Assembly: GCA_020073665.1 (NCBI GenBank)
Contig: JAIQEU010000004.1
Coordinates: 186,001-250,000 of the forward strand
Reading direction: 5' to 3'
From: Terriglobia bacterium
GTDB taxonomy: Bacteria > Acidobacteriota > Terriglobia > Terriglobales > Acidobacteriaceae
Length of the DNA: 64,000 bases
This document shows, in pieces, positions 1 through 64,000 of the stretch. The position numbers and the translations under genes are program-made. Position 1 is the stretch's first letter. The number at the start of each line of letters is the position of its first letter. A model generated the notes under the pieces. That model was not told where the DNA came from. It saw only the letters and a list, made by a program, of their open reading frames with translations, and made no database searches.

Positions 1-1
1 G

Positions 2-472
2 ACGCTGTATCTGCGCTTCGAGTGCCGCTACCGCGAGTTGAATGTTTTCACCGACGCTGACCCCAACGGCCGCCGCGATCATCTCTGGGACCGTGACGTG
101 GCCGAGGCTTTCCTGCAGCCCGATCCCACTCGCGAGCGCTACTACAGGGAATTCGAAGTAAGCCCCAACGGTATGTGGATTGATCTCGCTATTTCCCCGG
201 GCACTCTGTCCGATCTCAAGAGCGGACTGAAGCACTCCGTTGTGCTGGATGAAAAGTCGCATACCTGGGCGGCTGAGCTGGCCATCCCGCTCAAGGCGCT
301 GACCGCGAACTTCGATCCGGGTGCCGTCTGGCGAGCGAACTTCTATCGGGTCGAAGGGACAAAGGAACCGCGGGCCTACCTGGCTTGGCAACCCACCGGC
401 ACCCCAGAACCTAATTTCCACGTGCCCCGGGTGTTCGGACGATTGCGTTTCGCTGCACCGGTTCGCCCTTGA
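2..472 (+). CDS. Carbohydrate-binding family 9-like protein (5' truncated by window edge)
   Basis: The reading frame is open from the first bases of the window, so the start lies upstream; a TTG at 38 is only an internal codon. The visible 156 residues read as a beta-sandwich of the CBM9/DOMON-like type: 'LYLRFECRY', then a conserved 'DADPNGRRDHLWDRDVAEAFLQPD' block, a 'YREFEVSPNGMWIDLAI' strand and a final 'WRANFYRVEGTKEPRAYLAWQPTG...FHVPRVFGRLRF'. This pattern is common in secreted acidobacterial proteins that bind sugars or stand next to them. No catalytic residues can be assigned. The family call is from pattern recognition; the ligand is unknown. Confidence 0.75.
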   Translation, partial: TLYLRFECRYRELNVFTDADPNGRRDHLWDRDVAEAFLQPDPTRERYYREFEVSPNGMWIDLAISPGTLSDLKSGLKHSVVLDEKSHTWAAELAIPLKALTANFDPGAVWRANFYRVEGTKEPRAYLAWQPTGTPEPNFHVPRVFGRLRFAAPVRP

Positions 473-554
473 CTCGCCTGCAGGTTTGCTCTGTCCGGTT
501 CGCAGGCGTACTCTGGGTGGCATCTTCTACTACAAGACCTTTGGAGGAACCATC

Positions 555-1064
555 ATGCGGCAACGCAATCGTCTGCCAGTTCTTGCCTTTCTGCTGTGCC
601 TCATCGTCCCGCTGATCACGTCCGCGCAAGCCAAACCCGGCCTGCTCAACAACGACGAACTCAAGAAAGCAGTTCCCAGCAGCTATTTCTTTAGCGGTCA
701 ATCCGCTCCGGTGCAGCTGCGCAATTCCGCCGGGTTCCGCACCAGCGGCGGAAAGCTTGTTCTCGCGGGGCTGGTGGACACGTCCGGTTACGCCTCTGAC
801 GTGGCGCAGAAGTACCAGGGATTCCTGATCACCGAGATAAAGCTTACCGTCGGGGGATCGGCGCTACCGGTGGGGACCTACGGCTTTGGCTTCAGCAAAG
901 ACGGCAAGTTCATGGTGATGGATGTAGCCGGCAACGATGTGCTCAGTATCTCCGCCAGCACCGACGACAAGATGGCGCACCCGGTGCCCTTGAAGATGGT
1001 GGAGGATGGCGGCGCGTACAAGCTCTACTCCGGAAAGAAGTGGGTCAGCTTGAAAGCAGAATGA
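555..1064 (+). CDS. Secreted hypothetical protein
   Basis: A 169-residue protein starting at the ATG at 555, chosen because GGAGG (543-547) sits 7 bases upstream and the first 25 residues form a classical signal peptide ending 'LITSAQA'. The mature part has no Cys and consists of short beta-like segments ('GGKLVLAGLVDTSG', 'ITEIKLTVGGSALPVGTYGFGFSKDGKFMVMDVAGNDV'). The frame stays open upstream of the ATG over the previous gene, but that part is not coding-like. I do not recognise the family; it is probably an exported beta-rich protein of the periplasm. Confidence 0.7.
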   Translation: MRQRNRLPVLAFLLCLIVPLITSAQAKPGLLNNDELKKAVPSSYFFSGQSAPVQLRNSAGFRTSGGKLVLAGLVDTSGYASDVAQKYQGFLITEIKLTVGGSALPVGTYGFGFSKDGKFMVMDVAGNDVLSISASTDDKMAHPVPLKMVEDGGAYKLYSGKKWVSLKAE

Positions 1065-1085
1065 GTTGCTGTGCCTGGCTGCGCC

Positions 1086-2714
1086 CTACGCCAGCAATTG
1101 CGCCAGAATAATCTTGGCAATCATGGCCGCGGGATAGATGCTGGCGTAGGCCAGGTTAGTGTTGTCCGATTTTGACAGGTTACCGGCGAAGGCGAGACAC
1201 GCGGGTTGCGTCTGCAATCCCGCCACAAGTCCCAGCAGCGAATCCATGGGAATCTTCAGTATCTTGTAACCGACTAACAAGGTTGCGCCCGCCACAGAGA
1301 ATGTCACAACCGCCCCGGCCGCCAGCAGCATCAGCCCGTTGCTGCGCATAGTTTCGACGAAAGCAAACCCTGCCTTGGTTCCTACGCCCGCAAGGAACAG
1401 CAAAAGTCCAATCTGGCGCAGAGTTAGGTTGGCGCTGACCGGCATGACCCAGGCAATCTGCCCGGTGCGTTCGATCTTGCCCAGCACCAATGCCACCAGC
1501 AGCGGGCCTCCGGCCAGCCCCAGGCGGATGGTAGTCCCACCGGGTACGGGGATCGGCAGCATGCCGGCTAACACTCCAAGCACCATTCCTAACGCCACGG
1601 AACCGAAATCGGTCTCAGCGGTCCCGCGGATGGAGTCGCCAAAAAACTTTACTACCATACCGAAGTTTTCTTTGCGGGTCAGCACGCGGATGCGGTCGCC
1701 GAACTCCAGCCGGGTGTCGGGTGTAGGCACCACGTCGGTATCCGCGCGGCGCAAGCGAGTGATGGTCGCGGAGAGTGTGTTCTCCAGATCAAGATCACGA
1801 ATACGCTTGCCCACCACTTGCTTGCTGGAAATCAACACGCGTCGAAAATCGAGGCGAGCACGATCCTGCTCCAGCCGCTGGTCGCTGGGCTCGCCAAAAA
1901 TCAGGCGCGCCCGCTCCAGGGATTCGTCATCTCCCACCACCGCAACCACGTCTCCCAGGGCAAGCACAGTATCGGGCTGCACCAGATCCACTCGGCCCTC
2001 GTGCTGCAGACGGCTGACGACGAAGCCCGGGTTGCGGTGCAAACTGAGCACGTCCGCCACTGTCCTCCCGGCAATCCCCGGATTCTTCACGGCAAAGTCG
2101 AGCACTCGGATCTCGGCGCGCTCCTGCGTCGCCGTTGGATCCACTCGCCCGAACCTGGCGGCCAGTTGCATGCACAGCAGAACGCCGATGACCCCGATGG
2201 GATACGCGATGCTGTAGGTCACCACCGGTTCGTTGGTCAGGGTGCGTAACTGATCGGCCGGCAATGCCTGGGTGAGGCCGCGTTCATGCATGCGCTCGCG
2301 CACGGCGGCCAGGGCGGGAGTATTGGTAAGCGCGCCGGTGTAGAGGCCTGCGGTGCGGGCGCCAGGCAAGTGCAGCAGCCGTCCTAGCCCTGAAGTCAGC
2401 AAGGCCGCCAGGATGAGCATCCCTACGCCGAGCAGTGTCTGGCGGTAGCCCTGCTTGCGGAATGAACTCCAGAACGCAGGCCCGGTTTCGATGCCCACGG
2501 TGTAGACGAAAATAATCAGGCCGAGGCTGGCCACGACTTCGGGCAGGGCGATGTCTGGGCTCAACGCGCCGACGGCCAAACCCATGAACAGAACTCCAGC
2601 CACGCCCAGGCGGAAGCCGAAGAAATTAATCTGCCCCAGCAGGTAGCCCAGTCCAATCACGATGAAGAGCGTCAGGATGGGTGATCCCGCAAGAGTGCTG
2701 GCCAATGTCGACAT
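1086..2714 (-). CDS. AspT/YidE-type transporter with two TrkA-C domains
   Basis: A 542-residue inner-membrane protein of the aspartate:alanine exchanger (AAEx) family. It has the duplicated layout of that family: five or six N-terminal helices with 'GIETGPAFWSSFRKQGYR' and 'YTGALTNTPALAAVRERM', a central cytoplasmic pair of TrkA-C (RCK_C) domains at about residues 200-350 ('AEIRVLDFAVKNPGIAGRTVADVL' and 'RRVLISSKQVVGKRIRDLDLENTL'), and a second membrane half containing 'GLVAGLQTQPACLAFAG'. The RCK_C domains suggest ligand gating. The substrate cannot be read from sequence; family members move dicarboxylates or amino acids. It stands alone on the minus strand. Confidence 0.85.
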   Translation of the reverse strand: MSTLASTLAGSPILTLFIVIGLGYLLGQINFFGFRLGVAGVLFMGLAVGALSPDIALPEVVASLGLIIFVYTVGIETGPAFWSSFRKQGYRQTLLGVGMLILAALLTSGLGRLLHLPGARTAGLYTGALTNTPALAAVRERMHERGLTQALPADQLRTLTNEPVVTYSIAYPIGVIGVLLCMQLAARFGRVDPTATQERAEIRVLDFAVKNPGIAGRTVADVLSLHRNPGFVVSRLQHEGRVDLVQPDTVLALGDVVAVVGDDESLERARLIFGEPSDQRLEQDRARLDFRRVLISSKQVVGKRIRDLDLENTLSATITRLRRADTDVVPTPDTRLEFGDRIRVLTRKENFGMVVKFFGDSIRGTAETDFGSVALGMVLGVLAGMLPIPVPGGTTIRLGLAGGPLLVALVLGKIERTGQIAWVMPVSANLTLRQIGLLLFLAGVGTKAGFAFVETMRSNGLMLLAAGAVVTFSVAGATLLVGYKILKIPMDSLLGLVAGLQTQPACLAFAGNLSKSDNTNLAYASIYPAAMIAKIILAQLLA

Positions 2715-2856
2715 AGGTGTGTGGAAATGCAGCGGTCATCATAGCAGCGGGCGGTTGAACGGGCTGTGAGCGCTGAACATAGCGATGATGGTGGAGAAAT
2801 CAGTATCCGGTTCAGGGCGACCCCGAACCAGCTGTGGCAAGCCGTCACGGAATCGT

Positions 2857-3513
2857 TCAGTGAGACAAAGGTTGCAGCGGCCCCAGAACCAGCGCGATGC
2901 CGGCCCGTTTTCTCAACTCGGCCAGAATCGCCTGGGCGGCATTCTGGTAGGTCTTGCTGGGGTCAGAAGGATCCGACCACACCGCGTCATAAATCACCTG
3001 GGCGGCTTCCTTCACATCCATGTGCAGCGCGGCTTCCAACACGTCTACGCGCTCTTGCGCATGATCGAAGCACCCCTTGCAGACCGCTGCGGGTTCGAAG
3101 TCCTCCGGGTGGTTAGCTTCCAGGCTGCAGCGGAAGGCCGCCGCGGCGTTGATCTGGGTATGGGAAGCGTACACCTGCGACTTAAACTCGCGCAGGAATC
3201 GTTCCCGCTCCACTTCGAGGGCGTCGGGATCGGGCGAGGTCTCGCTCAGTACTGCGTTCGACGGCAGCGAGACCGCGGTCGGAGAGACGCGCTCCGAGCT
3301 CTTGCACACCGGACAGGTCGTCAGATCAGCCGCGAAGTACGTTCTACATTTTGCGCAAGGCAAACCGTAGCCCACGCGCCGGGGAGCGGCGTCCGCCGAG
3401 CCAGCAAGACCCTCCCGAGTGCGATGATAGCGTTGGACATCCGCGCTCGTAGGAGGCGCTGTCGGGGTCACTTGCCGGGTTTGGCCGATTTGTGGCGAAG
3501 GTGCCGAGTTCAT
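2857..3513 (-). CDS. Zinc-ribbon protein of unknown function
   Basis: Starts at the ATG at 3513, preceded by AAGGA five bases upstream; a longer frame begins at 3549 without a good ribosome site. The 218-residue product has a zinc ribbon near residue 53 (CAKC...CPVC), a linker, and a helical part with a Cys-x2-Cys ('AAVCKGCFDHAQERVDVLEAALHMDVKEAAQVIYDAVW'). It is cytoplasmic, with no signal peptide or membrane segment. Family not recognised. The C-terminal helices slightly resemble those of the zinc-ribbon protein at 14813-15190, but I cannot establish homology by eye. Confidence 0.65.
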   Translation of the reverse strand: MNSAPSPQIGQTRQVTPTAPPTSADVQRYHRTREGLAGSADAAPRRVGYGLPCAKCRTYFAADLTTCPVCKSSERVSPTAVSLPSNAVLSETSPDPDALEVERERFLREFKSQVYASHTQINAAAAFRCSLEANHPEDFEPAAVCKGCFDHAQERVDVLEAALHMDVKEAAQVIYDAVWSDPSDPSKTYQNAAQAILAELRKRAGIALVLGPLQPLSH

Positions 3514-3737
3514 AATCCTTGCTCCGTGGTTTTGCTGGACGGTTGCCATGGCGTGAAGAACGTGAAGCCCATTCTAAGACTGCCCGCTTCGGCTGCCGAC
3601 AGCACGGCAGTACATGGGTTCCCCGCCCGATGGTACATAGCAACTCGCGAACCAAGCTTCCGCGTTCTAAACAAATAACTTATGGCTTCTTTGCTCGCTT
3701 CCCGATCACGCGTGTACACCACGTCGGGATGCGGGAT

Positions 3738-5195
3738 TCAGCGAGTCTTGGTCGCCTTCATCAGCTTCAGCAATTCTTGCTTGCGCGCCCGGTACAAATC
3801 CTGTCCGGGCTCAAGCCGGGCGGCGGTGTCAAGTTCCGCCAGGGCCTGATCGTAGTTGCCGATGCTCATCAGGCATGCGGCCAGCGAATAGTGGTTGGTC
3901 GCGGTGGGCTGCAACCGCAAGGCTTGCTGGAACTCCTCGGCTGCAGCACTCCATTGTTCGGCCTGGAACAAGGCAGTCCCCAGGTAGTGATGGGCCAGGG
4001 GCGAATCTGGATCCAGTGCCACTGCCAGACGCAATTCGCGCACCGCTTCTTTCTGCTGGCCGCTAAGCAGCAGGGCTTGCCCCAACACGCGGTGCTCGGC
4101 CGATCCAGTCGGATGTTGCAAAATCGCCAGCTTTAATTCCGCAATTGCCGCCGGGTAGTCTTCTTTCGCCATCAAAGCCTTGGCCAGGAAATCGTGGCCT
4201 TTTCCCCAGCTGGGATTCAGGCGAAACAATTCGCGAAACTCGGCGATGGCAGCATCGTAGTTGCCTTGGTCGCAGTAGGTATTTCCCAGGTTGTTGCGCA
4301 CCGAAGGCTCGTTGGGTGCCAGACGTTTGGCCTCGCGGTATTCCGCGATGGCCTCGCCGAATCTTCCCAGGTCGTGCAGGACAATCCCCAGATTGCTGTG
4401 GGCCTGCCAAAACTGCGGATTCGCGCGGAGAGCGGCGCGGTAAGCCGAGGCGGCCCGGGTGAGATCTCCCTTACCACGTAGCGCGATTCCCATGTCGTAG
4501 TAGGTGTCCGGGTTGTTCGGTTCGCGATCCAGCGATTCCTCAAAGGCGTGCAGCGCAGCCTGATACTGCTGGTTGGCGTACAAGCCGAGGCCAAGGTACC
4601 GGTAAGCTTCGGCGTTTTGCGGGTCCATGCTGAGCGCGCTGCGGGCCTCAGCAATCGCGTTGTCGGCATCGTCGAGACGGTAGAACACGTACGCCAAGCG
4701 GCTGTGGGTTTCGGCGAAACCAGGCATCCAGTCCTTAGCATCGGAGAAGTTGTCGAAGGCTTCGTCCAGATCGCCCTGCTGTTCCCGCAGATAGCCGAGA
4801 GCGAAGTACAGGGCCGCGTTTTCAGGATCCTTGGTGATCAGACTGTTTAATAGCGCCTGGGCCTGGTCGTAGTGGCGCTGATGAAGGAGCGCTCCGGCGT
4901 TGGTGATCGGGGCAGAGCAGTCGCCGCCTCCGGCGCGGTTCGTAGTCACCGACATCGTCCGCAGCGCGCGAATAAGACTCGGGTTTGCTCCAGCCGCAGT
5001 TAAGGCATTGGTCGCTTGTTCCGACACGCTGAAACCAATCCCACGTTGCTCGACGAAACGAGTCAAACTGCCGCTGGAGATTCCGCTGCCGGTCCACAAT
5101 GTGAGTTGGTCGCAACCGACCGGTCCCCGGAGGTCGCGGCCAAACCCGCCGATCGAGAACAGAAGGACAATCGCCAGCAACCCATGGCTACGCAC
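3738..5195 (-). CDS. Secreted tetratricopeptide-repeat protein
   Basis: A 485-residue protein starting with GTG at 5195, six bases after AGGAGT. It has an N-terminal signal peptide ('GLLAIVLLFSIGGFG'), a short region ('LTRFVEQRGIGFSVSEQATNALTAAGANPSLIRALR') seen in front of TPRs in acidobacterial proteins, and then about ten consecutive 34-residue TPR units to the end. Typical repeat text is 'AEAYRYLGLGLYANQQYQAALHAFEESLDREP'. TPR arrays are protein-protein scaffolds; partner and pathway are unknown. The protein is most likely periplasmic. Confidence 0.85.
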   Translation of the reverse strand: MRSHGLLAIVLLFSIGGFGRDLRGPVGCDQLTLWTGSGISSGSLTRFVEQRGIGFSVSEQATNALTAAGANPSLIRALRTMSVTTNRAGGGDCSAPITNAGALLHQRHYDQAQALLNSLITKDPENAALYFALGYLREQQGDLDEAFDNFSDAKDWMPGFAETHSRLAYVFYRLDDADNAIAEARSALSMDPQNAEAYRYLGLGLYANQQYQAALHAFEESLDREPNNPDTYYDMGIALRGKGDLTRAASAYRAALRANPQFWQAHSNLGIVLHDLGRFGEAIAEYREAKRLAPNEPSVRNNLGNTYCDQGNYDAAIAEFRELFRLNPSWGKGHDFLAKALMAKEDYPAAIAELKLAILQHPTGSAEHRVLGQALLLSGQQKEAVRELRLAVALDPDSPLAHHYLGTALFQAEQWSAAAEEFQQALRLQPTATNHYSLAACLMSIGNYDQALAELDTAARLEPGQDLYRARKQELLKLMKATKTR

Positions 5196-5407
5196 GTAGG
5201 ACTCCTTGCCGCCGGTTTGGGCGGCCTTTCGCTGCTGGAAACATAGCCCGGCAAAGTAATCCCCGGTAGGTCACGGAGGTAACCTTGCTGGCGCAAGTCA
5301 CGGAGAGGATTGGAGTTCTTCAGATGTGAAGGCTTCCGTTTCGACCCCGCTGTTTAGGGTCTTTTAGACAGTTGACGAAGCGGGGTGAGTCCGGTAGGTT
5401 GGTGAGG

Positions 5408-5425
5408 ATATCTGCTCGCAGATAT
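5408..5425 (+). promoter_or_regulatory. Perfect inverted repeat in the tatA leader
   Basis: ATATCTGC-TC-GCAGATAT, eight paired bases around a two-base centre, ends three bases before the GGAGG (5428-5432) of tatA. It could be a protein-binding operator, or a hairpin that touches the ribosome-binding site once transcribed. A second, looser pair (CCCCGCT ... AGCGGGG) lies just upstream at about 5346-5386. The role is inferred. Confidence 0.35.
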
Positions 5426-5438
5426 TCGGAGGATTTCC

Positions 5439-5627
5439 ATGTTTGAGGGCCTGTTTCAGCCGATGCACCTGCTGGTGATTTTCTTTATCGCCTTGCTGGT
5501 GTTCGGCCCCAAGAAACTTCCTGAACTCGGCAAAGGCATTGGCGAGGGCATTCGCTCCCTGAAGGAAGGCATGAAGGACGCTCCAGCCGAGCCCACCAAG
5601 ACGCAAAACCCCGAAGTAAAGAGCTAG
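5439..5627 (+). CDS. tatA: Twin-arginine translocase subunit TatA/TatE
   Basis: A 62-residue protein with the TatA layout: a short N-terminal membrane helix ('LLVIFFIALLVFG'), the hinge 'FGPKKLPELGKGIGEGI', an amphipathic helix ('RSLKEGMKD') and a charged tail. TatA oligomers form the pore through which TatBC passes folded proteins. The ATG at 5439 follows a strong GGAGG with a seven-base gap. No tatB or tatC is adjacent, which is common where tatA is encoded alone. Confidence 0.92.
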   Translation: MFEGLFQPMHLLVIFFIALLVFGPKKLPELGKGIGEGIRSLKEGMKDAPAEPTKTQNPEVKS

Positions 5628-5784
5628 AGAACAGCCGTACCTCCCCGCTGGCGTTCCCTGCCCTTCCGTTGCCTCCACTTTACCTGACGGCTTCGTGCGA
5701 TCCGCAAGAAGTACGAGGTCTGTGGTGTGTCCGCCAAAATAGGTGCAGATCCACAGCGTCTCAGTTTCGAGGGTAGCTCGCCGG

Positions 5785-6516
5785 TTAGCCGCAGGCTGAG
5801 GCGCTCTTGGCCAGGGCCTGAGTTTTCTCCAAAGACACTGCACTACGGAAATACAGCCGGTAGGAAAGGTGGGTCGCGTACATCACCGGGAGAGCCAGCA
5901 CAGGTATCGGCCAGCCGACGTGGGCACTCGCGGTAGCCACTATTGAGGTCACTCCGGCGCTGAGCACGTAGTAAGGGAATGAAAGGTGGAAGATAGTCGA
6001 CCAGATCCGTATCAGCTTCCCACCTTCGGTGAGCGAGATCACCGCAGCCACGGGAATCGTCTGGGCACAGAAGAAGCCCGTCGCGACCAGTACCAGCAAC
6101 AGCGAACTCGACGCCCAGTTGGCCCCGCCTGCTCCGCGCTGCTGGAAAACCAGGTTACCAATCCCCACGGCGACCGCCATAGTGCTGAGGTTGAACAGCA
6201 ACTGCAGCGGTTGCAGCTTGCTTCTATCCTTGGGAAAACACTGCACCAGGGTCGAGGCCAAGCCAACTATAAGAGCCTCGAACAGGCTCAACTGGACAGT
6301 TGCGATCAGTATGAATGGAAGATTGACCGACATGTTGCTGTTCAGGCCCGGCAGCTTGAGCTTGAACCTGGACGCCACGACGGCGATCATCAGCAGGGTC
6401 AGGACCCGGAAGTATTGCACCCGGTGCCAATGCAGCAGCGCATCACCAGCGACCAGGAGTGCGGTGGTCGTCATCAGCCCGGTGAATATCTTTGCTTGTC
6501 GTGCACTAGTTGTCAT
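5785..6516 (-). CDS. Multi-pass membrane protein, sensor-domain-like, without output domain
   Basis: Starts at the ATG at 6516 ('MTTSARQAKIFTG'); a longer frame to 6615 adds Arg-rich text that does not look coding. The 243 residues hold six or seven helices. The block 'VASRFKLKLPGLNSNMSVNLPFILIATVQLSLFEALIVGLASTLVQCF' resembles the integral-membrane sensor part that in acidobacteria usually precedes a GGDEF or HD-GYP domain. Here the protein ends right after the last helix ('SLEKTQALAKSASACG'), with no signalling output. It may be a truncated sensor or a free-standing membrane module. Confidence 0.65.
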   Translation of the reverse strand: MTTSARQAKIFTGLMTTTALLVAGDALLHWHRVQYFRVLTLLMIAVVASRFKLKLPGLNSNMSVNLPFILIATVQLSLFEALIVGLASTLVQCFPKDRSKLQPLQLLFNLSTMAVAVGIGNLVFQQRGAGGANWASSSLLLVLVATGFFCAQTIPVAAVISLTEGGKLIRIWSTIFHLSFPYYVLSAGVTSIVATASAHVGWPIPVLALPVMYATHLSYRLYFRSAVSLEKTQALAKSASACG

Positions 6517-6645
6517 CGCAGCGCTATGTCCGTTTTTCTGTTCGCGTCGGTTTACTGTCCAGCGCCGACCAGCAAGGGACCCGAAATATGTGTCCCTTGG
6601 AAGTCTCGCCCCCACACCCGTCGCCGGGAAACGGTGCCGCCGGCG

Positions 6646-8448
6646 TTATTCTTCCCCGTCTGCATCCACCGACAGCGCTTCATTGGAGTCCGTGGCGGTT
6701 TCCCAGACCACGCTCAGAGCCGAGTCGGTAGACGTACCCCAGACCACGCTGAAGCCGCTCGCGGTGTTGGTTCCCCACACTACCGAGGTGCCCCACACCA
6801 CCGAATTGGCGTTGACGTTCGTACCCCAGACCACGGAAGTACCCCACACCACCGATGTTCCCCACACCACGGAGGCCGCCGGGATTGAGGAGTTTCCGTA
6901 GAGCAGAGAAACTGTCCCGTTGGAAGAGTTGTAAACGGCGGTTGGCGAAAGTGCGCTCCCGATATTGTCCGGGGTCTTGTCGCTGTTCGCAACCGCGGCC
7001 GCGATATCCAGGTAGCCAGCGCCCACCGTAAACAGGTCGTAGTAGGAAGTGAAGGTCTGCAGGGTTACCGGATCGGTAGCGACGGTATAAGTCGGAAAAG
7101 TTTTGTAGGCGGTCTTCATCAGCCGCGCCTTGACCTGATCGGGCGTCAGGCTCGGATCCTGCTGCAGCAGCATCGCCGCCGCCCCACTCACCACGGGGGT
7201 GGCCATGCTGGTGCCGCTCAGGACAAAATAGTCGTAACTGGGGCGAGAGCCACGCCGCTTGTTGGACGGGAACTCAGCCAAGAGTGTGCTTCCCGGATCA
7301 ATGATGGACCGGATCAGATTGCCCGGGGCCACGATGTCCGGCTTCACGATGTGGTCGTAGGTCGTGGGTCCCTTGGAACTGTAGCTGGCAATCTGATCGT
7401 CGCTGCGGCTGGCAGTGCTCATCGTCTTCATTCCGCCAACTGTGATCACGTAGGGATCGTTGCCGGGAGCTGCCACGGTGCCATAGCCGTTGCTGCCATT
7501 CACACTCAGCCGGCCGAAGTTTCCGGCAGCCACTACCACCACGATGCCCGCTCTCCAAGCCTGTTCCACCGCCTGGCAGAGAGGATCGTTGACATAACTG
7601 GTGAAGATGGGGCGGCCCAGGGACAGGTTGATGACGCGAATGTTATAGGCGTCCTTCAGGTCGATCGCGCGCTGAATCGCGGCAATCACGTTGCTGTCCG
7701 ATCCGGCGCCGTTCCGGTCGAGTACGCGGAGGTCAATCAGATCCGCACCGTAGGCGATTCCGGTGTACTGACCGTTCGAATCGGAGCCGTCTCCCGCCAG
7801 GATACCCGCCACATGCGTGCCGTGACCGTAAGTGTCATACACCGCGACTCCAGCGGAATTGTAGACCGAAGTCCCGGTAAAATCCTGGTGATAGACCACG
7901 TGGGATTGGCCGGAGGAGCTCATCAGGTCGTCGTGATTCCCGTTGATGCCGCTGTCAATCACGGCGACGCCCATACCCATACCCCAACTGCCCAAGCCCA
8001 GAGAACGAGCTGTGCCGGTGCCGATGGCAGCATCGGTGAGATCGTCCGCCGCTTTCACCTGGTGGTCGGGCACGATGTAGTCAACGTCGGGATCGTTGGC
8101 CAGACCGCGAAGAGCCGACGCCGGAAGCGAAAAAGCGCCGCCGCGAATCAGGTTTAACCGCGCGTTCAACTTGCCGCCCCGGTTCTGCACCATGCTGAAG
8201 TGGCGTGCCTGGGGATTTTGCTTGAACTGCACAATCACGCGCACATTCTTGTTGGCAGCCGGGGATGCCGCCACTTGGGCGCTGAGCCTCTCCAGTTCAG
8301 GCGCCATCTTGCTCGTCCGCCGCTCGAAGCCATCTTCGCTGCGGAACGAACGGACTGCCTGTCCAGAGCTTAGGCTAGCGGCCAAGGCCAAGGTAAGTAG
8401 GCCCAATACTCTTCCCCACGCTGCACTCCACAATTTCTTGCGGTTCAT
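6646..8448 (-). CDS. Secreted S8 subtilisin-like serine peptidase with C-terminal SVVWGT repeats
   Basis: Starts at the ATG at 8448 (AACGGGGAAACC just upstream), giving a 600-residue preproprotein; a GTG at 8478 would add ten residues. The signal peptide spans about 1-30, and an I9-type propeptide about 68-130 ends 'DVDYIVPDHQ'. The catalytic triad is Asp165 (VAVIDSGING), His209 (GHGTHVAGILAG) and Ser414 (SGTSMATPVVSGAAA), with oxyanion Asn310. An insertion lies near 380-405. The last 75 residues carry six SVVWGT units and one SVVWET, separated by short Asn/Thr/Ser linkers, then an acidic end. The peptidase assignment is secure; the role of the repeat tail is not known. Confidence 0.95.
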   Translation of the reverse strand: MNRKKLWSAAWGRVLGLLTLALAASLSSGQAVRSFRSEDGFERRTSKMAPELERLSAQVAASPAANKNVRVIVQFKQNPQARHFSMVQNRGGKLNARLNLIRGGAFSLPASALRGLANDPDVDYIVPDHQVKAADDLTDAAIGTGTARSLGLGSWGMGMGVAVIDSGINGNHDDLMSSSGQSHVVYHQDFTGTSVYNSAGVAVYDTYGHGTHVAGILAGDGSDSNGQYTGIAYGADLIDLRVLDRNGAGSDSNVIAAIQRAIDLKDAYNIRVINLSLGRPIFTSYVNDPLCQAVEQAWRAGIVVVVAAGNFGRLSVNGSNGYGTVAAPGNDPYVITVGGMKTMSTASRSDDQIASYSSKGPTTYDHIVKPDIVAPGNLIRSIIDPGSTLLAEFPSNKRRGSRPSYDYFVLSGTSMATPVVSGAAAMLLQQDPSLTPDQVKARLMKTAYKTFPTYTVATDPVTLQTFTSYYDLFTVGAGYLDIAAAVANSDKTPDNIGSALSPTAVYNSSNGTVSLLYGNSSIPAASVVWGTSVVWGTSVVWGTNVNANSVVWGTSVVWGTNTASGFSVVWGTSTDSALSVVWETATDSNEALSVDADGEE

Positions 8449-8772
8449 TTTGGTTTCCCCGTTTCCAAACATCGCCACGGCTGTCTAGAGGAGCAAGCCT
8501 TGTTCCACGTGGGTTAGCTCGTAAGTTCTTGATTACACGATCCAGCCGCGAACGCGCCGGCTGGCTCTTGGGACAGGCTGTCCCAGGGTTGGGCCAGTCA
8601 AGCCAAAACGTGGCCCTGCACCCGTAACCTTAAGGTGATTACTGGTGGAAGGCGCAAACTAGAAGCTTTGAGCGCAAGAAGCGATGAAAGGCCGCCACAA
8701 AACCGGCAAGCAATGTCCGCCGGACCCCGGGGGAGCTGGATTCGGGTATGAACCGGTGGGACAATCAACGTG
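8449..8772. promoter_or_regulatory. Intergenic region with a 17-base palindrome upstream of the subtilase
   Basis: About 320 bases between the divergently read subtilase and a small plus-strand gene. TGGGACAG-G-CTGTCCCA at 8569-8585 is a perfect palindrome with a one-base centre, about 120 bases upstream of the subtilase start, so a repressor or activator site is possible. A second pair (AGCCG / CGGCT) lies at about 8543-8563. I see no RNA gene here. Confidence 0.3.
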
Positions 8773-8970
8773 ATGAAGCACCATGAGTCCAACCGCCACC
8801 CGGGCCCCATGCGCGTATTGCGAGTGGACCCGGAGTTTGCCGGACTCGTCGCGGTTGGCTTTGCGGTGATGGGGATGGTTGCCGTCCCGATCGCAAAATG
8901 GTTCCTGCTCGGAGCCCTGGTGTTCGGCATCGGAGTGGCCGTCCTGCTCGGTCGCGTCAGGAAGGGATAG
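8773..8970 (+). CDS. Small two-helix membrane protein
   Basis: A 65-residue protein; the ATG at 8773 is preferred, though the GTG directly before it is also in frame. After a charged N-terminus ('MKHHESNRHPGPMRVLRVDPEFAG') there are two closely spaced hydrophobic segments ('LVAVGFAVMGMVAVPIAKWFLLGALVFGIGVAVLLG') and a positive end ('RVRKG'), consistent with a hairpin in the inner membrane. It converges on the regulator gene with only seven bases between stops. Function unknown. Confidence 0.6.
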   Translation: MKHHESNRHPGPMRVLRVDPEFAGLVAVGFAVMGMVAVPIAKWFLLGALVFGIGVAVLLGRVRKG

Positions 8971-8977
8971 CTAGTTC

Positions 8978-10336
8978 TTAACCTTCTACCGCATCCGGTT
9001 CTTCAGGCTCTACCGTCCAGCCTTCCTCTACCATCTTCTGGCAGAGCCAACGCTTCAGTTCCTTCCGAGCCGCGGAGCTGACATCGGTGAAAGTGACACC
9101 CGCCCGACCCTGCGCGCCACCCCACGCTACCCGTGCAAGTACGTCCACCGGGGCCTCGGAGCCAGGAAGCAGTAGGTGAACGGTCAGCACAGAGTTGTAA
9201 TTTAGGGCAGCGGTCAAGCCCTCCAGTCCCATCCCACCCAGGCTCAAATTAGTGGCTATGCAGGCCACTTCCTGGCCCTCAGGGGTTCGCAGCGATATTG
9301 GAAGCTTTACGTCGGCGCGGAAATCGTTTTGCTGTTCGCAGCTCAACGATCCCATGGCAACGGCTGCCACGCGTCGGGCAGAAGCGAATCCGAACTCCTT
9401 GAGCTTCCGGCTCAGGGTACGGCGCGAGATGCCGAGTTGCTCCGCCGCCCTGCCGCGATGTCCGCCGGTGCTTTGGAGCGCTTTCTGGATGGCCTGCGCT
9501 TCCAAGCTGTCCAGATCAGTGGTGGACTCCGTGCCCTCCGCCGGCGCGCCGGCACTCTCATCCGATGGCGTGAGTTGCAGGCGAACCTCGGAAAGTCCGA
9601 TCTCCGGGCCCTGCGCCGAAACCATGACCTTGTTCACCACGTTCTGCAGCTCGCGCACATTCCCCGGCCAGGAGTACGACTCCAGCATCCGCAGCGCATC
9701 CGGAGAAAACCTGAGGGCGCTGCTCTCTTGCGCCATGAAATGTTCGGCCAGGGCCACGATGTCCTGGGGGCGTTCGCGGAGTGGTGGCACCGAGAGCTCG
9801 AACTGGCTCAAGCGGTGATAAAGATCTTTGCGGAATCGCCCGGCACTCACTTCCTCTTTCAGGTTGCGATTGGTGGCTGCTACCACCCTCACATCGGAGG
9901 TGATTTTGCGATGGCCGCCCAGGCGATAGTACGGAGCCCGGTCCAGGATGCGGAGCAGTTTTACCTGTACCTTGAGGTCAAGCTCGCCGATTTCATCCAG
10001 GAAGATGGTCCCCAGGTGCGCCAGTTCGAACAATCCAGGCTTGCCGGTATCGGCACCGCTGAAAGCGCCTTTCTCGTAACCGAATAGTTCGCTCTCTACC
10101 AGGTTTTCTGGCAAAGCGGCGCAGTTGATTTCCACGAAGGGTTGCTCGCACCGCAACGACTGCTCATGGATGGCATGGGCGATCAACTCTTTGCCCGTGC
10201 CGGTTTCGCCAACGATCAACACGGTTCCGACGTGGCGGGCTACTCGCTCCGCCATGCCCATGAACTTGCGCATGACCTCGCTGGCCACGATGAACGGCTT
10301 GCCGTGGACCGGATTGTTGGACGTCGAGGTAGCCAT
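8978..10336 (-). CDS. Sigma-54-dependent transcriptional activator with C-terminal PilZ domain
   Basis: A 452-residue NtrC-class activator. The AAA+ core starts almost at the N-terminus: Walker A GETGTGKE (43-50), the sigma-54 contact loop GAFSGA (90-95, usual form GAFTGA), Walker B IFLDEIGEL (about 111-119) and 'LRERPQD'. A Fis-type helix-turn-helix follows at about 275-316 (RGRAAEQLGISRRTLSRKLKEF). The final 110 residues form a PilZ-like barrel with the 'NLSLGGMGLEGL' strand. There is no N-terminal receiver, GAF or PAS domain, so the PilZ is the only candidate sensor. The upstream arginines of the c-di-GMP RxxxR motif are not obvious, so ligand binding is uncertain. It is divergent from the ABC operon at 10656. 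Confidence 0.9.
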   Translation of the reverse strand: MATSTSNNPVHGKPFIVASEVMRKFMGMAERVARHVGTVLIVGETGTGKELIAHAIHEQSLRCEQPFVEINCAALPENLVESELFGYEKGAFSGADTGKPGLFELAHLGTIFLDEIGELDLKVQVKLLRILDRAPYYRLGGHRKITSDVRVVAATNRNLKEEVSAGRFRKDLYHRLSQFELSVPPLRERPQDIVALAEHFMAQESSALRFSPDALRMLESYSWPGNVRELQNVVNKVMVSAQGPEIGLSEVRLQLTPSDESAGAPAEGTESTTDLDSLEAQAIQKALQSTGGHRGRAAEQLGISRRTLSRKLKEFGFASARRVAAVAMGSLSCEQQNDFRADVKLPISLRTPEGQEVACIATNLSLGGMGLEGLTAALNYNSVLTVHLLLPGSEAPVDVLARVAWGGAQGRAGVTFTDVSSAARKELKRWLCQKMVEEGWTVEPEEPDAVEG

Positions 10337-10655
10337 TACTTCGGAAGGGGAGGTTATCTTGGGCTTCCTCCCTCATGCGTCTTTCCCAGTACGCAAATAG
10401 GGGAATGTTGCCAAGCATGTCACGCGGACCTGCACCACAACCAGCCTCTATCGCGTCTTCGGAGTCACTTCGGTAATCGGGTTACAAGCGATGCCGGTGG
10501 CCCTCGACTCAGCTGACACAATGCGTTCCCGCTCCGCCCTTGGCTGTTAAGTCAGACGTTACGAAAGTTTGGAGGAAAGCCACTAGCTCGTTGTTACTGA
10601 AACACTTAGCTGATATCAGTCATAGTGACATCCTTGGCCCTCAGGCCGGATATCC
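10337..10655. promoter_or_regulatory. Divergent intergenic region between PilZ activator and ABC operon
   Basis: About 320 bases that must hold the promoters of both the activator (leftward) and the transporter operon (rightward). The palindrome CTGATATCAG lies at 10610-10619, about 36 bases before the permease start. I searched for a sigma-54 -24/-12 element and found no convincing match, so control of the operon by the neighbouring activator is not supported by a visible promoter. Confidence 0.35.
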
Positions 10656-11516
10656 ATGCGCAGATTTGCCAGACATGCCGCCAGGATCCTGATCATCTTG
10701 CTGCTCGGCGGCTTCCTCGGAGCCACGCTGGTGCGCCTGGCGCCGGGATTTGGCACTGACGAGGAGGAATTGGATAGTCGTCTCAACCAGCAAAGTATCC
10801 AGGCGCTCCGGCAATCGCACACCAACGACGGCAGTCTCGGACAGTTCTACCTTCACTATTTGACCCGGCTCTTGCATGGCGACCTCGGGACCTCGAAGAC
10901 TCTGCAGCAACCGGTGACGCGGCTTCTTGCCGAGCGATTCCCCGAAACCCTGAAATCGGTCGGCATGGGACTGGCCTTGGGCTGGAGCCTGGGCCTGGCA
11001 TTAGCCATCGTCGCCGTGATGTCGCGGAGCTGGTTCATTGATCTGTTCACCAGCCTGGCAGCGGGCGCTTTGCTGTGCGTGCCGGCCGCGGTGCTGGCAC
11101 TTTTGTTCGTGATCGCGCAGGCACCGGGACGGTTGGTTCTCGGCCTGGTGGTGTTTCCCAAGATCTTCCGCTACGCCCGCAACCTGCTGGCACGCAGCGC
11201 GTCCCTGCCCCACGTTCTGACCGCAAGAGCCAAAGGGCTGGGCGGCTTTCGCGTATTGCTGTGGCACATCCTGCCCGTGGCCGCACCGCAGTTGCTGGCC
11301 TTGGCCGGGGTCTCTGTAAGTCTCGCGTTTGCGGCGTCGATTCCCGTGGAGGTGCTGTGCGACCTCCCCGGCATCGGCCAGCTCGCATGGAAGGCTGCCA
11401 TGGGGCGAGATCTCCAGCTGCTGGTTAGCCTGACGATGGTCGTCACCGCGGTCACGTTGGTGGCCAATTCCGCCTCCGACCTCGTGGGACGGTCGCTCCG
11501 CGAAGGTGCAGCATGA
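10656..11516 (+). CDS. Peptide-type ABC transporter permease (DppB-like)
   Basis: A 286-residue inner-membrane permease and first gene of a four-gene operon. It has the DppB pattern: an N-terminal helix, a periplasmic stretch ('DSRLNQQSIQALRQSHTNDGSLGQFYLHYLTRLLHGDLGTSKTLQQPV'), then five membrane segments. The ATPase-contact loop reads 'YARNLLARSASLPHVLTARAKGLGGFRVLLWHILPVAAPQLL', and 'DLPGIGQLAWKAAMGRD' is the usual C-terminal signature. It overlaps the next permease by four bases (ATGA), a sign of translational coupling. Likely substrates are peptides or similar solutes; the sequence does not decide. Confidence 0.88.
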   Translation: MRRFARHAARILIILLLGGFLGATLVRLAPGFGTDEEELDSRLNQQSIQALRQSHTNDGSLGQFYLHYLTRLLHGDLGTSKTLQQPVTRLLAERFPETLKSVGMGLALGWSLGLALAIVAVMSRSWFIDLFTSLAAGALLCVPAAVLALLFVIAQAPGRLVLGLVVFPKIFRYARNLLARSASLPHVLTARAKGLGGFRVLLWHILPVAAPQLLALAGVSVSLAFAASIPVEVLCDLPGIGQLAWKAAMGRDLQLLVSLTMVVTAVTLVANSASDLVGRSLREGAA

Positions 11517-12319
11517 AGTGGGCTCGAGTCGCGGCTATCGTGTTCCTGGTTGTGGTCTCGGCCGCGTGTCTACTGGCGGACTTTGTCGCCCCCGCTCCCT
11601 ACTCGCACCAGTTTCGCGATGTGCCCGACGCCGCGCCTTCCCGCCAGCATCTTCTCGGTACCGATGATCTCGGACGCGACCGCTTTTCCCGCTTGCTCTA
11701 CGGTACGCGGGTTTCGCTCCTGCTGGCGCCGGCGGCGGCGCTGCTGTCCAGCCTGCTCGCCGCCCTGATCGGTGGCACTGCCGGTTTTGTTGGAGGCTGG
11801 CTGCAACGCAGCGTGATGGCTGCGACCGATCTGTTCCTTTCGCTGCCTTGGCTCTTCCTGCTCATCACCGTGCGCGCACTGCTGCCGCTCAACGTGGCCC
11901 CGATCACCTCGGTGCTGATTACATTTGCTTTGCTGGGATGCCTAGGATGGGCGGCGGCCGCGCGCGTGATCTGCGCCGATGCCCGTACACTCGGCAGTTC
12001 CGACTTCATGCTGCTGGCGCGCGCCTCCGGCAGCAGTGGCTTCCGTCTGTTGTGGCGTCACCTGCTCCCCAATCTGAAGCCGATACTCTTCGCCCAGTTC
12101 TGGATTTCGATTCCAGTCTTCATTTTGACCGAAGCCAACCTCGGCATTCTCGGCCTGGGTGTGGCCGAACCGCTTCCCTCCTGGGGCAGCCTGCTGCGGG
12201 AATTGGAGAGTTTCTCGGCCTTTTCCGGACATCCCTGGCAGTTCGTACCTCTCATTCTGTTCATCGTGGTGGTCAGTTGCTTTCATCTTGCTTTGCAGAA
12301 ACAGGAGCTTTCGGCATGA
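11513..12319 (+). CDS. Peptide-type ABC transporter permease (DppC-like)
   Basis: A 268-residue permease that partners the preceding DppB-like subunit. The N-terminal helix is followed by the family's 'HLLGTDDLGRDRFSRLLYGTRVSLLLAPAAALLSSLLAALIG' block. The coupling loop is 'DFMLLARASGSSGFRLLWRHLLPNLKPILFAQFWISIPVFILTEANLGILGLGVAEPLPSWGSLLRE', typical of DppC/OppC. Its stop overlaps the start of the substrate-binding protein gene. Confidence 0.9.
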   Translation: MKWARVAAIVFLVVVSAACLLADFVAPAPYSHQFRDVPDAAPSRQHLLGTDDLGRDRFSRLLYGTRVSLLLAPAAALLSSLLAALIGGTAGFVGGWLQRSVMAATDLFLSLPWLFLLITVRALLPLNVAPITSVLITFALLGCLGWAAAARVICADARTLGSSDFMLLARASGSSGFRLLWRHLLPNLKPILFAQFWISIPVFILTEANLGILGLGVAEPLPSWGSLLRELESFSAFSGHPWQFVPLILFIVVVSCFHLALQKQELSA

Positions 12320-13947
12320 AACAACGCTTGGTTCGCTTGGCTTTATCACTTTCGGTTGTGCTGACCATCAGCCTCGCCGCCGCGCAATCCGGCAGCGAGT
12401 TGCGGTTCTGCCTAAGGGCGGAACCCAAGACTTTGAACCCGGTGCTTATGGCCGACGAACCCTCGGAGACGGTTCGTTATCTTACCGGCGGCGTGCTGAT
12501 GCGCTTGAACCGCCTCACTCAGCAGTTAGAACCGGAGTTGGCCACATCCTGGAAGGTCAGCGAAAACGGCAAGACCATCAGCTTCAAATTGCGCCAGAAC
12601 GTGCGCTTCTCCGATGGAACTCCATTTTCCGCCGAAGATGTTGCCTACACCATGCAGCAACTGATGGACCCGGACTTGCATTCGCCCACCGGGGACGCGT
12701 TCCGTTCCGGCGAGGGTAAAGTCATCACCCAGATCACCGGAAAGAATCACATGACCGTCACCTTCCCGGCGCCAGTTGTGGGCCTGGACAAACTGTTTGA
12801 CCAGGTGGCGATCATGTCGGCCAAGTCGCCAGAGAAAGAAATGGCCGTGCTTGGCCCTTATTACGTGGCCGAGAACAAGGCCGGTTCCTACCTGATTCTG
12901 AAACGCAATCCGAATTACTGGAAGCACGACTCGTCCGGGCGACAGTTGCCGCACATCGAATCAGTCCGGCTGGATATCCAGCAGAACCGCGACATGGAGA
13001 TGCTCCGCCTGGTGCGTGGAGAAATCGACTTCGTCAACTCGCTGGACGCGGAGTATTTCGACAAACTTGCAGCACAAGCGCCGAACATGGCCACCGATGC
13101 GGGAGTCTCGCTCGACTCCGAGCAGATGTGGTTCAACCAGGTGGCGAGTTCTCCCCTACCGGCGTATAAGAAAGCCTGGTTCACTTCCACAAATTTTCGG
13201 CGGGCGATCTCAGAAGCTATCAATCGCGAGGATCTGGCGCGAGTGGTCTTCCGCGGTCATGCTCGTCCCGCAGTCAGCTGGGTGTCTCCCGCCAACAAGT
13301 TCTGGTTCAACGCCAAGCTCCAGCCCCATCCTTATGACCAGAAATCCGCGCTGCAGGCTCTCGCGCAGGATGGATTCCACATGCAGGACGGAGCACTACA
13401 CGACCGCGACGGGCACCTGGTGGAGTTCTCTGTCATCACCAACGCCGGCAACAAGTATCGCGAGCGCATGGCGACGATGATCCAGCAGGATCTTTCCGGC
13501 ATCGGCATCCGGCTCAACGTGGTCACCCTCGACTTCCCTTCGCTTATCGAACGCATCACCCGCAGCTTCGACTACGAGGCCTGCCTGCTGGGCCTGGTCA
13601 ACAACGATCTGGACCCGAATTCGCAGATGAACGTCTGGCTTAGTTCAGCGGAAAATCACCAGTGGAACCCCAGCCAGAAAACTCCCGCAACCACCTGGGA
13701 AGCGGAGATTGACACGCTCATGCGTGCCCAGGCTTCTACGTTAGACATGAAGAAGCGGAAGCACGCCATTGATAGGGTGCAGGAGATCGTGTGGCAGCAG
13801 GAGCCGTTCATTTACCTGGTGAACAAGAACGCGATGTCCGCGGTTTCCGCGGCTGTGCACAACGCCCACCCGGTGGCCCTGACACCTCAGGTGTTCTGGA
13901 ACATCGACCAGCTCACGCTCGGCACCGAGGTGGCAAGAAACCGCTAA
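12316..13947 (+). CDS. Family 5 extracellular solute-binding protein of ABC transporter
   Basis: Starts at the ATG at 12316, which overlaps the permease stop (ATGA); the frame is open far upstream, but that part covers dppC. The 543-residue product has a signal peptide ('LSLSVVLTISLAAAQS') and the SBP_bac_5 fold: 'ELRFCLRAEPKTLNPVL', 'LEPELATSWKVSENGKTISFKLRQNVRFSDGTPFSAEDVAYTMQQL' and 'FRRAISEAINREDLARVV'. It captures the substrate in the periplasm for the two permeases. No lipobox Cys is seen, so it is probably soluble. Substrate class is likely oligopeptides, by family only. Confidence 0.92.
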   Translation: MKQRLVRLALSLSVVLTISLAAAQSGSELRFCLRAEPKTLNPVLMADEPSETVRYLTGGVLMRLNRLTQQLEPELATSWKVSENGKTISFKLRQNVRFSDGTPFSAEDVAYTMQQLMDPDLHSPTGDAFRSGEGKVITQITGKNHMTVTFPAPVVGLDKLFDQVAIMSAKSPEKEMAVLGPYYVAENKAGSYLILKRNPNYWKHDSSGRQLPHIESVRLDIQQNRDMEMLRLVRGEIDFVNSLDAEYFDKLAAQAPNMATDAGVSLDSEQMWFNQVASSPLPAYKKAWFTSTNFRRAISEAINREDLARVVFRGHARPAVSWVSPANKFWFNAKLQPHPYDQKSALQALAQDGFHMQDGALHDRDGHLVEFSVITNAGNKYRERMATMIQQDLSGIGIRLNVVTLDFPSLIERITRSFDYEACLLGLVNNDLDPNSQMNVWLSSAENHQWNPSQKTPATTWEAEIDTLMRAQASTLDMKKRKHAIDRVQEIVWQQEPFIYLVNKNAMSAVSAAVHNAHPVALTPQVFWNIDQLTLGTEVARNR

Positions 13948-14759
13948 TGGACCAGCAGCCGCTCTTGTCGCTTCGGCTTTCGGTCGGCTATCCCGAGAAA
14001 CCTGGGGTGCTGCGAGATCTTTTGCTCGAGCTGCGCCGGGGAGAGATCCTGGGGCTGGTCGGGCAAAGCGGCTGTGGCAAGAGCACGCTGGCGCTGGCCA
14101 TCCTCAAACTGCTCTACCTGAAGAACGCCAGGGCGGAGGGCTCAATCCTGCTCAACGGTCGTGACCTCATGCCTCTGAAAGAGCGCGAAATGCGCGCGCT
14201 ACGTGGCAAGGACATGGCGCTCGTACTGCAAAGTCCTATTTCAGCGCTGAATCCAGCGCTCCGGATTGGCACCCAGATGGAAGAGGCCTGGAATATTCAC
14301 CAGCGCTCCAGTCGTCAGGAATGCGCGCGGGCACTGTCAGAAAATCTGGACAACGTAAGCCTGCCGGCCGACAAACAATTCCTGCGCAAATACCCTGCAC
14401 AGCTCAGCGTAGGCCAGGCGCAGCGGCTGCTCATCGCGATGGCCGTGATGCATCGCCCGGCCCTGCTGATTGCCGACGAACCCACCAGCGCGCTCGACAT
14501 CATCACCCAATCGGAAATCCTGCAGCTGTTTTCTACGCTCAGCCGCAAGCTGGGCATGGGCATCCTGTACATTTCCCACGATCTACTCTCGGTCGCGACC
14601 ATCAGCCAGCGGGTTGCCGTCATGGAACACGGGGAAATCGTCGAGTGCCGCAACACGGCGGAGCTCTTTACCCAGCCAGCTCACCCTTATACCCGCAAAC
14701 TGATTGCCGCCCTGCCGGTAGCTCCCCGCTTCACCGCGGCTGCGGCGGGAACTGACTGA
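13947..14759 (+). CDS. Peptide-type ABC transporter ATP-binding protein (DppD-like)
   Basis: Starts at the ATG at 13947, which shares a base with the preceding stop (TAATG). The 270-residue ATPase shows Walker A GQSGCGKST (39-47), the Q-loop ('VLQSPISALNP'), a signature LSVGQAQRL (LSGGQ variant), Walker B LLIADEPTSALD and the switch His in 'YISHDL'. The C-terminal 'HPYTRKLIAALP' is diagnostic of the oligopeptide/nickel family. Only this one ATPase is encoded here; many family systems have two (DppD plus DppF), so it may act as a homodimer or with a partner elsewhere. Confidence 0.92.
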   Translation: MDQQPLLSLRLSVGYPEKPGVLRDLLLELRRGEILGLVGQSGCGKSTLALAILKLLYLKNARAEGSILLNGRDLMPLKEREMRALRGKDMALVLQSPISALNPALRIGTQMEEAWNIHQRSSRQECARALSENLDNVSLPADKQFLRKYPAQLSVGQAQRLLIAMAVMHRPALLIADEPTSALDIITQSEILQLFSTLSRKLGMGILYISHDLLSVATISQRVAVMEHGEIVECRNTAELFTQPAHPYTRKLIAALPVAPRFTAAAAGTD

Positions 14760-14812
14760 TCCATTTTCTTGGGGTTTGGAAACCGCGGAATCCAGCCCGG
14801 TTTCGCTTTCGC

Positions 14813-15190
14813 TCAGAACTCGAAGTACCCGGAAGCAGCCGCGGAACGAGCTCTGCCATCAGTTCCGGTAGCCGGCAGCAAGCCTACAACGCCGCGCAGG
14901 GTCTCCCATGCCGCCTCCGTCAGGGCCGGGTCCGAGCCAACGACATCGCGAATCATCTGCCACGCCGCGATGTTGAGGGCTCCCTCCGGCGGAGGTCCCA
15001 TCGCCAGCGAGACCGAGCATTGTGGGCAGAAGCAAATTCGACGGGCCGCCGATTTCTGCCGTGGCCGCACTCCCACGGTCTGCGCGAACATATACACGGC
15101 GACGGATTTGTGTCCGGCTTCAAGTTCACGATTACAACGAAGACAGCACAAGTTTTCCAATGTGCCCTGCCTGGCGGCCAGTTGCGCCAA
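14813..15190 (-). CDS. Zinc-ribbon hypothetical protein
   Basis: A possible 125-residue protein beginning with TTG at 15190; no clear ribosome site decides the start. It has two Cys pairs (CLRC near 16-19 and CPQC near 55-58) around a 'VYMFAQTVGVRPRQKSAARRICF' segment, a plausible zinc site, then a short helical part ('ALNIAAWQMIRDVVGSDPALTEAAWETLRGVVG'). No signal peptide. Function unknown; support rests on the Cys pattern and on the lack of a better frame. Confidence 0.5.
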   Translation of the reverse strand: MAQLAARQGTLENLCCLRCNRELEAGHKSVAVYMFAQTVGVRPRQKSAARRICFCPQCSVSLAMGPPPEGALNIAAWQMIRDVVGSDPALTEAAWETLRGVVGLLPATGTDGRARSAAASGYFEF

Positions 15191-15257
15191 GAAAGATACT
15201 GTCTTCCCGCCTGGCCCGGTGCAAGTGTGTAGAGAGATTCCCAGGGTGTCCAGACCT

Positions 15258-15476
15258 TCAGCCCTCAGCCGGTGGATCCGTGGAAATCCGCGCCTCCGAG
15301 TCGGCCTTTACTTTCCTCTCGTAGCCCGAGCACTGGATGACCGGCAGGCGAGGATACTTTGGAAGCTTAGGGTCGGTCGCCGAGCGCTGACAAAGGTAAA
15401 ACGTCGATCCACGCGTTGACTCGATGCGTCGCATGCATTGGCAATCGGCGCACAGGCCAACGTAACTCTCGTTCAT
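15258..15476 (-). CDS. Small Cys-rich protein
   Basis: A 72-residue protein from the ATG at 15476 (GGGGA about ten bases upstream); an in-frame GTG at 15500 is an alternative. The text 'GLCADCQCMRRIESTRGSTFYLCQRSATDPKLPKYPRLPVIQCSGYE' has four Cys spaced as in a small metal-binding module (CxxCxC...C...C) and looks conserved. The tail is charged. It lies between another zinc-ribbon gene and the padR promoter. Function unknown. Confidence 0.6.
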   Translation of the reverse strand: MNESYVGLCADCQCMRRIESTRGSTFYLCQRSATDPKLPKYPRLPVIQCSGYERKVKADSEARISTDPPAEG

Positions 15477-15556
15477 TCCTGGATTGTCCCCATCCACCAC
15501 CGGGACAGGATAGCGTGTCTCCTGACAGCAATATCCTCCGGCGTGTCATTTTACTA

Positions 15557-15584
15557 TTGACAACACCATACCTTGTATTGCAAT
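15557..15584 (+). promoter_or_regulatory. Probable padR promoter with overlapping inverted repeat
   Basis: TTGACA at 15557-15562 and the -10-like TGCAAT at 15579-15584 are 16 bases apart. The short inverted repeat ATAC-CTT-GTAT (15568-15578) lies in the spacer, where an autoregulatory PadR dimer could bind. Transcription from here would begin at about 15591-15593, right at the GTG start of padR, so the message may be nearly leaderless. Inferred from motifs only. Confidence 0.35.
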
Positions 15585-15592
15585 GTATCGCC

Positions 15593-15964
15593 GTGAGGAC
15601 AATCACCGACCGTGATCCAGAGACCGGAGCCAAGTGGGAAGTACAGCTCCGCAAAGGATGCCTTGAGCTGGCGATCCTCGCCTCGCTCTGGGGCGGAAAG
15701 CTTTACGGGCTTGAGATTCTGCGGCGACTGGAGAGCGACTCCGCCTTGATTGTGTCGGAGGGGACCGTGTACCCGCTGCTCAGCCGGCTGAAGGCGCTGG
15801 GGCTGGTACGCAGCGAGTGGGTGGAGTCCGATGCCGGGCACCCGCGGAAATACTACGCCCTCAGTCCGGCGGGGAAACAGCGAGCGCTCGAGATGGCGGA
15901 GATCTGGGTACGTTTCTCATCCAGCATGAGCAAGCTGCTGGCGCCTCTTGCGAAGGGGAAATAA
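15593..15964 (+). CDS. PadR family transcriptional regulator
   Basis: A 123-residue winged-helix regulator. The frame is open upstream to 15416, but that part is not coding-like, so the GTG at 15593 is chosen; it has no Shine-Dalgarno and may be read from a leaderless message. Diagnostic PadR text is 'LRKGCLELAILASLWGGKLYGLEILRRLE', 'IVSEGTVYPLLSRLKALGLV' and 'HPRKYYALSPAGKQRALEMAEIW'. The stop abuts the start of the next gene (TAA then ATG). PadR plus a HAAS membrane protein is a standard two-gene unit, so this regulator probably controls the downstream genes. Confidence 0.9.
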   Translation: MRTITDRDPETGAKWEVQLRKGCLELAILASLWGGKLYGLEILRRLESDSALIVSEGTVYPLLSRLKALGLVRSEWVESDAGHPRKYYALSPAGKQRALEMAEIWVRFSSSMSKLLAPLAKGK

Positions 15965-16585
15965 ATGACTATGGCGGACGATGCGCGGCAGAGGATCGAA
16001 GCCTACCTGGGCAGGTTGCGCAGGCGTCTGCGCGGCATCAACGACGAGGATGTCAGCGACATCGTGGAAGAGCTGCGCAGCCACATCCTGGACAAAGTGA
16101 CGGCGAGCGGAGAAGTGTCGGCCGCCGCAGTTGATGCGGCGCTGGCTGGGCTGGGTAGTCCGGAAGAACTGGCCAGCGAGTACATGACCGACAACTTGCT
16201 GGCCCGGGCAGAGGTCACCCGGTCGCCGCTGCGGATCCTCAAGAGTCTGTTCCGTTGGGCGACCTTGAGCGTTGCCGGCCTGCTTGTCCTGCTGGGATCG
16301 TTGACGGGGTATTTCCTCGGGATTGTTTTCACCCTGTGCGCCGTGTTGAAAGCGTTCCATCCGCAGACCGCAGGGGTCTGGATGATTCCAGACGGCACCG
16401 GCAACTTCGAGATCTCAGTTCGACTTGGGTTCGGCAGTGTGCCCGTCGGTGGCAAGGACGTGCTGGGCTGGTGGATCGTACCGATCGGGCTGCTGGTAGG
16501 TTGCGGCCTGGTGATGCTGACGACAAGGTTTGCGCTCTGGTGTGTGCGGCGATACCGCAAATCGCGCGCTCTTCCCCGAGGTTGA
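15965..16585 (+). CDS. HAAS-domain membrane protein paired with PadR
   Basis: A 206-residue protein. Residues 1-80 form the HAAS signalling domain ('ARQRIEAYLGRLRRRLRGINDEDVSDIVEELRSHILDKV...LAGLGSPEELASEYM'), followed by two membrane helices ('LSVAGLLVLLGSLTGYFLGIVFTLCAVL' and 'WIVPIGLLVGCGLVMLTTRFALW') around an extracytoplasmic loop. HAAS proteins occur next to PadR regulators and often influence membrane transport or stress proteins. It starts directly after padR without spacing. Its exact role is unknown. Confidence 0.8.
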   Translation: MTMADDARQRIEAYLGRLRRRLRGINDEDVSDIVEELRSHILDKVTASGEVSAAAVDAALAGLGSPEELASEYMTDNLLARAEVTRSPLRILKSLFRWATLSVAGLLVLLGSLTGYFLGIVFTLCAVLKAFHPQTAGVWMIPDGTGNFEISVRLGFGSVPVGGKDVLGWWIVPIGLLVGCGLVMLTTRFALWCVRRYRKSRALPRG

Positions 16586-16614
16586 CCCTGGCGATGAAAA
16601 GTGAGGAAGGTAAA

Positions 16615-17343
16615 ATGAGCGAATTAATCCAGGCAGGCGGGACGGCAGCGTCACACACTCCTGATTCCATTCCGTTCCAGGGCAGCCAGCTCAGCTCTGC
16701 GCAGCGCTGGCTTTCCTTGGCGGAACTCTTACTTGGCAGCGTGATTGTGATCGGCCATAACGTCTATCATGTCATCCCCAACGAAGTGCCCATCCTTTTC
16801 GTGATCGGCCTGATCTCGTTGCGGGTGCGAGACGGCGGCTGGGGTGCGATGGGACTGCGTTGGCCGGTCTCGTGGCGGCGAACCGTCCTGATCGCGCTCG
16901 GGGCTGCGGCCGCCAGAATAATTATTGGCTCAGTCGTGATTGATCCTCTGACTGCTCGCTTCTGGCCGGCTGCAGCCGGACCCAGTGGCTTCGAGTCGAT
17001 CACGGGTAACGTGTGGGTGGCGCTCCGGTGGCTCGGTATCGTCTGGACCTTTGCCGCATTTGGAGAAGAAATCGGCTACCGGGGCTACCTGATCACGCGG
17101 GCCGCGGATGTAGGTGCCCGTTCGAAGCCTGCATACTGGGTCGCCGTCCTGATGGTGTCCGTGCTTTTCGGCATTGGACACTACTACAAGGGGCCGGCGG
17201 GAATGGTGGATTCCGGCATGGCCGGCCTGGTCCTTGGAACCGCTTACCTGCTTTCGGGACGCAATCTCTGGGTCTGCATTCTGGCGCATGGATTCATTGA
17301 CACGTTCGGAGTAATCGCCGTGTTCTTGGGATGGCAAAACTGA
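16615..17343 (+). CDS. CPBP family intramembrane glutamic endopeptidase
   Basis: A 242-residue membrane protein. The ATG at 16615 is chosen because GAGGAAGG stands five bases upstream; another ATG at 16594 is in frame. The CPBP/Rce1 motifs are present: EExxxR as 'FGEEIGYRGYL' (Glu151, Glu152, Arg156), a His in 'FGIGHYYKG' (His189) and HxxxD as 'HGFIDTFG' (His225, Asp229). These residues make the glutamate protease site inside the membrane. It follows the PadR/HAAS pair by about 30 bases and probably belongs to that unit. Substrate unknown. Confidence 0.88.
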   Translation: MSELIQAGGTAASHTPDSIPFQGSQLSSAQRWLSLAELLLGSVIVIGHNVYHVIPNEVPILFVIGLISLRVRDGGWGAMGLRWPVSWRRTVLIALGAAAARIIIGSVVIDPLTARFWPAAAGPSGFESITGNVWVALRWLGIVWTFAAFGEEIGYRGYLITRAADVGARSKPAYWVAVLMVSVLFGIGHYYKGPAGMVDSGMAGLVLGTAYLLSGRNLWVCILAHGFIDTFGVIAVFLGWQN

Positions 17344-17409
17344 TCCAAGTTTCTCCGGAACCAAGCTGTGCTCTAGTCAGCAACCACCGTCATCGTGCAC
17401 TCTGCTGCT

Positions 17410-18069
17410 ATGAGTGCTGGAGACTCGCGTTTACCCACTGGCTGGTCACGGGTACCTGAGCCGCCTGCCAAGTTTCTCCGGCTGTCACACCTGCGTCGGC
17501 TGCGGGAGTGCGAACAGGTAGCTGCCGTTTGCTTCCGGGTGCGCGGTGCTGGCATCGAATTCCTGCTGGTGGAGACTCGCGGTGGGCGCTGGACGTTTCC
17601 CAAGGGCGGCACCGAACCGGGATTGACCCATGCCCAGGCCGCGGCTCTGGAGGCCTTCGAGGAGGCTGGCGTTCATGGCCGGATGGAAGAGAATTCGTTT
17701 ACCCGTTACCTTCATCACAAGCGCGGGCCGGTGCGCCATTCTGCCGCAAGCTCAGGCGAGAAGGAATTGACAGTCAACACCCACCTTTGTGAGGTACTGC
17801 GACTCGACCCGCCGCAAGAGTCCAATCGAAATCGCACCTGGTTTTCGGCCGACCAGGCGAAACAGCGTCTGCGGGAGGGCCGCGCGCCGGATTACGGGGC
17901 CGAACTGGCTCGCGTGGTCGACCGCGCCGTGACCCGCATCCAGCGATTGCGTGGCGGAATCGTCATGGCGGCTGACACATTGCAAAGAGTGCAACTCACG
18001 GCAATCGATACCCCCCGAAAAACGACGAGCCCAACCAAGAACCCGGGGCCCGCTAAGCCCGCGCCGTGA
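17410..18069 (+). CDS. Nudix hydrolase family protein
   Basis: A 219-residue protein; the ATG at 17410 is chosen over an in-frame GTG at 17395. The Nudix core runs 'AAVCFRVRGAGIEFLLVETRGGRWTFPKGGTEPGLTHAQAAALEAFEEAGVHG'. The metal-binding EAxEE glutamates are kept, but the usual Glu and Arg of Gx5Ex7RE are both Leu, as in some diphosphoinositol-phosphatase-like relatives. Nudix enzymes cleave nucleoside diphosphates linked to another group; the substrate here is open. The C-terminal 35 residues are Thr/Pro/Lys-rich and probably disordered. Confidence 0.82.
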   Translation: MSAGDSRLPTGWSRVPEPPAKFLRLSHLRRLRECEQVAAVCFRVRGAGIEFLLVETRGGRWTFPKGGTEPGLTHAQAAALEAFEEAGVHGRMEENSFTRYLHHKRGPVRHSAASSGEKELTVNTHLCEVLRLDPPQESNRNRTWFSADQAKQRLREGRAPDYGAELARVVDRAVTRIQRLRGGIVMAADTLQRVQLTAIDTPRKTTSPTKNPGPAKPAP

Positions 18070-18102
18070 ACAGGAAGAATTCCGGTGAGATATTGAGAAA
18101 AA

Positions 18103-18147
18103 TGGCAGGCACGCGGGGACTCGAACCCCAGACCTCTACTGCGTCAA
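18103..18147 (-). pseudogene. tRNA 3'-half fragment (Val-like), possible attachment-site scar
   Basis: On the minus strand these 45 bases give an anticodon loop TTGACGC, a variable region AGGTC, a full T-arm (TGGGG-TTCGAGT-CCCCG), a 3' acceptor strand CGTGCCT, a discriminator G and an encoded CCA. The 5' half is absent: the next bases do not pair with the anticodon stem and contain no D-arm. A 3' tRNA end of this length is what tRNA-targeting integrases duplicate on insertion, so this may mark the edge of an inserted segment. No integrase gene is visible. Confidence 0.6.
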
Positions 18148-18256
18148 CGCCCATCTATCCAATAGCGTAAGGAAGCTGAGGCAATCGACCGAAGAGGTCC
18201 TCAAGTTCAAATTCGAGTACCGGGACACAATCGTCCACACGTTTCAATCCTCCACC

Positions 18257-18270
18257 GTGACATCAGTCAC
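18257..18270. promoter_or_regulatory. Inverted repeat GTGAC-N4-GTCAC, copy 1
   Basis: GTGACATCAGTCAC: two five-base arms around ATCA. The same arms with the same spacing recur at 18374-18387, 117 bases further on, about eleven helical turns. Both lie upstream of the Cys-rich secreted protein and the efflux operon. A shared transcription factor, probably metal-responsive, is a reasonable inference; no regulator gene is adjacent. Confidence 0.5.
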
Positions 18271-18371
18271 ATGCAGTTTGTGACAAGTCTGCCAGGCTCT
18301 ACTCGTCGCCAAGAGCGCAACCGGGCTGACGTGGAGCCAAGACTTGACTTGATGAACGCCCGCACAGCTTC

Positions 18372-18389
18372 CTGTGACGGGAGTCACAG
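18372..18389. promoter_or_regulatory. Inverted repeat CTGTGAC-N4-GTCACAG, copy 2
   Basis: CTGTGACGGGAGTCACAG has perfect seven-base arms around GGGA, and its inner core matches copy 1. It ends about 62 bases before the GTG of the Cys-rich secreted protein, a position suitable for promoter control. See copy 1 for the interpretation. Confidence 0.55.
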
Positions 18390-18451
18390 CGCGTTGTTCC
18401 ACCAATCGATAACCTTGGTCTATTGCTGGGCAGTCGAAAAGGCATAAACTG

Positions 18452-18826
18452 GTGAAAGTGAACCGCATACGAGCTGCCGTCGCGTTGGGCGCTGTCCTGC
18501 TGTGGGCGGTGACACCTGCCATGGCCTGCTTATTGCCCGGTTTCGCACAAACGGATGCTGAGCGCGAATGCTGCCATCGCATGGCTCAGCATTGCGGACA
18601 ATCGGTGATGCCAGCCAGTCATGCCTGCTGCCAAGCACCCACCCATCCGGCAACGGTTGCTGTGCAGGGGCAGGCCAACCTACCGCTGAAGAACGCGATG
18701 GCTGCGGTTCCAGCCGCCCCTCACGTTTGCCTACCTGCCGCTGCTGCATCGTTGTGCTCTCGGGCCTTTCTTGAGTCCCCACCAGGTCAACTACCATCCC
18801 GCTCGTCTTCTGCCCTGAGGATCTAG
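18452..18826 (+). CDS. Secreted Cys/His/Met-rich protein upstream of metal efflux genes
   Basis: A 124-residue protein starting with GTG at 18452 (a second in-frame GTG lies six bases on). After a signal peptide ('AAVALGAVLLWAVTPAMA') the mature part has dense potential metal ligands: 'ECCHRMAQHCGQSVMPASHACCQAPTH', then two more Cys. It precedes the CusC-like gene by 112 bases in the same direction. A periplasmic metal-binding or sensing role is inferred from composition and context; I do not know a named family. Confidence 0.6.
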   Translation: MKVNRIRAAVALGAVLLWAVTPAMACLLPGFAQTDAERECCHRMAQHCGQSVMPASHACCQAPTHPATVAVQGQANLPLKNAMAAVPAAPHVCLPAAAASLCSRAFLESPPGQLPSRSSSALRI

Positions 18827-18938
18827 AAACCCTCTTTTCTTCATTTCCAGGCATTGGTGTGTGCAGGCGTAAGAAGGTCTGGACACTACCAAGGGTTAGC
18901 CACGGTTTGGTTCATTGTCTTGATTGTGGAGAAGAGAA

Positions 18939-20339
18939 ATGAAGGTCCATGCCCTTGTTGTGCTCATACTATTTACCACCGCTGCAGGCGCACAGCAGTT
19001 TGACGCTGCTGTGTCGAGCCCCGACCCACTGGCTAGCGCCGAAGCAGCACTGCCATCCCCTCAACATGACGCTCCAGTTACGATCCCGCTAACACTGGCC
19101 GAACTGGAAGCTGCCGCTCTGGCCAACAATGCAGAAATCCACGCTTCCATGAGGCGAGTGGCGGTTGCGGAGGCACGCCGAGGCAGTGCCGGCACTTTGG
19201 ATGATCCGTCGTTTATGTATCGCGGATGGGGGACGCCGCTTGCCAAACCGTGGGACCTGAACCAGACGCAGCACATGTTCATGTTGAGCCAGAACTTTCC
19301 GGGTGGAGGCAAGCGCCAACTCCGGGCGCAACTGGCGGACGGCGACATTGAAGTCGCGAAGGCGCAGCTCGAAACCAAGAAGCGTGATGTCCTGGCGCAG
19401 GTTCGCCGATCCTACTACGCACTGCTGCGCAACCAGAATGAACTCCACTTCCACGACGAGCAGGTCGCGCTCGCGCGTCAGGGACTCGAATCAGCGCGCA
19501 TCAAGTACGTCGTCGGCAAGGTCCCGCAGCAGGACATGCTCAAGGCACAGATTGCCCTCACCCGTCTGGTCGAGCACCTCGTCATGCTCCAGCAGGACAG
19601 CGATCTGGCTCGCACTCGCCTGAACACACTTCTGGGTCGCGACCCTGGCGCCTCTCTCGAGGTTCTGGGCAGCTACTCGCCACCGGCTAAGCTTCCGGGC
19701 CTCGTCGACCTGGAGAAGTTAGCACTGGAGAACCGTCCAGAGCTGACGGCAATCTCCGCTGCTATCCGTCAAGACGAAACCAGCACCCACCTTGCGGAGA
19801 AGTCCCTCAGGCCGGACTACACACTGAGCGGCGGCTACATGTTGATGCCCGAGAATTCCCGCTATCGCAATACCTATATGGCAGAACTGTCGGTCACGTT
19901 GCCGTGGCTGAACCGCGGGCGCCACGACGCGGAAATTGCCGAGGCCAGCGCAACCGTTGCAGCCCGGAAGGCCGACTACGAAACCCAACGCGCAGCCGTG
20001 TTCGCGGAAATCCAGGAATCACTGGTGCGAGCACGGGTGGCGCAGCGGCTTGCCGGCTTGTATGGCGACACCTTGCGGCCGCAGGCTCAAGCGGTGCTCA
20101 AGGCAACGGTCGCAGCCTATCAGGCCGACCGAACTGACTTCCTCAACTTGCTCGACAGTCAGAACACGACACTCGATGTCGAATTGGACTACATCCGTGC
20201 GGTCTCTGAATTGGAGACCCGTTTGGCAGATCTGGAGCGCGCGGTCGGTGCTTCTCTGCCCCGAAATACAGCGAACAGTGCGGCGATTTCGAGCGGAGCT
20301 CAAGCGCAAGACGCGCAGCCCGGCCAGGAGGTGCGGTAA
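18939..20339 (+). CDS. Outer-membrane efflux protein (TolC/CusC family)
   Basis: A 466-residue protein from the ATG at 18939 (GAGAAGAG just upstream). After a signal peptide ('LVVLILFTTAAGAQQ') it has two TolC-type halves: 'LTLAELEAAALANNAEIHASMRRVAVAEARRGSAG...LSQNFPGGGKRQLRAQLADGDIEVAKAQLETKKRDVLAQVRRSYY' and 'LEKLALENRPELTAISAAIRQDE...VTLPWLNRGRHDAEIAEASA'. TolC-like trimers form the outer-membrane channel of RND pumps. It overlaps the adaptor gene by one base (TAATG), so the three pump genes are one operon. Confidence 0.9.
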   Translation: MKVHALVVLILFTTAAGAQQFDAAVSSPDPLASAEAALPSPQHDAPVTIPLTLAELEAAALANNAEIHASMRRVAVAEARRGSAGTLDDPSFMYRGWGTPLAKPWDLNQTQHMFMLSQNFPGGGKRQLRAQLADGDIEVAKAQLETKKRDVLAQVRRSYYALLRNQNELHFHDEQVALARQGLESARIKYVVGKVPQQDMLKAQIALTRLVEHLVMLQQDSDLARTRLNTLLGRDPGASLEVLGSYSPPAKLPGLVDLEKLALENRPELTAISAAIRQDETSTHLAEKSLRPDYTLSGGYMLMPENSRYRNTYMAELSVTLPWLNRGRHDAEIAEASATVAARKADYETQRAAVFAEIQESLVRARVAQRLAGLYGDTLRPQAQAVLKATVAAYQADRTDFLNLLDSQNTTLDVELDYIRAVSELETRLADLERAVGASLPRNTANSAAISSGAQAQDAQPGQEVR

Positions 20340-21919
20340 TGACCACGCGTGAGAGATTTCTGATCCTTACAGGGCTCGTCCTCGGTTTGTTGATTGCTGG
20401 CGCGGCATTTCGGGTTTCGCGCTTCATCCGTCCCGAGAGCGGTGCAGCCAAGACGGAAGAGATGCCTGTAGCCACGTCCGAAGCCGGCTCAGAGAATGCG
20501 TCCAGCCAACCGAGTGGACACCAGCACGGCAGCACCGTGATTTCGGAAGCAACGCAGCCACCGCAAAGCGCGCAGCTGACTGAAGAGGAACAGCGTTCCA
20601 TCGGCCTGCAGACAGCGGTTGTCCATCATCAGTTGATCCGCCGCGAGCTACTGGCAGTCGCACGAGTCGAGGAGCCAGAGACGCAACTGGCGAACATTAG
20701 TGCCCGGATCGGCGGGCGGATCGACAAGCTGCACGTGGATTTCACCGGACAGGCAGTGCGACGGGGGCAGCCCATCGCGGAGATCTATAGTCCGGAAATT
20801 CTCACCAGCGCCGAGGAGTACAAGCTGGCGCTGGAAAGCCGCAAACGGTTAGGCAGCGGTGCCGAGCCACAAGCAATCTCCGGCGCGGACGAATTGGCTG
20901 CCGCCAGCCGTCGCCGGCTGGAATTGTGGGGCTTAACTCCGCAGCAGATCGACACGATCGCGACCTCTGACAAGCCGCAGATCGATCTCACGATCTACTC
21001 CCCCGCCAGCGGCATCGTGACCGAACGCAAAGTAACCCAGGGCCAGTACGTAAACACAGGCGACGTGCTCTACACCGTCACCGACTTGAGCACGGTGTGG
21101 GTGAAGGCCGATGTCTACGAGGTAGATCTGCCTCAGGTGCATGTGGGGCAAACGGTCGAGATCACCGCAGAGTCTTTGCCGGGCACGAAGTTACGTGGGC
21201 AGGTTGGTTTCGTGGAGCCGACTGTTAACGGACAGACCCGCACCACGGCCGCACGCATCCAGGTTGCAAATGCGGGCATGCGTCTCCGTCCCGGCATGTT
21301 TGTGCAGGTCCGGTTCGCGGCGTCGGGGCAGCACGCTCTGGCCGTGCCTCGTTCGGCTGTCGTCGACACTGGTACGCGCAAGTTGGTTTATGTGGCCAAG
21401 GGCAATGGAGTATTTGAAGCCCACCCCGTGCAACTTGGCCCCGTGGCGGACGACTTCTACCCCGTGCTGGAGGGTTTGCGCGACGGAGACCGCATCGTCT
21501 CCGAGGGCAACTTCCTGCTCGACTCGCAGACCCGCATCAGCGGAGGCATGAGCGGTATGTTCGGCGGGTCAACAGAGTTCAATCCGCAAGCCGCTCCCGA
21601 ATCTACCCAATTCAAGGTGTCATTCCGCAGTGATCCGGCGACGCCGCAAGGTGGCGCAGAAGCGGCGTTTCACGTCTCAGTACAGGATGCCGCGGGAAAA
21701 CCCGTCACTGATGCTCAAGTCCAAGTCACCCTGTTTATGCCGGCGATGCCAGCCATGGGCATGGCTGAGGCGCGTGAAGGCGCGGTTCTCGGTTGGAAGG
21801 GTTCCGAATATACAGGCAGTGTCAAAGTGCCGACGTCAGGCACGTGGACGGTCACCGTGGAAGTAAGCCGAGGTGGCCAACTGCTCACCAGCTATCGCAG
21901 CAGCCTGAACGCGAAATAA
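20339..21919 (+). CDS. Heavy-metal RND efflux periplasmic adaptor (CusB family)
   Basis: A 526-residue membrane-fusion protein with an N-terminal membrane anchor, a His-bearing linker ('SGHQHGST'), a barrel-sandwich hybrid and alpha-hairpin ('ARIGGRIDKLHVDFTGQAVRRGQPIAEIYSPEILTSAEEYKLALESR', 'LELWGLTPQQIDTIA'), a beta-barrel ('SPASGIVTERKVTQGQYVNTGDVLYTVTDLSTVWVKADVYEVDL') and a membrane-proximal domain. About 100 residues at the C-terminus form an extra YtkA/FixH-like domain with a Met-rich loop ('LFMPAMPAMGMAEAREG'), suggesting copper or silver handling. It links the CusA-like pump to the outer-membrane channel. Confidence 0.93.
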   Translation: MTTRERFLILTGLVLGLLIAGAAFRVSRFIRPESGAAKTEEMPVATSEAGSENASSQPSGHQHGSTVISEATQPPQSAQLTEEEQRSIGLQTAVVHHQLIRRELLAVARVEEPETQLANISARIGGRIDKLHVDFTGQAVRRGQPIAEIYSPEILTSAEEYKLALESRKRLGSGAEPQAISGADELAAASRRRLELWGLTPQQIDTIATSDKPQIDLTIYSPASGIVTERKVTQGQYVNTGDVLYTVTDLSTVWVKADVYEVDLPQVHVGQTVEITAESLPGTKLRGQVGFVEPTVNGQTRTTAARIQVANAGMRLRPGMFVQVRFAASGQHALAVPRSAVVDTGTRKLVYVAKGNGVFEAHPVQLGPVADDFYPVLEGLRDGDRIVSEGNFLLDSQTRISGGMSGMFGGSTEFNPQAAPESTQFKVSFRSDPATPQGGAEAAFHVSVQDAAGKPVTDAQVQVTLFMPAMPAMGMAEAREGAVLGWKGSEYTGSVKVPTSGTWTVTVEVSRGGQLLTSYRSSLNAK

Positions 21920-21931
21920 AGAGAGGCGACG

Positions 21932-24900
21932 ATGATCCAGCGAATGATTGAATTTTCACTCAAGAATCGCGGCCTGGTGCTGCTCGCTTACCTGGTGCTC
22001 GCGGCCTGGGGTTACTGGGCGCTGTTGCGAACCCCGATCGATGCCATTCCCGACCTCAGCGAGAATCAGGTCATCGTTTTCACCGACTGGGCGGGACGCA
22101 GCCCGCAGGAAGTCGAAGACCAGATCACCTACCCGCTGACGGTGAATCTTCAAGGACTGGCGGGCATCAAGACGGTTCGTTCCTCCTCGGCCTTCGGGTT
22201 CTCGATGATCAACCTGATCTTCGAAGACAGCGTAGACCTGTATTTCGCGCGTGCGCGCGTGCTGGAGAAACTGAACCTTTCTTCCGGCATCCTGCCCGAG
22301 GGGGTAACGCCGGTGCTTGGACCAGACGCCACCGGTGTAGGGCAGGTGTATTGGTATACCGTCGACGGTCCTTACGATCCGGGCACACTGCACTCGCTGC
22401 AGCACTGGTTCATCCGTTATCAGTTGAACTCGGTGCCCGGAGTCGCCGAAGTCGGTACGGTCGGCGGCTTTCTGCGGGAGTACCAAGTTGACGTCGATCC
22501 GGTGAAGCTGCGCGCGTACAACATTCCGCTGCGTACCGTTTTTGAATCCATCCAGCGCAGCAACACCAACGTGGGCGCCAAGGTCATGGAGGTCAACGAT
22601 ACCGAGATGGCCGTGCGCGGCATCGGCCTGATCAAGTCCATCGCCGATATCGAAAATATTGTGCTGTCCGCAAGCAATGGCACCCCCGTCTATCTGCGCA
22701 ATGTCGCCAACGTACACCTCGGCCCAGATTTCAGGCGCGGCGTGCTTGATCGGGATGGGAAAGAAGCAGTCGGCGGAGTGGTCGTAATTCGTTCGGGCGC
22801 CAATGCTCTCGAAGTCATCGACGCCGTAAAGAAAAAGGTCGCAGACCTGCAGCCCGGCCTGCCCCAGGGAGTCCGGATTTCGTCCTTCTACGACCGCAGC
22901 ACCCTGATTCATCATGCGGTCGACACGCTAAAACACGCGCTCATCGAAGAACTTCTGCTGGTTACGCTGGCGCACGTGATCTTCCTCTGGCACTTCCGCA
23001 GCATCTTGATTGTGACTCTGCCTTTGCCGCTGGCCGTAGCTTCGTCGTTCCTGTTCATGCACTATTTCGGGATCTCATCGAACATCATGTCGCTGGGAGG
23101 AATTGCGATCGCGATAGGCGTGCTGGTGGACGCAGGAATTGTGGTTACTGAGAACGTGATCCGGCACGCTGAAGCCTATGACGAGGAGCATGGCGACTAC
23201 CGCTCGAAGATCACCGAGATCACGCTGCAAGCGACCCGGTTGGTCGGGCGTCCCATTTTCTATGCCATGACCATCATCATCCTGGCCTTCATTCCAGTGT
23301 TTGCCCTCGTCGGCATGGAAGGAAAGCTCTTCCACCCTCTGGCATTCACCAAAACATTCGCGATGGTGGGCTCGACTCTGATCGCGGTCACGCTCGTACC
23401 AGTACTGTGCACCTATCTGATTCGCGGGAAGCTGCGCAAAGAAGAAGCCAATCCGGTAATGCACTTCCTGCAACGGCTCTACAAGCCAGTTCTGACGTGG
23501 GCGCTGAGGCACCGCATCACCACGCTGGCCGGGGCCTCGGCGCTTTTCATTGCCGCGATGTTCTTGGCGACTACCATCGGCTCGGAATTCATGCCACCGC
23601 TGAACGAAGAAACCGCCATGTTCATGCCGATCACGGACCCCGCGATTTCGTTGACCAAGGCGACCGAGATCCTTCGTGAGCAGGATCTGATCATCTCGCA
23701 AGACCCCGCGGTGGAGAACGTGGTTGGGAAAATCGGTAGAGCCGACACTTCTACTGATCCAGCTCCGATCAACATGACGGAGACCATCATTACGCTCAAA
23801 CCACGAAACCAGTGGCCTACCGGAACTACCAAAGAGGGCATCCTCCAGCGCTTGGACACCAAGCTCCGCATGCCGGGCGTTACCAATATCTGGACCCAGC
23901 CGATTCGCAACCGCATCGACATGCTTTCGACCGGAATACGGACGCAGGTGGGCATCAAGATCTTCGGGTCGGACCTGGCAACCATAGAGCGCCTTTCCGG
24001 AGACATCGAACAGGTCGTTCGCCGCGTGCCTGGAGCCGCGGACCTGTATGCTGAGCGCATCACGGGCGCACCCTACCTGGAGATTGAGACCGATCGTGCC
24101 GCCGCCGCCCGCTACGGGATTAAAGTCGGTGATGTGCAGGACGTCATCGAAACCGCGATCGGCGGAAAGAACTTGACGACTGCGATTGATGGCCGGCAGC
24201 GCCTGCCCATCAGTGTGCGCTACGCCCGCGATTTTCGAGATACGCCGGAAGCTCTTCGCAACGTGCTGGTTACGGCGTCAAGCGGCGCACAGATTCCGCT
24301 GGCGCAGGTGGCTTCGATCCGCGTTGTCATGGGGCCTTCCATGATCAGCAGCGAGAACGGCCTGTTGCGCGGCTCCGTTCTGATGAATGTGCGAGGCAGA
24401 GACGTGGGCTCGTTTGTGGAGCAAGCGCAACGTTCCGTCGCCCGGGAGGTCAAGCTCCCCTCGGGCTACTACTTGGAATGGAGCGGGCAATACGAAAACC
24501 AATTGAGCGCCCGCCGCCGTTTGATGCTGGTGATTCCCGTCGTGTTTCTCATCATGTCGGTGCTGCTCTATAAAATCTACGACTCGGTCAAAGAGGCCCT
24601 GCACGTGATGCTGGCTGTACCCTTCGCCCTGACGGGTGGCATATTTCTGCTCAAGATCCTGGGCTACAACTTCTCAGTTGCAGTTTGGGTTGGCTTCATC
24701 GCGCTCTTTGGCACAGCCGTGCAGACCGGCGTGGTGATGGTCATCTACCTGGAGGAAGCGGTTGCGCGGAAGAAAGCCTCGATGGGCGAACTCACCGTGC
24801 AAGGGCTGCACGAGGCAGTGATGGAAGGCGCGCTTCTGCGATTGCGTCCCAAGGTGATGACAGTATCGACCGTAGTTGCGGGCCTGCTTCCCTTGATGTG

Positions 24901-25048
24901 GTCAAACCGTACTGGCGCGGAAGTCATGAAGCCCCTAGCAACTCCTGTGCTGGGCGGCATGGTTTCCTCGCTCCTGCACGTTCTGATCGTGACTCCAGTG
25001 ATCTTTACGTGGCTTCGCGAATGGGAGATCAAGCGCAAGCGTGGCTAG
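21932..25048 (+). CDS. Heavy-metal efflux RND transporter (CusA/CzcA family)
   Basis: A 1038-residue inner-membrane RND pump of the HME type, twelve bases after the adaptor gene with GAGAGGCG upstream. Family hallmarks include '[38 protein letters not shown]', '[17 protein letters not shown]', the TM4 segment '[29 protein letters not shown]', and the C-terminal '[40 protein letters not shown]'. With its CusB- and CusC-like partners it exports monovalent or divalent metal ions using the proton gradient. The Met-rich adaptor favours Cu/Ag; this is inference. Confidence 0.95.
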
Positions 25049-25236
25049 CTTTTGCCGGCAGCGGCGCGAGCATCACATACACTCGTCATCCACGGCTGGA
25101 AAGTAGGCTCCACAAGTAAAGTCTCCCTCTCTTATCGCCGTGAACAGGTTGTAGTTCGGAATACGTTCGGCCGGATGATCGACCTTTCTATACCTCCGGC
25201 CACCCTTCCTTCCTGTATTAGCAGGATGCCCCGAAG

Positions 25237-26205
25237 CTAGGGCTGCAACCTGCCGACTTTATTTCCCTGGAGTTCACTAAACCAAAGAGCTCCGTCTGGG
25301 CCCAGCGTGATATTGGCGGGCATGCTCCGTGCTGTGGGCACCTTGTATTCGCTGATGAGCCCGTCGGTTGTGATGCGCCCGATCCGGTTCCCGAAGAACT
25401 CCGCAAACCACAGGGCGCCGTCGGGCCCGGCGACGATTCCAGCCGGAACGCTGCCGCTTTTGGGCAATGGGTACTCGGTGAAAACGCCGTCCATGCTGAT
25501 TCGCCCGATACGGTCACCTTCAAACTCGGTGAACCACATGGCTCCGTCAGGGCCACGTGTCATGATATCGGGGCTCGCTCCCGGAGTCGGAAGTGGGTAT
25601 TCCGTGACCACGCCGCTGGTGGTGATCCGGCCGATTCGTTCCCCAGCTTCTTCGGTAAACCAGAGGGCGCCGTCCGGACCAGTTTTGATGTTCTCCAGCA
25701 CAGACCTTGCCGTGGGTACTCGGTAGCTGGTGAAGGAGCCGTCCATGGTCATGCGACCAATCCGGTTGGCGTTTTTCATAGTAAACCACAGGGCTCCGTC
25801 CGGCCCGGCGGTGACGCCGCGAGGACCGCTGTTCCGCGTGGGAACGTTGAATTCGGTAATGGTGCCGTCCGGAGTAATGCGCCCGATGCGGTTGCCCTTC
25901 AATTCCCCAAAAAAGATCATGCCGTCCGGACCAACCGCGATTCCGCGAGGGTAGCTATCGGGGTTAGGCAACGGAAACTCCGTGATCGTACCGTCGGTGG
26001 TAATCCGACCAACCTGATTGGCGGGAGGTTCCACAAACCACATGGCCCCGTCCAGCCCGGTGGTTATACATTGAATGCCGCTTTTTGGGGTGGGCACGGG
26101 GAATTCGGTGAACGTAACTTGATTGGACCTTCGTTGTGCAAGGGCTCCCAAGGCAACCCAGGCAACGAAGAAAATGACCAGGAATAACCTCGCTTGTCGT
26201 CGCAT
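25237..26205 (-). CDS. Secreted seven-bladed beta-propeller, streptogramin-lyase-like (Vgb fold)
   Basis: A 322-residue protein with a signal peptide ('LFLVIFFVAWVALGALAQ') and seven blades, each marked by a 'PDGALWFTE' motif followed by 'GRITTDGxxTEYxLPT'. This is the virginiamycin B lyase (Vgb) fold. Vgb enzymes need catalytic histidines near the end of the propeller, but this protein contains no histidine at all, so streptogramin cleavage is very unlikely. Such propellers are common in acidobacteria and probably bind ligands or other proteins in the periplasm. Confidence 0.85.
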   Translation of the reverse strand: MRRQARLFLVIFFVAWVALGALAQRRSNQVTFTEFPVPTPKSGIQCITTGLDGAMWFVEPPANQVGRITTDGTITEFPLPNPDSYPRGIAVGPDGMIFFGELKGNRIGRITPDGTITEFNVPTRNSGPRGVTAGPDGALWFTMKNANRIGRMTMDGSFTSYRVPTARSVLENIKTGPDGALWFTEEAGERIGRITTSGVVTEYPLPTPGASPDIMTRGPDGAMWFTEFEGDRIGRISMDGVFTEYPLPKSGSVPAGIVAGPDGALWFAEFFGNRIGRITTDGLISEYKVPTARSMPANITLGPDGALWFSELQGNKVGRLQP

Positions 26206-26711
26206 ACACTTGTTTCCTTTTCTGGCCAGCGCGTATGTCGGTGGCGCTAACCTGTCTATTCGTGAAATCGTCTCCGCTCCGCGAAACGAAAGTGCTGCGC
26301 GAAGCAGATGTCGAGTAACCGCGTGACCTGAGAAAGGGGCCCTACTCGCCTCAGGGGGTGTTGCATCCCGTGGTGGGAACTGCTCTTCGGGGCGGCGAGA
26401 ATACTACTTATTTATTCTCCTGCTTTTCAATCGCGCCGACTTAGGAAAGGCGGAAAGGAGGCAGATTGGTGACTCCCAAGTTGGAGCCCACGCTGGTAAC
26501 TCCCAAATCGGAACAGTTGAGGCGGCGGCAAATCGGTCTCTTTGTGAGACGTTGTGAATAGATAGCGGTCGTAACATCGCAATTACACCAACAACTGGGA
26601 AGTCGGTTGGCGGTGTATACGCCTGTTTACATCAGCAAACAAACGGACTACGCTAATTGCACTGCTATTCAGTTGTAAGTCAGCCGCGAAGGCCGGGCCC
26701 ATAAGGCTTTC
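26206..26711. other. Gene-free stretch with direct repeats
   Basis: About 500 bases without a supported gene. It contains two direct copies of an 18-base word, GGTGACTCCCAAGTTGGA (26468-26485) and GGTAACTCCCAAATCGGA (26495-26512), 27 bases apart. A related word lies in inverted orientation near 26591-26610 (CAACTGGGAAGTCGGTTGG). AT content is higher around 26400-26420 and 26560-26660 than in the flanks. The repeats could be operator sites or remnants of a mobile element; nothing decides this. Confidence 0.4.
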
Positions 26712-27149
26712 TCAATCCTCGATTTGCTGAATAACTGAGACAATCTTCCACCCGTCCTCGGACCTTGAGAGCGTAACGTAGTCCACCCAGTGTGGAGTAA
26801 CGAGCTTGGCGGAAGCGATACCTCCGGATATGTCTAACACACTGATCTGTTCAGTTCGCTCTGCTGGGGGAAGATCAGCGGGGCCGTGAGAACGCACGGC
26901 CTGTACTATTTGCAGAGCAGTCATTTCCCGCATCGGGATGTCTCCATGAATCACATGCTTCAGATAATGGAAATACAGCGTTTGCTCCATCCGGTGGGCG
27001 TCACCGACGTAATAGGCTTCGATGTATTCCGTAACCGCGGCACGCACGGCGGAGGAATCATCGCTGGAAGTTTTGTTGTTTTGCGCGTTCATTGAGATAT
27101 TGGAAAGCAGAAGCAGGGCGAGGCCGAAGCTCAGTACGAGGCGTTTCAT
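26712..27149 (-). CDS. Secreted NTF2-like protein (putative lumazine-binding family)
   Basis: Starts at the ATG at 27149, eleven bases after GGAG, and begins with a signal peptide ('LVLSFGLALLLLSNISMNAQ'). The remaining 120 residues match the SnoaL/NTF2-like cone fold: 'AVRAAVTEYIEAYYVGDAHRMEQTLYFHYLKHVIHG...EMTALQIVQAV', then 'ISVLDISGGIASAKLVTPHWVDYVTLSRSEDGWKIVSVIQQ'. The pattern is close to the putative lumazine-binding family, which has no established enzymatic activity. Probably a periplasmic small-molecule binder. Confidence 0.78.
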   Translation of the reverse strand: MKRLVLSFGLALLLLSNISMNAQNNKTSSDDSSAVRAAVTEYIEAYYVGDAHRMEQTLYFHYLKHVIHGDIPMREMTALQIVQAVRSHGPADLPPAERTEQISVLDISGGIASAKLVTPHWVDYVTLSRSEDGWKIVSVIQQIED

Positions 27150-27504
27150 GGTGCAGTCATCTCCGTAGCCGTGCAGACATTCCGGCATTCCTATTTTGCA
27201 CCGTGTCTATTGGCAAGAACCCACACCGAAGGGCATGTCTACCGGAACAGCTACGAGCAGGACTCCCTTGCACTGTCCGCGCTGGGCGTTTAGGCGAAAC
27301 ATCGCGACTACACTCATTGACCCCGTAGGTTTTGCAATCGCCTCTTTTACAATACTGGATAATAGCTGATCGGTCACACGGCAGCTCATTCCATATTCGC
27401 GCCGCGGGACGGGACTGGCCCCGGTATCCGCTGGTAGAATAGCAAGCATGTGGGGGAGGGCGCCGGCTTTCCTGTGAACCCACCGAGCCGGTCCCGCGTT
27501 GACA
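27150..27504. other. Divergent intergenic region
   Basis: About 355 bases between a leftward and a rightward gene. It must contain both promoters, but I see no -35/-10 pair good enough to name, no RNA gene and no clear inverted repeat. Confidence 0.4.
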
Positions 27505-28740
27505 ATGGCCAAATACCTCTTTGGCAATTACCTGCTCGATGTGGACGAACGAAGGCTGCTTCGTGACAACGAGGAAATCCGTCTGCGGGGCAAACTGTTC
27601 GACACTCTTCACGTGCTGGTGGAGAATGCCGGCAAGCTCGTGCGCAAAGACGCATTCATGGAATCCGTATGGCCGGACTCCGTCGTCGAAGACAACAATC
27701 TCGACTATTGCATTTCGCAGCTGCGGAAACTGCTCCATCCGGTGAAGTACATCGAGACCGTGCCACGGCATGGCTATCGATTCGTCGCGCCGGTTAGAAA
27801 CGTCGTGCGTTCAGCGGCCTCACAAGCTGTGGCAGCAGGAGGCCGGTCCATCACTCCACTCCCCCGCCAGGACATAAGGTTTTCGGTTACGGAGGATGGC
27901 GTGCGCCTTGCCTGGGCGAGCATTGGAGACGGACCGCCCTTGGTGAAGGCGTCGAACTGGCTCACACATTTGGATTTCGAGTGGGGAAGCCCGATCTGGC
28001 AGCACTGGTGGACAGAACTCAGCAAACACCATCGGCTGATCCGGTACGACGAGCGTGGCAACGGAATGTCGCAGCGCGATGTTCCTGACGTCAGTTTTGA
28101 CACCTGGGTCCGAGATCTGGAGACGGTGGTGGACGCAGCGGGACTCGATCGCTTTTCTCTGCTCGGAATTTCAAGAGGCGGCCCAATCGCCATCGCCTAC
28201 GCGGTGAAGCATCCGGAGCGGGTAAGCAAACTGGTCCTCTATGGCGCATTTTCTGTCGGACTATACCATTACGGCAGCCCGGAAGAACTCGAGGCCCGGC
28301 GTGCACTGATCAGCCTGACTCGGCTCGACTGGGGACATCACCATCCCGCTTTCTGCAGAATGTTCACCAACCGCTTCATGCCCAACGCCACGCCTGTCCA
28401 CGAGAACTGGTTCGACGATCTGCAACGGGTGTCAACCTCGGCTGAAAATGCCGCGCGACTTATCGAGGTCGATTCGAACATCGACGTACGCAGGTTCTTG
28501 CGACAGGTGCAAGCCCCGACGCTGGTCGTGCATTGCGACCGCGATCAGGTGGTCTCACCCGAGCACGGCCGCCAGTTGGCCGCCGAAATCCCCAACGCCC
28601 GCTACGCTTCTTTACCCAGCGCCAACCACCTGCTTCTTGCCGAGGAACCGGCCTGGAAGATCCTGTTGCAGGAGTTCTCCGCGTTCATGGGCTGGCACGA
28701 GGAATCCGCGGCACCAATGAGGGAAGTCTCCGGTTCGTGA
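27505..28740 (+). CDS. OmpR-type winged-helix DNA-binding domain fused to an alpha/beta hydrolase
   Basis: A 411-residue fusion from the ATG at 27505. Residues 1-97 are a Trans_reg_C winged helix ('FGNYLLDVDERRLLRDNEEIRLRGKLFDTLHVLVENAGKLVRKDAFMESVWPDSVVEDNNLDYCISQLRKLL...PRHGYRFVAPV'). After a 25-residue linker comes an alpha/beta hydrolase with a complete apparent triad: Ser223 in GISRGG, Asp347 in 'HCDRDQVVSPEHG' and His375 in 'SANHLLLAE'. There is no membrane segment. The layout suggests a one-component regulator that recognises, or hydrolyses, a small ester-like ligand. A terminator hairpin follows 24 bases after the stop. Confidence 0.9.
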   Translation: MAKYLFGNYLLDVDERRLLRDNEEIRLRGKLFDTLHVLVENAGKLVRKDAFMESVWPDSVVEDNNLDYCISQLRKLLHPVKYIETVPRHGYRFVAPVRNVVRSAASQAVAAGGRSITPLPRQDIRFSVTEDGVRLAWASIGDGPPLVKASNWLTHLDFEWGSPIWQHWWTELSKHHRLIRYDERGNGMSQRDVPDVSFDTWVRDLETVVDAAGLDRFSLLGISRGGPIAIAYAVKHPERVSKLVLYGAFSVGLYHYGSPEELEARRALISLTRLDWGHHHPAFCRMFTNRFMPNATPVHENWFDDLQRVSTSAENAARLIEVDSNIDVRRFLRQVQAPTLVVHCDRDQVVSPEHGRQLAAEIPNARYASLPSANHLLLAEEPAWKILLQEFSAFMGWHEESAAPMREVSGS

Positions 28741-28763
28741 GGGATGTCGCAGGTCGGAAAGAC

Positions 28764-28789
28764 AAAAGGGCGGCGTGAGCCGCCCTTTT
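28764..28789. terminator. Bidirectional intrinsic terminator
   Basis: AAAAGGGCGGC-GTGA-GCCGCCCTTTT: an eleven-base perfect stem with a four-base loop whose A- and T-runs serve both strands. It lies between the convergent wHTH-hydrolase and methyltransferase genes. Confidence 0.88.
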
Positions 28790-28801
28790 ATTGTGTCGAG
28801 A

Positions 28802-29581
28802 TTATGCAGCCGAACTGGGTACCTGCACGATCCGTTCGTCAGGGACGCGGTACGGAGCCAAGGATGGGATCAGCTTCGGCACGCGCCTTTGATAATCCTG
28901 ATACTTCGAACCGTGAACGACCACCAGGTCGCGTTCTTCCCAGCGGATCGCCGTCAGGATATAAGCGGACGTAAGCACTGCAAACAGAAGGTGCGCGCCC
29001 GTCATCGTAGGCGTGGCCCAGAACGCGACCAACCATCCCACATACAACGGATGCCGCACGTAGCGGTAGAAGAGTGGCGTGCGAAATTCGAGATACGTGT
29101 ATGGCTTGCGTGCAAGATACAACGCCACCTGCCGAAGTCCGAACAGGTCAAAGTGGTTGATCAACAACGTGGCCACGAACACCAGCGCGAAGCCCAGACC
29201 GAACACCACGTTGATGGCGTTGCGAACCACGGGATTGGTGAAGTTCCAAACGACGCCGCCGATCGGCTGCCAGAAGACGAACAGTGCTATCAGCAGCAGG
29301 CTGGAACAAAGTACGTACGTGCTGCGTTCGGCAGCCGCGGGAATGAATCGAGTGAGCACTTCCTTGAATGCAGGCCGTGCCATAACGCTGTGCTGCACCG
29401 CGAACACCAGCAGCAGCAGTGCATCAATGACGAGAGCCGGCCAGAACGACATCCGGGCTGTGGAGTCCATCGACTTCGGAACGTACAAATTACCGATGAA
29501 CCCGACGGCATAAACAAACGTCACGAAAAATGCCATGTAACTCACCAGCCCGTACACAAATACCGCTAAACGCTTTGCCAT
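28802..29581 (-). CDS. mddA: Isoprenylcysteine methyltransferase-family protein, probable methanethiol S-methyltransferase
   Basis: A 259-residue membrane enzyme; the ATG at 29581 is chosen (GAGGATGG upstream) over two ATGs further up. It has five or six helices and the ICMT/NnrU-like SAM-binding end: 'FYRYVRHPLYVGWLVAFWATPTMTGAHLLFAVLTSAYILTAIRWEERDLVVVHGSKYQDYQRRVPKLIP'. The N-terminal half ('VFAVQHSVMARPAFKEVLTRFIPAAAERSTYVLCSSLLLIALFVFWQPIGGVVW') and 'LLINHFDLFGLRQV' match what I know of MddA, which methylates methanethiol to dimethyl sulfide. The family is secure; the MddA activity rests on recalled similarity. Confidence 0.75.
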   Translation of the reverse strand: MAKRLAVFVYGLVSYMAFFVTFVYAVGFIGNLYVPKSMDSTARMSFWPALVIDALLLLVFAVQHSVMARPAFKEVLTRFIPAAAERSTYVLCSSLLLIALFVFWQPIGGVVWNFTNPVVRNAINVVFGLGFALVFVATLLINHFDLFGLRQVALYLARKPYTYLEFRTPLFYRYVRHPLYVGWLVAFWATPTMTGAHLLFAVLTSAYILTAIRWEERDLVVVHGSKYQDYQRRVPKLIPSLAPYRVPDERIVQVPSSAA

Positions 29582-29764
29582 ACCTACCATCCTCATTATT
29601 GTTTTTTGGGGACCTGGCCTTTGGCCTTGGACCCGTGAGATGACGCAAGATTAGCGGCACACTGGCGCGAATGTCCTTTGATGATCCTGAAATCTCGCTG
29701 AGAGTATTCTTAGAAACGGCCTCGCGGGTGAAATCCGGTGGAATGAAAATTGAGGGACGTGAAA

Positions 29765-29842
29765 TGGTAGGCCCGAATGGACTCGAACCATCGACCTCTT
29801 CCGTGTCAAGGAAGCGCTCTAACCAGACTGAGCTACGGGCCT
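29765..29842 (-). tRNA. tRNA-Val (GAC)
   Basis: A complete cloverleaf on the minus strand: acceptor AGGCCCG paired with CGGGCCT, D-arm with GCTCAG...GGTTAGAGC, anticodon stem CTTCC/GGAAG with loop TTGACAC (anticodon GAC), T-arm with TTCGAGT, discriminator A and encoded CCA at the left end. It decodes GUC/GUU valine codons. It differs at about eleven of 45 positions from the tRNA fragment at 18.1 kb. Confidence 0.95.
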
Positions 29843-29935
29843 ACATGCCTACGGTTCTGATTTTAATTCTACGGGCAGCGGGCGATTCCGGCAACGTTTG
29901 GCTCTCGGCCCCACGTATGCGGAATCACGGGCTGA

Positions 29936-30151
29936 TCACGGGCTGGAGAATGCGCGGCACTGGCACTCTATCTCAACGTCTTCGTGGCGATCGTGCAGGC
30001 CTTTGAGAAGGTACCGGCCCTGAAAGCGATGGCCCCAAAGCAGACCGAGCCACCATTCCTGGTCGCGCAGTTCGTGGTCCTGGCGCTTTTCATCGTGCTG
30101 GCCATTTTCGCCGCCATCAGGTTTAGCGCCGAGTCGGTCCGTACCGCCTGA
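29936..30151 (+). pseudogene. 3' remnant of a conserved membrane-protein gene
   Basis: An open frame of 71 codons after a TGA at 29933, without a usable start codon. It reads 'ALALYLNVFVAIVQAFEKVPALKAMAPKQTEPPF', then a good membrane helix ('LVAQFVVLALFIVLAIFAAIRF') and stops at 30151. This looks like the C-terminal end of an intact membrane protein whose front has been lost, right next to the tRNA-Val gene. The frame is coding-like but cannot be translated as it stands. The parent family is not named. Confidence 0.55.
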
Positions 30152-30186
30152 TCGGCTGGTCGGGTTGCAAAATCGCGAGGTGCGGG

Positions 30187-30585
30187 GTGACAATCGACGC
30201 AGTGCCCGAAGTGCGCCAACCCGATGCTCCTCCGGCCTATGGAAACCCTTTTCAGGCAGGGACCATGGCGGTGGTCACGCTGGGAAATCCGCGAGAAAAA
30301 TTCTGGGGCGCGATCCTCACCCTTTCCGCAGAAGGTCTCAGCCTGTGCGGCATCGAACTGGCCTCGTTCGATGACCTGGTGTCGATGGTGAACGAGCACG
30401 AACCGTTTTCTCCGGGCGTGGTGTTCTTCCCCATGCACCGGGTGGAACGCATGGAGCTCGACCTGGCCGACGGCAACATTCCTTCGCTGGGTCAGCGATT
30501 CGCCGCCAAGACCGGCCTGAATCCGGCCGCGGTACTGGTGCGGTCGATCGAGGCGCATCTCCATCCCCCCGAGGAGCGGAAGTGA
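30187..30585 (+). CDS. Conserved hypothetical protein upstream of pgsA
   Basis: A 132-residue soluble protein beginning with GTG at 30187. After a Pro-rich start it has a compact, beta-rich core ('MAVVTLGNPREKFWGAILTLSAEGLSLCGIELASFDDLVSMVNEHEPFSPGVVFFPMHRVERMELDLADGNIPSLGQRFAAKTGL'). Its last bases overlap the GTG start of pgsA, so the two are translationally coupled. The block around 'NPREKFWG' appears conserved in acidobacteria, always without a known function, to my knowledge. Confidence 0.75.
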   Translation: MTIDAVPEVRQPDAPPAYGNPFQAGTMAVVTLGNPREKFWGAILTLSAEGLSLCGIELASFDDLVSMVNEHEPFSPGVVFFPMHRVERMELDLADGNIPSLGQRFAAKTGLNPAAVLVRSIEAHLHPPEERK

Positions 30586-31184
30586 AGTTCTCCGAACTGC
30601 TCACCGCTCCCAACCAGCTCACCCTGTTGCGCATGATGTTTCTGCCATTCATCGTGATCAATCTGCTCAACCGGCACTACTCGTGGGCCCTGACTTTGTT
30701 CGTGCTGGCCGGACTGAGCGACGGGCTGGATGGCCTGCTGGCTCGCACTCTGAAGCAGCAAACCATGCTGGGACAATATCTGGATCCGATTGCGGACAAG
30801 CTCTTGCTGAGCACCATGTTCCTGGTGCTCTCGATTCTGCACTTGATTCCCTGGAAGTTTACCGTACTGGTGTTCAGCCGCGACATCTCCATTCTGTTTG
30901 CCAGTGCAGTGCTCTATGCCATTGCTGGGCTGCGCGACTTTCGCCCCAGCATCTTCGGCAAAGCCAATACCTTTGCGCAGGTGGCGGCGGTGTTTTTCGT
31001 ACTCTACTTCCTGGTGAACCACACGCGCTGGGTCGAGATCGCACGGCTAACGTTCCTGCGGGCGACATTCGCCTTTACCATCATCTCGGCGATCCACTAT
31101 GTTTTGCTGGTTGGTCATCGACTGCGTGTTGCCCACAGCCAGGCTTCGCCGGGGGCTTCGACGTCCGCAGGCAGTGCGATTTGA
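30582..31184 (+). CDS. pgsA: CDP-alcohol phosphatidyltransferase, PgsA-like
   Basis: A 200-residue inner-membrane enzyme starting with GTG at 30582 after GAGGAG. It carries the full family motif Dx2DGx2ARx8Gx3Dx3D: Asp47, Asp50, Gly51, Ala54, Arg55, Gly64, Asp68, Asp72 ('SDGLDGLLARTLKQQTMLGQ' then 'YLDPIADK'). The family joins a CDP-diacylglycerol to an alcohol; the usual bacterial role is phosphatidylglycerophosphate synthesis from glycerol 3-phosphate. Position and length fit PgsA, but a related alcohol acceptor is possible. The Ser/Thr/Ala-rich tail is unusual. Confidence 0.85.
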   Translation: MKFSELLTAPNQLTLLRMMFLPFIVINLLNRHYSWALTLFVLAGLSDGLDGLLARTLKQQTMLGQYLDPIADKLLLSTMFLVLSILHLIPWKFTVLVFSRDISILFASAVLYAIAGLRDFRPSIFGKANTFAQVAAVFFVLYFLVNHTRWVEIARLTFLRATFAFTIISAIHYVLLVGHRLRVAHSQASPGASTSAGSAI

Positions 31185-31210
31185 CCCCATTTCTTTTGTC
31201 CCCCTAGAAT
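31181..31210 (+). promoter_or_regulatory. Probable cysS promoter
   Basis: TTGACC (31181-31186) and TAGAAT (31205-31210) separated by 18 bases, ending 33 bases before the cysS ATG. The -35 element overlaps the stop of pgsA. Matches are good, but the call is by eye. Confidence 0.45.
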
Positions 31211-31243
31211 TGAGGGCTCGGTTCACGTCCGTTCACTTCACTT

Positions 31244-32728
31244 ATGGCCCTGCGTCTCTACAACACGCTCTCCGGAAAGATCGAGGAGTTCCAACCCTTG
31301 GACGACAACCGGATCCGCATGTACGCCTGCGGGCCGACGGTTTACGACTACGGTCACATCGGCAATTTTCGTACGTTCATCGCAGTGGACTTGTTGCGCC
31401 GCTTCCTGCGCCAGAGTGGCTACGCGGTGAACTATGTCATGAACATTACCGACGTGGATGACAAGATCATCCGCAACTCGGCGCGTGACGGCGTGAGCGT
31501 GAAGCAATACACCGCGAAGTATGAGAAAGCCTTCCTCGAAGATGTGGAGGCGTTGAATATTGAGCAGCCGAAACTGGTGCGAGCCACAGACCACATCGCC
31601 GAGATGGCGGAGTTCATTGCCAAGCTGCAGAAGAAGGGTTTTGCCTACCGATCAGAGGACGGTTCGTACTATTTCCGGATCGCGAACTTTCCCGCTTACG
31701 GCAAGCTCTCCAAGAAAGATTTCGCCGGAATGGAAGACGGCGCACGCGTGGACGTGGACGAATACGACAAGGACAATGCGCGCGACTTCGCGCTATGGAA
31801 AGCGCCCAAACCAGGAGAAGCTTCATGGGAAACTTCGATCGGTCCGGGACGACCGGGCTGGCACATCGAGTGTTCGGCCATGTCCATGGAGGAACTGGGG
31901 GAGTCGTTCGATTTGCACGCGGGTGGTGAGGACCTTATTTTCCCGCACCATGAAAACGAGATCGCACAGTCCGAGGCGCTGACCGGCAAGCCGTTTGCCC
32001 GCTTCTGGATGCACGCCCGTTTCCTCCTGGTCGAGGGCGAGAAGATGTCCAAGAGCCTGGGCAACTTCTTTACCCCGCGGGACCTGATGCTCAAGGGGCA
32101 CAAGCCTTCTGCCATCCGTTTTCTGCTGACCTCGGTGCCTTACCGCAACCAACTCAACTTCACGTTCGATGGGCTGAAGCAGGCGGCCAGCAACGTCGAA
32201 AAGCTCCGCAATTTTCAAAGTCGTCTGACCCAAGGCCAGTTCCCTGCGGGTGCCCCGGAGAACATGGTGGCGCTGGCGGTTGAGACCACCGAGCGCATGA
32301 AGGCAGGGATGAACGATGACCTGAACACGGCCCAGGCGCAGGCAGCCATGTTCGATATGGTTCGCAAGGCGAATGCAGCGATGGACGCGAATCAGCTCAA
32401 GAAAGATGACGTACCTCTCCTGCTGGCAGTGCTGGGTAAGTTCGATGAGATCTTCTCGGTCCTGAAGGATGACGACGCGGCCAAGATGAAGAGGATCGCG
32501 GAGTGGGCCAAAGCCGAAGGCCGCGAAAAAGACATCAGCCCGGAGTTGCTGGATGCAGTGCGGGCAGCGCAACTGAGCGACCAGCAGGTAAACCAGAAGC
32601 TTGCCGAGATGGAGCAGGCGCGCCGGACGCGAAACTTCAAGGCTTCAGACGCAATCCGTGCGGAGCTGGCCGCCGCCGGTATTGTGGTGGAGAACACCAA
32701 GGATGGCGCACGCTGGAAGAGGAAATAG
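31244..32728 (+). CDS. cysS: Cysteinyl-tRNA synthetase
   Basis: A 494-residue class Ia synthetase that charges tRNA-Cys. The Zn/ATP site starts with Cys29 in 'YACGPTVYDYGHIGNFRTF', where HIGN (38-41) is the HIGH motif. The zinc-binding 'HIECSAMSMEELGESFDLHAGGEDLIFPHHENEIAQSEA' follows, and KMSKS is at 267-271. The length is normal and the C-terminal anticodon-binding helices are complete ('NFKASDAIRAELAAAGIVVENTKDGARWKRK'). Confidence 0.97.
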   Translation: MALRLYNTLSGKIEEFQPLDDNRIRMYACGPTVYDYGHIGNFRTFIAVDLLRRFLRQSGYAVNYVMNITDVDDKIIRNSARDGVSVKQYTAKYEKAFLEDVEALNIEQPKLVRATDHIAEMAEFIAKLQKKGFAYRSEDGSYYFRIANFPAYGKLSKKDFAGMEDGARVDVDEYDKDNARDFALWKAPKPGEASWETSIGPGRPGWHIECSAMSMEELGESFDLHAGGEDLIFPHHENEIAQSEALTGKPFARFWMHARFLLVEGEKMSKSLGNFFTPRDLMLKGHKPSAIRFLLTSVPYRNQLNFTFDGLKQAASNVEKLRNFQSRLTQGQFPAGAPENMVALAVETTERMKAGMNDDLNTAQAQAAMFDMVRKANAAMDANQLKKDDVPLLLAVLGKFDEIFSVLKDDDAAKMKRIAEWAKAEGREKDISPELLDAVRAAQLSDQQVNQKLAEMEQARRTRNFKASDAIRAELAAAGIVVENTKDGARWKRK

Positions 32729-32730
32729 AG

Positions 32731-32805
32731 TGGACCTCAGGCGTCCGACCTCAGACCGCGGGGATTGCGCGCTCTGAGGTTCCGAGGTCCGAAGTCCGAG
32801 GTCCA
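32731..32805 (+). repeat. Short degenerate repeats of GAGGTCCGA type
   Basis: The spacer before the FmdE-like gene is built from variants of one short word: GACCTCAG, GAGGTTCCGAGGTCC, GAAGTCCGAGGTCC, in direct and inverted copies. It is not coding. Similar word-built spacers occur at 53603, 58365 and 60743 in this window. Confidence 0.6.
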
Positions 32806-32809
32806 ATCT

Positions 32810-33391
32810 ATGAAGTCTCTCGACGAATACCTTCACGATGCGGAACAGGCTCACGGCCATCTTTGCGCCGGACAAGTGCTGGGAGTGCGCATGGCGATGC
32901 TGGGCCTGGCGAAGCTGGCGATTGACGATCCTCGCGGCAAAGACCGCAAGCGGCTGGTCACGTTCGTGGAGATTGACCGGTGCGCCACCGACGCGGTCAC
33001 GGTAGTGACCGGATGCCGTCTGGGCAAGCGCGCACTGAAGTTCCGCGATTGGGGGAAAATGGCCGCCACTTTTGTGGATGTAACCACAGGGAAGGCGATT
33101 CGCGTCGCCGCCCGGGAATCGTCAAAGGCGCTGGCCCGCCAGATGCATCCCGAACTCGAGAGTAAGAACCAGCAGCAGATGCTGGCGTATCGGGAAATGC
33201 CGGATGAAGACCTGTTCTCGACGCAGTGGGTGAAGGTCGAGCTTCCGCCAGAAGAGTTCCCCGGCTACAAAGGGGAGCGGGTGGTGTGCGAAGCTTGCGG
33301 GGAAGGCATCAACTTCCGACGGGAAGTTCGCCGCGACGGCAAGGTGCTGTGTTGCGCCTGCGCTGGCGAAAAGTACTACGAGCCCTTATAG
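32810..33391 (+). CDS. FmdE family protein with C-terminal zinc ribbon
   Basis: A 193-residue protein from the ATG at 32810. It has the FmdE domain ('AHGHLCAGQVLGVRMAMLGLAKLAIDDPRGKDRKRLVTFVEIDRCATDAVTVVTGCRLGKRALKFRDWGKMAATFVD') with its conserved His, Cys and Asp residues, then a helical linker, and a zinc ribbon (CEACGE...CCACAGE). FmdE was named for a subunit linked to formylmethanofuran dehydrogenase; stand-alone versions occur widely and may bind metal or molybdopterin. The specific role is unknown. Confidence 0.85.
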   Translation: MKSLDEYLHDAEQAHGHLCAGQVLGVRMAMLGLAKLAIDDPRGKDRKRLVTFVEIDRCATDAVTVVTGCRLGKRALKFRDWGKMAATFVDVTTGKAIRVAARESSKALARQMHPELESKNQQQMLAYREMPDEDLFSTQWVKVELPPEEFPGYKGERVVCEACGEGINFRREVRRDGKVLCCACAGEKYYEPL

Positions 33392-33436
33392 GCACGCTGG
33401 AGACGGGCATCGGGTTCCCCAGCCCGACAAAAAGCA

Positions 33437-33466
33437 AATCGCCATCGGATGCGACCGATGGCGATT
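33437..33466. terminator. Terminator hairpin between convergent genes
   Basis: AATCGCCATCGG and CCGATGGCGATT form a twelve-base perfect stem around a six-base loop. Read leftward the hairpin is followed by TTGCTTTTT, a good U-run for the minus-strand gene at 33490-33960; read rightward the T-run is weak. Confidence 0.75.
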
Positions 33467-33489
33467 CTCTAAGCTAATGACCTGGTTCC

Positions 33490-33960
33490 TTAGTGGACGT
33501 TCGTGTCCACCCCGGCGTGTGCATGAACCTCGGCGGTCGGACGACGCACCACAACTGGTTTGGTACTGCTCGTCCGCACTGTGCGGTGGGAGGGATGGCC
33601 ATAGGGATGGCATCCCAGTTTCTTGGCCTGTCCCGGCGGTACATCGCAGCCACCCCAACCAGTCTTGCGGCCATGGTCCCATCCCGGAGGATGGTGCGCT
33701 ACTCTGCGAACATGATCGTCGCGATCGTGATCCCGATCCCTGTCACGGTCGCGGTCCCGGTCCCTGTCGTGAGCCCGGTCTCTGTCCCGGTCGTGATCCT
33801 GGTCATGGTCGCGATCGCGGTCGGCATCCCGGTGCTCGATCTTGGCGTCTTTGTCGCGCTTGTCTCTATCCTTGTCTTGCCCGTGTCCCTGTGCCAATGC
33901 CGGACTTGCCATCAGAGCGCATAGCAGGGTTACGACGGTCATCCATGTGGCTTTGGTCAT
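33490..33960 (-). CDS. Secreted low-complexity Asp/Arg/His-rich protein
   Basis: A 156-residue protein with a signal peptide ('TVVTLLCALMASPALAQG'). Residues 28-80 are almost only Asp, Arg, His and Lys in a DR/DH alternation ('DRDRDRDHDRD'). The C-terminal part is ordinary and looks conserved: 'HHPPGWDHGRKTGWGGCDVPPGQAKKLGCHPYGHP', with two Cys. The alternating charges would form a highly soluble zwitterionic segment, and the His/Asp content could bind metal. The hairpin at 33437-33466 terminates it. Function unknown. Confidence 0.72.
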   Translation of the reverse strand: MTKATWMTVVTLLCALMASPALAQGHGQDKDRDKRDKDAKIEHRDADRDRDHDQDHDRDRDRAHDRDRDRDRDRDRDHDRDDHVRRVAHHPPGWDHGRKTGWGGCDVPPGQAKKLGCHPYGHPSHRTVRTSSTKPVVVRRPTAEVHAHAGVDTNVH

Positions 33961-34152
33961 AGTTCCTCTCGGCTGCTAATGTGCATTTTGAAGGCCTTGC
34001 GGGAAACGGCAAGTAACGAAAGTCCAGTCAGCGACTTGCGACTGCGAGGCTGTTCGTGCGGGCGTTCCCAAATGGTTCAAAACACCGTGTCTGGAGGAAG
34101 GGGCACTCGGCCCTGACAGCTTTTGCGTCCCGGTATTAGACTATTGGCTGCC

Positions 34153-35373
34153 ATGGCCACCCATTCCGCAACCCGCGTCAATCCTCTCTCTTATCTCAGC
34201 GACCAGCTCCACGACCTAAAGACCAAGGGCACCTATTTCCGGCTGCGTGTGCTGGAAGATGAGCAAGCCCCGGAGTGCACCTTCGACGGCCGGAAAGTCA
34301 TCAACCTGGCGTCGAATAACTATCTCGGGCTGACCACGCATCCCAAACTGCGCGAGGCGGCGCTGGAAGCCACGCGCAAATACGGAGTGGGCTCAGGAGC
34401 GGTGCGCACCATCGCCGGGACTATGAAAATCCATATGGAACTGGAGGAAAAGATTGCGCGCTTCAAGAATGTGGAAGCCTGCGTCGTGTTCCAGTCGGGA
34501 TTCACTGCCAACGCGGGCACGGTCTCGGCGGTGCTGGGCAAGGAAGACTTCATTATCTCTGACCAGTTGAACCACGCTTCCATCATTGACGGCGCGCGTC
34601 TGTCGCGCGCCAAGATCCTGGTCTTCAACCACAAGGACATGGCGCATGCGGAGGAGCAACTCGCCAGCGTGAAAGACCAGCCGGGCAAGAAGCTGCTGAT
34701 CACCGATGGCGTTTTCTCCATGGACGGCGACGTAGGGCCGCTGCCAGCCCTGTGCGATCTGGCCGAAAAATATGGCGCCATCATGATGGTGGACGATGCC
34801 CACGCCTCGGGGGTGCTGGGCCGCAACGGGCGCGGCACCGTTGATCACTTCAAAGTACACGGGCGCGTGGACATCCAGGTAGGCACCCTGTCGAAGGCCA
34901 TCGGCGCACTGGGCGGATACGTGTGCGGCACTCGCGACTTCATCGATTTCCTATATCACCGCGCCCGGCCGTTCCTATTTTCCACGTCGCATCCGCCATC
35001 TGTGGCGGCGACCTGTATCGCGGCGTTCGATGTCCTGGAAAACGAGCCGGAGCGCATCGAGAAACTGTGGGAGAATACACGCTTTTGGAAAAAAGAACTG
35101 GGGCTGCTGGGATTCGATATCGGTGGCCGCACTACTCCCGCGAGCGAAACTCCGATCACACCCATCATTCTTGGCGATGGCAAGCTGACCATGGACTTCT
35201 CGCGCGAGTTGTTCAAAGAGGGCGTGCTGGGCACGGGGATTGCATTCCCCACGGTTCCGGAGGGCAAGGCGCGCATTAGGACCATCATGACCGCGACGCA
35301 TACCAAAGATGAGTTGCAGCGGGCGCTGGAAGTTTTGAGGCGAGTGGGAAAGAGGATGGGGATACTTTCCTGA
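34153..35373 (+). CDS. kbl: Glycine C-acetyltransferase (2-amino-3-ketobutyrate CoA ligase)
   Basis: A 406-residue PLP enzyme of the alpha-oxoamine synthase family; the ATG at 34153 is chosen over a TTG thirty bases upstream. Key text: 'NYLGLTTHPKLREAALEATRKYGVGSGAVRTIAGTMKIHMELEEKIA', 'DGVFSMDGDVGPLPAL', 'VDDAHASGVLG', and the PLP lysine Lys248 in 'VGTLSKAIGALGGY'. Kbl splits 2-amino-3-ketobutyrate into glycine and acetyl-CoA in threonine breakdown. BioF and related synthases share the fold; the overall pattern fits Kbl best. No threonine dehydrogenase gene is adjacent. Confidence 0.87.
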   Translation: MATHSATRVNPLSYLSDQLHDLKTKGTYFRLRVLEDEQAPECTFDGRKVINLASNNYLGLTTHPKLREAALEATRKYGVGSGAVRTIAGTMKIHMELEEKIARFKNVEACVVFQSGFTANAGTVSAVLGKEDFIISDQLNHASIIDGARLSRAKILVFNHKDMAHAEEQLASVKDQPGKKLLITDGVFSMDGDVGPLPALCDLAEKYGAIMMVDDAHASGVLGRNGRGTVDHFKVHGRVDIQVGTLSKAIGALGGYVCGTRDFIDFLYHRARPFLFSTSHPPSVAATCIAAFDVLENEPERIEKLWENTRFWKKELGLLGFDIGGRTTPASETPITPIILGDGKLTMDFSRELFKEGVLGTGIAFPTVPEGKARIRTIMTATHTKDELQRALEVLRRVGKRMGILS

Positions 35374-35418
35374 TTAGCTGGCTTTTCACATCCAGAGTAA
35401 CGGACCGAGAAGGAACCG

Positions 35419-35710
35419 ATGAGAAGGACGGTGGCCCGTGTAGCGGTCAGTTGTATTTGCGGTATATTAACTTGCTACTTGATAGGCGCAATCGACCTTC
35501 TTCCTTATAGTCCACTCCGAGATCGTATTTCCGACGGGCTGGTATACCCGGGAGCTCTGATCTCAGCTCCTTTCTACCCGAGGGCGTACATACGGGTCAC
35601 GGCAGCCAAACTGGGCTTACGTTGCATACTCCGGAAACGTTCTTTTCTATTCGTTGATTTGGTTTCTGATCTTTCGACTCTGGTCGCACCGAAGTCACTC
35701 GGATCGGTAA
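35419..35710 (+). pseudogene. Small membrane-protein gene with two single-base frameshifts
   Basis: The frame from the ATG at 35419 begins well ('CGILTCYLIGAIDLLPYSPLRDRISDGLVYPGALISAPFYP') but then turns to nonsense. Shifting by one base at the CCC run near 35577 restores 'PEGVHTGHGS', and a second shift at the CC near 35606 restores 'PNWAYVAYSGNVLFYSLIWFLIFRLW' to the stop at 35710. Each break is explained by one lost C. The repaired product is about 97 residues with two membrane helices. The 3' end overlaps the tail of pyrC on the other strand. Either a decayed gene or two homopolymer sequencing errors. Confidence 0.7.
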
Positions 35711-37002
35711 ACGATCTTCCCGCCCACCACCGTTGCCACGACTTTTCCCGTTAGCTGCCAGCCGTCGAACGGTGTGTTGCGCGATTTGGAGCGCGATTTT
35801 GCGGCTTCGAACGTCCAGCGCTTTTTCGGATCAAAGACAGTGACGTCGGCGTAGCTGCCGCGAACCAGGGTTCCGCGGCCCCTCAGATCTACTACGCGAG
35901 CCGGGCCGGCGGTAAAGAGTTCGACAATGCGGGCGAGCGGAATCTTCTGTTCACGATGCAGACGGGTGATCGCCAGCCCCACCGCGGTCTCCAGTCCAGT
36001 AATGCCGAACATGGCGCGTTCGAATTCCATGATCTTCTCGTGAATCGCGTGTGGCGCATGGTCGGTGGCGATGGCATCCACGGTGCCGTCGGCCAGGGCC
36101 ACGAGGATCGCCTCGCGGTCGGCGGCGGAGCGCAGCGGCGGGTTCATCTTGAAATTGGTGTCGTAATCACCGACGTCGGCGTCGGTCAGCGCGAAGTGAT
36201 GTGGCGTTACTTCGCACGTGACCCGCACCCGGTGGCGTTTGCCGCGACGCACGGCTTTCAGCGCATCGGCGGTCGAGAGATGGGCAACGTGAAGGCGCGC
36301 GCCGGCGAACTGCTGGGCGAGTTGCACGTCGCGCTCTACGATGGCTGACTCCGCCACCGTTTTCATGCCACGCAGGCCCAAGCGGAACGACGTCGGGCCC
36401 TCGTTCATGGGGCAATTTTCCGTGATGCGTGTGTTCTCCGCATGCTGGATGACCGGCAGATTGATCTGACTGGCCAAGCCCAGCACCTCGCGCATCGTGT
36501 CGTCGTCCAGGATGGGTTTGCCGTCATCGGTAACAGCCACAGCGCCGGCACGCTGCAAGCCGCGGTAGTCAGTAAGCGCAGTGCCCTTGCTGCCCTGTGT
36601 GGCAGCTGCGATGGGAAACACATTCACCGCCGCTTCGCGTTCGGGCTGCTGGATCCAAGTCACCCATTCCGGAGAATCCACGACGGGCGCAGTGTTGGGC
36701 ATGCAGCAGACGGACGTAAAGCCTCCGGCTGCGGCAGCGGCGGTGCCGGTGGCGATGGTCTCTTTGTAGGTCTGGCCCGGTTCCCGAAGATGCACGTGCA
36801 GATCGATGAAGCCGGGAGCAACGATGAGGCCGCGAGCGTCGAACTTCTGGTCGGCGCCCCCACGGATCTGGTTCGGCGGCGCGATTTCGGCAACGCGGCC
36901 GTCTTTCAACAAGACATCCATGGGCGCGTCGATCCCAGCCGCGGGGTCAATGAGGTGGCCGCCTTTGATTACGAGCGAACTCGAGTTAGATTTATTCGCC
37001 AT
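35695..37002 (-). CDS. pyrC: Dihydroorotase
   Basis: A 435-residue class I dihydroorotase from the ATG at 37002; a GTG at 37047 would extend it but has no proper ribosome site. The metal-binding motif is 'GFIDLHVHLREPGQTYKE' (His69, His71), with later 'HAENTRITE', 'ARLHVAHLSTADAL' and the conserved 'DAIATDHAPH'. It closes carbamoyl-aspartate to dihydroorotate in pyrimidine synthesis. Last gene of the pyrR-pyrB-pyrC unit; 178 bases carrying palindromic repeats separate it from pyrB. Confidence 0.94.
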   Translation of the reverse strand: MANKSNSSSLVIKGGHLIDPAAGIDAPMDVLLKDGRVAEIAPPNQIRGGADQKFDARGLIVAPGFIDLHVHLREPGQTYKETIATGTAAAAAGGFTSVCCMPNTAPVVDSPEWVTWIQQPEREAAVNVFPIAAATQGSKGTALTDYRGLQRAGAVAVTDDGKPILDDDTMREVLGLASQINLPVIQHAENTRITENCPMNEGPTSFRLGLRGMKTVAESAIVERDVQLAQQFAGARLHVAHLSTADALKAVRRGKRHRVRVTCEVTPHHFALTDADVGDYDTNFKMNPPLRSAADREAILVALADGTVDAIATDHAPHAIHEKIMEFERAMFGITGLETAVGLAITRLHREQKIPLARIVELFTAGPARVVDLRGRGTLVRGSYADVTVFDPKKRWTFEAAKSRSKSRNTPFDGWQLTGKVVATVVGGKIVYRSE

Positions 37003-37079
37003 TGCCTGGTGTCGCTGCCATCCCTGGGAATGTGCCGTATCTTTCACCCCTAAAGGGCTGTGCCCATTCTCGCTGCTGC

Positions 37080-37124
37080 CCCACGGCTCGCGCCGTGGGC
37101 TTCATTCTTGCGCCGCTTCGCGGC
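37080..37124. repeat. REP-like pair of hairpins between pyrB and pyrC
   Basis: CCCACGGC-TCGC-GCCGTGGG (37080-37099) followed by GCCGC-TTC-GCGGC (37112-37124). Paired hairpins of this kind are typical of repeated intergenic palindromes in acidobacterial genomes. In the pyr transcript they could stabilise or end the upstream message. Confidence 0.55.
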
Positions 37125-37180
37125 TGATCTGCCACTCGCCGCCTACCACTGCCACCTGCAACTCAATGCCAGGTAAACGC

Positions 37181-38095
37181 CTATCTCGCCTTTCCCAGCG
37201 CCTCGGCCAAAATCGCCATTCGCACCGGAACTCCGTTGGCCACTTCCTCCACGATCGCGGACTGGGGACAGTCGGCTACTTCCCACGTGAGCTCGAGCCC
37301 GCGAATAATGGGCCCGGGATGCATCACAAGGGCATCGCGCTTGGCGAGCTTCAGGCGCGCCATGGTCATCTGGTAGCGGGCGATGTAATCCTGCAGTTTG
37401 ATCTTCATGCCCGCCAGACGTTCTTTCTGCACCCGCAACACCATGATTACGTCGGCACCGTGCAGAGCCTCTTCTGCTGTACGCGAAATATGGAGGCCCG
37501 GCTGCAGGGTCGCTGCCGTTTCCGGCACGAACTCCGGTGGCCCGCACAGGGTGATGTGCGCGCCGAACTTGCTTAGCAGATGAATGCCGGACCGAGCGAC
37601 GCGGCTGTGGTAAATGTCGCCCACGATCGCGACTCGTAGTCCCTTCAATGTTTTCTTGTGGCGAAGAATGGTATAGGCGTCGAGCAGCGCCTGGGATGGA
37701 TGCTCATGCATCCCGTCTCCGGCATTGACCACGGGTATGTCGAGGTGCTGGGCCATCAGCAGGGGCGCGCCCGCGTGGGGATGACGGATGACGATTACAT
37801 CCGCGCCTACTGCCCTCAACGTGTATGCCGTATCCAGCAGCGACTCGCCTTTTTCGATGCTCGAGCCACTGGAGAGCACCAGGGTGGTCATGGCGCCCAT
37901 GGACTTAGCGGCAACTTCGAAAGAACTGCGGGTGCGGGTGGAGGGTTCGTAGAAGAGAAGCAGAACACGCTTGCCACGCAGCAGGGGGCGAGGCTTGCGC
38001 GGATTCATCCGTCGGGCCAATTTGAGTAGGCCCAGGATTTCCGCCGCCTGCAGGTGCTCGATTCCGAGCAGTGAACCGCGCGTGACTTTGTTCAT
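37181..38095 (-). CDS. pyrB: Aspartate carbamoyltransferase catalytic subunit
   Basis: A 304-residue ATCase. The carbamoyl-phosphate loop is 'FYEPSTRTRSSFEVAAKSMG' (STRTR at 52-56), followed by 'SSIEKGESLLDTAYTL', 'HEHPSQALLDAYTI' and 'ALVMHPGPIIRGLE'. It condenses carbamoyl phosphate with aspartate, the first committed pyrimidine step. It lies 51 bases after pyrR and upstream of pyrC; no pyrI regulatory subunit is present. Confidence 0.96.
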   Translation of the reverse strand: MNKVTRGSLLGIEHLQAAEILGLLKLARRMNPRKPRPLLRGKRVLLLFYEPSTRTRSSFEVAAKSMGAMTTLVLSSGSSIEKGESLLDTAYTLRAVGADVIVIRHPHAGAPLLMAQHLDIPVVNAGDGMHEHPSQALLDAYTILRHKKTLKGLRVAIVGDIYHSRVARSGIHLLSKFGAHITLCGPPEFVPETAATLQPGLHISRTAEEALHGADVIMVLRVQKERLAGMKIKLQDYIARYQMTMARLKLAKRDALVMHPGPIIRGLELTWEVADCPQSAIVEEVANGVPVRMAILAEALGKAR

Positions 38096-38146
38096 CGCTT
38101 CTGGGCTCCCATGCGGATGCGACGTCCGCGCGTACCACGATCCTCC

Positions 38147-38722
38147 TCAGCTTGTCTTTTCTACCAGCAGCACCTTGTCGACGTCATCGATCTCGCGCAG
38201 CTTGACTTCAATAATTTCCTGGCTGGTGGTTTGCACCTTGCGTCCTACGAAGCTGGCTTCGAGCGGTAACTCCCGGTGCCCGCGATCGATCAGGGCGCAG
38301 AGTTGCACTTGTTTCGGGCGTCCCTGGCGAAACAGGGCATCCATGGCAGCGCGCACCGTTCGCCCGGTGTAGAGGACGTCATCGACCAGGATGATGTTCT
38401 TTCCGGTGACGGGGAATCCGATGTCCGTCTTCTGTACCACCGGCTTCGCGCCCAAGGTAGACAAGTCGTCGCGGTAGAGCGTGATGTCCAGCGTTCCCAC
38501 CGGCACCGCCTTCTTTTCGATGCGTTGGATCGTGGCCCCGAGCCTTTCCGCCAGGGGAACACCGCGGCGGCGGATTCCGACCAGTCCCAGATCGACGGCG
38601 CCATTGTTTTTCTCGATGATTTCATGGGCCAGGCGAACCAGGGTACGCTCGATTTCAGACGCCGACATCAATTGCGCTTTTTCGCGCAAGTTCGGAGGTC
38701 GAGCGGGTGATCGGGGAGCCAT
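38147..38722 (-). CDS. pyrR: Bifunctional pyr operon regulator / uracil phosphoribosyltransferase PyrR
   Basis: A 191-residue PRTase-fold protein from the ATG at 38722, with an in-frame ATG at 38668 as a shorter alternative. Diagnostic text: 'REKAQLMSASEIERTLVRLAHEIIEKN', 'VGIRRRGVPLAERLGATI', 'YRDDL', and the PRPP loop 'NIILVDDVLYTGRTVRAAMDALF'. In many bacteria PyrR senses UMP and binds the pyr mRNA to cause termination. Its place as first gene of pyrRBC supports that role, and hairpins lie in its leader. Confidence 0.93.
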   Translation of the reverse strand: MAPRSPARPPNLREKAQLMSASEIERTLVRLAHEIIEKNNGAVDLGLVGIRRRGVPLAERLGATIQRIEKKAVPVGTLDITLYRDDLSTLGAKPVVQKTDIGFPVTGKNIILVDDVLYTGRTVRAAMDALFRQGRPKQVQLCALIDRGHRELPLEASFVGRKVQTTSQEIIEVKLREIDDVDKVLLVEKTS

Positions 38723-38726
38723 GAAC

Positions 38727-38770
38727 GGTGCATCATACGCGGGCGATGCACCGCCCCGCAAGGAGCGGGG
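38727..38770 (-). promoter_or_regulatory. Two stem-loops in the pyrR leader
   Basis: GGTGCATC-N10-GATGCACC (38727-38752, eight-base perfect stem) and CCCCGC-AAGGA-GCGGGG (38754-38770) lie back to back, ending four bases before the pyrR ATG on the minus strand. They could affect pyrR translation or be part of an attenuator. I do not see the classical PyrR anti-antiterminator loop. Confidence 0.4.
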
Positions 38771-38782
38771 GCACAAGCCTGG

Positions 38783-39427
38783 CTAGGGGCGTTGTTTCCG
38801 GCGCAGCAGTGCCGCGCCCAGGGCACCGCCCAGACCGGAAAAGATCAGGAATCCGACTGCCACCCCCAACAGCGCTACGGCCAAGCCGGCAGGGGTCTGA
38901 AAGAAATCCAGAACTTGTGCCTTGGTCTGCTCGTCGGGAGCATTAGCGAGCGAGCGTTGGATAAGGTCCACCATGTCCTGTCGAATCTTCGCACCCGAGT
39001 GAAAGACCGAAGCTCCTACGGCCAGCGCAACCAGCAGAGCGCCGAATCCCATGGCTCCGCAAATCGCGCCCAGGCGCGCGCCCAGGCCAGCGGTAAGCCG
39101 GGCGGCATAGGTACGGCGGCGATAAAGCACAACACAGAGGAATCCAGCCGCGAGCATGCTGGGGCCAGGCGGCACGCCGAGAATTAGAGTGAGCGGAAAC
39201 GCTGCGATCAGCACCGCCAATGCAGCCGACGGCCAGGCATGCGACCACTGGATCACCCGCGAAGTGAGGGCGTACCCCCCGGCCGGAGGCTGGGACAACC
39301 CAGTAGCGAGCGGCGATTCCGGGGTCGAACTGGCGCCCACAACCCGAATCTGCGGGGAACGACACTGGGCGCAGAATGCAACCCCTTCCTCGACCATCGC
39401 GCCGCACTGGTGACAGGGGTGTTCCAC
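38783..39427 (-). CDS. Zinc-ribbon membrane protein
   Basis: A 214-residue protein from the GTG at 39427, which has GGGAG close upstream; the longer frame to 39463 begins with TTG. An N-terminal zinc ribbon (CHQCG...CAQCR) is followed by a linker and four membrane helices arranged as two pairs, separated by a helical soluble loop ('GAKIRQDMVDLIQRSLANAPDEQTKAQVLDFFQTP'). The end is basic ('LRRKQRP'). It precedes pyrR by 60 bases in the same direction. Function unknown. Confidence 0.72.
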   Translation of the reverse strand: MEHPCHQCGAMVEEGVAFCAQCRSPQIRVVGASSTPESPLATGLSQPPAGGYALTSRVIQWSHAWPSAALAVLIAAFPLTLILGVPPGPSMLAAGFLCVVLYRRRTYAARLTAGLGARLGAICGAMGFGALLVALAVGASVFHSGAKIRQDMVDLIQRSLANAPDEQTKAQVLDFFQTPAGLAVALLGVAVGFLIFSGLGGALGAALLRRKQRP

Positions 39428-39513
39428 GACTCCCAAGTTACCCCAGCCCGGATACGCAGGCAAGGAACACAGGGCGGATCAGGATCTCACACTGAATGCG
39501 TCTCCCGAAACGC

Positions 39514-40134
39514 TCAGATGGTGTCCTTGCCATGCGTGCGTACATACGCCAAACCGAAATCTGAGCCTTTCCCAACGGGCTTGATGGAGACCAGGTGCTG
39601 GTTGCCCTGGGTACCCACTTTCAGTTCGACGGTTTTACCGTTGTTGTCGCCCTCACACTTGAGTTCGTCCGAGTCGTGGCGGTCAGAATCGGAGTCGTCG
39701 TGGCCGACGTGCATGTTAACTTCGGCACCGGCATCTTTGCTGGTATGGCATTCCAGCACGTTGCCGTATTTCTTCAACTGATCCTTGTAGTAGGAGATGA
39801 TTTTCTCCGGCGGGTCGTCCGATTCGTACTCAATCGCCACCACCTTCAAGCCAAACAAGCCACTGGAAATGTTGACGTTTGCACTCTTCTCCTGGCCATC
39901 CTCATCTTTCTCTTTCACCCGCGCACCGGGATAGACGGGAAGGCCGATGTCGCGCACGTCTGCTCCCTTGCTGACGTGAAGCGACCCCACTGGCGTTACT
40001 ATGTCGACCTTCTTGTCCTTCCCCTCGCTGTCTTTCTTTACGTTCAAACTGCAAGCGGGCAAGACCAGCAGCGCAGCGAAGGCGATTACGAACGTCAGCC
40101 GCGAACTAGCGGCCAGCAGATTGGGAACGCGCAT
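39514..40134 (-). CDS. Lipoprotein of unknown function
   Basis: Starts at the ATG at 40134 with GGAGG eight bases upstream, inside the last 29 bases of the GH3 gene. The 206-residue product has a lipoprotein signal ending in the lipobox LPAC. The mature part includes 'VDIVTPVGSLHVSKGADVRDIGLPVYPGARVKEKDEDG...ESDDPPEKIISYYKDQLKKYGNVLECH', then an Asp/His/Ser stretch ('HVGHDDSDSDRHDSDE'). The 'PVYPGA...YYKDQLKKYG' module recurs in acidobacterial lipoproteins as far as I recall. Membrane-anchored, function unknown. Confidence 0.78.
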   Translation of the reverse strand: MRVPNLLAASSRLTFVIAFAALLVLPACSLNVKKDSEGKDKKVDIVTPVGSLHVSKGADVRDIGLPVYPGARVKEKDEDGQEKSANVNISSGLFGLKVVAIEYESDDPPEKIISYYKDQLKKYGNVLECHTSKDAGAEVNMHVGHDDSDSDRHDSDELKCEGDNNGKTVELKVGTQGNQHLVSIKPVGKGSDFGLAYVRTHGKDTI

Positions 40135-42025
40135 CTTGGGAACCTCCGTGAACGGCCTGCGGCGGCCGCTCGATGCCAGCACCACGGTGGGCGATGCTGG
40201 GGATAGTGACGGGCAAGTGCCCGCGAATGGCAATCTCCCCAAACAGCGCCTTGGCGGCGCTGATCTCAGAGACCGTTGAATTGGAAAAAACACAGATGTA
40301 GTTCTGCACGGCTGGGAAATCCTGTGCCAGGTAAGGGTTTCCCATGGCGAGCACGACCGTTTTTTCGCCGGCGTGGTCGACGATTCCCTGGAGCAGCGCG
40401 CCGTCGGCGTCCGACAATGACACGGAATTCTTCAATCCTTGCTCCGTCTGAATGACCTTCCCCGCCGTGGGAACCTCGTAGACAGCAGCAACCACTGCTT
40501 GCGCTTCATTCACCGCTTTGAGCACACCGTCCGATAAGGCAGCTACCAGGTGCGTATCGACGTACATTACATTTGCGTCGGGCACGCGCTGGCGAACTTC
40601 GCGTTCGAGAGCGCGGCCAGAGTCGGTGCGCACATCCTCAGAGAAAATCACCACCACCAGGCGGTTCTGCACACCCTCCATCTTCTGATACGGAAGGCCG
40701 GCCTTAACAGTTCCCGATTGTTTCAGCGGCAGGAGTTTGCCATTGTCGCGCACCAGGGTGACGGCATCGTCAGAGATCTGCTGGCCGCGAGCCACATTTT
40801 CAGGCCGGCCGACGACCGTAGAGAGGCCATCGACGTTCACCATCCGGTTCTTGTGAAGGCCCACAGATGCTTTTGCCTTCAATATCTTAAGAACGGATGC
40901 GTCGAGTTGTGCCGAACTGATTTCGCCACTGCGAACCGCGTCGAGCAGGGCTCGGTAGGAGGCGTCCAGGTCGGCAGGAATAATCAGCAAGTCGTTGCCG
41001 GCTTTGAAGGCATCGACGGCGGCGCGACCAATATTGGCGGCATACAACCGGGTCAGTCCGGCCATGTCGAGGGCATCGGTGACCACGATGCCTTTGAACC
41101 CAAGCTGCTGCTTGAGCAGTTGGGTGACGACCGCCGGCGAAGTAGAGGCAACGCGATTGGGATCAGGCTCGAGGGCAGGCACGGTAACGTGGGCCACCAT
41201 GACGGAATCCACGCCGGCGGCGATGGCTCTGCGAAACGGCGGCAGTTCCACCGACTGCAGCCGCGCTTGGTCGCCGGTCACCTGCGCCACACTCAGGTGC
41301 GAGTCGGCGGCGGTGTCGCCGTGTCCAGGAAAGTGCTTCACCGTGGTCAGCATGCCGTTGGCCTGCGCGCCCCGGATGTAGGCAACCACCAGATCGCCGA
41401 CTTGTTGTGGGTCCTCGCCAAAAGAACGCGTGTTGATGATCGGGTTCGCGGGATTCGAGTTGACGTCAGCGTCGGGGAAGAAATTCCAGTGCACCCCGAT
41501 GGCGCGTGATTCCTGGGCGGTAATGCGGCCAAAGTCCTCGGCATAGTCCGGTTTGCCGGCAGCACCAAAGGCCATAGCGTGCGGAAAAACGGTAGCGCCG
41601 TAAAGACGGTTGGAGAGCCCGCGCTCGAAATCCGCGGCAATCAGCAGAGGCAGCTTGGAATCCCGCTGCAGGCGGTTGAGCAACACGGCCGCTTCGTAAG
41701 GCTGGTTTCTATAGAGAAACGGCGGCTCCCAGCGCACCGTCAGGCAAAACGAGCCGACGTGGTACCTGCGCATGGTGTCGCGAAGCTGGAGGTAATCAGG
41801 ACTGTCGACGTTCAGAAATGCCGCGCGGGCCCAGATCATGAAAAGCTGTCCGACTTTTTCTTCGGGCGATAGCTTGCGCAGCGTCTTTTCAGCCCATTTT
41901 TCTCCGTCGTGATCGAGGTGCACCGGGCCCGGGGGTAAATATTTGTTTCTTTCTTTATTCTTGGCGAAAGCGGAGCCGGCGAACAACACAACCACCACGA
42001 AGAAGACGGCGAGTCTCAGTCGCAT
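40106..42025 (-). CDS. Secreted glycoside hydrolase family 3, beta-N-acetylhexosaminidase-like (NagZ type)
   Basis: A 639-residue exported enzyme with a signal peptide (1-21). The GH3 barrel carries the NagZ-type loop 'KHFPGHGDTAADSH' (Lys230 onward, with its Asp-His dyad) and the nucleophile Asp317 in 'VVTDALDM'. A second domain follows (residues about 390-620). NagZ enzymes remove N-acetylglucosamine from peptidoglycan fragments or chitin; a secreted form points to wall turnover or polymer use. It lies 44 bases after miaA and overlaps the lipoprotein gene. Confidence 0.9.
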   Translation of the reverse strand: MRLRLAVFFVVVVLFAGSAFAKNKERNKYLPPGPVHLDHDGEKWAEKTLRKLSPEEKVGQLFMIWARAAFLNVDSPDYLQLRDTMRRYHVGSFCLTVRWEPPFLYRNQPYEAAVLLNRLQRDSKLPLLIAADFERGLSNRLYGATVFPHAMAFGAAGKPDYAEDFGRITAQESRAIGVHWNFFPDADVNSNPANPIINTRSFGEDPQQVGDLVVAYIRGAQANGMLTTVKHFPGHGDTAADSHLSVAQVTGDQARLQSVELPPFRRAIAAGVDSVMVAHVTVPALEPDPNRVASTSPAVVTQLLKQQLGFKGIVVTDALDMAGLTRLYAANIGRAAVDAFKAGNDLLIIPADLDASYRALLDAVRSGEISSAQLDASVLKILKAKASVGLHKNRMVNVDGLSTVVGRPENVARGQQISDDAVTLVRDNGKLLPLKQSGTVKAGLPYQKMEGVQNRLVVVIFSEDVRTDSGRALEREVRQRVPDANVMYVDTHLVAALSDGVLKAVNEAQAVVAAVYEVPTAGKVIQTEQGLKNSVSLSDADGALLQGIVDHAGEKTVVLAMGNPYLAQDFPAVQNYICVFSNSTVSEISAAKALFGEIAIRGHLPVTIPSIAHRGAGIERPPQAVHGGSQDARSQSAGR

Positions 42026-42069
42026 GAGCAGACGATAGCACGAAGCAAGCCCAAGAGAGACCCTCGGCG

Positions 42070-43008
42070 CTAGTCCAAGTCCAGGTTTTCCTGCACCCGC
42101 TTGAGCGCGTCGCTCTGCACCTGGGGGTCATCGCCAAACCCGGGCAGCCAGCGTACGTCGGGCTCTCTGCGGAACCACGTCATCTGCCGCTTGGCATAGT
42201 TGCGGTGGGCCTGCTGCGCCGCCTCAAGCGCCGCCTCGTGAGGAATCTCGCCGCGAATGCACTGCACCGCCTGCGTGTATCCCAGCGATGCCAGCGGGCG
42301 CGCGGCTTCTCCGTATTTCTCCATCAACCCGCGGGCTTCCTCCAACAAGCCGGCGTCAAACATGTGCCGGGCACGGTGATTGAGGCGTTCGTACAACGCA
42401 TTGCGCTCCGGGTTCAGGCCGAAGCGCAGGATGCGGAAGCCCTGCAGCGGGTCGCGCCCGCGTTCCCACATCTCGGTGAGCTTCTGCCGCGAAGCCAGGC
42501 AGACCTCGATGGCACGGATCAGCTTGGGGATGTCGTTGGCATGAATTCTGGTCGCAGCGCCGGGGTCGAGACGACGCAGTACCCGGTGCAAGTAACCCGG
42601 CCCCTTCTGCTCCGCCCGCTGACGGAGACGTTCCCGCAGTTCTTCCGAACGCTGCGGCCCCGGGAACAAGCCCTCCAGCAGCGCGCGCAAGTAGAGGCCG
42701 GTTCCGCCGACTACGATGGGCAAATGCCCGCGCGTCCGGATCTGTTCGATCACCTGGCGGGCCTGACGGGCATACTCTCCGGCGGTGATGTAACCCGTGG
42801 GTTCGACAAAGTCGAGCAAATGGTGCGGAACTCGAGCCCGTTCCGCAGCCGAAGGCTTGGCGGTGCCGATCTCAAATTCGCGATACATGGCGACCGAGTC
42901 GCAGTTGACGATTTCGCCCTGGCAAGCCTCGGCTATGGCCAGGGAAAGGGCAGTCTTGCCACTGCCCGTGGGGCCAAGCACCACCACCAGCAACGGCTCT
43001 CGCGCCAC
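42070..43008 (-). CDS. miaA: tRNA dimethylallyltransferase
   Basis: The GTG at 43008 gives a 312-residue MiaA of normal length; the frame runs on to 43197, but that part overlaps a small gene in another frame. The P-loop GPTGSGKT is at 11-18, followed by 'EIVNCDSVAMYREFEIGTAKPSAAERARVPHHLLDF' and 'LPIVVGGTGLYLRALLEGL'. The C-terminal 'YAKRQMTWFRRE' is diagnostic. The enzyme prenylates A37 of tRNAs reading UNN codons. The start is two bases after the stop of the small membrane-protein gene. Confidence 0.95.
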   Translation of the reverse strand: MAREPLLVVVLGPTGSGKTALSLAIAEACQGEIVNCDSVAMYREFEIGTAKPSAAERARVPHHLLDFVEPTGYITAGEYARQARQVIEQIRTRGHLPIVVGGTGLYLRALLEGLFPGPQRSEELRERLRQRAEQKGPGYLHRVLRRLDPGAATRIHANDIPKLIRAIEVCLASRQKLTEMWERGRDPLQGFRILRFGLNPERNALYERLNHRARHMFDAGLLEEARGLMEKYGEAARPLASLGYTQAVQCIRGEIPHEAALEAAQQAHRNYAKRQMTWFRREPDVRWLPGFGDDPQVQSDALKRVQENLDLD

Positions 43009-43010
43009 GG

Positions 43011-43178
43011 TCAGTGCGCGTTCCACGGAATGTGGTACCAGTAGCGGACCAGGGTGAGAACCAGGATCAGCAGGGCGATGATCAGGAGACCGGTAGCCTC
43101 GTAGCCGTAGATGTGCGGTTTGGGATGCGGCCCCGGCGAAGGCGATTCGGGTCGCGGTTTGGGCGACGCAGCGGGCAC
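43011..43178 (-). CDS. Small single-helix membrane protein upstream of miaA
   Basis: A 55-residue frame from the GTG at 43178 to a stop at 43011, in a different frame from the long upstream extension of miaA. It reads as a Pro/Ser-rich cytoplasmic start ('PAASPKPRPESPSPGPHPKPHIYGYEA'), one strong membrane helix ('TGLLIIALLILVLTLVRYW') and a short end ('YHIPWNAH'). The tidy composition and the two-base gap to miaA support a real gene. The start codon is uncertain because no ribosome site is visible. Confidence 0.65.
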   Translation of the reverse strand: MPAASPKPRPESPSPGPHPKPHIYGYEATGLLIIALLILVLTLVRYWYHIPWNAH

Positions 43179-43251
43179 GCTGCCATTGTAGCGCCAAGCC
43201 AGTCGGTCTTGGAACGCCCGGCCGCGGTGCTAAACTAGCGCGTCATCGCCT

Positions 43252-44115
43252 ATGCTCATGCCGCAAGCCAATTCCGCCAGGCGGGTTGTCCGGTTTGGAG
43301 TGTTCGAAGTTGACCTTGCGGCAGGCGAGTTGCGGAAAAGTGGGGCCCGTGTCCGCTTGCAGGAACAACCCTTTCAGATACTAGCCCTGCTACTGGAACG
43401 ACCAGGCGACGTCGTCAGCCGCGAAGATGTGCGACAGAAACTCTGGCCGGCGGACACCTTCGTCGATTTCGATCACAGCCTGAACACCGCCATCAACAAG
43501 CTGCGCGAGGCATTGGGTGATTCCGCCAGCAGCCCGCGCTATGTGGAAACGCTGGCCCGTCGCGGATATCGGTTCCTGGCGCCGGTGGAGCAAGTCGAAA
43601 CTCGGACTGTGGCCAAGCAAACGTCGTCCAATCTGCCAACGCATACGGCGGCAGAGGCCGGGCCCACCTCCGTCGTTCATCCCGAGTTGCATGTCCCCTT
43701 GCCGCACCGTGGCCTGACCCGGAGCCTGTTCGCACTTATCCAAGCGATGTACTTGATCTTCTACGTGGTGGCGCTTTTCCGATGGCGCGAGGTAGATCGC
43801 ATCACGGACAATTTTCTCCCCGCCTGGGGCTCGTTTGCCACCGTGGTAGCGGTGCTGGTGACCGCCGGTGTGGGTATCCCACTACGCTTCTACCTGCTCT
43901 CGGCGGTGGGATTCGATTACCAACGGCTGGGAGAGAAGTTCCTGCGGCTTTTCCAATTTGTTCTGGTTCTGGACCAGCTATGGGCGGTGGCGCCGTTCCT
44001 GCTTGCTGAAAAAATCGGCTTTGGCGCCGCCTTCGCCGCTACCGCGGCCCTGTTGTATGTGCCGTTTTCCGAGAGAACGCTGATCAGGATGGCGTATCCC
44101 AGTCGGATGACGTGA
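43252..44115 (+). CDS. CadC-like winged-helix regulator with membrane domain
   Basis: A 287-residue protein. Residues 13-105 are an OmpR-type winged helix ('FGVFEVDLAAGELRKSGARVRLQEQPFQILALLLERPGDVVSREDVRQKLWPADTFVDFDHSLNTAINKLREALGD...RRGYRFLAPV'). A linker of about 45 residues leads to four hydrophobic helices ('SLFALIQAMYLIFYVVALF', 'WGSFATVVAVLVTAGVGI' and two more). Unlike CadC, no large periplasmic sensor follows, so sensing may occur in the membrane. The target is unknown; it stands upstream of the DUF4097 and M13 genes. Confidence 0.85.
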   Translation: MLMPQANSARRVVRFGVFEVDLAAGELRKSGARVRLQEQPFQILALLLERPGDVVSREDVRQKLWPADTFVDFDHSLNTAINKLREALGDSASSPRYVETLARRGYRFLAPVEQVETRTVAKQTSSNLPTHTAAEAGPTSVVHPELHVPLPHRGLTRSLFALIQAMYLIFYVVALFRWREVDRITDNFLPAWGSFATVVAVLVTAGVGIPLRFYLLSAVGFDYQRLGEKFLRLFQFVLVLDQLWAVAPFLLAEKIGFGAAFAATAALLYVPFSERTLIRMAYPSRMT

Positions 44116-44211
44116 TGGGCACGATTTATTCTTGAACTTCGCTCACGAAACTCGCGTATCACGGTCTGAATCCGGGGGAGAGTTCCGCCCTCGGGGAATG
44201 CGGAGTCAGAC

Positions 44212-45003
44212 ATGAAACGTTTTGCATGGATTTTCTTGGGCCTCTGCCTGGCGGTGGCCCCCGCCGCCCGTGCTGACGAGTGGTCGAAGACCTTTACCAT
44301 CACCGGGAAACCGGACCTCCGGGTTGAAACATCCGACGCCAACATTCGCGTCGACACCTGGGACCGGAACACCATCGAAGCCAAGGTGACCAGCGAGCAC
44401 TGGAAGATCGGCGACAGCGGCATCAAGATCTACGACCACCAAAATGGCGATGCGGTGGAACTGGAAATCAGGTATCCGCATAGTATGGTCAGCTTCAGCT
44501 TCAGGAGTTATCGGGTGGATGTGGAGATCCGCATGCCCCGTGAAGGGCACGTCAATCTGCACACCTCTGACGGCTATATCCGTCTGAGCAACTTCAAGGG
44601 CAACATGGAGCTGAACAGCAGCGATGGCCGCCAGGATATTGAGGGAGTGGATGGCATTCTGCGGGCGCGAACTTCGGATGGCCGCATCCGCGCCACGGGC
44701 CGGTTTGACCAGCTGGAACTCGGCACCAGCGACGGGAGCATCGAGGCAACGGCGCTGCAGGGATCAACCGGGACCGCGGATTGGAACCTCCATACCAGCG
44801 ACGGCAGCATAACACTGCAACTGCCGGAAACTTTTGCCGCTGATGTAGACCTGCATACCGGCGACGGGCACATCAATTTGGACATGCCGGTCTCGGTGCA
44901 GGGGCGCCTCGGCGACAAGAATATCCACGGGAAGCTGAATGGTGGCGGCCATCTGCTGACCATCCACACCGGAGACGGATCGATTACACTGCAAAAAACA
45001 TAA
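44212..45003 (+). CDS. Secreted DUF4097-type beta-strand repeat protein
   Basis: A 263-residue protein with a signal peptide ('FLGLCLAVAPAARA'). The rest is a right-handed beta-helix-like series of short strands with a recurring 'TSDGxIxL' unit: 'HTSDGYIRLSNFKGNMELNSSDGRQDIEGVDGILRARTSDGRIRATG...LGTSDGSIEATAL...HTSDGSITLQLP...HTGDGHINLDMP...HTGDGSITLQ'. This is typical of the DUF4097 (adhesin-like) family found with membrane-stress regulators. Role unknown, location periplasm or cell surface. Confidence 0.85.
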   Translation: MKRFAWIFLGLCLAVAPAARADEWSKTFTITGKPDLRVETSDANIRVDTWDRNTIEAKVTSEHWKIGDSGIKIYDHQNGDAVELEIRYPHSMVSFSFRSYRVDVEIRMPREGHVNLHTSDGYIRLSNFKGNMELNSSDGRQDIEGVDGILRARTSDGRIRATGRFDQLELGTSDGSIEATALQGSTGTADWNLHTSDGSITLQLPETFAADVDLHTGDGHINLDMPVSVQGRLGDKNIHGKLNGGGHLLTIHTGDGSITLQKT

Positions 45004-45047
45004 GCGGCGCTGGATCAACTTCTGCACCTGCGCTGCGAAGGACGCGA

Positions 45048-47072
45048 ATGCAACGCAATATTTTTCTGCTGCCCGCTCTTCTATTGCTCGGCATGGCTAC
45101 CCTGTATGCGCAGAATGGAGCCGCCACTCACCAGCCGGTGCTCGACGTCACCTCGATGGACACGAGCGTGGATCCTTGCGCCGATTTCTACACCTATTCC
45201 TGTGGCGGCTGGATGAAGAAGAATCCGATCCCGCCCGATCAGACCCGATGGAGCGCTTACAGTAAGCTGCAGGACGACAACAACGCCATCCTGCGCGACA
45301 TTCTGGAGGGTGCCGCCAAGCCGGGGGGCGCTCGCGGTGCAGTGAAACAAAAAATCGGCGACTATTACGCCGCCTGCATGGACGAGCCCGTTATCGATGC
45401 AGCAGGAATCAAACCCTTGAACGCGGACCTGGCTCGCATCGAGAAGTTGAACTCCAAACAAGGCATTGCTGATCTTGTCGCGGACATGGTCGGCGATGGA
45501 GTTCTGTTCGAATTCCGCTCTGACCAGGACTACAAGGACTCCACCCAGGTGATCGCGGAAGCCGACCAGGGTGGCTTGGGGCTGCCGGATCGGGACTTCT
45601 ACGTGAAGGAAGACGCGAAGTCCAAAGAGCTGCGCACCGCGTACGTTGCCCACCTGCAGAAAATGTTCGAGCTGCTGGGTGACCAACCGGCAGCCGCTGC
45701 CATCGAGGCACAGGCCGTTATGCGGATCGAGACCGCGTTGGCCAACGGCTCCCTCACCCGCGTGGAACGCCGCGACCCGCAGCAGCTCTACCACAGGATG
45801 ACCGACGATCAACTCGCATCCCTTAGCCCTGCCTTCCGTTGGAATGGATACTTTACAAAGGTGGGACTGCCCTCGTTGCACTCGCTGAACGTGCAGACGC
45901 CCGAGTTCTTCAAGGCCATGAATGCCGAACTCGAAAAGGAGGACCTGGCGAGCTGGAAATCCTATCTCCGCTGGCACCTGGTACACACCAACGCACCGTA
46001 TCTCTCATCCGCGTTCGTAAACGCCGACTTTGATTTCTTTGGCAAGACCCTGTTGGGGACCGAACAGAATCAGCCCCGCTGGAAACGCTGCGTGACCTAT
46101 GTGGACAATGACCTCGGCGAAGCCCTGGGCCAGGCCTACGTGGAGAAAACATTCGGCCCCGACGCCAAGCAGCGCGCCCAGAAGATGGTCGACGAAATCG
46201 AGGCCGCCATGCAGAGCGATATTCAGGCGTTGCCCTGGATGTCACCGGTCACCAAAGAGCGTGCGCTCGAAAAGCTGCACGCCATCGCCAACAAGATCGG
46301 TTATCCCGACAAGTGGCGTGACTACAGCGCGCTGCCAATTGCGCGCGACGATGAAATTGGCAACGTACTGAGGGCGCGCAGCTTCGAATTCCAGCGCCAG
46401 CTGGCGAAAATCGGCAAACCTGTGGACCGCGGCGAATGGCAGATGACTCCGCCCACGGTGAACGCCTATTACAACCCGCAGGTGAACGACATCAATTTCC
46501 CGGCGGGGGTGCTGCAACCCCCGCTGTTTGATCCGGCCTCCGACGCTGCACCCAACTACGGCAACACGGGTGGAACCATCGGCCATGAATTAACCCACGG
46601 CTTCGACGACGAAGGCCGCCAGTTCGATGCCCAGGGCAATCTGCGCGATTGGTGGACCCCTGAGGATGCCAAGCAATTCGAGCAGCGCACCAGTTGCATC
46701 TCCGATCAGTACTCGCAGTACGTCATCATTGACGACATCAAGATCAACAGCAAGCTGACGCTCGGGGAAGACGTGGCCGACCTGGGCGGACTGATCCTCG
46801 CCTACGTGGCCTGGCAAGGGGAAACCAAGAACCAGAAGTTGCAATCGCTCGAGGGGTTCACGCCCGAGCAGCGATTCTTCATTGGTTACGGGCAGAGCTG
46901 GTGTTCCAACTCGCGCGACGAAATCAGCCGCCTGCGCGCCACGGTGGACCCGCACTCCCCTGAAAAATACCGCACCAACGGCGTGGTCTCGAACATGCCT
47001 GAGTTCCAGCAGGCATTCCATTGCAAAGCGGGTTCAGCCATGGTACGGGAGAACCGTTGTCGGGTCTGGTAG
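45048..47072 (+). CDS. Secreted M13 family zinc metallopeptidase (neprilysin/PepO-like)
   Basis: A 674-residue peptidase with a signal peptide. It has the M13 N-terminal text ('MDTSVDPCADFYTYSCGGWMKKNPIPPDQTRWSAYSKLQ'), the 'NAYYNPQVNDINFPAGVLQPPLFD' block, the zinc motif HELTH (513-517) with the third ligand Glu574 in 'LGEDVADLGGL', and ends in 'CRVW', the classic C-terminal signature. M13 enzymes cut short peptides outside the cytoplasm. It follows the DUF4097 gene by 44 bases. Confidence 0.96.
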   Translation: MQRNIFLLPALLLLGMATLYAQNGAATHQPVLDVTSMDTSVDPCADFYTYSCGGWMKKNPIPPDQTRWSAYSKLQDDNNAILRDILEGAAKPGGARGAVKQKIGDYYAACMDEPVIDAAGIKPLNADLARIEKLNSKQGIADLVADMVGDGVLFEFRSDQDYKDSTQVIAEADQGGLGLPDRDFYVKEDAKSKELRTAYVAHLQKMFELLGDQPAAAAIEAQAVMRIETALANGSLTRVERRDPQQLYHRMTDDQLASLSPAFRWNGYFTKVGLPSLHSLNVQTPEFFKAMNAELEKEDLASWKSYLRWHLVHTNAPYLSSAFVNADFDFFGKTLLGTEQNQPRWKRCVTYVDNDLGEALGQAYVEKTFGPDAKQRAQKMVDEIEAAMQSDIQALPWMSPVTKERALEKLHAIANKIGYPDKWRDYSALPIARDDEIGNVLRARSFEFQRQLAKIGKPVDRGEWQMTPPTVNAYYNPQVNDINFPAGVLQPPLFDPASDAAPNYGNTGGTIGHELTHGFDDEGRQFDAQGNLRDWWTPEDAKQFEQRTSCISDQYSQYVIIDDIKINSKLTLGEDVADLGGLILAYVAWQGETKNQKLQSLEGFTPEQRFFIGYGQSWCSNSRDEISRLRATVDPHSPEKYRTNGVVSNMPEFQQAFHCKAGSAMVRENRCRVW

Positions 47073-47079
47073 TGCCGGA

Positions 47080-48513
47080 CTAGTGGGCTTGCTCGTAGGC
47101 ATGCGCGATGCGCAGGATGGTCGCCTCGTCGAAGTGGCGCCCCAGAATCTGCAAACCGATGGGAAGCTTTTCGCGAGTTTCCCCGCAGGGGACGGAAATT
47201 CCGGGAATGCCCGCCAGGTCGGCGGTCACAGTGTAGATATCGGCCAGATACATGGCCAGGGGATCGTCCACCTTCTCACCTAGTTTGAACGCTGCCGTGG
47301 GGCTGGTCGGGGTCACGATCGCGTCAACCTTCTGGAAGGCTTCTTCAAAATCGCGGGTTAACAGCGTGCGGACCCTCTGCGCTTTCAAGTAATAAGCATC
47401 GTAGTAACCAGCGCTGAGCGCGTATGTGCCAAGCATGATGCGGCGCTTCACTTCGGTGCCGAATCCCTGGTCGCGGCTGCGCCGGTACATTTCCGAGAGC
47501 GTGCGCACTCCGTCCGCGCGGTATCCATAGCGCACGCCGTCGAAGCGAGCCAGGTTCGACGAGGCTTCAGCGGTGGCCACGATGTAGTAGGCCGGGACAG
47601 CATACTGGGTGTGCGGCAGCGATACCGGCACCACTTCGCAGCCCAGCTTCGCCAGCTTTTCAATGGCTGCCTCTATCGCTGCTCGCACTTCGCGGTCAAG
47701 ACCTTCGCCGAAGTACTCTTTTGCCATTCCGATCTTCAATCCCCGCACCGGTTTTTCCAACTCGCCGCGGTAATCGGGAACCGCCACCGCGGCGGAGGTC
47801 GAGTCCATGGGATCTCGTCCGGCAATGACTTGCAGCACAATCGCTGCGTCTTTCACGGTCTTGGTCAGCGGGCCGATGTGGTCGAGCGACGAAGCAAAGG
47901 CAATCAAACCGTATCGCGAAACCCGGCCATAGGTGGGCATCAACCCCACGACGCCGCAAAACGATGCGGGTTGACGGATGGAGCCACCGGTGTCGGAACC
48001 GAGAGCGGCCACGGCCATGTCCGCAGCCACCGCTGCCGCGGATCCGCCCGAAGAACCGCCGGGCACGCGGCTGAGATCGCGGGGATTGTGCACGGGATGC
48101 CAAGCCGAGTTCTCATTTGACGATCCCATGGCAAACTCGTCGCAGTTCAGTTTGCCCAGCACCACCGCGCCGGCCGCCTCCAGGCGAGCTACGGCTGTGC
48201 AGTCATACGGGGGAATGTAGTTGCCCAGGATCTTCGATCCCGCGGTAGTGCGCACGCCGCGTGTTGCCATCACATCCTTGACGCCGACGGGCACACCACC
48301 CAGCGGCGGCAGCTTCTCACCTTTCGCAGCCAGCGCGTCCATCTCCGCAGCTTTCGCCAGCGCACGTTCTTTCGAGAGCGTCAGGTAGGCGCCAATCTGC
48401 GGATCGTCAGTGGCGATTTTCGCGTAGAGGGACCCCGCCAGCGCGGTGGCGGTAATGGTGCAGTTTTGTATAGCGGCGCGAGCAGCGTCGATGGTGAGGG
48501 ATTTAATCTCCAT
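47080..48513 (-). CDS. gatA: Glutamyl-tRNA(Gln)/aspartyl-tRNA(Asn) amidotransferase subunit A
   Basis: A 477-residue amidase-signature enzyme. The Ser-cisSer-Lys triad is in place as Lys79 ('GVPVGVKDV'), Ser154 ('[14 protein letters not shown]') and Ser178 ('[11 protein letters not shown]'). It releases ammonia from glutamine for transamidation of mischarged tRNA. It starts three bases after the end of gatC. gatB is not in this window. Confidence 0.97.
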
Positions 48514-48516
48514 CCG

Positions 48517-48855
48517 CTATCTCTCAATCACCTTCGGCACCTTGAAGAACATTCCGTCCGAATCGGGCGCGTTCTCAAGTGCGACGTCATGTGGCAAAGA
48601 CTTCCGCAGGCCCTGGTGGACGTCCTCGCGGCTGGCGTAAGCAAAGCGCTCGCTTCCCTGTTTCGATTGGTCCACACCATAGCGGTCTGACACTTGCGCC
48701 ATGGGCGGCACGTTGGCCGTGTCCAGTTCGTTGAGCCGGTCGATGTATTCCAGAATCGAGTTGAGGTCGCGCAGCATGCGGGTGCGCTCCTGGTCAGTAA
48801 GTTCCAGGTTGGCCAGGTCGGCCACGTAGACCACGTCTTTTTCGGTGACCTTCAT
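48517..48855 (-). CDS. gatC: Glutamyl-tRNA(Gln)/aspartyl-tRNA(Asn) amidotransferase subunit C
   Basis: A 112-residue protein from the ATG at 48855. It has the GatC pattern: 'VTEKDVVYVADLANLELTDQERTRMLRDLNSILEYIDRLNELDTANVPPMAQVSDRYG' and the end 'ALENAPDSDGMFFKVPKVIE'. GatC wraps around GatA and stabilises it against GatB. It is a little longer than usual through the 'VDQSKQGSERFAYASREDVHQGLRKSLPHD' region. Confidence 0.95.
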   Translation of the reverse strand: MKVTEKDVVYVADLANLELTDQERTRMLRDLNSILEYIDRLNELDTANVPPMAQVSDRYGVDQSKQGSERFAYASREDVHQGLRKSLPHDVALENAPDSDGMFFKVPKVIER

Positions 48856-48902
48856 GTGTCGGTTCTCGGGGGGATTGATCCGCACCTAGATCGGCAGCGT
48901 TC

Positions 48903-49208
48903 TTACCGCCGCACCTGTTCAGACCGGACCACAAAGTCAATCCGCTTGACGCTCTCGCTCACGTAACGATTGATGGCAGCGACGTACCGCGGCGCCAGGT
49001 TCTGTAGCTCCTTGCGCCAGCCTGCATCCGCAACTTCGACTCGAAGAATGCCATCGGCGAAATCCAGGGCACGCGTGCGTTCGCAGACGGCAGGCCCGCA
49101 GGCCACCGGCCACGCCAGTACTGGACCTTCCCCAGCCGGGGCTCGATGCAGGCCGTTGGCTACAATCTTCTCTAGTCCGGAGGCCACGTGTTCCATGGGT
49201 CGTGTCAT
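48903..49208 (-). CDS. dciA: DciA-like (DUF721) protein
   Basis: A 101-residue protein with the DUF721 core: 'GLEKIVANGLHRAPAGEGPVLAWPVACGPAVCERTRALDFADGILRVEVADAGWRKELQNLAPRYVAAINRYV'. DciA loads the replicative helicase in bacteria that lack DnaC or DnaI. The start is the ATG at 49208; a second ATG lies four codons on. First gene of a likely dciA-gatC-gatA unit, with 47 bases to gatC. Confidence 0.82.
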   Translation of the reverse strand: MTRPMEHVASGLEKIVANGLHRAPAGEGPVLAWPVACGPAVCERTRALDFADGILRVEVADAGWRKELQNLAPRYVAAINRYVSESVKRIDFVVRSEQVRR

Positions 49209-49351
49209 GGGAGAACTCGGTCGGTGAATGGAGATGATTCTAGCATCTCAAACCGGCGGCGGCCGGCCACGATCGCAGAGAGATAATAGTTCTCGAAAGA
49301 TAGCGTCATGTGCCAAAATTCACCGCCGTCTCAGATCCCCCTGGAGATTCC

Positions 49352-51043
49352 ATGAAGCCGAAGCCACTGGCAAGACTGCTCATCACCGTTTCGATTCTCA
49401 CAACTTGTGCCTTTCCCCAAGACCGTGACGCCCGGCTCAGAGCGGCGTACCAGCGCCTCGACGCTTTCGTTGCCCGCGAGATGCACGACCAGGGAATCCC
49501 CGGAATGTCGCTCGCGCTCACCGATCGCAACGGATTGCTTTACGCAAAGACCTACGGCTACGCCGATACCAAACTACAAAAGCCAGTCACTCCCGAAACT
49601 GAATTCGAAATTGGCTCCATCTCCAAGTCGTTCACTTCGATTTCTCTATTGCAGCTGGTTGAGGCCGGCAAGTTCGATCCGCAGCAGCCCATCACCAAAT
49701 ACTTGCCATGGTTTTCGATTCATTCCAATTACACGCCGATTACCGCACATGACGTGATGACGCACACTGCCGGCCTGGCGCGTGATCGAGACGACATCCC
49801 GTCTTCCCTCTACCAGGCGGCCGAGGTGCGCGACTTGTGGACTGGTTACGAGCCGGGCAAATACTTCGCGTATTCCAACATTGGCTACCAGATCATGGGT
49901 TATATGCTCGAGGAAATCACTGGGAAGTCCTCCGCAGACAACGTACGCGAGCGTCTGTTGCAGCCACTTGGCATGAGCCACTCCGAGCCCGTGTTTACGC
50001 ACGACACCTACTCACGACTGGCAACCGGGTATGCGCCGCTGTATGACGACCGTCCGAATCGGCCGTCCTCGCCACTAATCGAAGCCCCGTGGCTTGAGTA
50101 CGGGGCGGGCGACGGCGCAATCGTCTCCACCGCATCCGACATGGCCATCTACCTTCGCATGCTGCTGAATCATGGAGTTGGACCAAATGGCCGAATCATT
50201 TCGGAGAAGAGTTTTGATCTGCTGACCCAGCACGGCGCGGAGGAGTCGAAAGCCGTTTGGTATGGCTATGGCATGTCCACCGCGACCGCGGACGGTCATA
50301 CCTACATCGCACACGACGGAGGCATGGTTGGATACAGTTCGCAATTGCGGGGTGACATGGATAACGGTGTGGGCGTGATCGCGTTGGTGAATTTTCCTGG
50401 AGGGCCGGGTCGCATTCCAGGCTACGCGCTAAAGCTGCTGCGCGCGGTCGATGAGAGTCGCGACCTGCCACCGCTGCCCGAGGAGGAACCCCCGACACGC
50501 ATCAAGAATGCCGCGGATTTTGCGGGCGTCTACGCAACTCCAGAAGGAAAGAAACTGACCCTGGCTGCGGAGGGCGAATCTTTGCTGCTGAACTACGGTG
50601 GCGGGAAGATCGCGCTTGAGGCCTGGGGAAAAGACGCGGTCCTGGTGCCGAACCCGGATTTCGCGCTCTTTCCCCTGCGCTTTGGCCGAGAACAGGGCAA
50701 AGTCGTGGAAGCCTTCTACGGCGGTGAATGGTATGCCGGTGAACGCTACAGCGGGCCGCGGAGATTCGCTTACCCGCATGAATGGGACAGCTATGCCGGA
50801 CACTACCGCTCCAACCAGGCCTGGTTTAACAACTTTCGCATCGTTCTGCGCAAGGGCAAGTTGTGGCTGATTTCGGCGGAAGGCAGCGAATGGGCCATGA
50901 CTCCCGACGCACAGGGCGGTTTCTGGGCTGGGGAAGAAGGTGAGCCCCCGCGAGAACAGGTCCGTTGCGACACCGTCGTGCACGGCAAGACGCTGCGCTG
51001 CATCCTGTCAGGGCAGGGTTATTACCGGACGTTCACACCTTGA
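49352..51043 (+). CDS. Secreted class C beta-lactamase-related serine hydrolase
   Basis: A 563-residue protein from the ATG at 49352, with TGGAGA just upstream and a signal peptide ('ARLLITVSILTTCAFPQ'). The penicillin-recognising motifs are present: SxxK as 'GSISKSF' (Ser89, Lys92), YxN as 'AYSNIGY' (Tyr174, Asn176) and HxG as 'AHDGGMVGYSS'. Beyond residue 390 there are two beta-rich C-terminal domains of the kind found in D-aminopeptidase/esterase members. Peptidase, esterase or lactamase activity cannot be decided; it acts outside the cytoplasm. Confidence 0.9.
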   Translation: MKPKPLARLLITVSILTTCAFPQDRDARLRAAYQRLDAFVAREMHDQGIPGMSLALTDRNGLLYAKTYGYADTKLQKPVTPETEFEIGSISKSFTSISLLQLVEAGKFDPQQPITKYLPWFSIHSNYTPITAHDVMTHTAGLARDRDDIPSSLYQAAEVRDLWTGYEPGKYFAYSNIGYQIMGYMLEEITGKSSADNVRERLLQPLGMSHSEPVFTHDTYSRLATGYAPLYDDRPNRPSSPLIEAPWLEYGAGDGAIVSTASDMAIYLRMLLNHGVGPNGRIISEKSFDLLTQHGAEESKAVWYGYGMSTATADGHTYIAHDGGMVGYSSQLRGDMDNGVGVIALVNFPGGPGRIPGYALKLLRAVDESRDLPPLPEEEPPTRIKNAADFAGVYATPEGKKLTLAAEGESLLLNYGGGKIALEAWGKDAVLVPNPDFALFPLRFGREQGKVVEAFYGGEWYAGERYSGPRRFAYPHEWDSYAGHYRSNQAWFNNFRIVLRKGKLWLISAEGSEWAMTPDAQGGFWAGEEGEPPREQVRCDTVVHGKTLRCILSGQGYYRTFTP

Positions 51044-51057
51044 ACAAATCGCGGTAT

Positions 51058-52401
51058 CTAGAGCGGGAACTGTTGCGCGACGAACGTCATTGCATCCGGC
51101 TTACTCTGCAGCTTCCCTTCCAACTGCGCGTCTTCTACCGCCGTGAGAATTTCTTTGAAGCGCGGGCCGGGCTCGTAGCCGGCAGCAATCAGGTCGGTGC
51201 CGGTTAGCAGCGGCTGGGGGCGAATGGCCTCAGGCGGGAACGACGCGACTTTCTCACGGGTGAAGTTGTAGGACGTCAAATCGCCGTGGCTGGCCTGGCA
51301 GTCGATGCGATGCAGTTGCAGATGTTCCTCAAACCGGGGCATGCGGATGAATTTCTTCAGCGTGGATTCCTTCATGCGCTGCACTTGCGCAAAACGCATG
51401 TGCTGGTTCACCAGCGCCAGGATCTGATCGCTGTCGTCGTTGGAGAAACGCAAGCGATGAAGGATCTCCTCCGCCATCTTTACCCCCACCTCGACATGGC
51501 CATCGAAGCGAATGCGGTCCGGCGCTACCCGGAACGTCGGGGGTTTGCCGACATCGTGCAGAAGGGCTCCCCACGCCAGCGTCGGAGGACAAGGCTGCGG
51601 AAGCTTATCGAGCAAGAGCAGCGTGTGGACGAACACATCGCCCTCAGGATGATACTGGGGCGGTTGCTCTACCCCTTTCATCGCGGAAATCTCAGGCAGC
51701 ACTTGTTGTAGAAGTCCGGATTCGTCGAGCAGCAGGAAGGCCCGGCGCGCGCGCCCTTCGGTAAGCATCTTGGTGAGTTCGTCGCGCAGCCGCTCGCGGG
51801 AGACCTGGTGAATCTCTGGAGCAAGTTTCTGGATCGCGGCGAAGGTTGCCGGGTCAATCCTGTAGTCGAAGCGCGCGGCGAACCGCAGCGCCCGCGGCAT
51901 GCGAAGCTTGTCTTCCGCAAACCGAAGCTCGGGCTCGCCGATGGTCCGGATAATGCCTGCGTCCAGGTCTTTGCGTCCACCCACGAAATCGAGGATTTCG
52001 TTCTTGACCGGATCGAGCAGCAGGCCGTTGATGGTGAAATCCCGCCGTTCTACGTCTTCCCGCGGGTCTTTGCTGTAGCGGACCTGGTCAGGATGGCGGC
52101 CGTCGCTGTAGCCGATGTCCGAGCGGAAGGTCGCCACTTCCACAGCATTGCCATGCGCTGAGGAGCTGCTTGCCGCGTCTCCTGCCGGCGCCGGCACCAG
52201 CACAACCCCGAATTGCGCGCCGACGGCGTAGGTCTCGGGAAAGATACGCATAACTTCGTCGGGAGTCGCATCGGTGGAGACGTCAAAGTCGGCGGGCTCG
52301 CGGCCCAGCAGGAAGTCGCGCACGCATCCGCCCACGAGATACGCCCGGTGGCCCTTCTCGCGCAGGGTTCGGATGATCGAGATGGCGAAGTCTTTGAGCA
52401 C
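51058..52401 (-). CDS. cca: CCA tRNA nucleotidyltransferase with HD domain
   Basis: A 447-residue class II nucleotidyltransferase. The head has 'AYLVGGCVRDFLLGREPADFDVSTDATPDEVMRIFPE' with the GG and DxD motifs and 'RRDFTINGLLLDPVKNEILDFVGGRKDLDAGIIRTIGEPELRFAEDKLRMPRALRFAARFDYRI'. An HD domain ('LLHDVGKPPTF') follows in the middle. It adds or repairs the tRNA 3' CCA; the HD domain suggests phosphohydrolase activity. Poly(A) polymerase is a close alternative, but the motifs favour CCA addition. Confidence 0.9.
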   Translation of the reverse strand: MLKDFAISIIRTLREKGHRAYLVGGCVRDFLLGREPADFDVSTDATPDEVMRIFPETYAVGAQFGVVLVPAPAGDAASSSSAHGNAVEVATFRSDIGYSDGRHPDQVRYSKDPREDVERRDFTINGLLLDPVKNEILDFVGGRKDLDAGIIRTIGEPELRFAEDKLRMPRALRFAARFDYRIDPATFAAIQKLAPEIHQVSRERLRDELTKMLTEGRARRAFLLLDESGLLQQVLPEISAMKGVEQPPQYHPEGDVFVHTLLLLDKLPQPCPPTLAWGALLHDVGKPPTFRVAPDRIRFDGHVEVGVKMAEEILHRLRFSNDDSDQILALVNQHMRFAQVQRMKESTLKKFIRMPRFEEHLQLHRIDCQASHGDLTSYNFTREKVASFPPEAIRPQPLLTGTDLIAAGYEPGPRFKEILTAVEDAQLEGKLQSKPDAMTFVAQQFPL

Positions 52402-52445
52402 GCTGCAACCCTGGCCGCGAACGTTGTTCAGATAATATAGGGTTT

Positions 52446-53597
52446 ATGCCCGATGCCTACATCCTCGGCATGGAAAGTTCCTGCGATGAAACCGCGGCCG
52501 CGGTGGTGCGCTCGGGCGAGCAAATTGTCTCCAACGTCGTGTTTTCGCAGATTGCTACTCACCAACCCTATGGCGGGGTAGTGCCGGAACTCGCTTCCCG
52601 CGAACATTTGCGCGCAATCGTGCCGGTTGTCCGCAAAGCGCTGGCCGATGCTGGCCAGACGTATCAGTCGGTGGACGCCTTGGCCGTGACCCAGGGCCCG
52701 GGCCTGGCAGGCGCGCTGCTGGTTGGCATCAGTTACGCCAAAGCGCTGGCCTTTGCCCTCAACAAGCCGCTGGTGGCGGTCAATCATCTGGAAGGCCACA
52801 TCCATGCGGTGCTGCTCGAAGAGCGGCAGAAGGGCAACCACGAGATCAACTTTCCCTTGCTCGCGCTGGTGGTCTCGGGCGGACACACCCATCTTTACCT
52901 CGGGCAGCAGCGACAAGCGGGCTGGACCTACCGGAATATTGGCCACACCCGCGACGACGCCGCCGGGGAAGCCTTCGACAAGGTGGCCAAACTGCTGGGC
53001 CTGGGATACCCGGGCGGCCCAATCATCGACAAGCTGGCGGCATACGGCAACCCGAACGCGGTGAACTTTCCACCGTCGCAGATCAAGCATCGCGACCGCA
53101 GGACCAAGGGCGAGCCAGTCGAAGCGGCCAGCCAGCTGCGTTTTGATTTTTCCTACAGCGGCATCAAGACCGCAGTCTTGCGGTACGTCGAGACCCATCA
53201 CATGCAAGCCGAAATCCAGACGCGTCGCCGCGCGCTGGCGCAAGTCGTGAGGCCCACCCTGGATGACTATCTCACCCACACCGACTCGCAAACCCTCGAC
53301 CTGGTTGCTTCCTTTCAGCAGGCCATGGTTGAAGACCTGGTTGGCAAGACGTTGGCAGCGGCTCGTGCCAGCGACGTGGCCACTCTGTTCGTCACCGGAG
53401 GAGTAGCGGCGAACAACCAGTTGCGGCAGACGTTTGAGCGCGAAGCTGCCATGCAAGGCCTGCCGGTATACTTCCCTTCCCGCCCGCTTTCCACTGACAA
53501 CGCGGCCATGATCGCGGCCGCGGCCTATCCCAAGTTTCTGGCGAGAGAATTTGCGGCAGAGGATTTTTCGGCCGAGGCGGGGATGGCGCTGCGGTAA
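52446..53597 (+). CDS. tsaD: tRNA N6-adenosine threonylcarbamoyltransferase
   Basis: A 383-residue ASKHA-fold enzyme: 'ILGMESSCDETAAAVV', 'GGVVPELASREHLRAI', the metal-binding HLEGH (His114, His118), 'VSGGHTHLY', 'DDAAGEAFDKVAKLLGLGYPGGP' and 'VTGGVAANNQLR'. It transfers threonylcarbamoyl to A37 of tRNAs reading ANN codons. About 30 residues between 'DFSYSGIKTAV' and the next core helix are longer than in the E. coli protein. It is divergent from cca with 44 bases between them. Confidence 0.97.
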   Translation: MPDAYILGMESSCDETAAAVVRSGEQIVSNVVFSQIATHQPYGGVVPELASREHLRAIVPVVRKALADAGQTYQSVDALAVTQGPGLAGALLVGISYAKALAFALNKPLVAVNHLEGHIHAVLLEERQKGNHEINFPLLALVVSGGHTHLYLGQQRQAGWTYRNIGHTRDDAAGEAFDKVAKLLGLGYPGGPIIDKLAAYGNPNAVNFPPSQIKHRDRRTKGEPVEAASQLRFDFSYSGIKTAVLRYVETHHMQAEIQTRRRALAQVVRPTLDDYLTHTDSQTLDLVASFQQAMVEDLVGKTLAAARASDVATLFVTGGVAANNQLRQTFEREAAMQGLPVYFPSRPLSTDNAAMIAAAAYPKFLAREFAAEDFSAEAGMALR

Positions 53598-53602
53598 ACA
53601 AG

Positions 53603-53729
53603 CAATCAGCACTCAGCCATCCGCATTCAGCCGCAGCGGGTTTCTGCCAGGAGTGGCGGAATCTCTGGACCTGAAAGATCTCCGGGCGCGGAACTCACAG
53701 TGGCTGAATGCTGAGTGCTGACTGCTGAA
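53603..53729. repeat. Word-built palindromic spacer (CAGCACTCAGC type)
   Basis: The space between the convergent tsaD and receiver genes starts with 'CAATCAGCACTCAGCCATCC' and ends with 'GGCTGAATGCTGAGTGCTGA', which are largely inverted copies of a CAGCA(C/T)T word. It could fold into a long imperfect hairpin and act as a terminator for both genes. Not coding. Confidence 0.6.
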
Positions 53730-53730
53730 A

Positions 53731-54138
53731 TTACTTCCCCGCCGCTTGCCCTTTGGCTCGGCCTTTGGAGATGGTGGCCAGGGCCTTGGCGAGTTGTACT
53801 TCGATGTCGATGTCCTTGAAGATAGCGAAGTCGGCGCGCCTTTCATTTTCGTCGAAGCCGCTTTGCCGTCCGGCAACAATCACGATGGGAATCTTCGCGG
53901 TGCCGGAGTGGCTTTTCAGGGCGGTGATCAGATCGCCGCCACTCATCTTTGGCATCTGCATGTCGGTGACAATGAGGTCGGGCACGACTCGTTGCAGGGT
54001 TTCGAGTGCCTCTTGCCCGTTGGTCGCGGACTCGACCACGAAGCCGTGCTCTTCCAGAAACCGGCACACACAATGCCGGATGAGCATGGAATCGTCCACC
54101 ACCAACGCTACTCGTGCCTTTACGTTCTTTGCGGACAA
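53731..54138 (-). CDS. Stand-alone response-regulator receiver domain
   Basis: A 135-residue CheY-like protein. The TTG at 54138 is chosen because GAGG stands about seven bases upstream; the frame extends to 54171 without a better start. The acidic pair is Asp15-Asp16 ('ALVVDDSMLIRH') and the phosphoacceptor is Asp59 ('LIVTDMQMPKMSGGDL'). The Lys of the active site is in 'AIFKDIDIE'. There is no output domain, so it acts by protein contact. The tail is basic ('ISKGRAKGQAAGK'). No kinase gene is nearby. Confidence 0.88.
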   Translation of the reverse strand: MSAKNVKARVALVVDDSMLIRHCVCRFLEEHGFVVESATNGQEALETLQRVVPDLIVTDMQMPKMSGGDLITALKSHSGTAKIPIVIVAGRQSGFDENERRADFAIFKDIDIEVQLAKALATISKGRAKGQAAGK

Positions 54139-54292
54139 AGAGATACCTCGGAGCGACACTAACAAAGCCAAACACGGCCAAACAAGCCGAAACCCCCCGG
54201 CCTAGTTACTTCAGTGACCGGCGGAGTTCCCTTATTGTCGCGGCCGGACACACGTTGGCCGGTGGGTTAACCCTGGAGTGGGCAGAGTGACG

Positions 54293-54442
54293 TCAGGATT
54301 CGTTATCCAATTTGGTCTCTTCGATGGTCATGTCTCTGAATTCGCTGGATTCGAAAACCTCACGGCATTCCAGGCACTCAACGAATTCGGCATCGTCATC
54401 GCGCGACACGATCTGCACACGGGGGTGCTTGCACGGTTGCAT
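54293..54442 (-). CDS. Very small CxH/CxxC zinc-binding protein
   Basis: A 49-residue protein from the ATG at 54442, with AGAGAAG upstream; an in-frame ATG at 54487 is possible but adds Pro-rich text. It has Cys4, His6, Cys23 and Cys26 ('QPCKHPRVQIVSRDDDAEFVECLECREVFES'), a minimal zinc knuckle, then an acidic helix. A good minus-strand promoter stands about 110 bases upstream. Function unknown; the composition suggests a real conserved gene. Confidence 0.62.
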   Translation of the reverse strand: MQPCKHPRVQIVSRDDDAEFVECLECREVFESSEFRDMTIEETKLDNES

Positions 54443-54550
54443 GTCACTTCTCTTCTCGGGGACTGGGGACGGCGGGATTGAATTCATAACTCCGGTCCGG
54501 TCGTACCTTGCCGAGCGGCCATAGGGGGAAATGTAGCCGGAATTGGCCGT

Positions 54551-54578
54551 ATTTTAGCCCTGCCCATCCGGTTGTCAA
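54551..54578 (-). promoter_or_regulatory. Sigma-70-type promoter for the small zinc-binding protein
   Basis: On the minus strand TTGACA (54578-54573) and TAAAAT (54556-54551) are separated by 16 bases, a near-consensus promoter. Transcription would begin near 54544 and give a leader of about 100 bases before the ATG at 54442. Confidence 0.6.
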
Positions 54579-54687
54579 GCCCCCGAGGTGGAACCTCTGT
54601 GGTTTTCCCCCACCGACGTTGTCCGTATGGGCAGCCGGGCCAAGGGACCCGCCATGCGAAACCTTGGAGCGATCTCCTTCCTAAAAG

Positions 54688-54706
54688 TACGACCTTAATA
54701 GTCGTA
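54688..54706. promoter_or_regulatory. IscR type-1-like box, distal copy
   Basis: TACGACCTTAATAGTCGTA: a palindrome with six-base arms whose core GAC(C)-TTAAT-AGTC matches the centre of the IscR type-1 motif (GACT-N5-AGTC). It lies about 150 bases before iscR and 92 bases upstream of the promoter's -10 hexamer. Confidence 0.5.
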
Positions 54707-54774
54707 TTCTGTAACCCGTTAACCTGTCGTAGCTTACACTTCAATGACTGGTTTCTACCGTTGCCTGCACGAGC

Positions 54775-54803
54775 TTGCATTGGGGAGCTATCGGCTCTAG
54801 AAT
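54775..54803 (+). promoter_or_regulatory. Probable iscR promoter
   Basis: TTGCAT (54775-54780) and TAGAAT (54798-54803) with a 17-base spacer. Transcription would start near 54810, at the edge of the proximal IscR-like box, an arrangement suited to repression. Confidence 0.6.
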
Positions 54804-54811
54804 AGTGATGT

Positions 54812-54828
54812 CCGACTAAAAAGGTCGG
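54812..54828. promoter_or_regulatory. IscR type-1-like box, proximal copy
   Basis: CCGACTAAAAAGGTCGG: five-base arms, core GACT-AAAAA-GGTC, one mismatch from the type-1 centre GACT-N5-AGTC. It covers the expected transcription start of iscR, so [2Fe-2S]-IscR could repress its own operon as in E. coli. Inferred from motif and position. Confidence 0.62.
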
Positions 54829-54844
54829 AGTTACCATCAGGGCA

Positions 54845-55300
54845 ATGCTGAAGCTGACCAAGAAAGCGGACTACGGCCTCATGGCTATGAAGCATCTGGC
54901 CGAGCGTGCCCCGAACGGGGCGTGCAGCGCCAAGGAAGTGGCCGACGCCTACGGGATTCCCCAGGAAGCGCTGGCCAAGATTCTGCAGCGCCTGGTCAAG
55001 GCCGGTCTGCTGCACTCGCAGCATGGCATTAACGGTGGGTACACCCTGGCGCGGGATGCGGCGAAAATCAGCGCGTTCGAAGTCATCCGGGCGATCGACG
55101 GCCCGCTGTTCATCACTTCATGTATTACGGTGCGCGGCGAGTGCGACCAGACCGACCGCTGCACCATTCGCGAGCCGCTGCGCCGGGTGAACGAGAGCAT
55201 TGAACAGGTGCTGAAGCGCATCACGATTTCAGAGATGAAAGAAGAGCCGGCGGCCGAGCCGGTCCAGAAGAAGCCGGTCGACTTGGTGAGCATTACATAG
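54845..55300 (+). CDS. iscR: Rrf2 family iron-sulfur regulator IscR
   Basis: A 151-residue Rrf2 winged-helix protein: 'MLKLTKKADYGLMAMKHLAERAPNGACSAKEVADAYGIPQEALAKILQRLVKAGLLHSQHGINGGYTLAR'. Three cysteines (Cys93, Cys100, Cys106) sit where IscR binds its [2Fe-2S] cluster; the spacing is one residue longer than the E. coli C-x5-C-x5-C. In the holo form it should repress the isc genes, and two matching boxes lie upstream. First gene of the ISC operon, 18 bases before iscS. Confidence 0.93.
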   Translation: MLKLTKKADYGLMAMKHLAERAPNGACSAKEVADAYGIPQEALAKILQRLVKAGLLHSQHGINGGYTLARDAAKISAFEVIRAIDGPLFITSCITVRGECDQTDRCTIREPLRRVNESIEQVLKRITISEMKEEPAAEPVQKKPVDLVSIT

Positions 55301-55318
55301 CTACGCAGGAGAGCAATC

Positions 55319-56587
55319 ATGAGCACGGATGTAAAGACGTTCCCCCAGGAGCAAGAGGCAGTAGCGAAGGGCATCAAGCTGCCCATCTACATGGACAACC
55401 ATGCCACCACCCCGGTTGACCCGCGGGTGCTGGCCGAAATGCTGCCCTATTTCCAGGAAAAATTCGGTAATGCCGCCAGCCGCAACCATCCCTTCGGATG
55501 GGTGGCCGAAGAAGGAGTGGAAACCGCGCGTGAGCGTATCGCCAAGCTGGTAGGCGCAACCGCGAAAGAAATCATCTTCACTTCGGGCGCGACCGAGAGC
55601 GACAACCTGGCCATCAAAGGCGTCGCCGAGATGTACAAACAGAAGGGCAACCACATCATCACCGCGGTCACCGAGCATAAGGCTGTGCTCGACACCTGCA
55701 AGCGTCTGGAAAAGTACGGCTACCGCGTCACCTATCTGCCGGTACAGAAAGACGGGTTGATCGATCTCGACGACCTGAAGCGCGCTGTGGATGACAAAAC
55801 CATCCTGGTGACCATCATGGCCGCCAATAATGAGATCGGCGTGCTGCAACCGGTGGAGGAGATCGGCAAGCTGTGCCGCGAGCGCGGCGTGATCTTCCAC
55901 ACCGACGCGACCCAGGCGGTAGGCAAAGTTCCCACTGACGTGAACAAGCAGAACATCGACGTCATGTCGATCTCGGCGCACAAGATGTACGGTCCCAAGG
56001 GCGTGGGTGCGCTGTATGTGCGCCGCAAGAACCCGCGAGTGCAGATTTCACCGATCATCGACGGCGGCGGACACGAGCGCGGCATGCGTTCCGGCACGCT
56101 CAATGTTCCCGGAATCGTTGGTCTGGGCAAAGCCTGCGCCATCGCCACCGAGGAGATGCCGCGCGAATCCTGCCACCTGGCGGGACTACGAAACCGCCTT
56201 AAGGACAGAATCATGGGCCGGCTGGACGAGGTCTACCTCAACGGCTCGTGGGAACATCGTCTGCCCGGCAATCTGAACATCAGCTTTGCCTATGTAGAGG
56301 GCGAATCGTTATTGATGGGAATCAACGACATCGCGGTTTCCAGCGGATCGGCCTGCACCTCGGCGACGCTGGAGCCATCTTATGTATTGAAGGCCCTGGG
56401 CACCGGCGACGACCTGGCGCACAGTTCCATTCGCTTCGGCATTGGACGTTTCAATACCGAGGCCGAAGTTGACTACGTGGCCGACCGCGTGGTTGAGACG
56501 GTCGCGCGCCTCCGCGAACTTTCGCCACTGTACGAGATGGCCAAGGAAGGCGTGGACCTGAAGAGCGTGAAGTGGGCGGCGGAGTAA
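55319..56587 (+). CDS. iscS: Cysteine desulfurase IscS
   Basis: A 422-residue PLP enzyme. It has '[39 protein letters not shown]', the PLP Lys222 in '[20 protein letters not shown]', and the catalytic Cys346 in '[21 protein letters not shown]', in the long flexible loop of the group I IscS type. It takes sulfur from cysteine and passes it to IscU. An N-terminal extension of about 18 residues precedes the usual start. Confidence 0.97.
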
Positions 56588-56656
56588 CCCAGTACTGAGT
56601 AGCTGGTACCGAGCAAAAGAAACTGAACGACGGCACGAAGACAGGAGACGTAAATC

Positions 56657-57073
56657 ATGGCTTATAGCGATAAGGTTCTCGATCATTATTCCAATCCGCG
56701 GAATGTCGGGTCTCTCGACAAGAACAGCGAGGATGTGGGCACCGGCCTAGTGGGCGCCCCCGAGTGCGGCGACGTCATGAAGCTGCAAATCAAGGTCAAC
56801 CCCCAAACCAACGTCATTGAAGACGCAAAATTCAAGACTTTCGGTTGCGGCTCGGCGATTGCGTCGTCCTCCCTGGCCACCGAATGGGTGAAGGGTAAGA
56901 CCGTGGACGAGGCGCTGCAGATCAAGAACACGGAGATCGTGAAAGAACTGTCTCTGCCGCCGGTCAAGATCCACTGCTCGGTGCTGGCGGAAGACGCCAT
57001 CCGTGCGGCGATCCACGACTGGAAGAAGAAACAGGGAGCGGACAAGCCGGTGGCGGTCGAAACCGGCCGGTAA
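56657..57073 (+). CDS. iscU: Iron-sulfur cluster scaffold IscU
   Basis: A 138-residue scaffold with the three cluster cysteines Cys37 ('GAPECGDVMKLQI'), Cys64 ('TFGCGSAIASSSL') and Cys107 ('IHCSVLAEDAI'), the Asp39 after Cys37, and the HscA recognition motif LPPVK (100-104). It builds [2Fe-2S] clusters with sulfur from IscS and hands them on with HscA/HscB help. A ribosome site (AGGAG) precedes the ATG. Confidence 0.97.
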   Translation: MAYSDKVLDHYSNPRNVGSLDKNSEDVGTGLVGAPECGDVMKLQIKVNPQTNVIEDAKFKTFGCGSAIASSSLATEWVKGKTVDEALQIKNTEIVKELSLPPVKIHCSVLAEDAIRAAIHDWKKKQGADKPVAVETGR

Positions 57074-57139
57074 GGCAATCCGCCGTCAGAGCCGGTGTGA
57101 TCCAAGGCACTGACGGCGCGGTGGCGGCGGCTTAGACTT

Positions 57140-57526
57140 ATGACCACCATGACAGAAGAAACGACGAAGACGGCGACACCTAGCACTCCCGCAAAGGGCA
57201 TCCAGGTGACCGACCGGGCCGTGGCCAGGATCCGGTCCGCCATGGCCAAGGAAGGCATCGCGCCCGATCAGGGTGGGTTGCGCCTGGGCGTGCAAGGCGG
57301 AGGATGCTCGGGGTTGAGCTACAACATCCGCTTCGACACCCAGCCGCGCGAGCGCGACCGCATCTTTCAGTTCGGCGATGTGCGGGTGTTTGTCGACCCC
57401 AAGTCGTTCATCTACCTGCATGGCATGACGCTGGACTACCAGGAAACTCTCATGCAGCAGGGTTTCGTGTTCGTGAATCCGAATTCGTCCAAGTCTTGCG
57501 GTTGTGGCACGTCGTTCTCAGCTTGA
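57140..57526 (+). CDS. iscA: Iron-sulfur carrier protein IscA (HesB family)
   Basis: A 128-residue A-type carrier with a 20-residue polar N-terminal extension. The three conserved cysteines are Cys56 ('VQGGGCSGLSY') and Cys120/Cys122 ('SKSCGCGTSFSA'). It accepts clusters from IscU and delivers them to target apoproteins. Its position after iscU is the standard order. Confidence 0.95.
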   Translation: MTTMTEETTKTATPSTPAKGIQVTDRAVARIRSAMAKEGIAPDQGGLRLGVQGGGCSGLSYNIRFDTQPRERDRIFQFGDVRVFVDPKSFIYLHGMTLDYQETLMQQGFVFVNPNSSKSCGCGTSFSA

Positions 57527-57617
57527 CGGTGTAGCGCGGGCTTTCGCCCGCCGCCCTTTCCCACCACGGCGCCATATATTCTGCTGGACCGGTGTGCAGT
57601 AGTCGGTGAATGTGTCT

Positions 57618-58364
57618 ATGGAGAATCAGGAATCCAAAACGAGTTCGTCGCTGATCACGCCCGGGGATGCGACGTCGACCTGCTGGTCGTGCGGAGACAT
57701 GCGGGCAGCGCACTTCTGCAGCGCATGCGGCAAAGTACAGCCGCCTCTGCCGGTGGATTACTTTACGTTTTTCGCTTTGCCGCGCAAGCTGAACCTCGAC
57801 CCCGCCACCTTGGAGAAAGAGTTCTACGAACTGAGCCGGCACCTGCATCCCGACCTGAGCGCCCGCTTCGACAAGCGCGAGCAGGAGTGGAGCATGGAGA
57901 AAACGTCGCAACTCAACGACGCTTACCGCACATTGAAAGATCCCATCCGCCGCACGGAATATCTTCTGCGCTTGGAGGGTGTGGAGCTTGAAGAGCAGTC
58001 CAAGACGGCCACAGAGAAGGCGCGCGCCACCGGCGAAGTCAAGAAGCAGGTGGTACCGCCCGCATTGCTGGAGGAAGTGTTTGAGCTGAACTTGCAACTG
58101 GAGGAGCTTCGCGCCAGCCAGAAGATGGGCGAGAGCGATCCAGGTCTGGCACGCGAGTTGGAAAACCGGAAAGCAGAGTTGGAAAAGAAGCTCGCAGGCC
58201 TGTCAGAAGAGCTGCAAGGCTATTGGGACGACTGGGACCGCCTGGTTGATAGTGGCAGCGAGGAAGACCGCCGCAAGGTGCGGGACAAGATGGTCGACCT
58301 GCTGAACCGGCGAAACTATCTCCGGAACCTGGTACGGGATGTAAACGAAGCACTGGGAAATTGA
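57618..58364 (+). CDS. hscB: Co-chaperone HscB with N-terminal zinc ribbon
   Basis: A 248-residue protein; the ATG at 57618 is chosen, with an in-frame GTG at 57606 as the alternative. A zinc ribbon (Cys22, Cys25, Cys34, Cys37: 'TCWSCGDMRAAHFCSACGKVQPP') precedes the J-domain ('DYFTFFALPRKLNLDPATLEKEFYELSRHLHPDL', HPD at 77-79), and a C-terminal three-helix bundle binds IscU. HscB stimulates the HscA ATPase. Proteobacterial HscB lacks the ribbon; mitochondrial HSCB has one. Confidence 0.93.
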   Translation: MENQESKTSSSLITPGDATSTCWSCGDMRAAHFCSACGKVQPPLPVDYFTFFALPRKLNLDPATLEKEFYELSRHLHPDLSARFDKREQEWSMEKTSQLNDAYRTLKDPIRRTEYLLRLEGVELEEQSKTATEKARATGEVKKQVVPPALLEEVFELNLQLEELRASQKMGESDPGLARELENRKAELEKKLAGLSEELQGYWDDWDRLVDSGSEEDRRKVRDKMVDLLNRRNYLRNLVRDVNEALGN

Positions 58365-58438
58365 GTCATTGAATCATTGATTCATTGCGCGCGAGGTCGC
58401 CTTGCAATGATTCAGTGTTTCAATGAATAAGTGATTCA
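58365..58438. repeat. Word-built spacer (ATTCATTGA type) before hscA
   Basis: The space between hscB and hscA is made of variants of TGATTCATTG and its inverse (TCATTGAATCATTGATTCATTGC ... GCAATGATTCAGTG, split across 58366-58415). It has no coding signal. It resembles in style, not in sequence, the spacers at 32731, 53603 and 60743. Confidence 0.5.
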
Positions 58439-59182
58439 ATGTCTTTTGACCGCATCGTCGGAATCGATCTGGGCACCACCAACTCGCTGGTGGCCTTCAT
58501 GGAAGGGGATACGCCTGTCGTCATCCCCGGCGAGGACGGGTCTAACCTCCTGCCTTCGGTGGTAGCGCTCGACGAGCGGGACCAGATTATTGTCGGCAAC
58601 GCCGCCCGCAAATATCTGATCGAAACCTCCGAACGTGCCGTCTATTCCGTCAAGCGGCTGATGGGCCGCGGGGTGGAAGACATCCGCGAAGAACTCAAGT
58701 TGTTCCCTTTCCGCCTGGCGGAAGATATGCAGCCCGGCGAGGTCCTCAGGATCAAGCTGGGCGACAAGACCTTTACGCCGCCTGAGATTTCTGCCTTCAT
58801 CCTGCGCCAGCTTAAGCGCAACGCTGAGCGTTTCTTTAACGCGCCCGTCAGCAAAGCCGTCATCACGGTGCCCGCGTACTTCAATGATGCGCAGCGGCAA
58901 GCCACTAAAGACGCTGGGCGCATTGCCGGGTTGGACGTCTTGCGCCTGGTGAACGAACCCACGGCCGCATCCCTCGCCTACGGCCTGGACAAGAAGCAGC
59001 ATGGCACGGTTGCCGTGTATGACCTTGGCGGTGGCACCTTCGACATCTCGATCCTTAAGCTGCACGACGGAATCTTCGAAGTGATCGCCACCAATGGCGA
59101 CACTCACCTGGGTGGAGATGACATCGACAACCTGCTGATCACCATTGCGCTGGATGACAGCAGACCATTCGAAAAGCGGTGA
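58439..59182 (+). CDS. hscA: HscA N-terminal part (gene split by deletion and frameshift)
   Basis: 247 residues covering most of the Hsp70 nucleotide-binding domain: '[38 protein letters not shown]', '[40 protein letters not shown]' and '[13 protein letters not shown]'. After '[18 protein letters not shown]' the frame goes wrong and stops within seven codons. The natural continuation ('[16 protein letters not shown]') resumes two bases later in another frame, and the 13-20 residues that Hsp70s carry here are missing. A deletion not divisible by three explains both. This half alone cannot bind substrate. Confidence 0.85.
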
Positions 59183-60294
59183 TTGAGGCCAAGATCGCGC
59201 TGTCGTCGCAGAATTCCACCAAGCTCGATATCAAACTGCCAGGCGGAAAGCGCTACCAGCGCGAGATTACGCGCGCGCAGTTTGAACAGTTGATGCAGCC
59301 GATCATCGACCGGACGCTGGGCCCGTGCAAGCAGGCCATGAAAGACGCCGGCCTGAAGCCAGCGCAGATTGATGAAGTCGTGCTGGTGGGCGGATCCACA
59401 CGAATCCCCAAAGTGCGGGCGCTGGTCGAAGAGATGTTCCGGCGCAAGCCACATACCGACCTGAACCCCGATGAAGTGGTCGCCCTGGGCGCGGCGGTGC
59501 AGGCCAATATTCTGTCCGGCGGCTCCGAAGCCACCGAGAACATGCTGTTACTCGACGTCACGCCCTTGTCATTGGGCATTGAGGTGGCGGGTGGCGTGAC
59601 TGACAAGATTATCCTGCGCAATTCGACCATCCCGGCTTCGGCGACGCAGTACTACACCACGCAGGTAGATGGTCAGGCCAATGTCGCGATCCACGTTCTG
59701 CAGGGCGAGCGCGAATTGGCGTCTGACTGCCGCTCCCTGGCGCGTTTTGACTTGAAGGGCGTACCGCCCATGCCCGCGGGTATGCCGCGCATCGAGGTCA
59801 AGTTCCTGATTGATGCCAACGGCATTCTTCACGTTTCGGCGCGCGAACAGCGCAGCGGCAAAGAAGCGGAAATCGAAGTACAGCCCAGTTATGGCCTGAC
59901 CGACGAGCAGGTCGAGAGCATGATTCTCGACTCGTTCGACTACGCCGAAGAAGATTTCCGGCGGCGCCAGGTAATTGAGGCGCGCAACGAGTGCGATACC
60001 ATCCTGGCCGCGTTAGAAAAGGGCAAGAAGAGTCCGGCTTGGGACCGGCTGACCAGCGACGAGAAAAAGCAGATTGCGAAATTAGAAAGAGCGCTGGGCC
60101 AGGTCAAGGCTGAAGACGACTACCATGCCATCCGCAAAGCCATCGACGCGCTGAACCAGGGCACCATGCGCTTGGCCGAGTTGATGATGGATAGCGCCGT
60201 CGCCACCGCCCTGAAAGGCAAGACCATGGATCAAGCCGATATGGGCGGGGATCTCGCGTCGGGACATCCGGTGGCTGAGGCAGACTTTAAGTAG
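59179..60294 (+). CDS. hscA: HscA C-terminal part (gene split by deletion and frameshift)
   Basis: 371 residues from the GTG at 59179, overlapping the stop of the first part (GTGA). It holds the rest of the nucleotide-binding domain ('[21 protein letters not shown]', '[15 protein letters not shown]') and the whole substrate-binding domain ('[39 protein letters not shown]', '[18 protein letters not shown]'), ending with the helical lid. Everything except the joint is intact. The overlap could allow coupled translation of two chains, but a recent mutation or an assembly error is simpler. Confidence 0.85.
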
Positions 60295-60328
60295 GTTGCA
60301 GGTGCGGGACGAATACCAAGGAGTATTT

Positions 60329-60742
60329 ATGGCGGAGGAACAGACGCAGGGTACCGGAGCAGCAACGGCCGAGCCACCGGGCGAGAATACCATCCAGGTC
60401 ACGTTCTTGCCCGAAGGCAAGACCGTGTCGTTTGAGCACGGCAAGCTTCCTTACCAGGACCATGGCAAGGAACAATCTATCCTGGATGTGGCGTTGAACA
60501 ACGATATTTCCCTCGACCATGCTTGTGGCGGAAATTGCGCCTGCACCACCTGCCATATCTGGGTGAAAGAAGGCGCTGAGAACCTTTCCCCGATGGAAGA
60601 CGACGAGGCCGACCGACTCGACATGGCGGCGGACCTGCAATTAAACTCTCGTCTGGGCTGCCAGGCAGTGATCGCCGGGCCGGGCAAGGTCGTAGTTGAA
60701 ATCCCAGCCTGGAATCGGAATTACGTTTCGGAAGAACACTAG
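60329..60742 (+). CDS. fdx: ISC-type [2Fe-2S] ferredoxin
   Basis: A 137-residue ferredoxin from the ATG at 60329, with AGGAG five bases upstream; the frame reaches back to 60296. The cluster cysteines are Cys66, Cys72 and Cys75 ('DHACGGNCACTTCHIWVKEG', C-x5-C-x2-C) and Cys111 ('RLGCQAVIAGPG'); Cys70 is extra. It supplies electrons for cluster assembly. A 25-residue polar N-terminal extension is unusual but harmless. Confidence 0.95.
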   Translation: MAEEQTQGTGAATAEPPGENTIQVTFLPEGKTVSFEHGKLPYQDHGKEQSILDVALNNDISLDHACGGNCACTTCHIWVKEGAENLSPMEDDEADRLDMAADLQLNSRLGCQAVIAGPGKVVVEIPAWNRNYVSEEH

Positions 60743-60771
60743 AAAGCAGCAATTAGCATTTGGCCAGCAGA

Positions 60772-60797
60772 GGTTCTTGCAGTTGCCAGCAAGAACC
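60772..60797. terminator. Hairpin in the fdx-iscX spacer
   Basis: GGTTCTTGC-agttgcca-GCAAGAACC, a nine-base perfect stem, is nested in a wider imperfect palindrome (TAGCATTTGG ... CCAAGTGCTAAATGCT). No T-run follows, so it may stabilise or partly end the fdx message rather than stop it fully. Confidence 0.4.
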
Positions 60798-60849
60798 CTT
60801 CTTGGCTAAGTACTAAGTGCCAAGTGCTAAATGCTCATCAGGAGCCACC

Positions 60850-61071
60850 GTGACACAAGAATTCACCTGGGACGATGCCGAAGACATTGGCATCCTGCTG
60901 TCGCAGAAGCATCCGGAACTTGACCCGCTGGCGGTCCGTTTCACAGACCTGCACCGTTATGTTACTGAGCTCGCCGAATTCAAGGACGATCCCAAGCAGT
61001 CGAACGAAGGTAAGCTGGAAGCCATCCAGATGGCTTGGCACGAAGAGTTCCTCGACCGCACCCAGGGGTGA
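60850..61071 (+). CDS. iscX: Iron-sulfur assembly protein IscX
   Basis: A 73-residue acidic protein starting with GTG at 60850, six bases after GGAG. The family signature is clear: 'FTWDDAEDIGILLSQKHPELDPLAVRFTDLHRYVTELAEFKDDPKQSNEGKLEAIQMAWHEEFLDR'. IscX binds IscS and tunes cluster assembly, possibly as an iron sensor. It closes the ISC operon. Confidence 0.95.
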   Translation: MTQEFTWDDAEDIGILLSQKHPELDPLAVRFTDLHRYVTELAEFKDDPKQSNEGKLEAIQMAWHEEFLDRTQG

Positions 61072-61118
61072 CGTCCCTTCCTGTCGAAATCAATCCACCA
61101 ACAAGGCCACAAGGGCCT

Positions 61119-61136
61119 ACGAAGGTTTCCCTTCGT
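61119..61136 (+). terminator. Possible terminator of the isc operon
   Basis: ACGAAGG-TTTC-CCTTCGT, a seven-base stem with a four-base loop, followed after about fourteen bases by TTTTT. The T-run is further away than in a standard intrinsic terminator, so the call is tentative. Confidence 0.4.
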
Positions 61137-61234
61137 GTCCACTCTCAGTTTTTATATTGCTTTGACAACTCGCTCTTCGCCCCGGCCTAACCTGCTCGCC
61201 GGGCCCTGCAAGACCACTTGAGGAGATTTCCTCC

Positions 61235-62254
61235 ATGAAACACTCCCTTGTCCCGACTTGGGTCACTTCCATAATCCTCATCACTCTCACCAGCACAGCC
61301 TTTTCGCAAACCTACACCGTCACCGACCTGGGCACGCTAGCCGGCGGCAACGCCAGTGTGGGATACAACATGAACGCCAGCGGTCAGGTGGCGGGCAACT
61401 CCACGTTGCCAGGCAATGCTTATGGCCACGCGGTTATATTTGCCAACGGCGCGCTCACTGATCTGGGTGATTTGGGCGGCGGATGGAGCGACGCCTTCCA
61501 GGTAAATGCCAGCGGCCAAGTCACCGGATATGCTCCACTCGCCGACGGCAGCGACCGCGGCTACATTTTCAGCAACGGCCAGATGACCGCACTGCCCACG
61601 CTCGGCGGGTCCTTCAGCGACGCCTACGCCATCAATGACCTCGGACAAGTCGTGGGTGCCTCCGGCACTAGCAACGGCGAAACCCATCCGTTTCTATTCA
61701 GCAATGGCACCATGACCGACCTCGGCACGCTCGGTGCTCACGGATCGGAATACTGGAACACGGCGCTGGGAGTAAATAAGTCAGGCCAGGTAGTAGGCTA
61801 TTCCTACACTGCGACCGGCTCCATCCGCGGATTCTTCTGGCAGAACGGAAAGATGAGGGCCATGGGAACGCTCGGCGGCGCCTACAGCCAGGCGTACGCC
61901 ATCAACAACGCCGGACAGGCCACCGGGACCGCCTACCTAAAGAATGGTGCGGCGCATGCGTTCTTATTCAGCAAAGGAAAGATGGTCGACGTGGACGGTC
62001 GCACCGGAACCAGCACCAGCGTCGGCTGGGCCATCAACAATCTTGGCGTTGTAGTGGGACGAATCGACGTGTCGAACGGCTACCACGCGTTTATCTCCAC
62101 CGGGAAGTTGCAAGACCTGAACCAGCTGATTTCGCAAAACTCCGGCTGGGTGCTGAGTGAAGCCCGCGGCATCAACGACGCCGGACAAATCAGCGGCTAC
62201 GGCTTCCACAACGGCCAGGAACGGGCGTTTCTGCTGACGCCGGTGGCGAGGTAG
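61235..62254 (+). CDS. Secreted HAF-repeat protein
   Basis: A 339-residue protein with a signal peptide ('SIILITLTSTAFSQ'). It consists of about seven HAF-type repeats with alternating units 'xxLGTLGGxxSxAxxIN' and 'GQVVGxSxxxxGxxHAFLFxNGxMxDL'. Such repeats are predicted to form beta-propeller or similar extracellular structures and are abundant in acidobacteria, planctomycetes and burkholderias. There is no catalytic motif. Possibly a binding protein at the cell surface. Confidence 0.88.
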   Translation: MKHSLVPTWVTSIILITLTSTAFSQTYTVTDLGTLAGGNASVGYNMNASGQVAGNSTLPGNAYGHAVIFANGALTDLGDLGGGWSDAFQVNASGQVTGYAPLADGSDRGYIFSNGQMTALPTLGGSFSDAYAINDLGQVVGASGTSNGETHPFLFSNGTMTDLGTLGAHGSEYWNTALGVNKSGQVVGYSYTATGSIRGFFWQNGKMRAMGTLGGAYSQAYAINNAGQATGTAYLKNGAAHAFLFSKGKMVDVDGRTGTSTSVGWAINNLGVVVGRIDVSNGYHAFISTGKLQDLNQLISQNSGWVLSEARGINDAGQISGYGFHNGQERAFLLTPVAR

Positions 62255-62381
62255 GATCTTCTAGGACAAGAGAGGGTACGGGGAACCCTTTGCTCTCTTC
62301 TTTTGCATTCTCATTTAAGTCCTGTAGTCACGCGTAGGCACTGATGTTTCCGCCGATTTTTCTCCGCTTCTACGTGCTTTG

Positions 62382-62945
62382 TCATGAAAGCCGGTGCGAA
62401 GCCCCGCGTCGCGGCCAGTTTTTCCCAGTGCCACGCTGCTTCCAGTAACCGACGCACCACGAAGTGAACAATACAGCCAGGCCAACAGCGAGGGCCGGTG
62501 ACGGCATAAATAGGCCCTTATCTGCATCCCACCCAAGGGAGAAGACATACAAGGTGAGGGCGATCCGATCAAGAAGCATTACGCCTCTTAGGATAAGGCT
62601 CACCATAAGCATGAGCGTGACCAAGAAGACAAAAACTAGCCCTGCTGTCTCCGTGCGAGAAATTGGCGTCCCCGCTGCGAAAATGACGACACCCTTGACG
62701 CAAGCGAACACCATGCACCCTGCAAGATACTGCACCCACACCTGTGCGGTGGAAGCCAACAGCACCGCTGCCACGATGAGTTCCACCCAGCTAATCGGAT
62801 CCGACCACAGTAATTGGTGTGGCGGAGCTGCCCACACTACCCTGCGCAGTCCGTCAACCAGCGGAGCCATCGCAACTAGAAACACGGCCAAGCCACCGCC
62901 TAGCCGCAGCCCGCTTTTGACTTGTTCCTTCACAGACTGGTTCAT
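62382..62945 (-). CDS. Multi-pass membrane protein of unknown function
   Basis: A 187-residue protein with five hydrophobic segments: 'LRLGGGLAVFLVAMAPLVDGL', 'WVELIVAAVLLASTAQVWVQYLAGCMVFACVKGVVIFAAG', 'AGLVFVFLVTLMLMVSLILRGVMLLDRIALTLYVFSLG' and 'ALAVGLAVLFTSWCVGYW', ending in a basic tail. It follows the possible Rhs remnant on the same strand by 23 bases, which would suit an immunity-type protein. That link is speculative. Confidence 0.7.
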   Translation of the reverse strand: MNQSVKEQVKSGLRLGGGLAVFLVAMAPLVDGLRRVVWAAPPHQLLWSDPISWVELIVAAVLLASTAQVWVQYLAGCMVFACVKGVVIFAAGTPISRTETAGLVFVFLVTLMLMVSLILRGVMLLDRIALTLYVFSLGWDADKGLFMPSPALAVGLAVLFTSWCVGYWKQRGTGKNWPRRGASHRLS

Positions 62946-62968
62946 AGATCGCCGTTTCCGAAATCACC

Positions 62969-63370
62969 TTAAGGATGAGTAAGGCACCCAAGCGCCAACG
63001 CGCCGGTCGCACCCACGTCCGCTGCGAACTTAAACTCCGCAGCCCCCGAAATAACGCCTGCAACCTTTTCGGCACCAGTCTTACCCAGAATCTCGATTCC
63101 ACCTTTGGTTCCGCCGGGTGTGCCCGCCAGATTCAGGTCAAAGACCGAGGAGGTTCTCCTTCCCATTGTTCCCGCCTGCCCAATTCCAGCCTTGAGGGAG
63201 TTCTTTCCGCCTTCGGCCAGGAGCAAGCCTGCCTGACCTTCGCTGACATCCCCGAAGAGCAAACTTGCAACATCGTTACCGCCAGCTAATTTGGCGGCAC
63301 TACTATTCTGGTTGAATGCACCAGCCGGGTGCCCCATCCTTCGCGCTTTTTGCGAAGGGTGGGATTCCAC
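62969..63370 (-). pseudogene. Possible C-terminal remnant of an Rhs-like protein
   Basis: A 133-codon frame rich in Gly and Ala, ending 'GGIEILGKTGAEKVAGVISGAAEFKFAADVGATGALALGCLTHP'. The last 40 residues resemble the ends of Rhs-type proteins of acidobacteria ('GKxxxEKxxGxxxxxKFxxDxxT...GC'). The first 22 codons lie in the inverted-repeat element (63324-63363) and are clearly not original, so the gene front was lost or cut by that element. I have no independent homology, hence low confidence. Confidence 0.4.
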
Positions 63371-63486
63371 GGGCCTCTCCCGCTTGGGATTTTGTGCTTA
63401 ATTCTAATGGTGACCATCCCGAGGCTGCACCGACATCTCTAGCCCACCCAGTTCGCAAAACTGCGCGAAAAGGATGGGGCACCCGG
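63324..63486. repeat. Inverted-repeat element (GGGTGCCCCATCC type)
   Basis: CCGGGTGCCCCATCCTT at 63324-63340 is repeated exactly in inverted orientation at 63470-63486 as AAGGATGGGGCACCCGG. The similarity continues inward (CGCGC-T-run-GCGAA...GGGTGGG), giving arms of about 40 bases, each with its own small hairpin, around an 80-base centre. I recall the outer word as frequent between genes of acidobacteria, so this looks like a REP/MITE-type element without a transposase. Confidence 0.65.
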
Positions 63487-63520
63487 TCGATGCAGATTCG
63501 CGAGACCAATCCGGCGGCTC

Positions 63521-63907
63521 CTACTCATGCTTCGGCCGGAAAGCCTCAATGACGCGCATAGAAACAAGGACCTCGGCGGAGAGTACCAATGTGAGAGCGC
63601 CGTATGCCATCCTTGGTAGTCGATCAATCTGGGGAAACTCGAGATTGAGTTTGGCGAGTCCGAGCACGATTCCCAAATGAACTATAACGATGGGAGCCAT
63701 CGCTTTCCAAAACCAACGCGCGTTGGTTGACTCCCAGTAGCTTGCCAGAAGAGTAAACAGGAGAAATGTTGTCAGCAAGTAGGCCTTCAGCAGCAATTCG
63801 CTCCGCACGCTATGGACGAAGAAGAACGGAATGCCCCCACAGGACAAGACAACAACCCCGCACCTCAGTATGCGATGGAACCGCTTTTCAGAAAGCCCCT
63901 TTCTCAT
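63521..63907 (-). CDS. Small multi-pass membrane protein
   Basis: A 128-residue protein from the ATG at 63907. After a basic start ('MRKGLSEKRFHRILR') it has four hydrophobic segments: 'CGVVVLSCGGIPFFFVH', 'LLLKAYLLTTFLLFTLLASYW', 'FWKAMAPIVIVHLGIVLGLAKL' and 'MAYGALTLVLSAEVLVSM'. It looks less GC-biased than its neighbours, as often in recently acquired genes. Function unknown. Confidence 0.68.
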   Translation of the reverse strand: MRKGLSEKRFHRILRCGVVVLSCGGIPFFFVHSVRSELLLKAYLLTTFLLFTLLASYWESTNARWFWKAMAPIVIVHLGIVLGLAKLNLEFPQIDRLPRMAYGALTLVLSAEVLVSMRVIEAFRPKHE

Positions 63908-63950
63908 TGACTTTGCTCACAATCTGCCAAGTGCTTCAGTTTTGATACAA

Positions 63951-63977
63951 AGAAAAAGGGCACGACTCGCGCGCCCT
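63951..63977 (-). terminator. Terminator of a leftward gene beyond the right edge
   Basis: Read on the minus strand: AGGGC, an eleven-base loop, GCCCT, then TTTTCTTTG. This is an intrinsic terminator for a minus-strand gene that lies to the right of the window. Confidence 0.55.
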
Positions 63978-64000
63978 ATTTGCTATCTGATCTCCCGAAC

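Follow-up and report, generated by a model that had tools for sequence, protein, structure and literature searches.

An apparently exported S8 subtilase, encoded in a 64,000-nucleotide stretch of a Terriglobia bacterium genome (GenBank GCA_020073665.1, contig JAIQEU010000004.1; hereafter the window), ends in an array of tryptophan-containing hexapeptides. This array is the window's version of a C-terminal repeat, (N/S/T/G/A)-(I/V/A)-V-W-G-(T/N/S/D), with a minimum spacing of six residues. The comparisons below suggest that the array, or tail, is a conserved repeat domain of one exported acidobacterial subtilase lineage. We tentatively favor the reading, to which we give somewhat less than an even chance, that it folds into a short β-solenoid whose tryptophans stack and which tethers the enzyme to a surface or polymer.

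The subtilase of the window and its relatives

The protease gene occupies 6646..8448 on the minus strand and encodes 600 residues from an ATG at 8448, with a GTG at 8478 as a possible alternative start (610 residues). Its catalytic domain (residues 158-452; 7093..7977, minus strand), mostly confident in the AF2 model, matches the Pfam Peptidase_S8 model (PF00082) with an E-value of 1.2e-53 and 182.7 bits against a cut-off of 21.8. The same domain is present in all 37 aligned proteins, and the Asp/His/Ser triad, D165, H209 and S414 in the window protein, is invariant across them; proteolysis by the window enzyme is predicted. Residues 1-32 (8353..8448, minus strand) were recognized by inspection as a likely signal peptide. 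The nearest solved chain to the S8 domain is 3afg, and a second S8 match in the genome of the window is 36% identical over residues 149-442. The best plasmid-borne relative, among 15 matches listed of 18 records, is an S8 peptidase of Pseudalkalibacillus (39.3% identity). The catalytic domain and triad are common to these S8 subtilases, whereas the tail is additional relative to the plasmid matches, all 15 of which stop short of it, by residue 502, and extend over no more than 63% of the query.

The n-region of the signal peptide contains an AAWG(R) motif (8411..8424, minus strand; the window reads LWSAAWGR). Of 70 tailed proteins, 16 were judged by eye to have a comparable A-x-W-G-(R/K/P)-like motif, echoing the VWG of the tail, immediately ahead of the hydrophobic signal-peptide core; a script had flagged 20, of which four (L052, L070, L071, L144) were judged to be something else. 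Besides the window, its carriers include the N-termini of L048, L049, L056, L061, L067, L075, L103 and L128; the pattern has 70 matches in the genome of the window, 30 of which were inspected. In PADLOC, the window-type proteases match only subtilase/IetS protease models, and a role in a defense system was set aside, the program giving no match for the neighboring MASE9-like protein or GNAT described below.

The tail array spans 6697..6873 on the minus strand (residues 526-584 of 600). The earlier note, made from the letters of this DNA, had described six SVVWGT units and one SVVWET, and all seven were located on the minus strand, the former at 6856-6873, 6838-6855, 6820-6837, 6787-6804, 6769-6786 and 6733-6750 and the latter at 6697-6714, with starts at residues 526, 532, 538, 549, 555, 567 and 579. 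A first insert, NVNAN (6805..6819, minus strand), occupies a position that recurs in relatives, and the second, NTASGF (6751..6768, minus strand), has the T-N-T-x-x-G-F look that is often seen by eye at the second insert of relatives. The protein closes with a polar, acidic C-terminus (6649..6696, minus strand) that ends in D-G-E-E. No Pfam or NCBIfam model reached its cut-off on the window tail, in keeping with the earlier view that no described domain has this sequence, and no named domain that includes the pattern was found.

Codon comparisons between the seven window units gave 126 pairs, of which 58 are identical, 62 differ synonymously and 6 differ non-synonymously. Since 62 of the 68 differing pairs are synonymous, the repeat appears to have been kept at the protein level rather than copied recently as DNA, and this synonymous divergence rules out slippage as the origin of the window array. 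The codons are diverse and the array is widespread, unlike the slippage product with identical codons, confined to one gene, that had been entertained as an explanation. The argument that constant units with variable linkers point to a purpose thus holds as regards the units; the linkers are less free than it supposed, as their positions and approximate lengths recur. A two-unit VWG pattern has 13 matches in the genome of the window, five of which constitute the window array; the other eight stand singly elsewhere, none of them in an ORF with three or more VWG units. Because these other matches stand alone, the window array is not attributable to chance.

Anatomy of the repeat

In 75 arrays the number of units ranges from 4 to 21, and the spacing between successive tryptophans is most commonly six residues (259 cases), which is also the shortest common spacing, followed by 11, 12, 10, 14 and 13; a spacing of seven was seen three times and one of four once. 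Counting from the tryptophan as position 0, V occupies -1 in 89% and G occupies +1 in 96% of the units, -3 is mostly N or S and -2 is I, V or A, these counts having been made within the search pattern of the script so that the constancy of V, W and G is partly built in. Asparagine is found at -3 in 59% of the units counted, the window having serine. One array (L073) reads TNWVWG, with tryptophan at both -2 and 0. A spacing plan of 6, 6, 11-13, 6, 12 recurs in many SVVWG-type tails.

Across 88 arrays comprising 815 units, residue agreement at -3 is 0.84 within proteins versus 0.28 between them, and at -2 it is 0.83 versus 0.30, a contrast as expected of stacked ladders. Codon pairs for the same residue differ at a frequency of 0.40 within arrays and 0.56 between proteins; the window stands at 0.64, and arrays of more recent look occur in some relatives, the eight lowest values being 0.14-0.21. 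The units are thus alike within a protein yet encoded by different codons, which suggests that selection, and not recent copying, keeps them so, at least in the window.

The extreme C-terminus is likewise patterned: a G-(E/D)-x0-2 end is seen in 38 of 56 complete non-NIVWG tails as against 16 of 468 other ORFs. Such a recurring end raises the prospect of a tag for sorting or export, in which a secretion or surface-attachment machine would recognize either the repeats or the end itself, and the tag might afterward be removed. The invariably C-terminal place of the tail on an apparently exported enzyme, and the W-G motif in 16 of 70 signal peptides, would suit such a tag. We nonetheless regard it as rather improbable, given that none of 28 NIVWG-type tails has the G-(E/D)-x end and that, wherever the gene is in view, the arrays sit on S8 proteases and no other exoprotein was seen to carry them, although a sorting tag is usually shared by many proteins.

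Certain Asp-rich NIVWG tails (L056, L086, L120, L127) display DxDGD-like loops and paired Cys residues (DCGGADCDN), features that hint at metal binding or disulphides, and some of these continue into Pro- or Thr-rich ends.

Phyletic distribution

A pattern of three VWG units matched 25 of 396 genomes of the phylum. In 21 of the 25, arrays lie in an open frame and by translation end an S8 protein; in the other four (G092, G153, G029, G314) no array was found at the locus. A scan of a species-genome collection recovered at least 117 stretches, from which 80 loci were listed: 47 have an S8 domain upstream of the array (46 by script and L101 by separate reading) and 6 are cut near the edge of the locus. 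The records of these 53 loci are titled as kinds of Acidobacteria, save L100, titled Acidimicrobiia. The remaining 27, from other organisms, were judged to be chance or low-complexity matches. The repeat tail is therefore likely to be restricted to Acidobacteriota among the matches listed. It had been surmised that similar repeats occur in other acidobacterial exoproteins and that a pattern search would reveal their attached domains and taxa; the repeats are indeed present in this phylum, and their distribution is narrower than surmised, the domain being, among the matches listed, the S8 protease wherever the gene is in view.

These repeat scans required V-W-G, which partly builds in the constancy of these three residues. 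A complementary set, found through the S8 domain rather than the repeat and hence free of this bias, comes from the GTDB family of the window: 35 places in 17 of 60 genomes, 30 of which were read as loci and five of which had no locus. One of those read (L204) is cut by a contig end, and another (L208) has a stop codon ahead of the tail. All 28 complete genes read, that of the window included, carry the tail, which argues that it is a regular feature of this subtilase lineage, and W-G is kept in this set as well. In the face of this regularity, a low-complexity expansion without function is barely credible: the repeat number does vary, as such an expansion would, but the tail is present in every complete family gene read, and the codon pairs of the window array show 62 synonymous versus 6 non-synonymous differences.

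A tree of the S8 domains of 85 tailed proteins has two halves, one of 33 rows with mainly NIVWG tails and the other of 52 rows with mainly SVVWG tails and their kin. Two tailed subtilase genes (G400:C108, at L208, and G237:C8, at L060) are apparently broken by stops or frame changes, and the same genomes have unbroken paralogues. A 350-residue ORF from an Alphaproteobacteria-labelled record (L150:6686-7735, plus strand) contains DNVWGT-like repeats spaced about 8-9 residues apart; it has no S8 motif and just one Pfam match, which is insignificant. Among the matches listed in a search of open-licence literature, we found no account judged relevant to the repeat, to acidobacterial subtilases, to MASE9, or to a subtilase with HD-GYP or sigma-54 in Acidobacteria.

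Structure prediction and comparison with known repeats

In the AF2 model of the window protein (37 sequences), the protease and prodomain region is mostly confident, and residues 523-598 have a pLDDT below 50. Extended, β-prone peptides suit subtilase clefts, and the repeats are of this character, so that they might act as an internal brake, occupying the active-site cleft as pseudo-substrates until removed. In the model the tail is not positioned with confidence against the enzyme, and a copy number that ranges from 4 to 21 likewise counts against such a brake, which we consider very unlikely. For the isolated tail of a relative with 14 units (7 sequences), AF2 produced a β-solenoid with the pattern EEEE--EEEE--, a block pLDDT of 61-72 over residues 61-120 and a pTM of 0.47, and the other four models averaged 29.6-49.0; with low-to-moderate confidence, this longer tail is predicted to be a β-solenoid.

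A Foldseek search of the PDB with the 14-unit model gave no match at E ≤ 0.001, the best having an E-value of 0.5. The insignificant matches include the functional amyloid FapC (E 0.74), in line with an alternative in which newly made tails have no order and then join from molecule to molecule as amyloid-like, sticky strands in the manner of hexapeptide steric zippers, so that the protease becomes anchored in an extracellular matrix. The low pLDDT of the window tail and the β-branched and aromatic residues of the hexapeptides fit this possibility, and the identity of units within an array suits in-register stacking too. An unordered sticky tail would, however, need neither inserts of recurring position and length nor a recurring C-terminal end, and we consider this alternative unlikely.

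In VIA-align over 69 candidate chains from the Foldseek search, the low-to-moderate-confidence model of the 14-unit tail matched best the ryegrass (Lolium perenne) ice-binding protein 3ult (Z 10.5, 89 aligned residues, rmsd 2.7, 39% identity), followed by β-helix enzymes with Z of about 5-7. Searches of the PDB with tails, as profiles or as single sequences, recovered left-handed β-helix proteins as four of four matches at E ≤ 10 in one case (best E 0.00028) and as eleven of eleven in another (best E 0.026); further searches gave a mixed list of 15 in one instance and one left-handed β-helix among three matches in another. The window tail itself drew two insignificant matches, neither of them a left-handed β-helix protein. 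We take the matched proteins other than NeuO to have the folds so labelled. For NeuO, the label of left-handed β-helix follows the published account of that protein (PMC3046976). When the tail was reversed, 10 of 14 matches were also left-handed β-helix proteins, and of two permuted tails one gave three matches, all acetyltransferases, and the other none. Six-residue periodicity by itself can therefore draw β-helix matches. What at first looked like strong sequence proof of a left-handed β-helix was thereby undercut and was kept as weak support, and the solenoid is accordingly treated here as a hypothesis. Two tails also match the NCBIfam LpxD model (E 0.003-0.004), though they fall far short of its cut-off, and this counts as weak support of the same kind; the window tail does not match the model.

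The features common to the tail and the left-handed β-helix of hexapeptide repeats are the six-residue period, loops between units, and a small followed by an aliphatic residue two positions apart. The tail differs in having a tryptophan beside the aliphatic residue or in place of [LIV]; by inspection, it departs from the consensus [LIV]-[GAED]-X2-[STAV]-X, tryptophan falling in either the [LIV] or the [GAED] place. The Pfam hexapeptide family gave no match in the window protein at E ≤ 1, nor in six isolated tails at E ≤ 10. As the consensus is not followed, we do not claim membership in that family.

RTX calcium β-rolls have the motif GGXGXDXUX. Pfam RTX/HemolysinCabind models gave no match in 37 proteins at E ≤ 0.01 nor in six isolated tails at E ≤ 10, and in NCBIfam a single weak RTX match was obtained (L056, E 0.03), far below the cut-off.

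The ryegrass ice-binding protein (PMC6834126) is built of XXNXVXG seven-residue repeats, so that N-x-V-x-G is common to it and the NIVWG type. It is a free protein with polar residues at X, whereas the units described here have six residues, contain tryptophan and form the tail of a fused protease. The seven-residue repeat is not the pattern of our arrays, in which a spacing of seven occurs three times, the window moreover having S for N, and since the period differs, we do not class the tail as of the ryegrass type. The best structural match thus has seven-residue repeats, which speaks against the solenoid reading, as does the length of the seven-unit window tail, amounting to about two turns. 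In the designed β-helix SaBeH (PMC12081914), an exposed tryptophan drives contacts between helices and Asn ladders are present; unlike the tail, SaBeH was designed from one 18-residue rung, has a single tryptophan and is cationic.

In the solenoid we favor, each six-residue unit would form one short β-strand and a tight turn, and the units would stack with the polar inserts looping out at fixed places. We prefer the register in which -3 (N/S/T/G) and -1 (V/I/L) point inward and -2 and the tryptophan point outward, since -3 is small and -1 aliphatic, like the inward positions of hexapeptide solenoids, and since the two tryptophans of the L073 units, at -2 and 0, are more easily accommodated outside than inside. 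The result would be a tryptophan ladder, capped by the acidic G-(E/D)-x end, and multivalent contacts of this ladder may keep the enzyme on a surface, a polymer or another tail. The wall- or polymer-binding anchor and the strand stack suggested in the earlier note both fit this arrangement.

Gene neighborhood and candidate promoter

The stop codon of the window protease is followed after 30 nucleotides by the start codon of a gene for a 276-residue, MASE9-like membrane protein (5785..6615, minus strand; PF20972, 35.6 bits with a cut-off of 24.3). Downstream of 81 tailed genes, the largest ORF within 400 nucleotides is co-directional in 53, the nearest large ORF is on the opposite strand in 24, and there is none in 4. 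Fifty of the 53 co-directional ORFs were scanned, omitting one each of L046, L093 (cut) and L147 (an S8): 24 fall in one similarity cluster with the window MASE9 protein and 11 are GNATs. Because the BLAST cluster might have been joined by shared output domains, it was rechecked. When the window protein is the BLAST query, 20 of the 50 neighbors are recovered directly at E ≤ 1e-3, and a profile of 15 short members finds all 24 and no others, including four found by profile only (L053, L063, L064 and L148, with E-values of 1e-28 to 4e-14 in the set of 50); the 24 were thus upheld. By Pfam at E ≤ 0.001, the 50 neighbors include 12 matches to the MASE9 model, 11 to GNAT, 7 to HD_5 and 3 to S8. 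MASE9-like partners occur in both halves of the S8 tree, those in the NIVWG half being the four profile-only cases. Within the NIVWG branch, a group comprising L065, L066, L067, L070, L126, L127 and L129 instead has a conserved GNAT acetyltransferase after the tailed protease; its sequence often begins MEKMPY, and its start mostly lies at or over the S8 stop codon.

The association extends to the level of genomes. In the 60 genomes of the family, the window MASE9 protein used as query has matches at 53 places in 28 genomes, which include all 17 with the S8 protease (hypergeometric P 5.5e-8, related genomes not being independent). A MASE9 match lies within 2.5 kb of 24 of the 35 S8 places, in 16 cases downstream and co-directional and in 8 upstream and divergently oriented, with 11 of the 35 S8 places and 29 of the 53 MASE9 matches unpaired within this distance. 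Of 30 MASE9-type loci, 21 were taken, and in the 21 proteins scanned HD_5 and GAF_2 were found in 16 and GGDEF in 15, the MASE9 model itself exceeding its threshold in 8; the stand-alone protein of the window is without an output domain.

A BPD_transp_1 permease gene (10656-12944, plus strand) also lies near the protease in the window, and the ORFs after it group with ABC-transporter-like ones in the vicinity of L048 and L103.

The adjoining membrane sensor prompts consideration of the tail as a store of peptide signals, with the subtilase freeing tandem hexapeptides that the MASE9-like protein senses. The fusion of protease and repeats, the permease gene close by in the window, and units that are alike within a protein and different between proteins would all accord with this. 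Against it are the retention of W-G across the family, linkers without a uniform cleavage site by eye, the GNAT partner in another branch and stand-alone MASE9-like copies, as in the window, that have no output domain; we give it a slim chance. Extended to a self-contained module, in which an exported subtilase bears its own signals, a MASE9-type receptor sets c-di-GMP once proteolysis has freed them, and sigma-54 exerts control, the idea is compatible with the divergence of units between proteins, their likeness within them and the linkage to a membrane sensor, and in our estimation it is equally slim.

Upstream of the protease gene is a candidate sigma-54-like element, TGGAACAAGGCTTGCT (8492..8507, minus strand), scored against the -24/-12 consensus of sigma-54 promoters. 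A perfect 17-bp palindrome, TGGGACAGGCTGTCCCA (8569..8585), lies upstream of its -24 part and is a candidate activator site; when an 18-bp pattern was tried, the window site was the only place in the genome without mismatch. The next gene upstream encodes a sigma-54 activator with a Fis-type HTH and a PilZ domain (8978..10336, minus strand), to which ORFs at four other loci (L047, L064, L073, L087) are similar. Elements with at least 9 of 12 consensus matches precede 38 of 70 tailed genes versus 57 of 569 other ORFs (Fisher 7e-17), the latter control being diluted by spurious ORFs. They lie 25-99 nucleotides before the first ATG in 33 of 39 matches for tailed genes and in 17 of 59 for other ORFs, the first ATG often being upstream of the likely true start. 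In the same genes, coding stretches match at this threshold as often as upstream stretches (39 of 71 versus 38 of 71), so that the count of elements alone proves nothing and it is their position and the comparison between genes that matter. On these grounds, tailed genes tend to have sigma-54-like promoters.

Functional and evolutionary implications

Returning to the tryptophan-faced solenoid, the gene context, which together with the conserved C-terminal G-(E/D)-x end goes beyond the earlier note, suggests that the enzyme may be made within a regulated module. This would comprise a sigma-54-like promoter, a MASE9-like membrane sensor that in some relatives carries HD-GYP and GGDEF domains and, in the window, the neighboring PilZ-bearing sigma-54 activator.

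The tail, which recurs in many variant sequences, appears to be a genuine functional part of the enzyme rather than an accident of sequence. It appears to represent a repeat domain hitherto undescribed, borne by a single lineage of exported proteases in the soil phylum Acidobacteriota, and this lineage is tied to genes of the MASE9/c-di-GMP and sigma-54 types. If it is indeed a solenoid, it would be a hexapeptide solenoid with a tryptophan face, and hence a useful module for binding or self-assembly; if instead its units serve as signals, it would represent a new way of making and sensing peptides.
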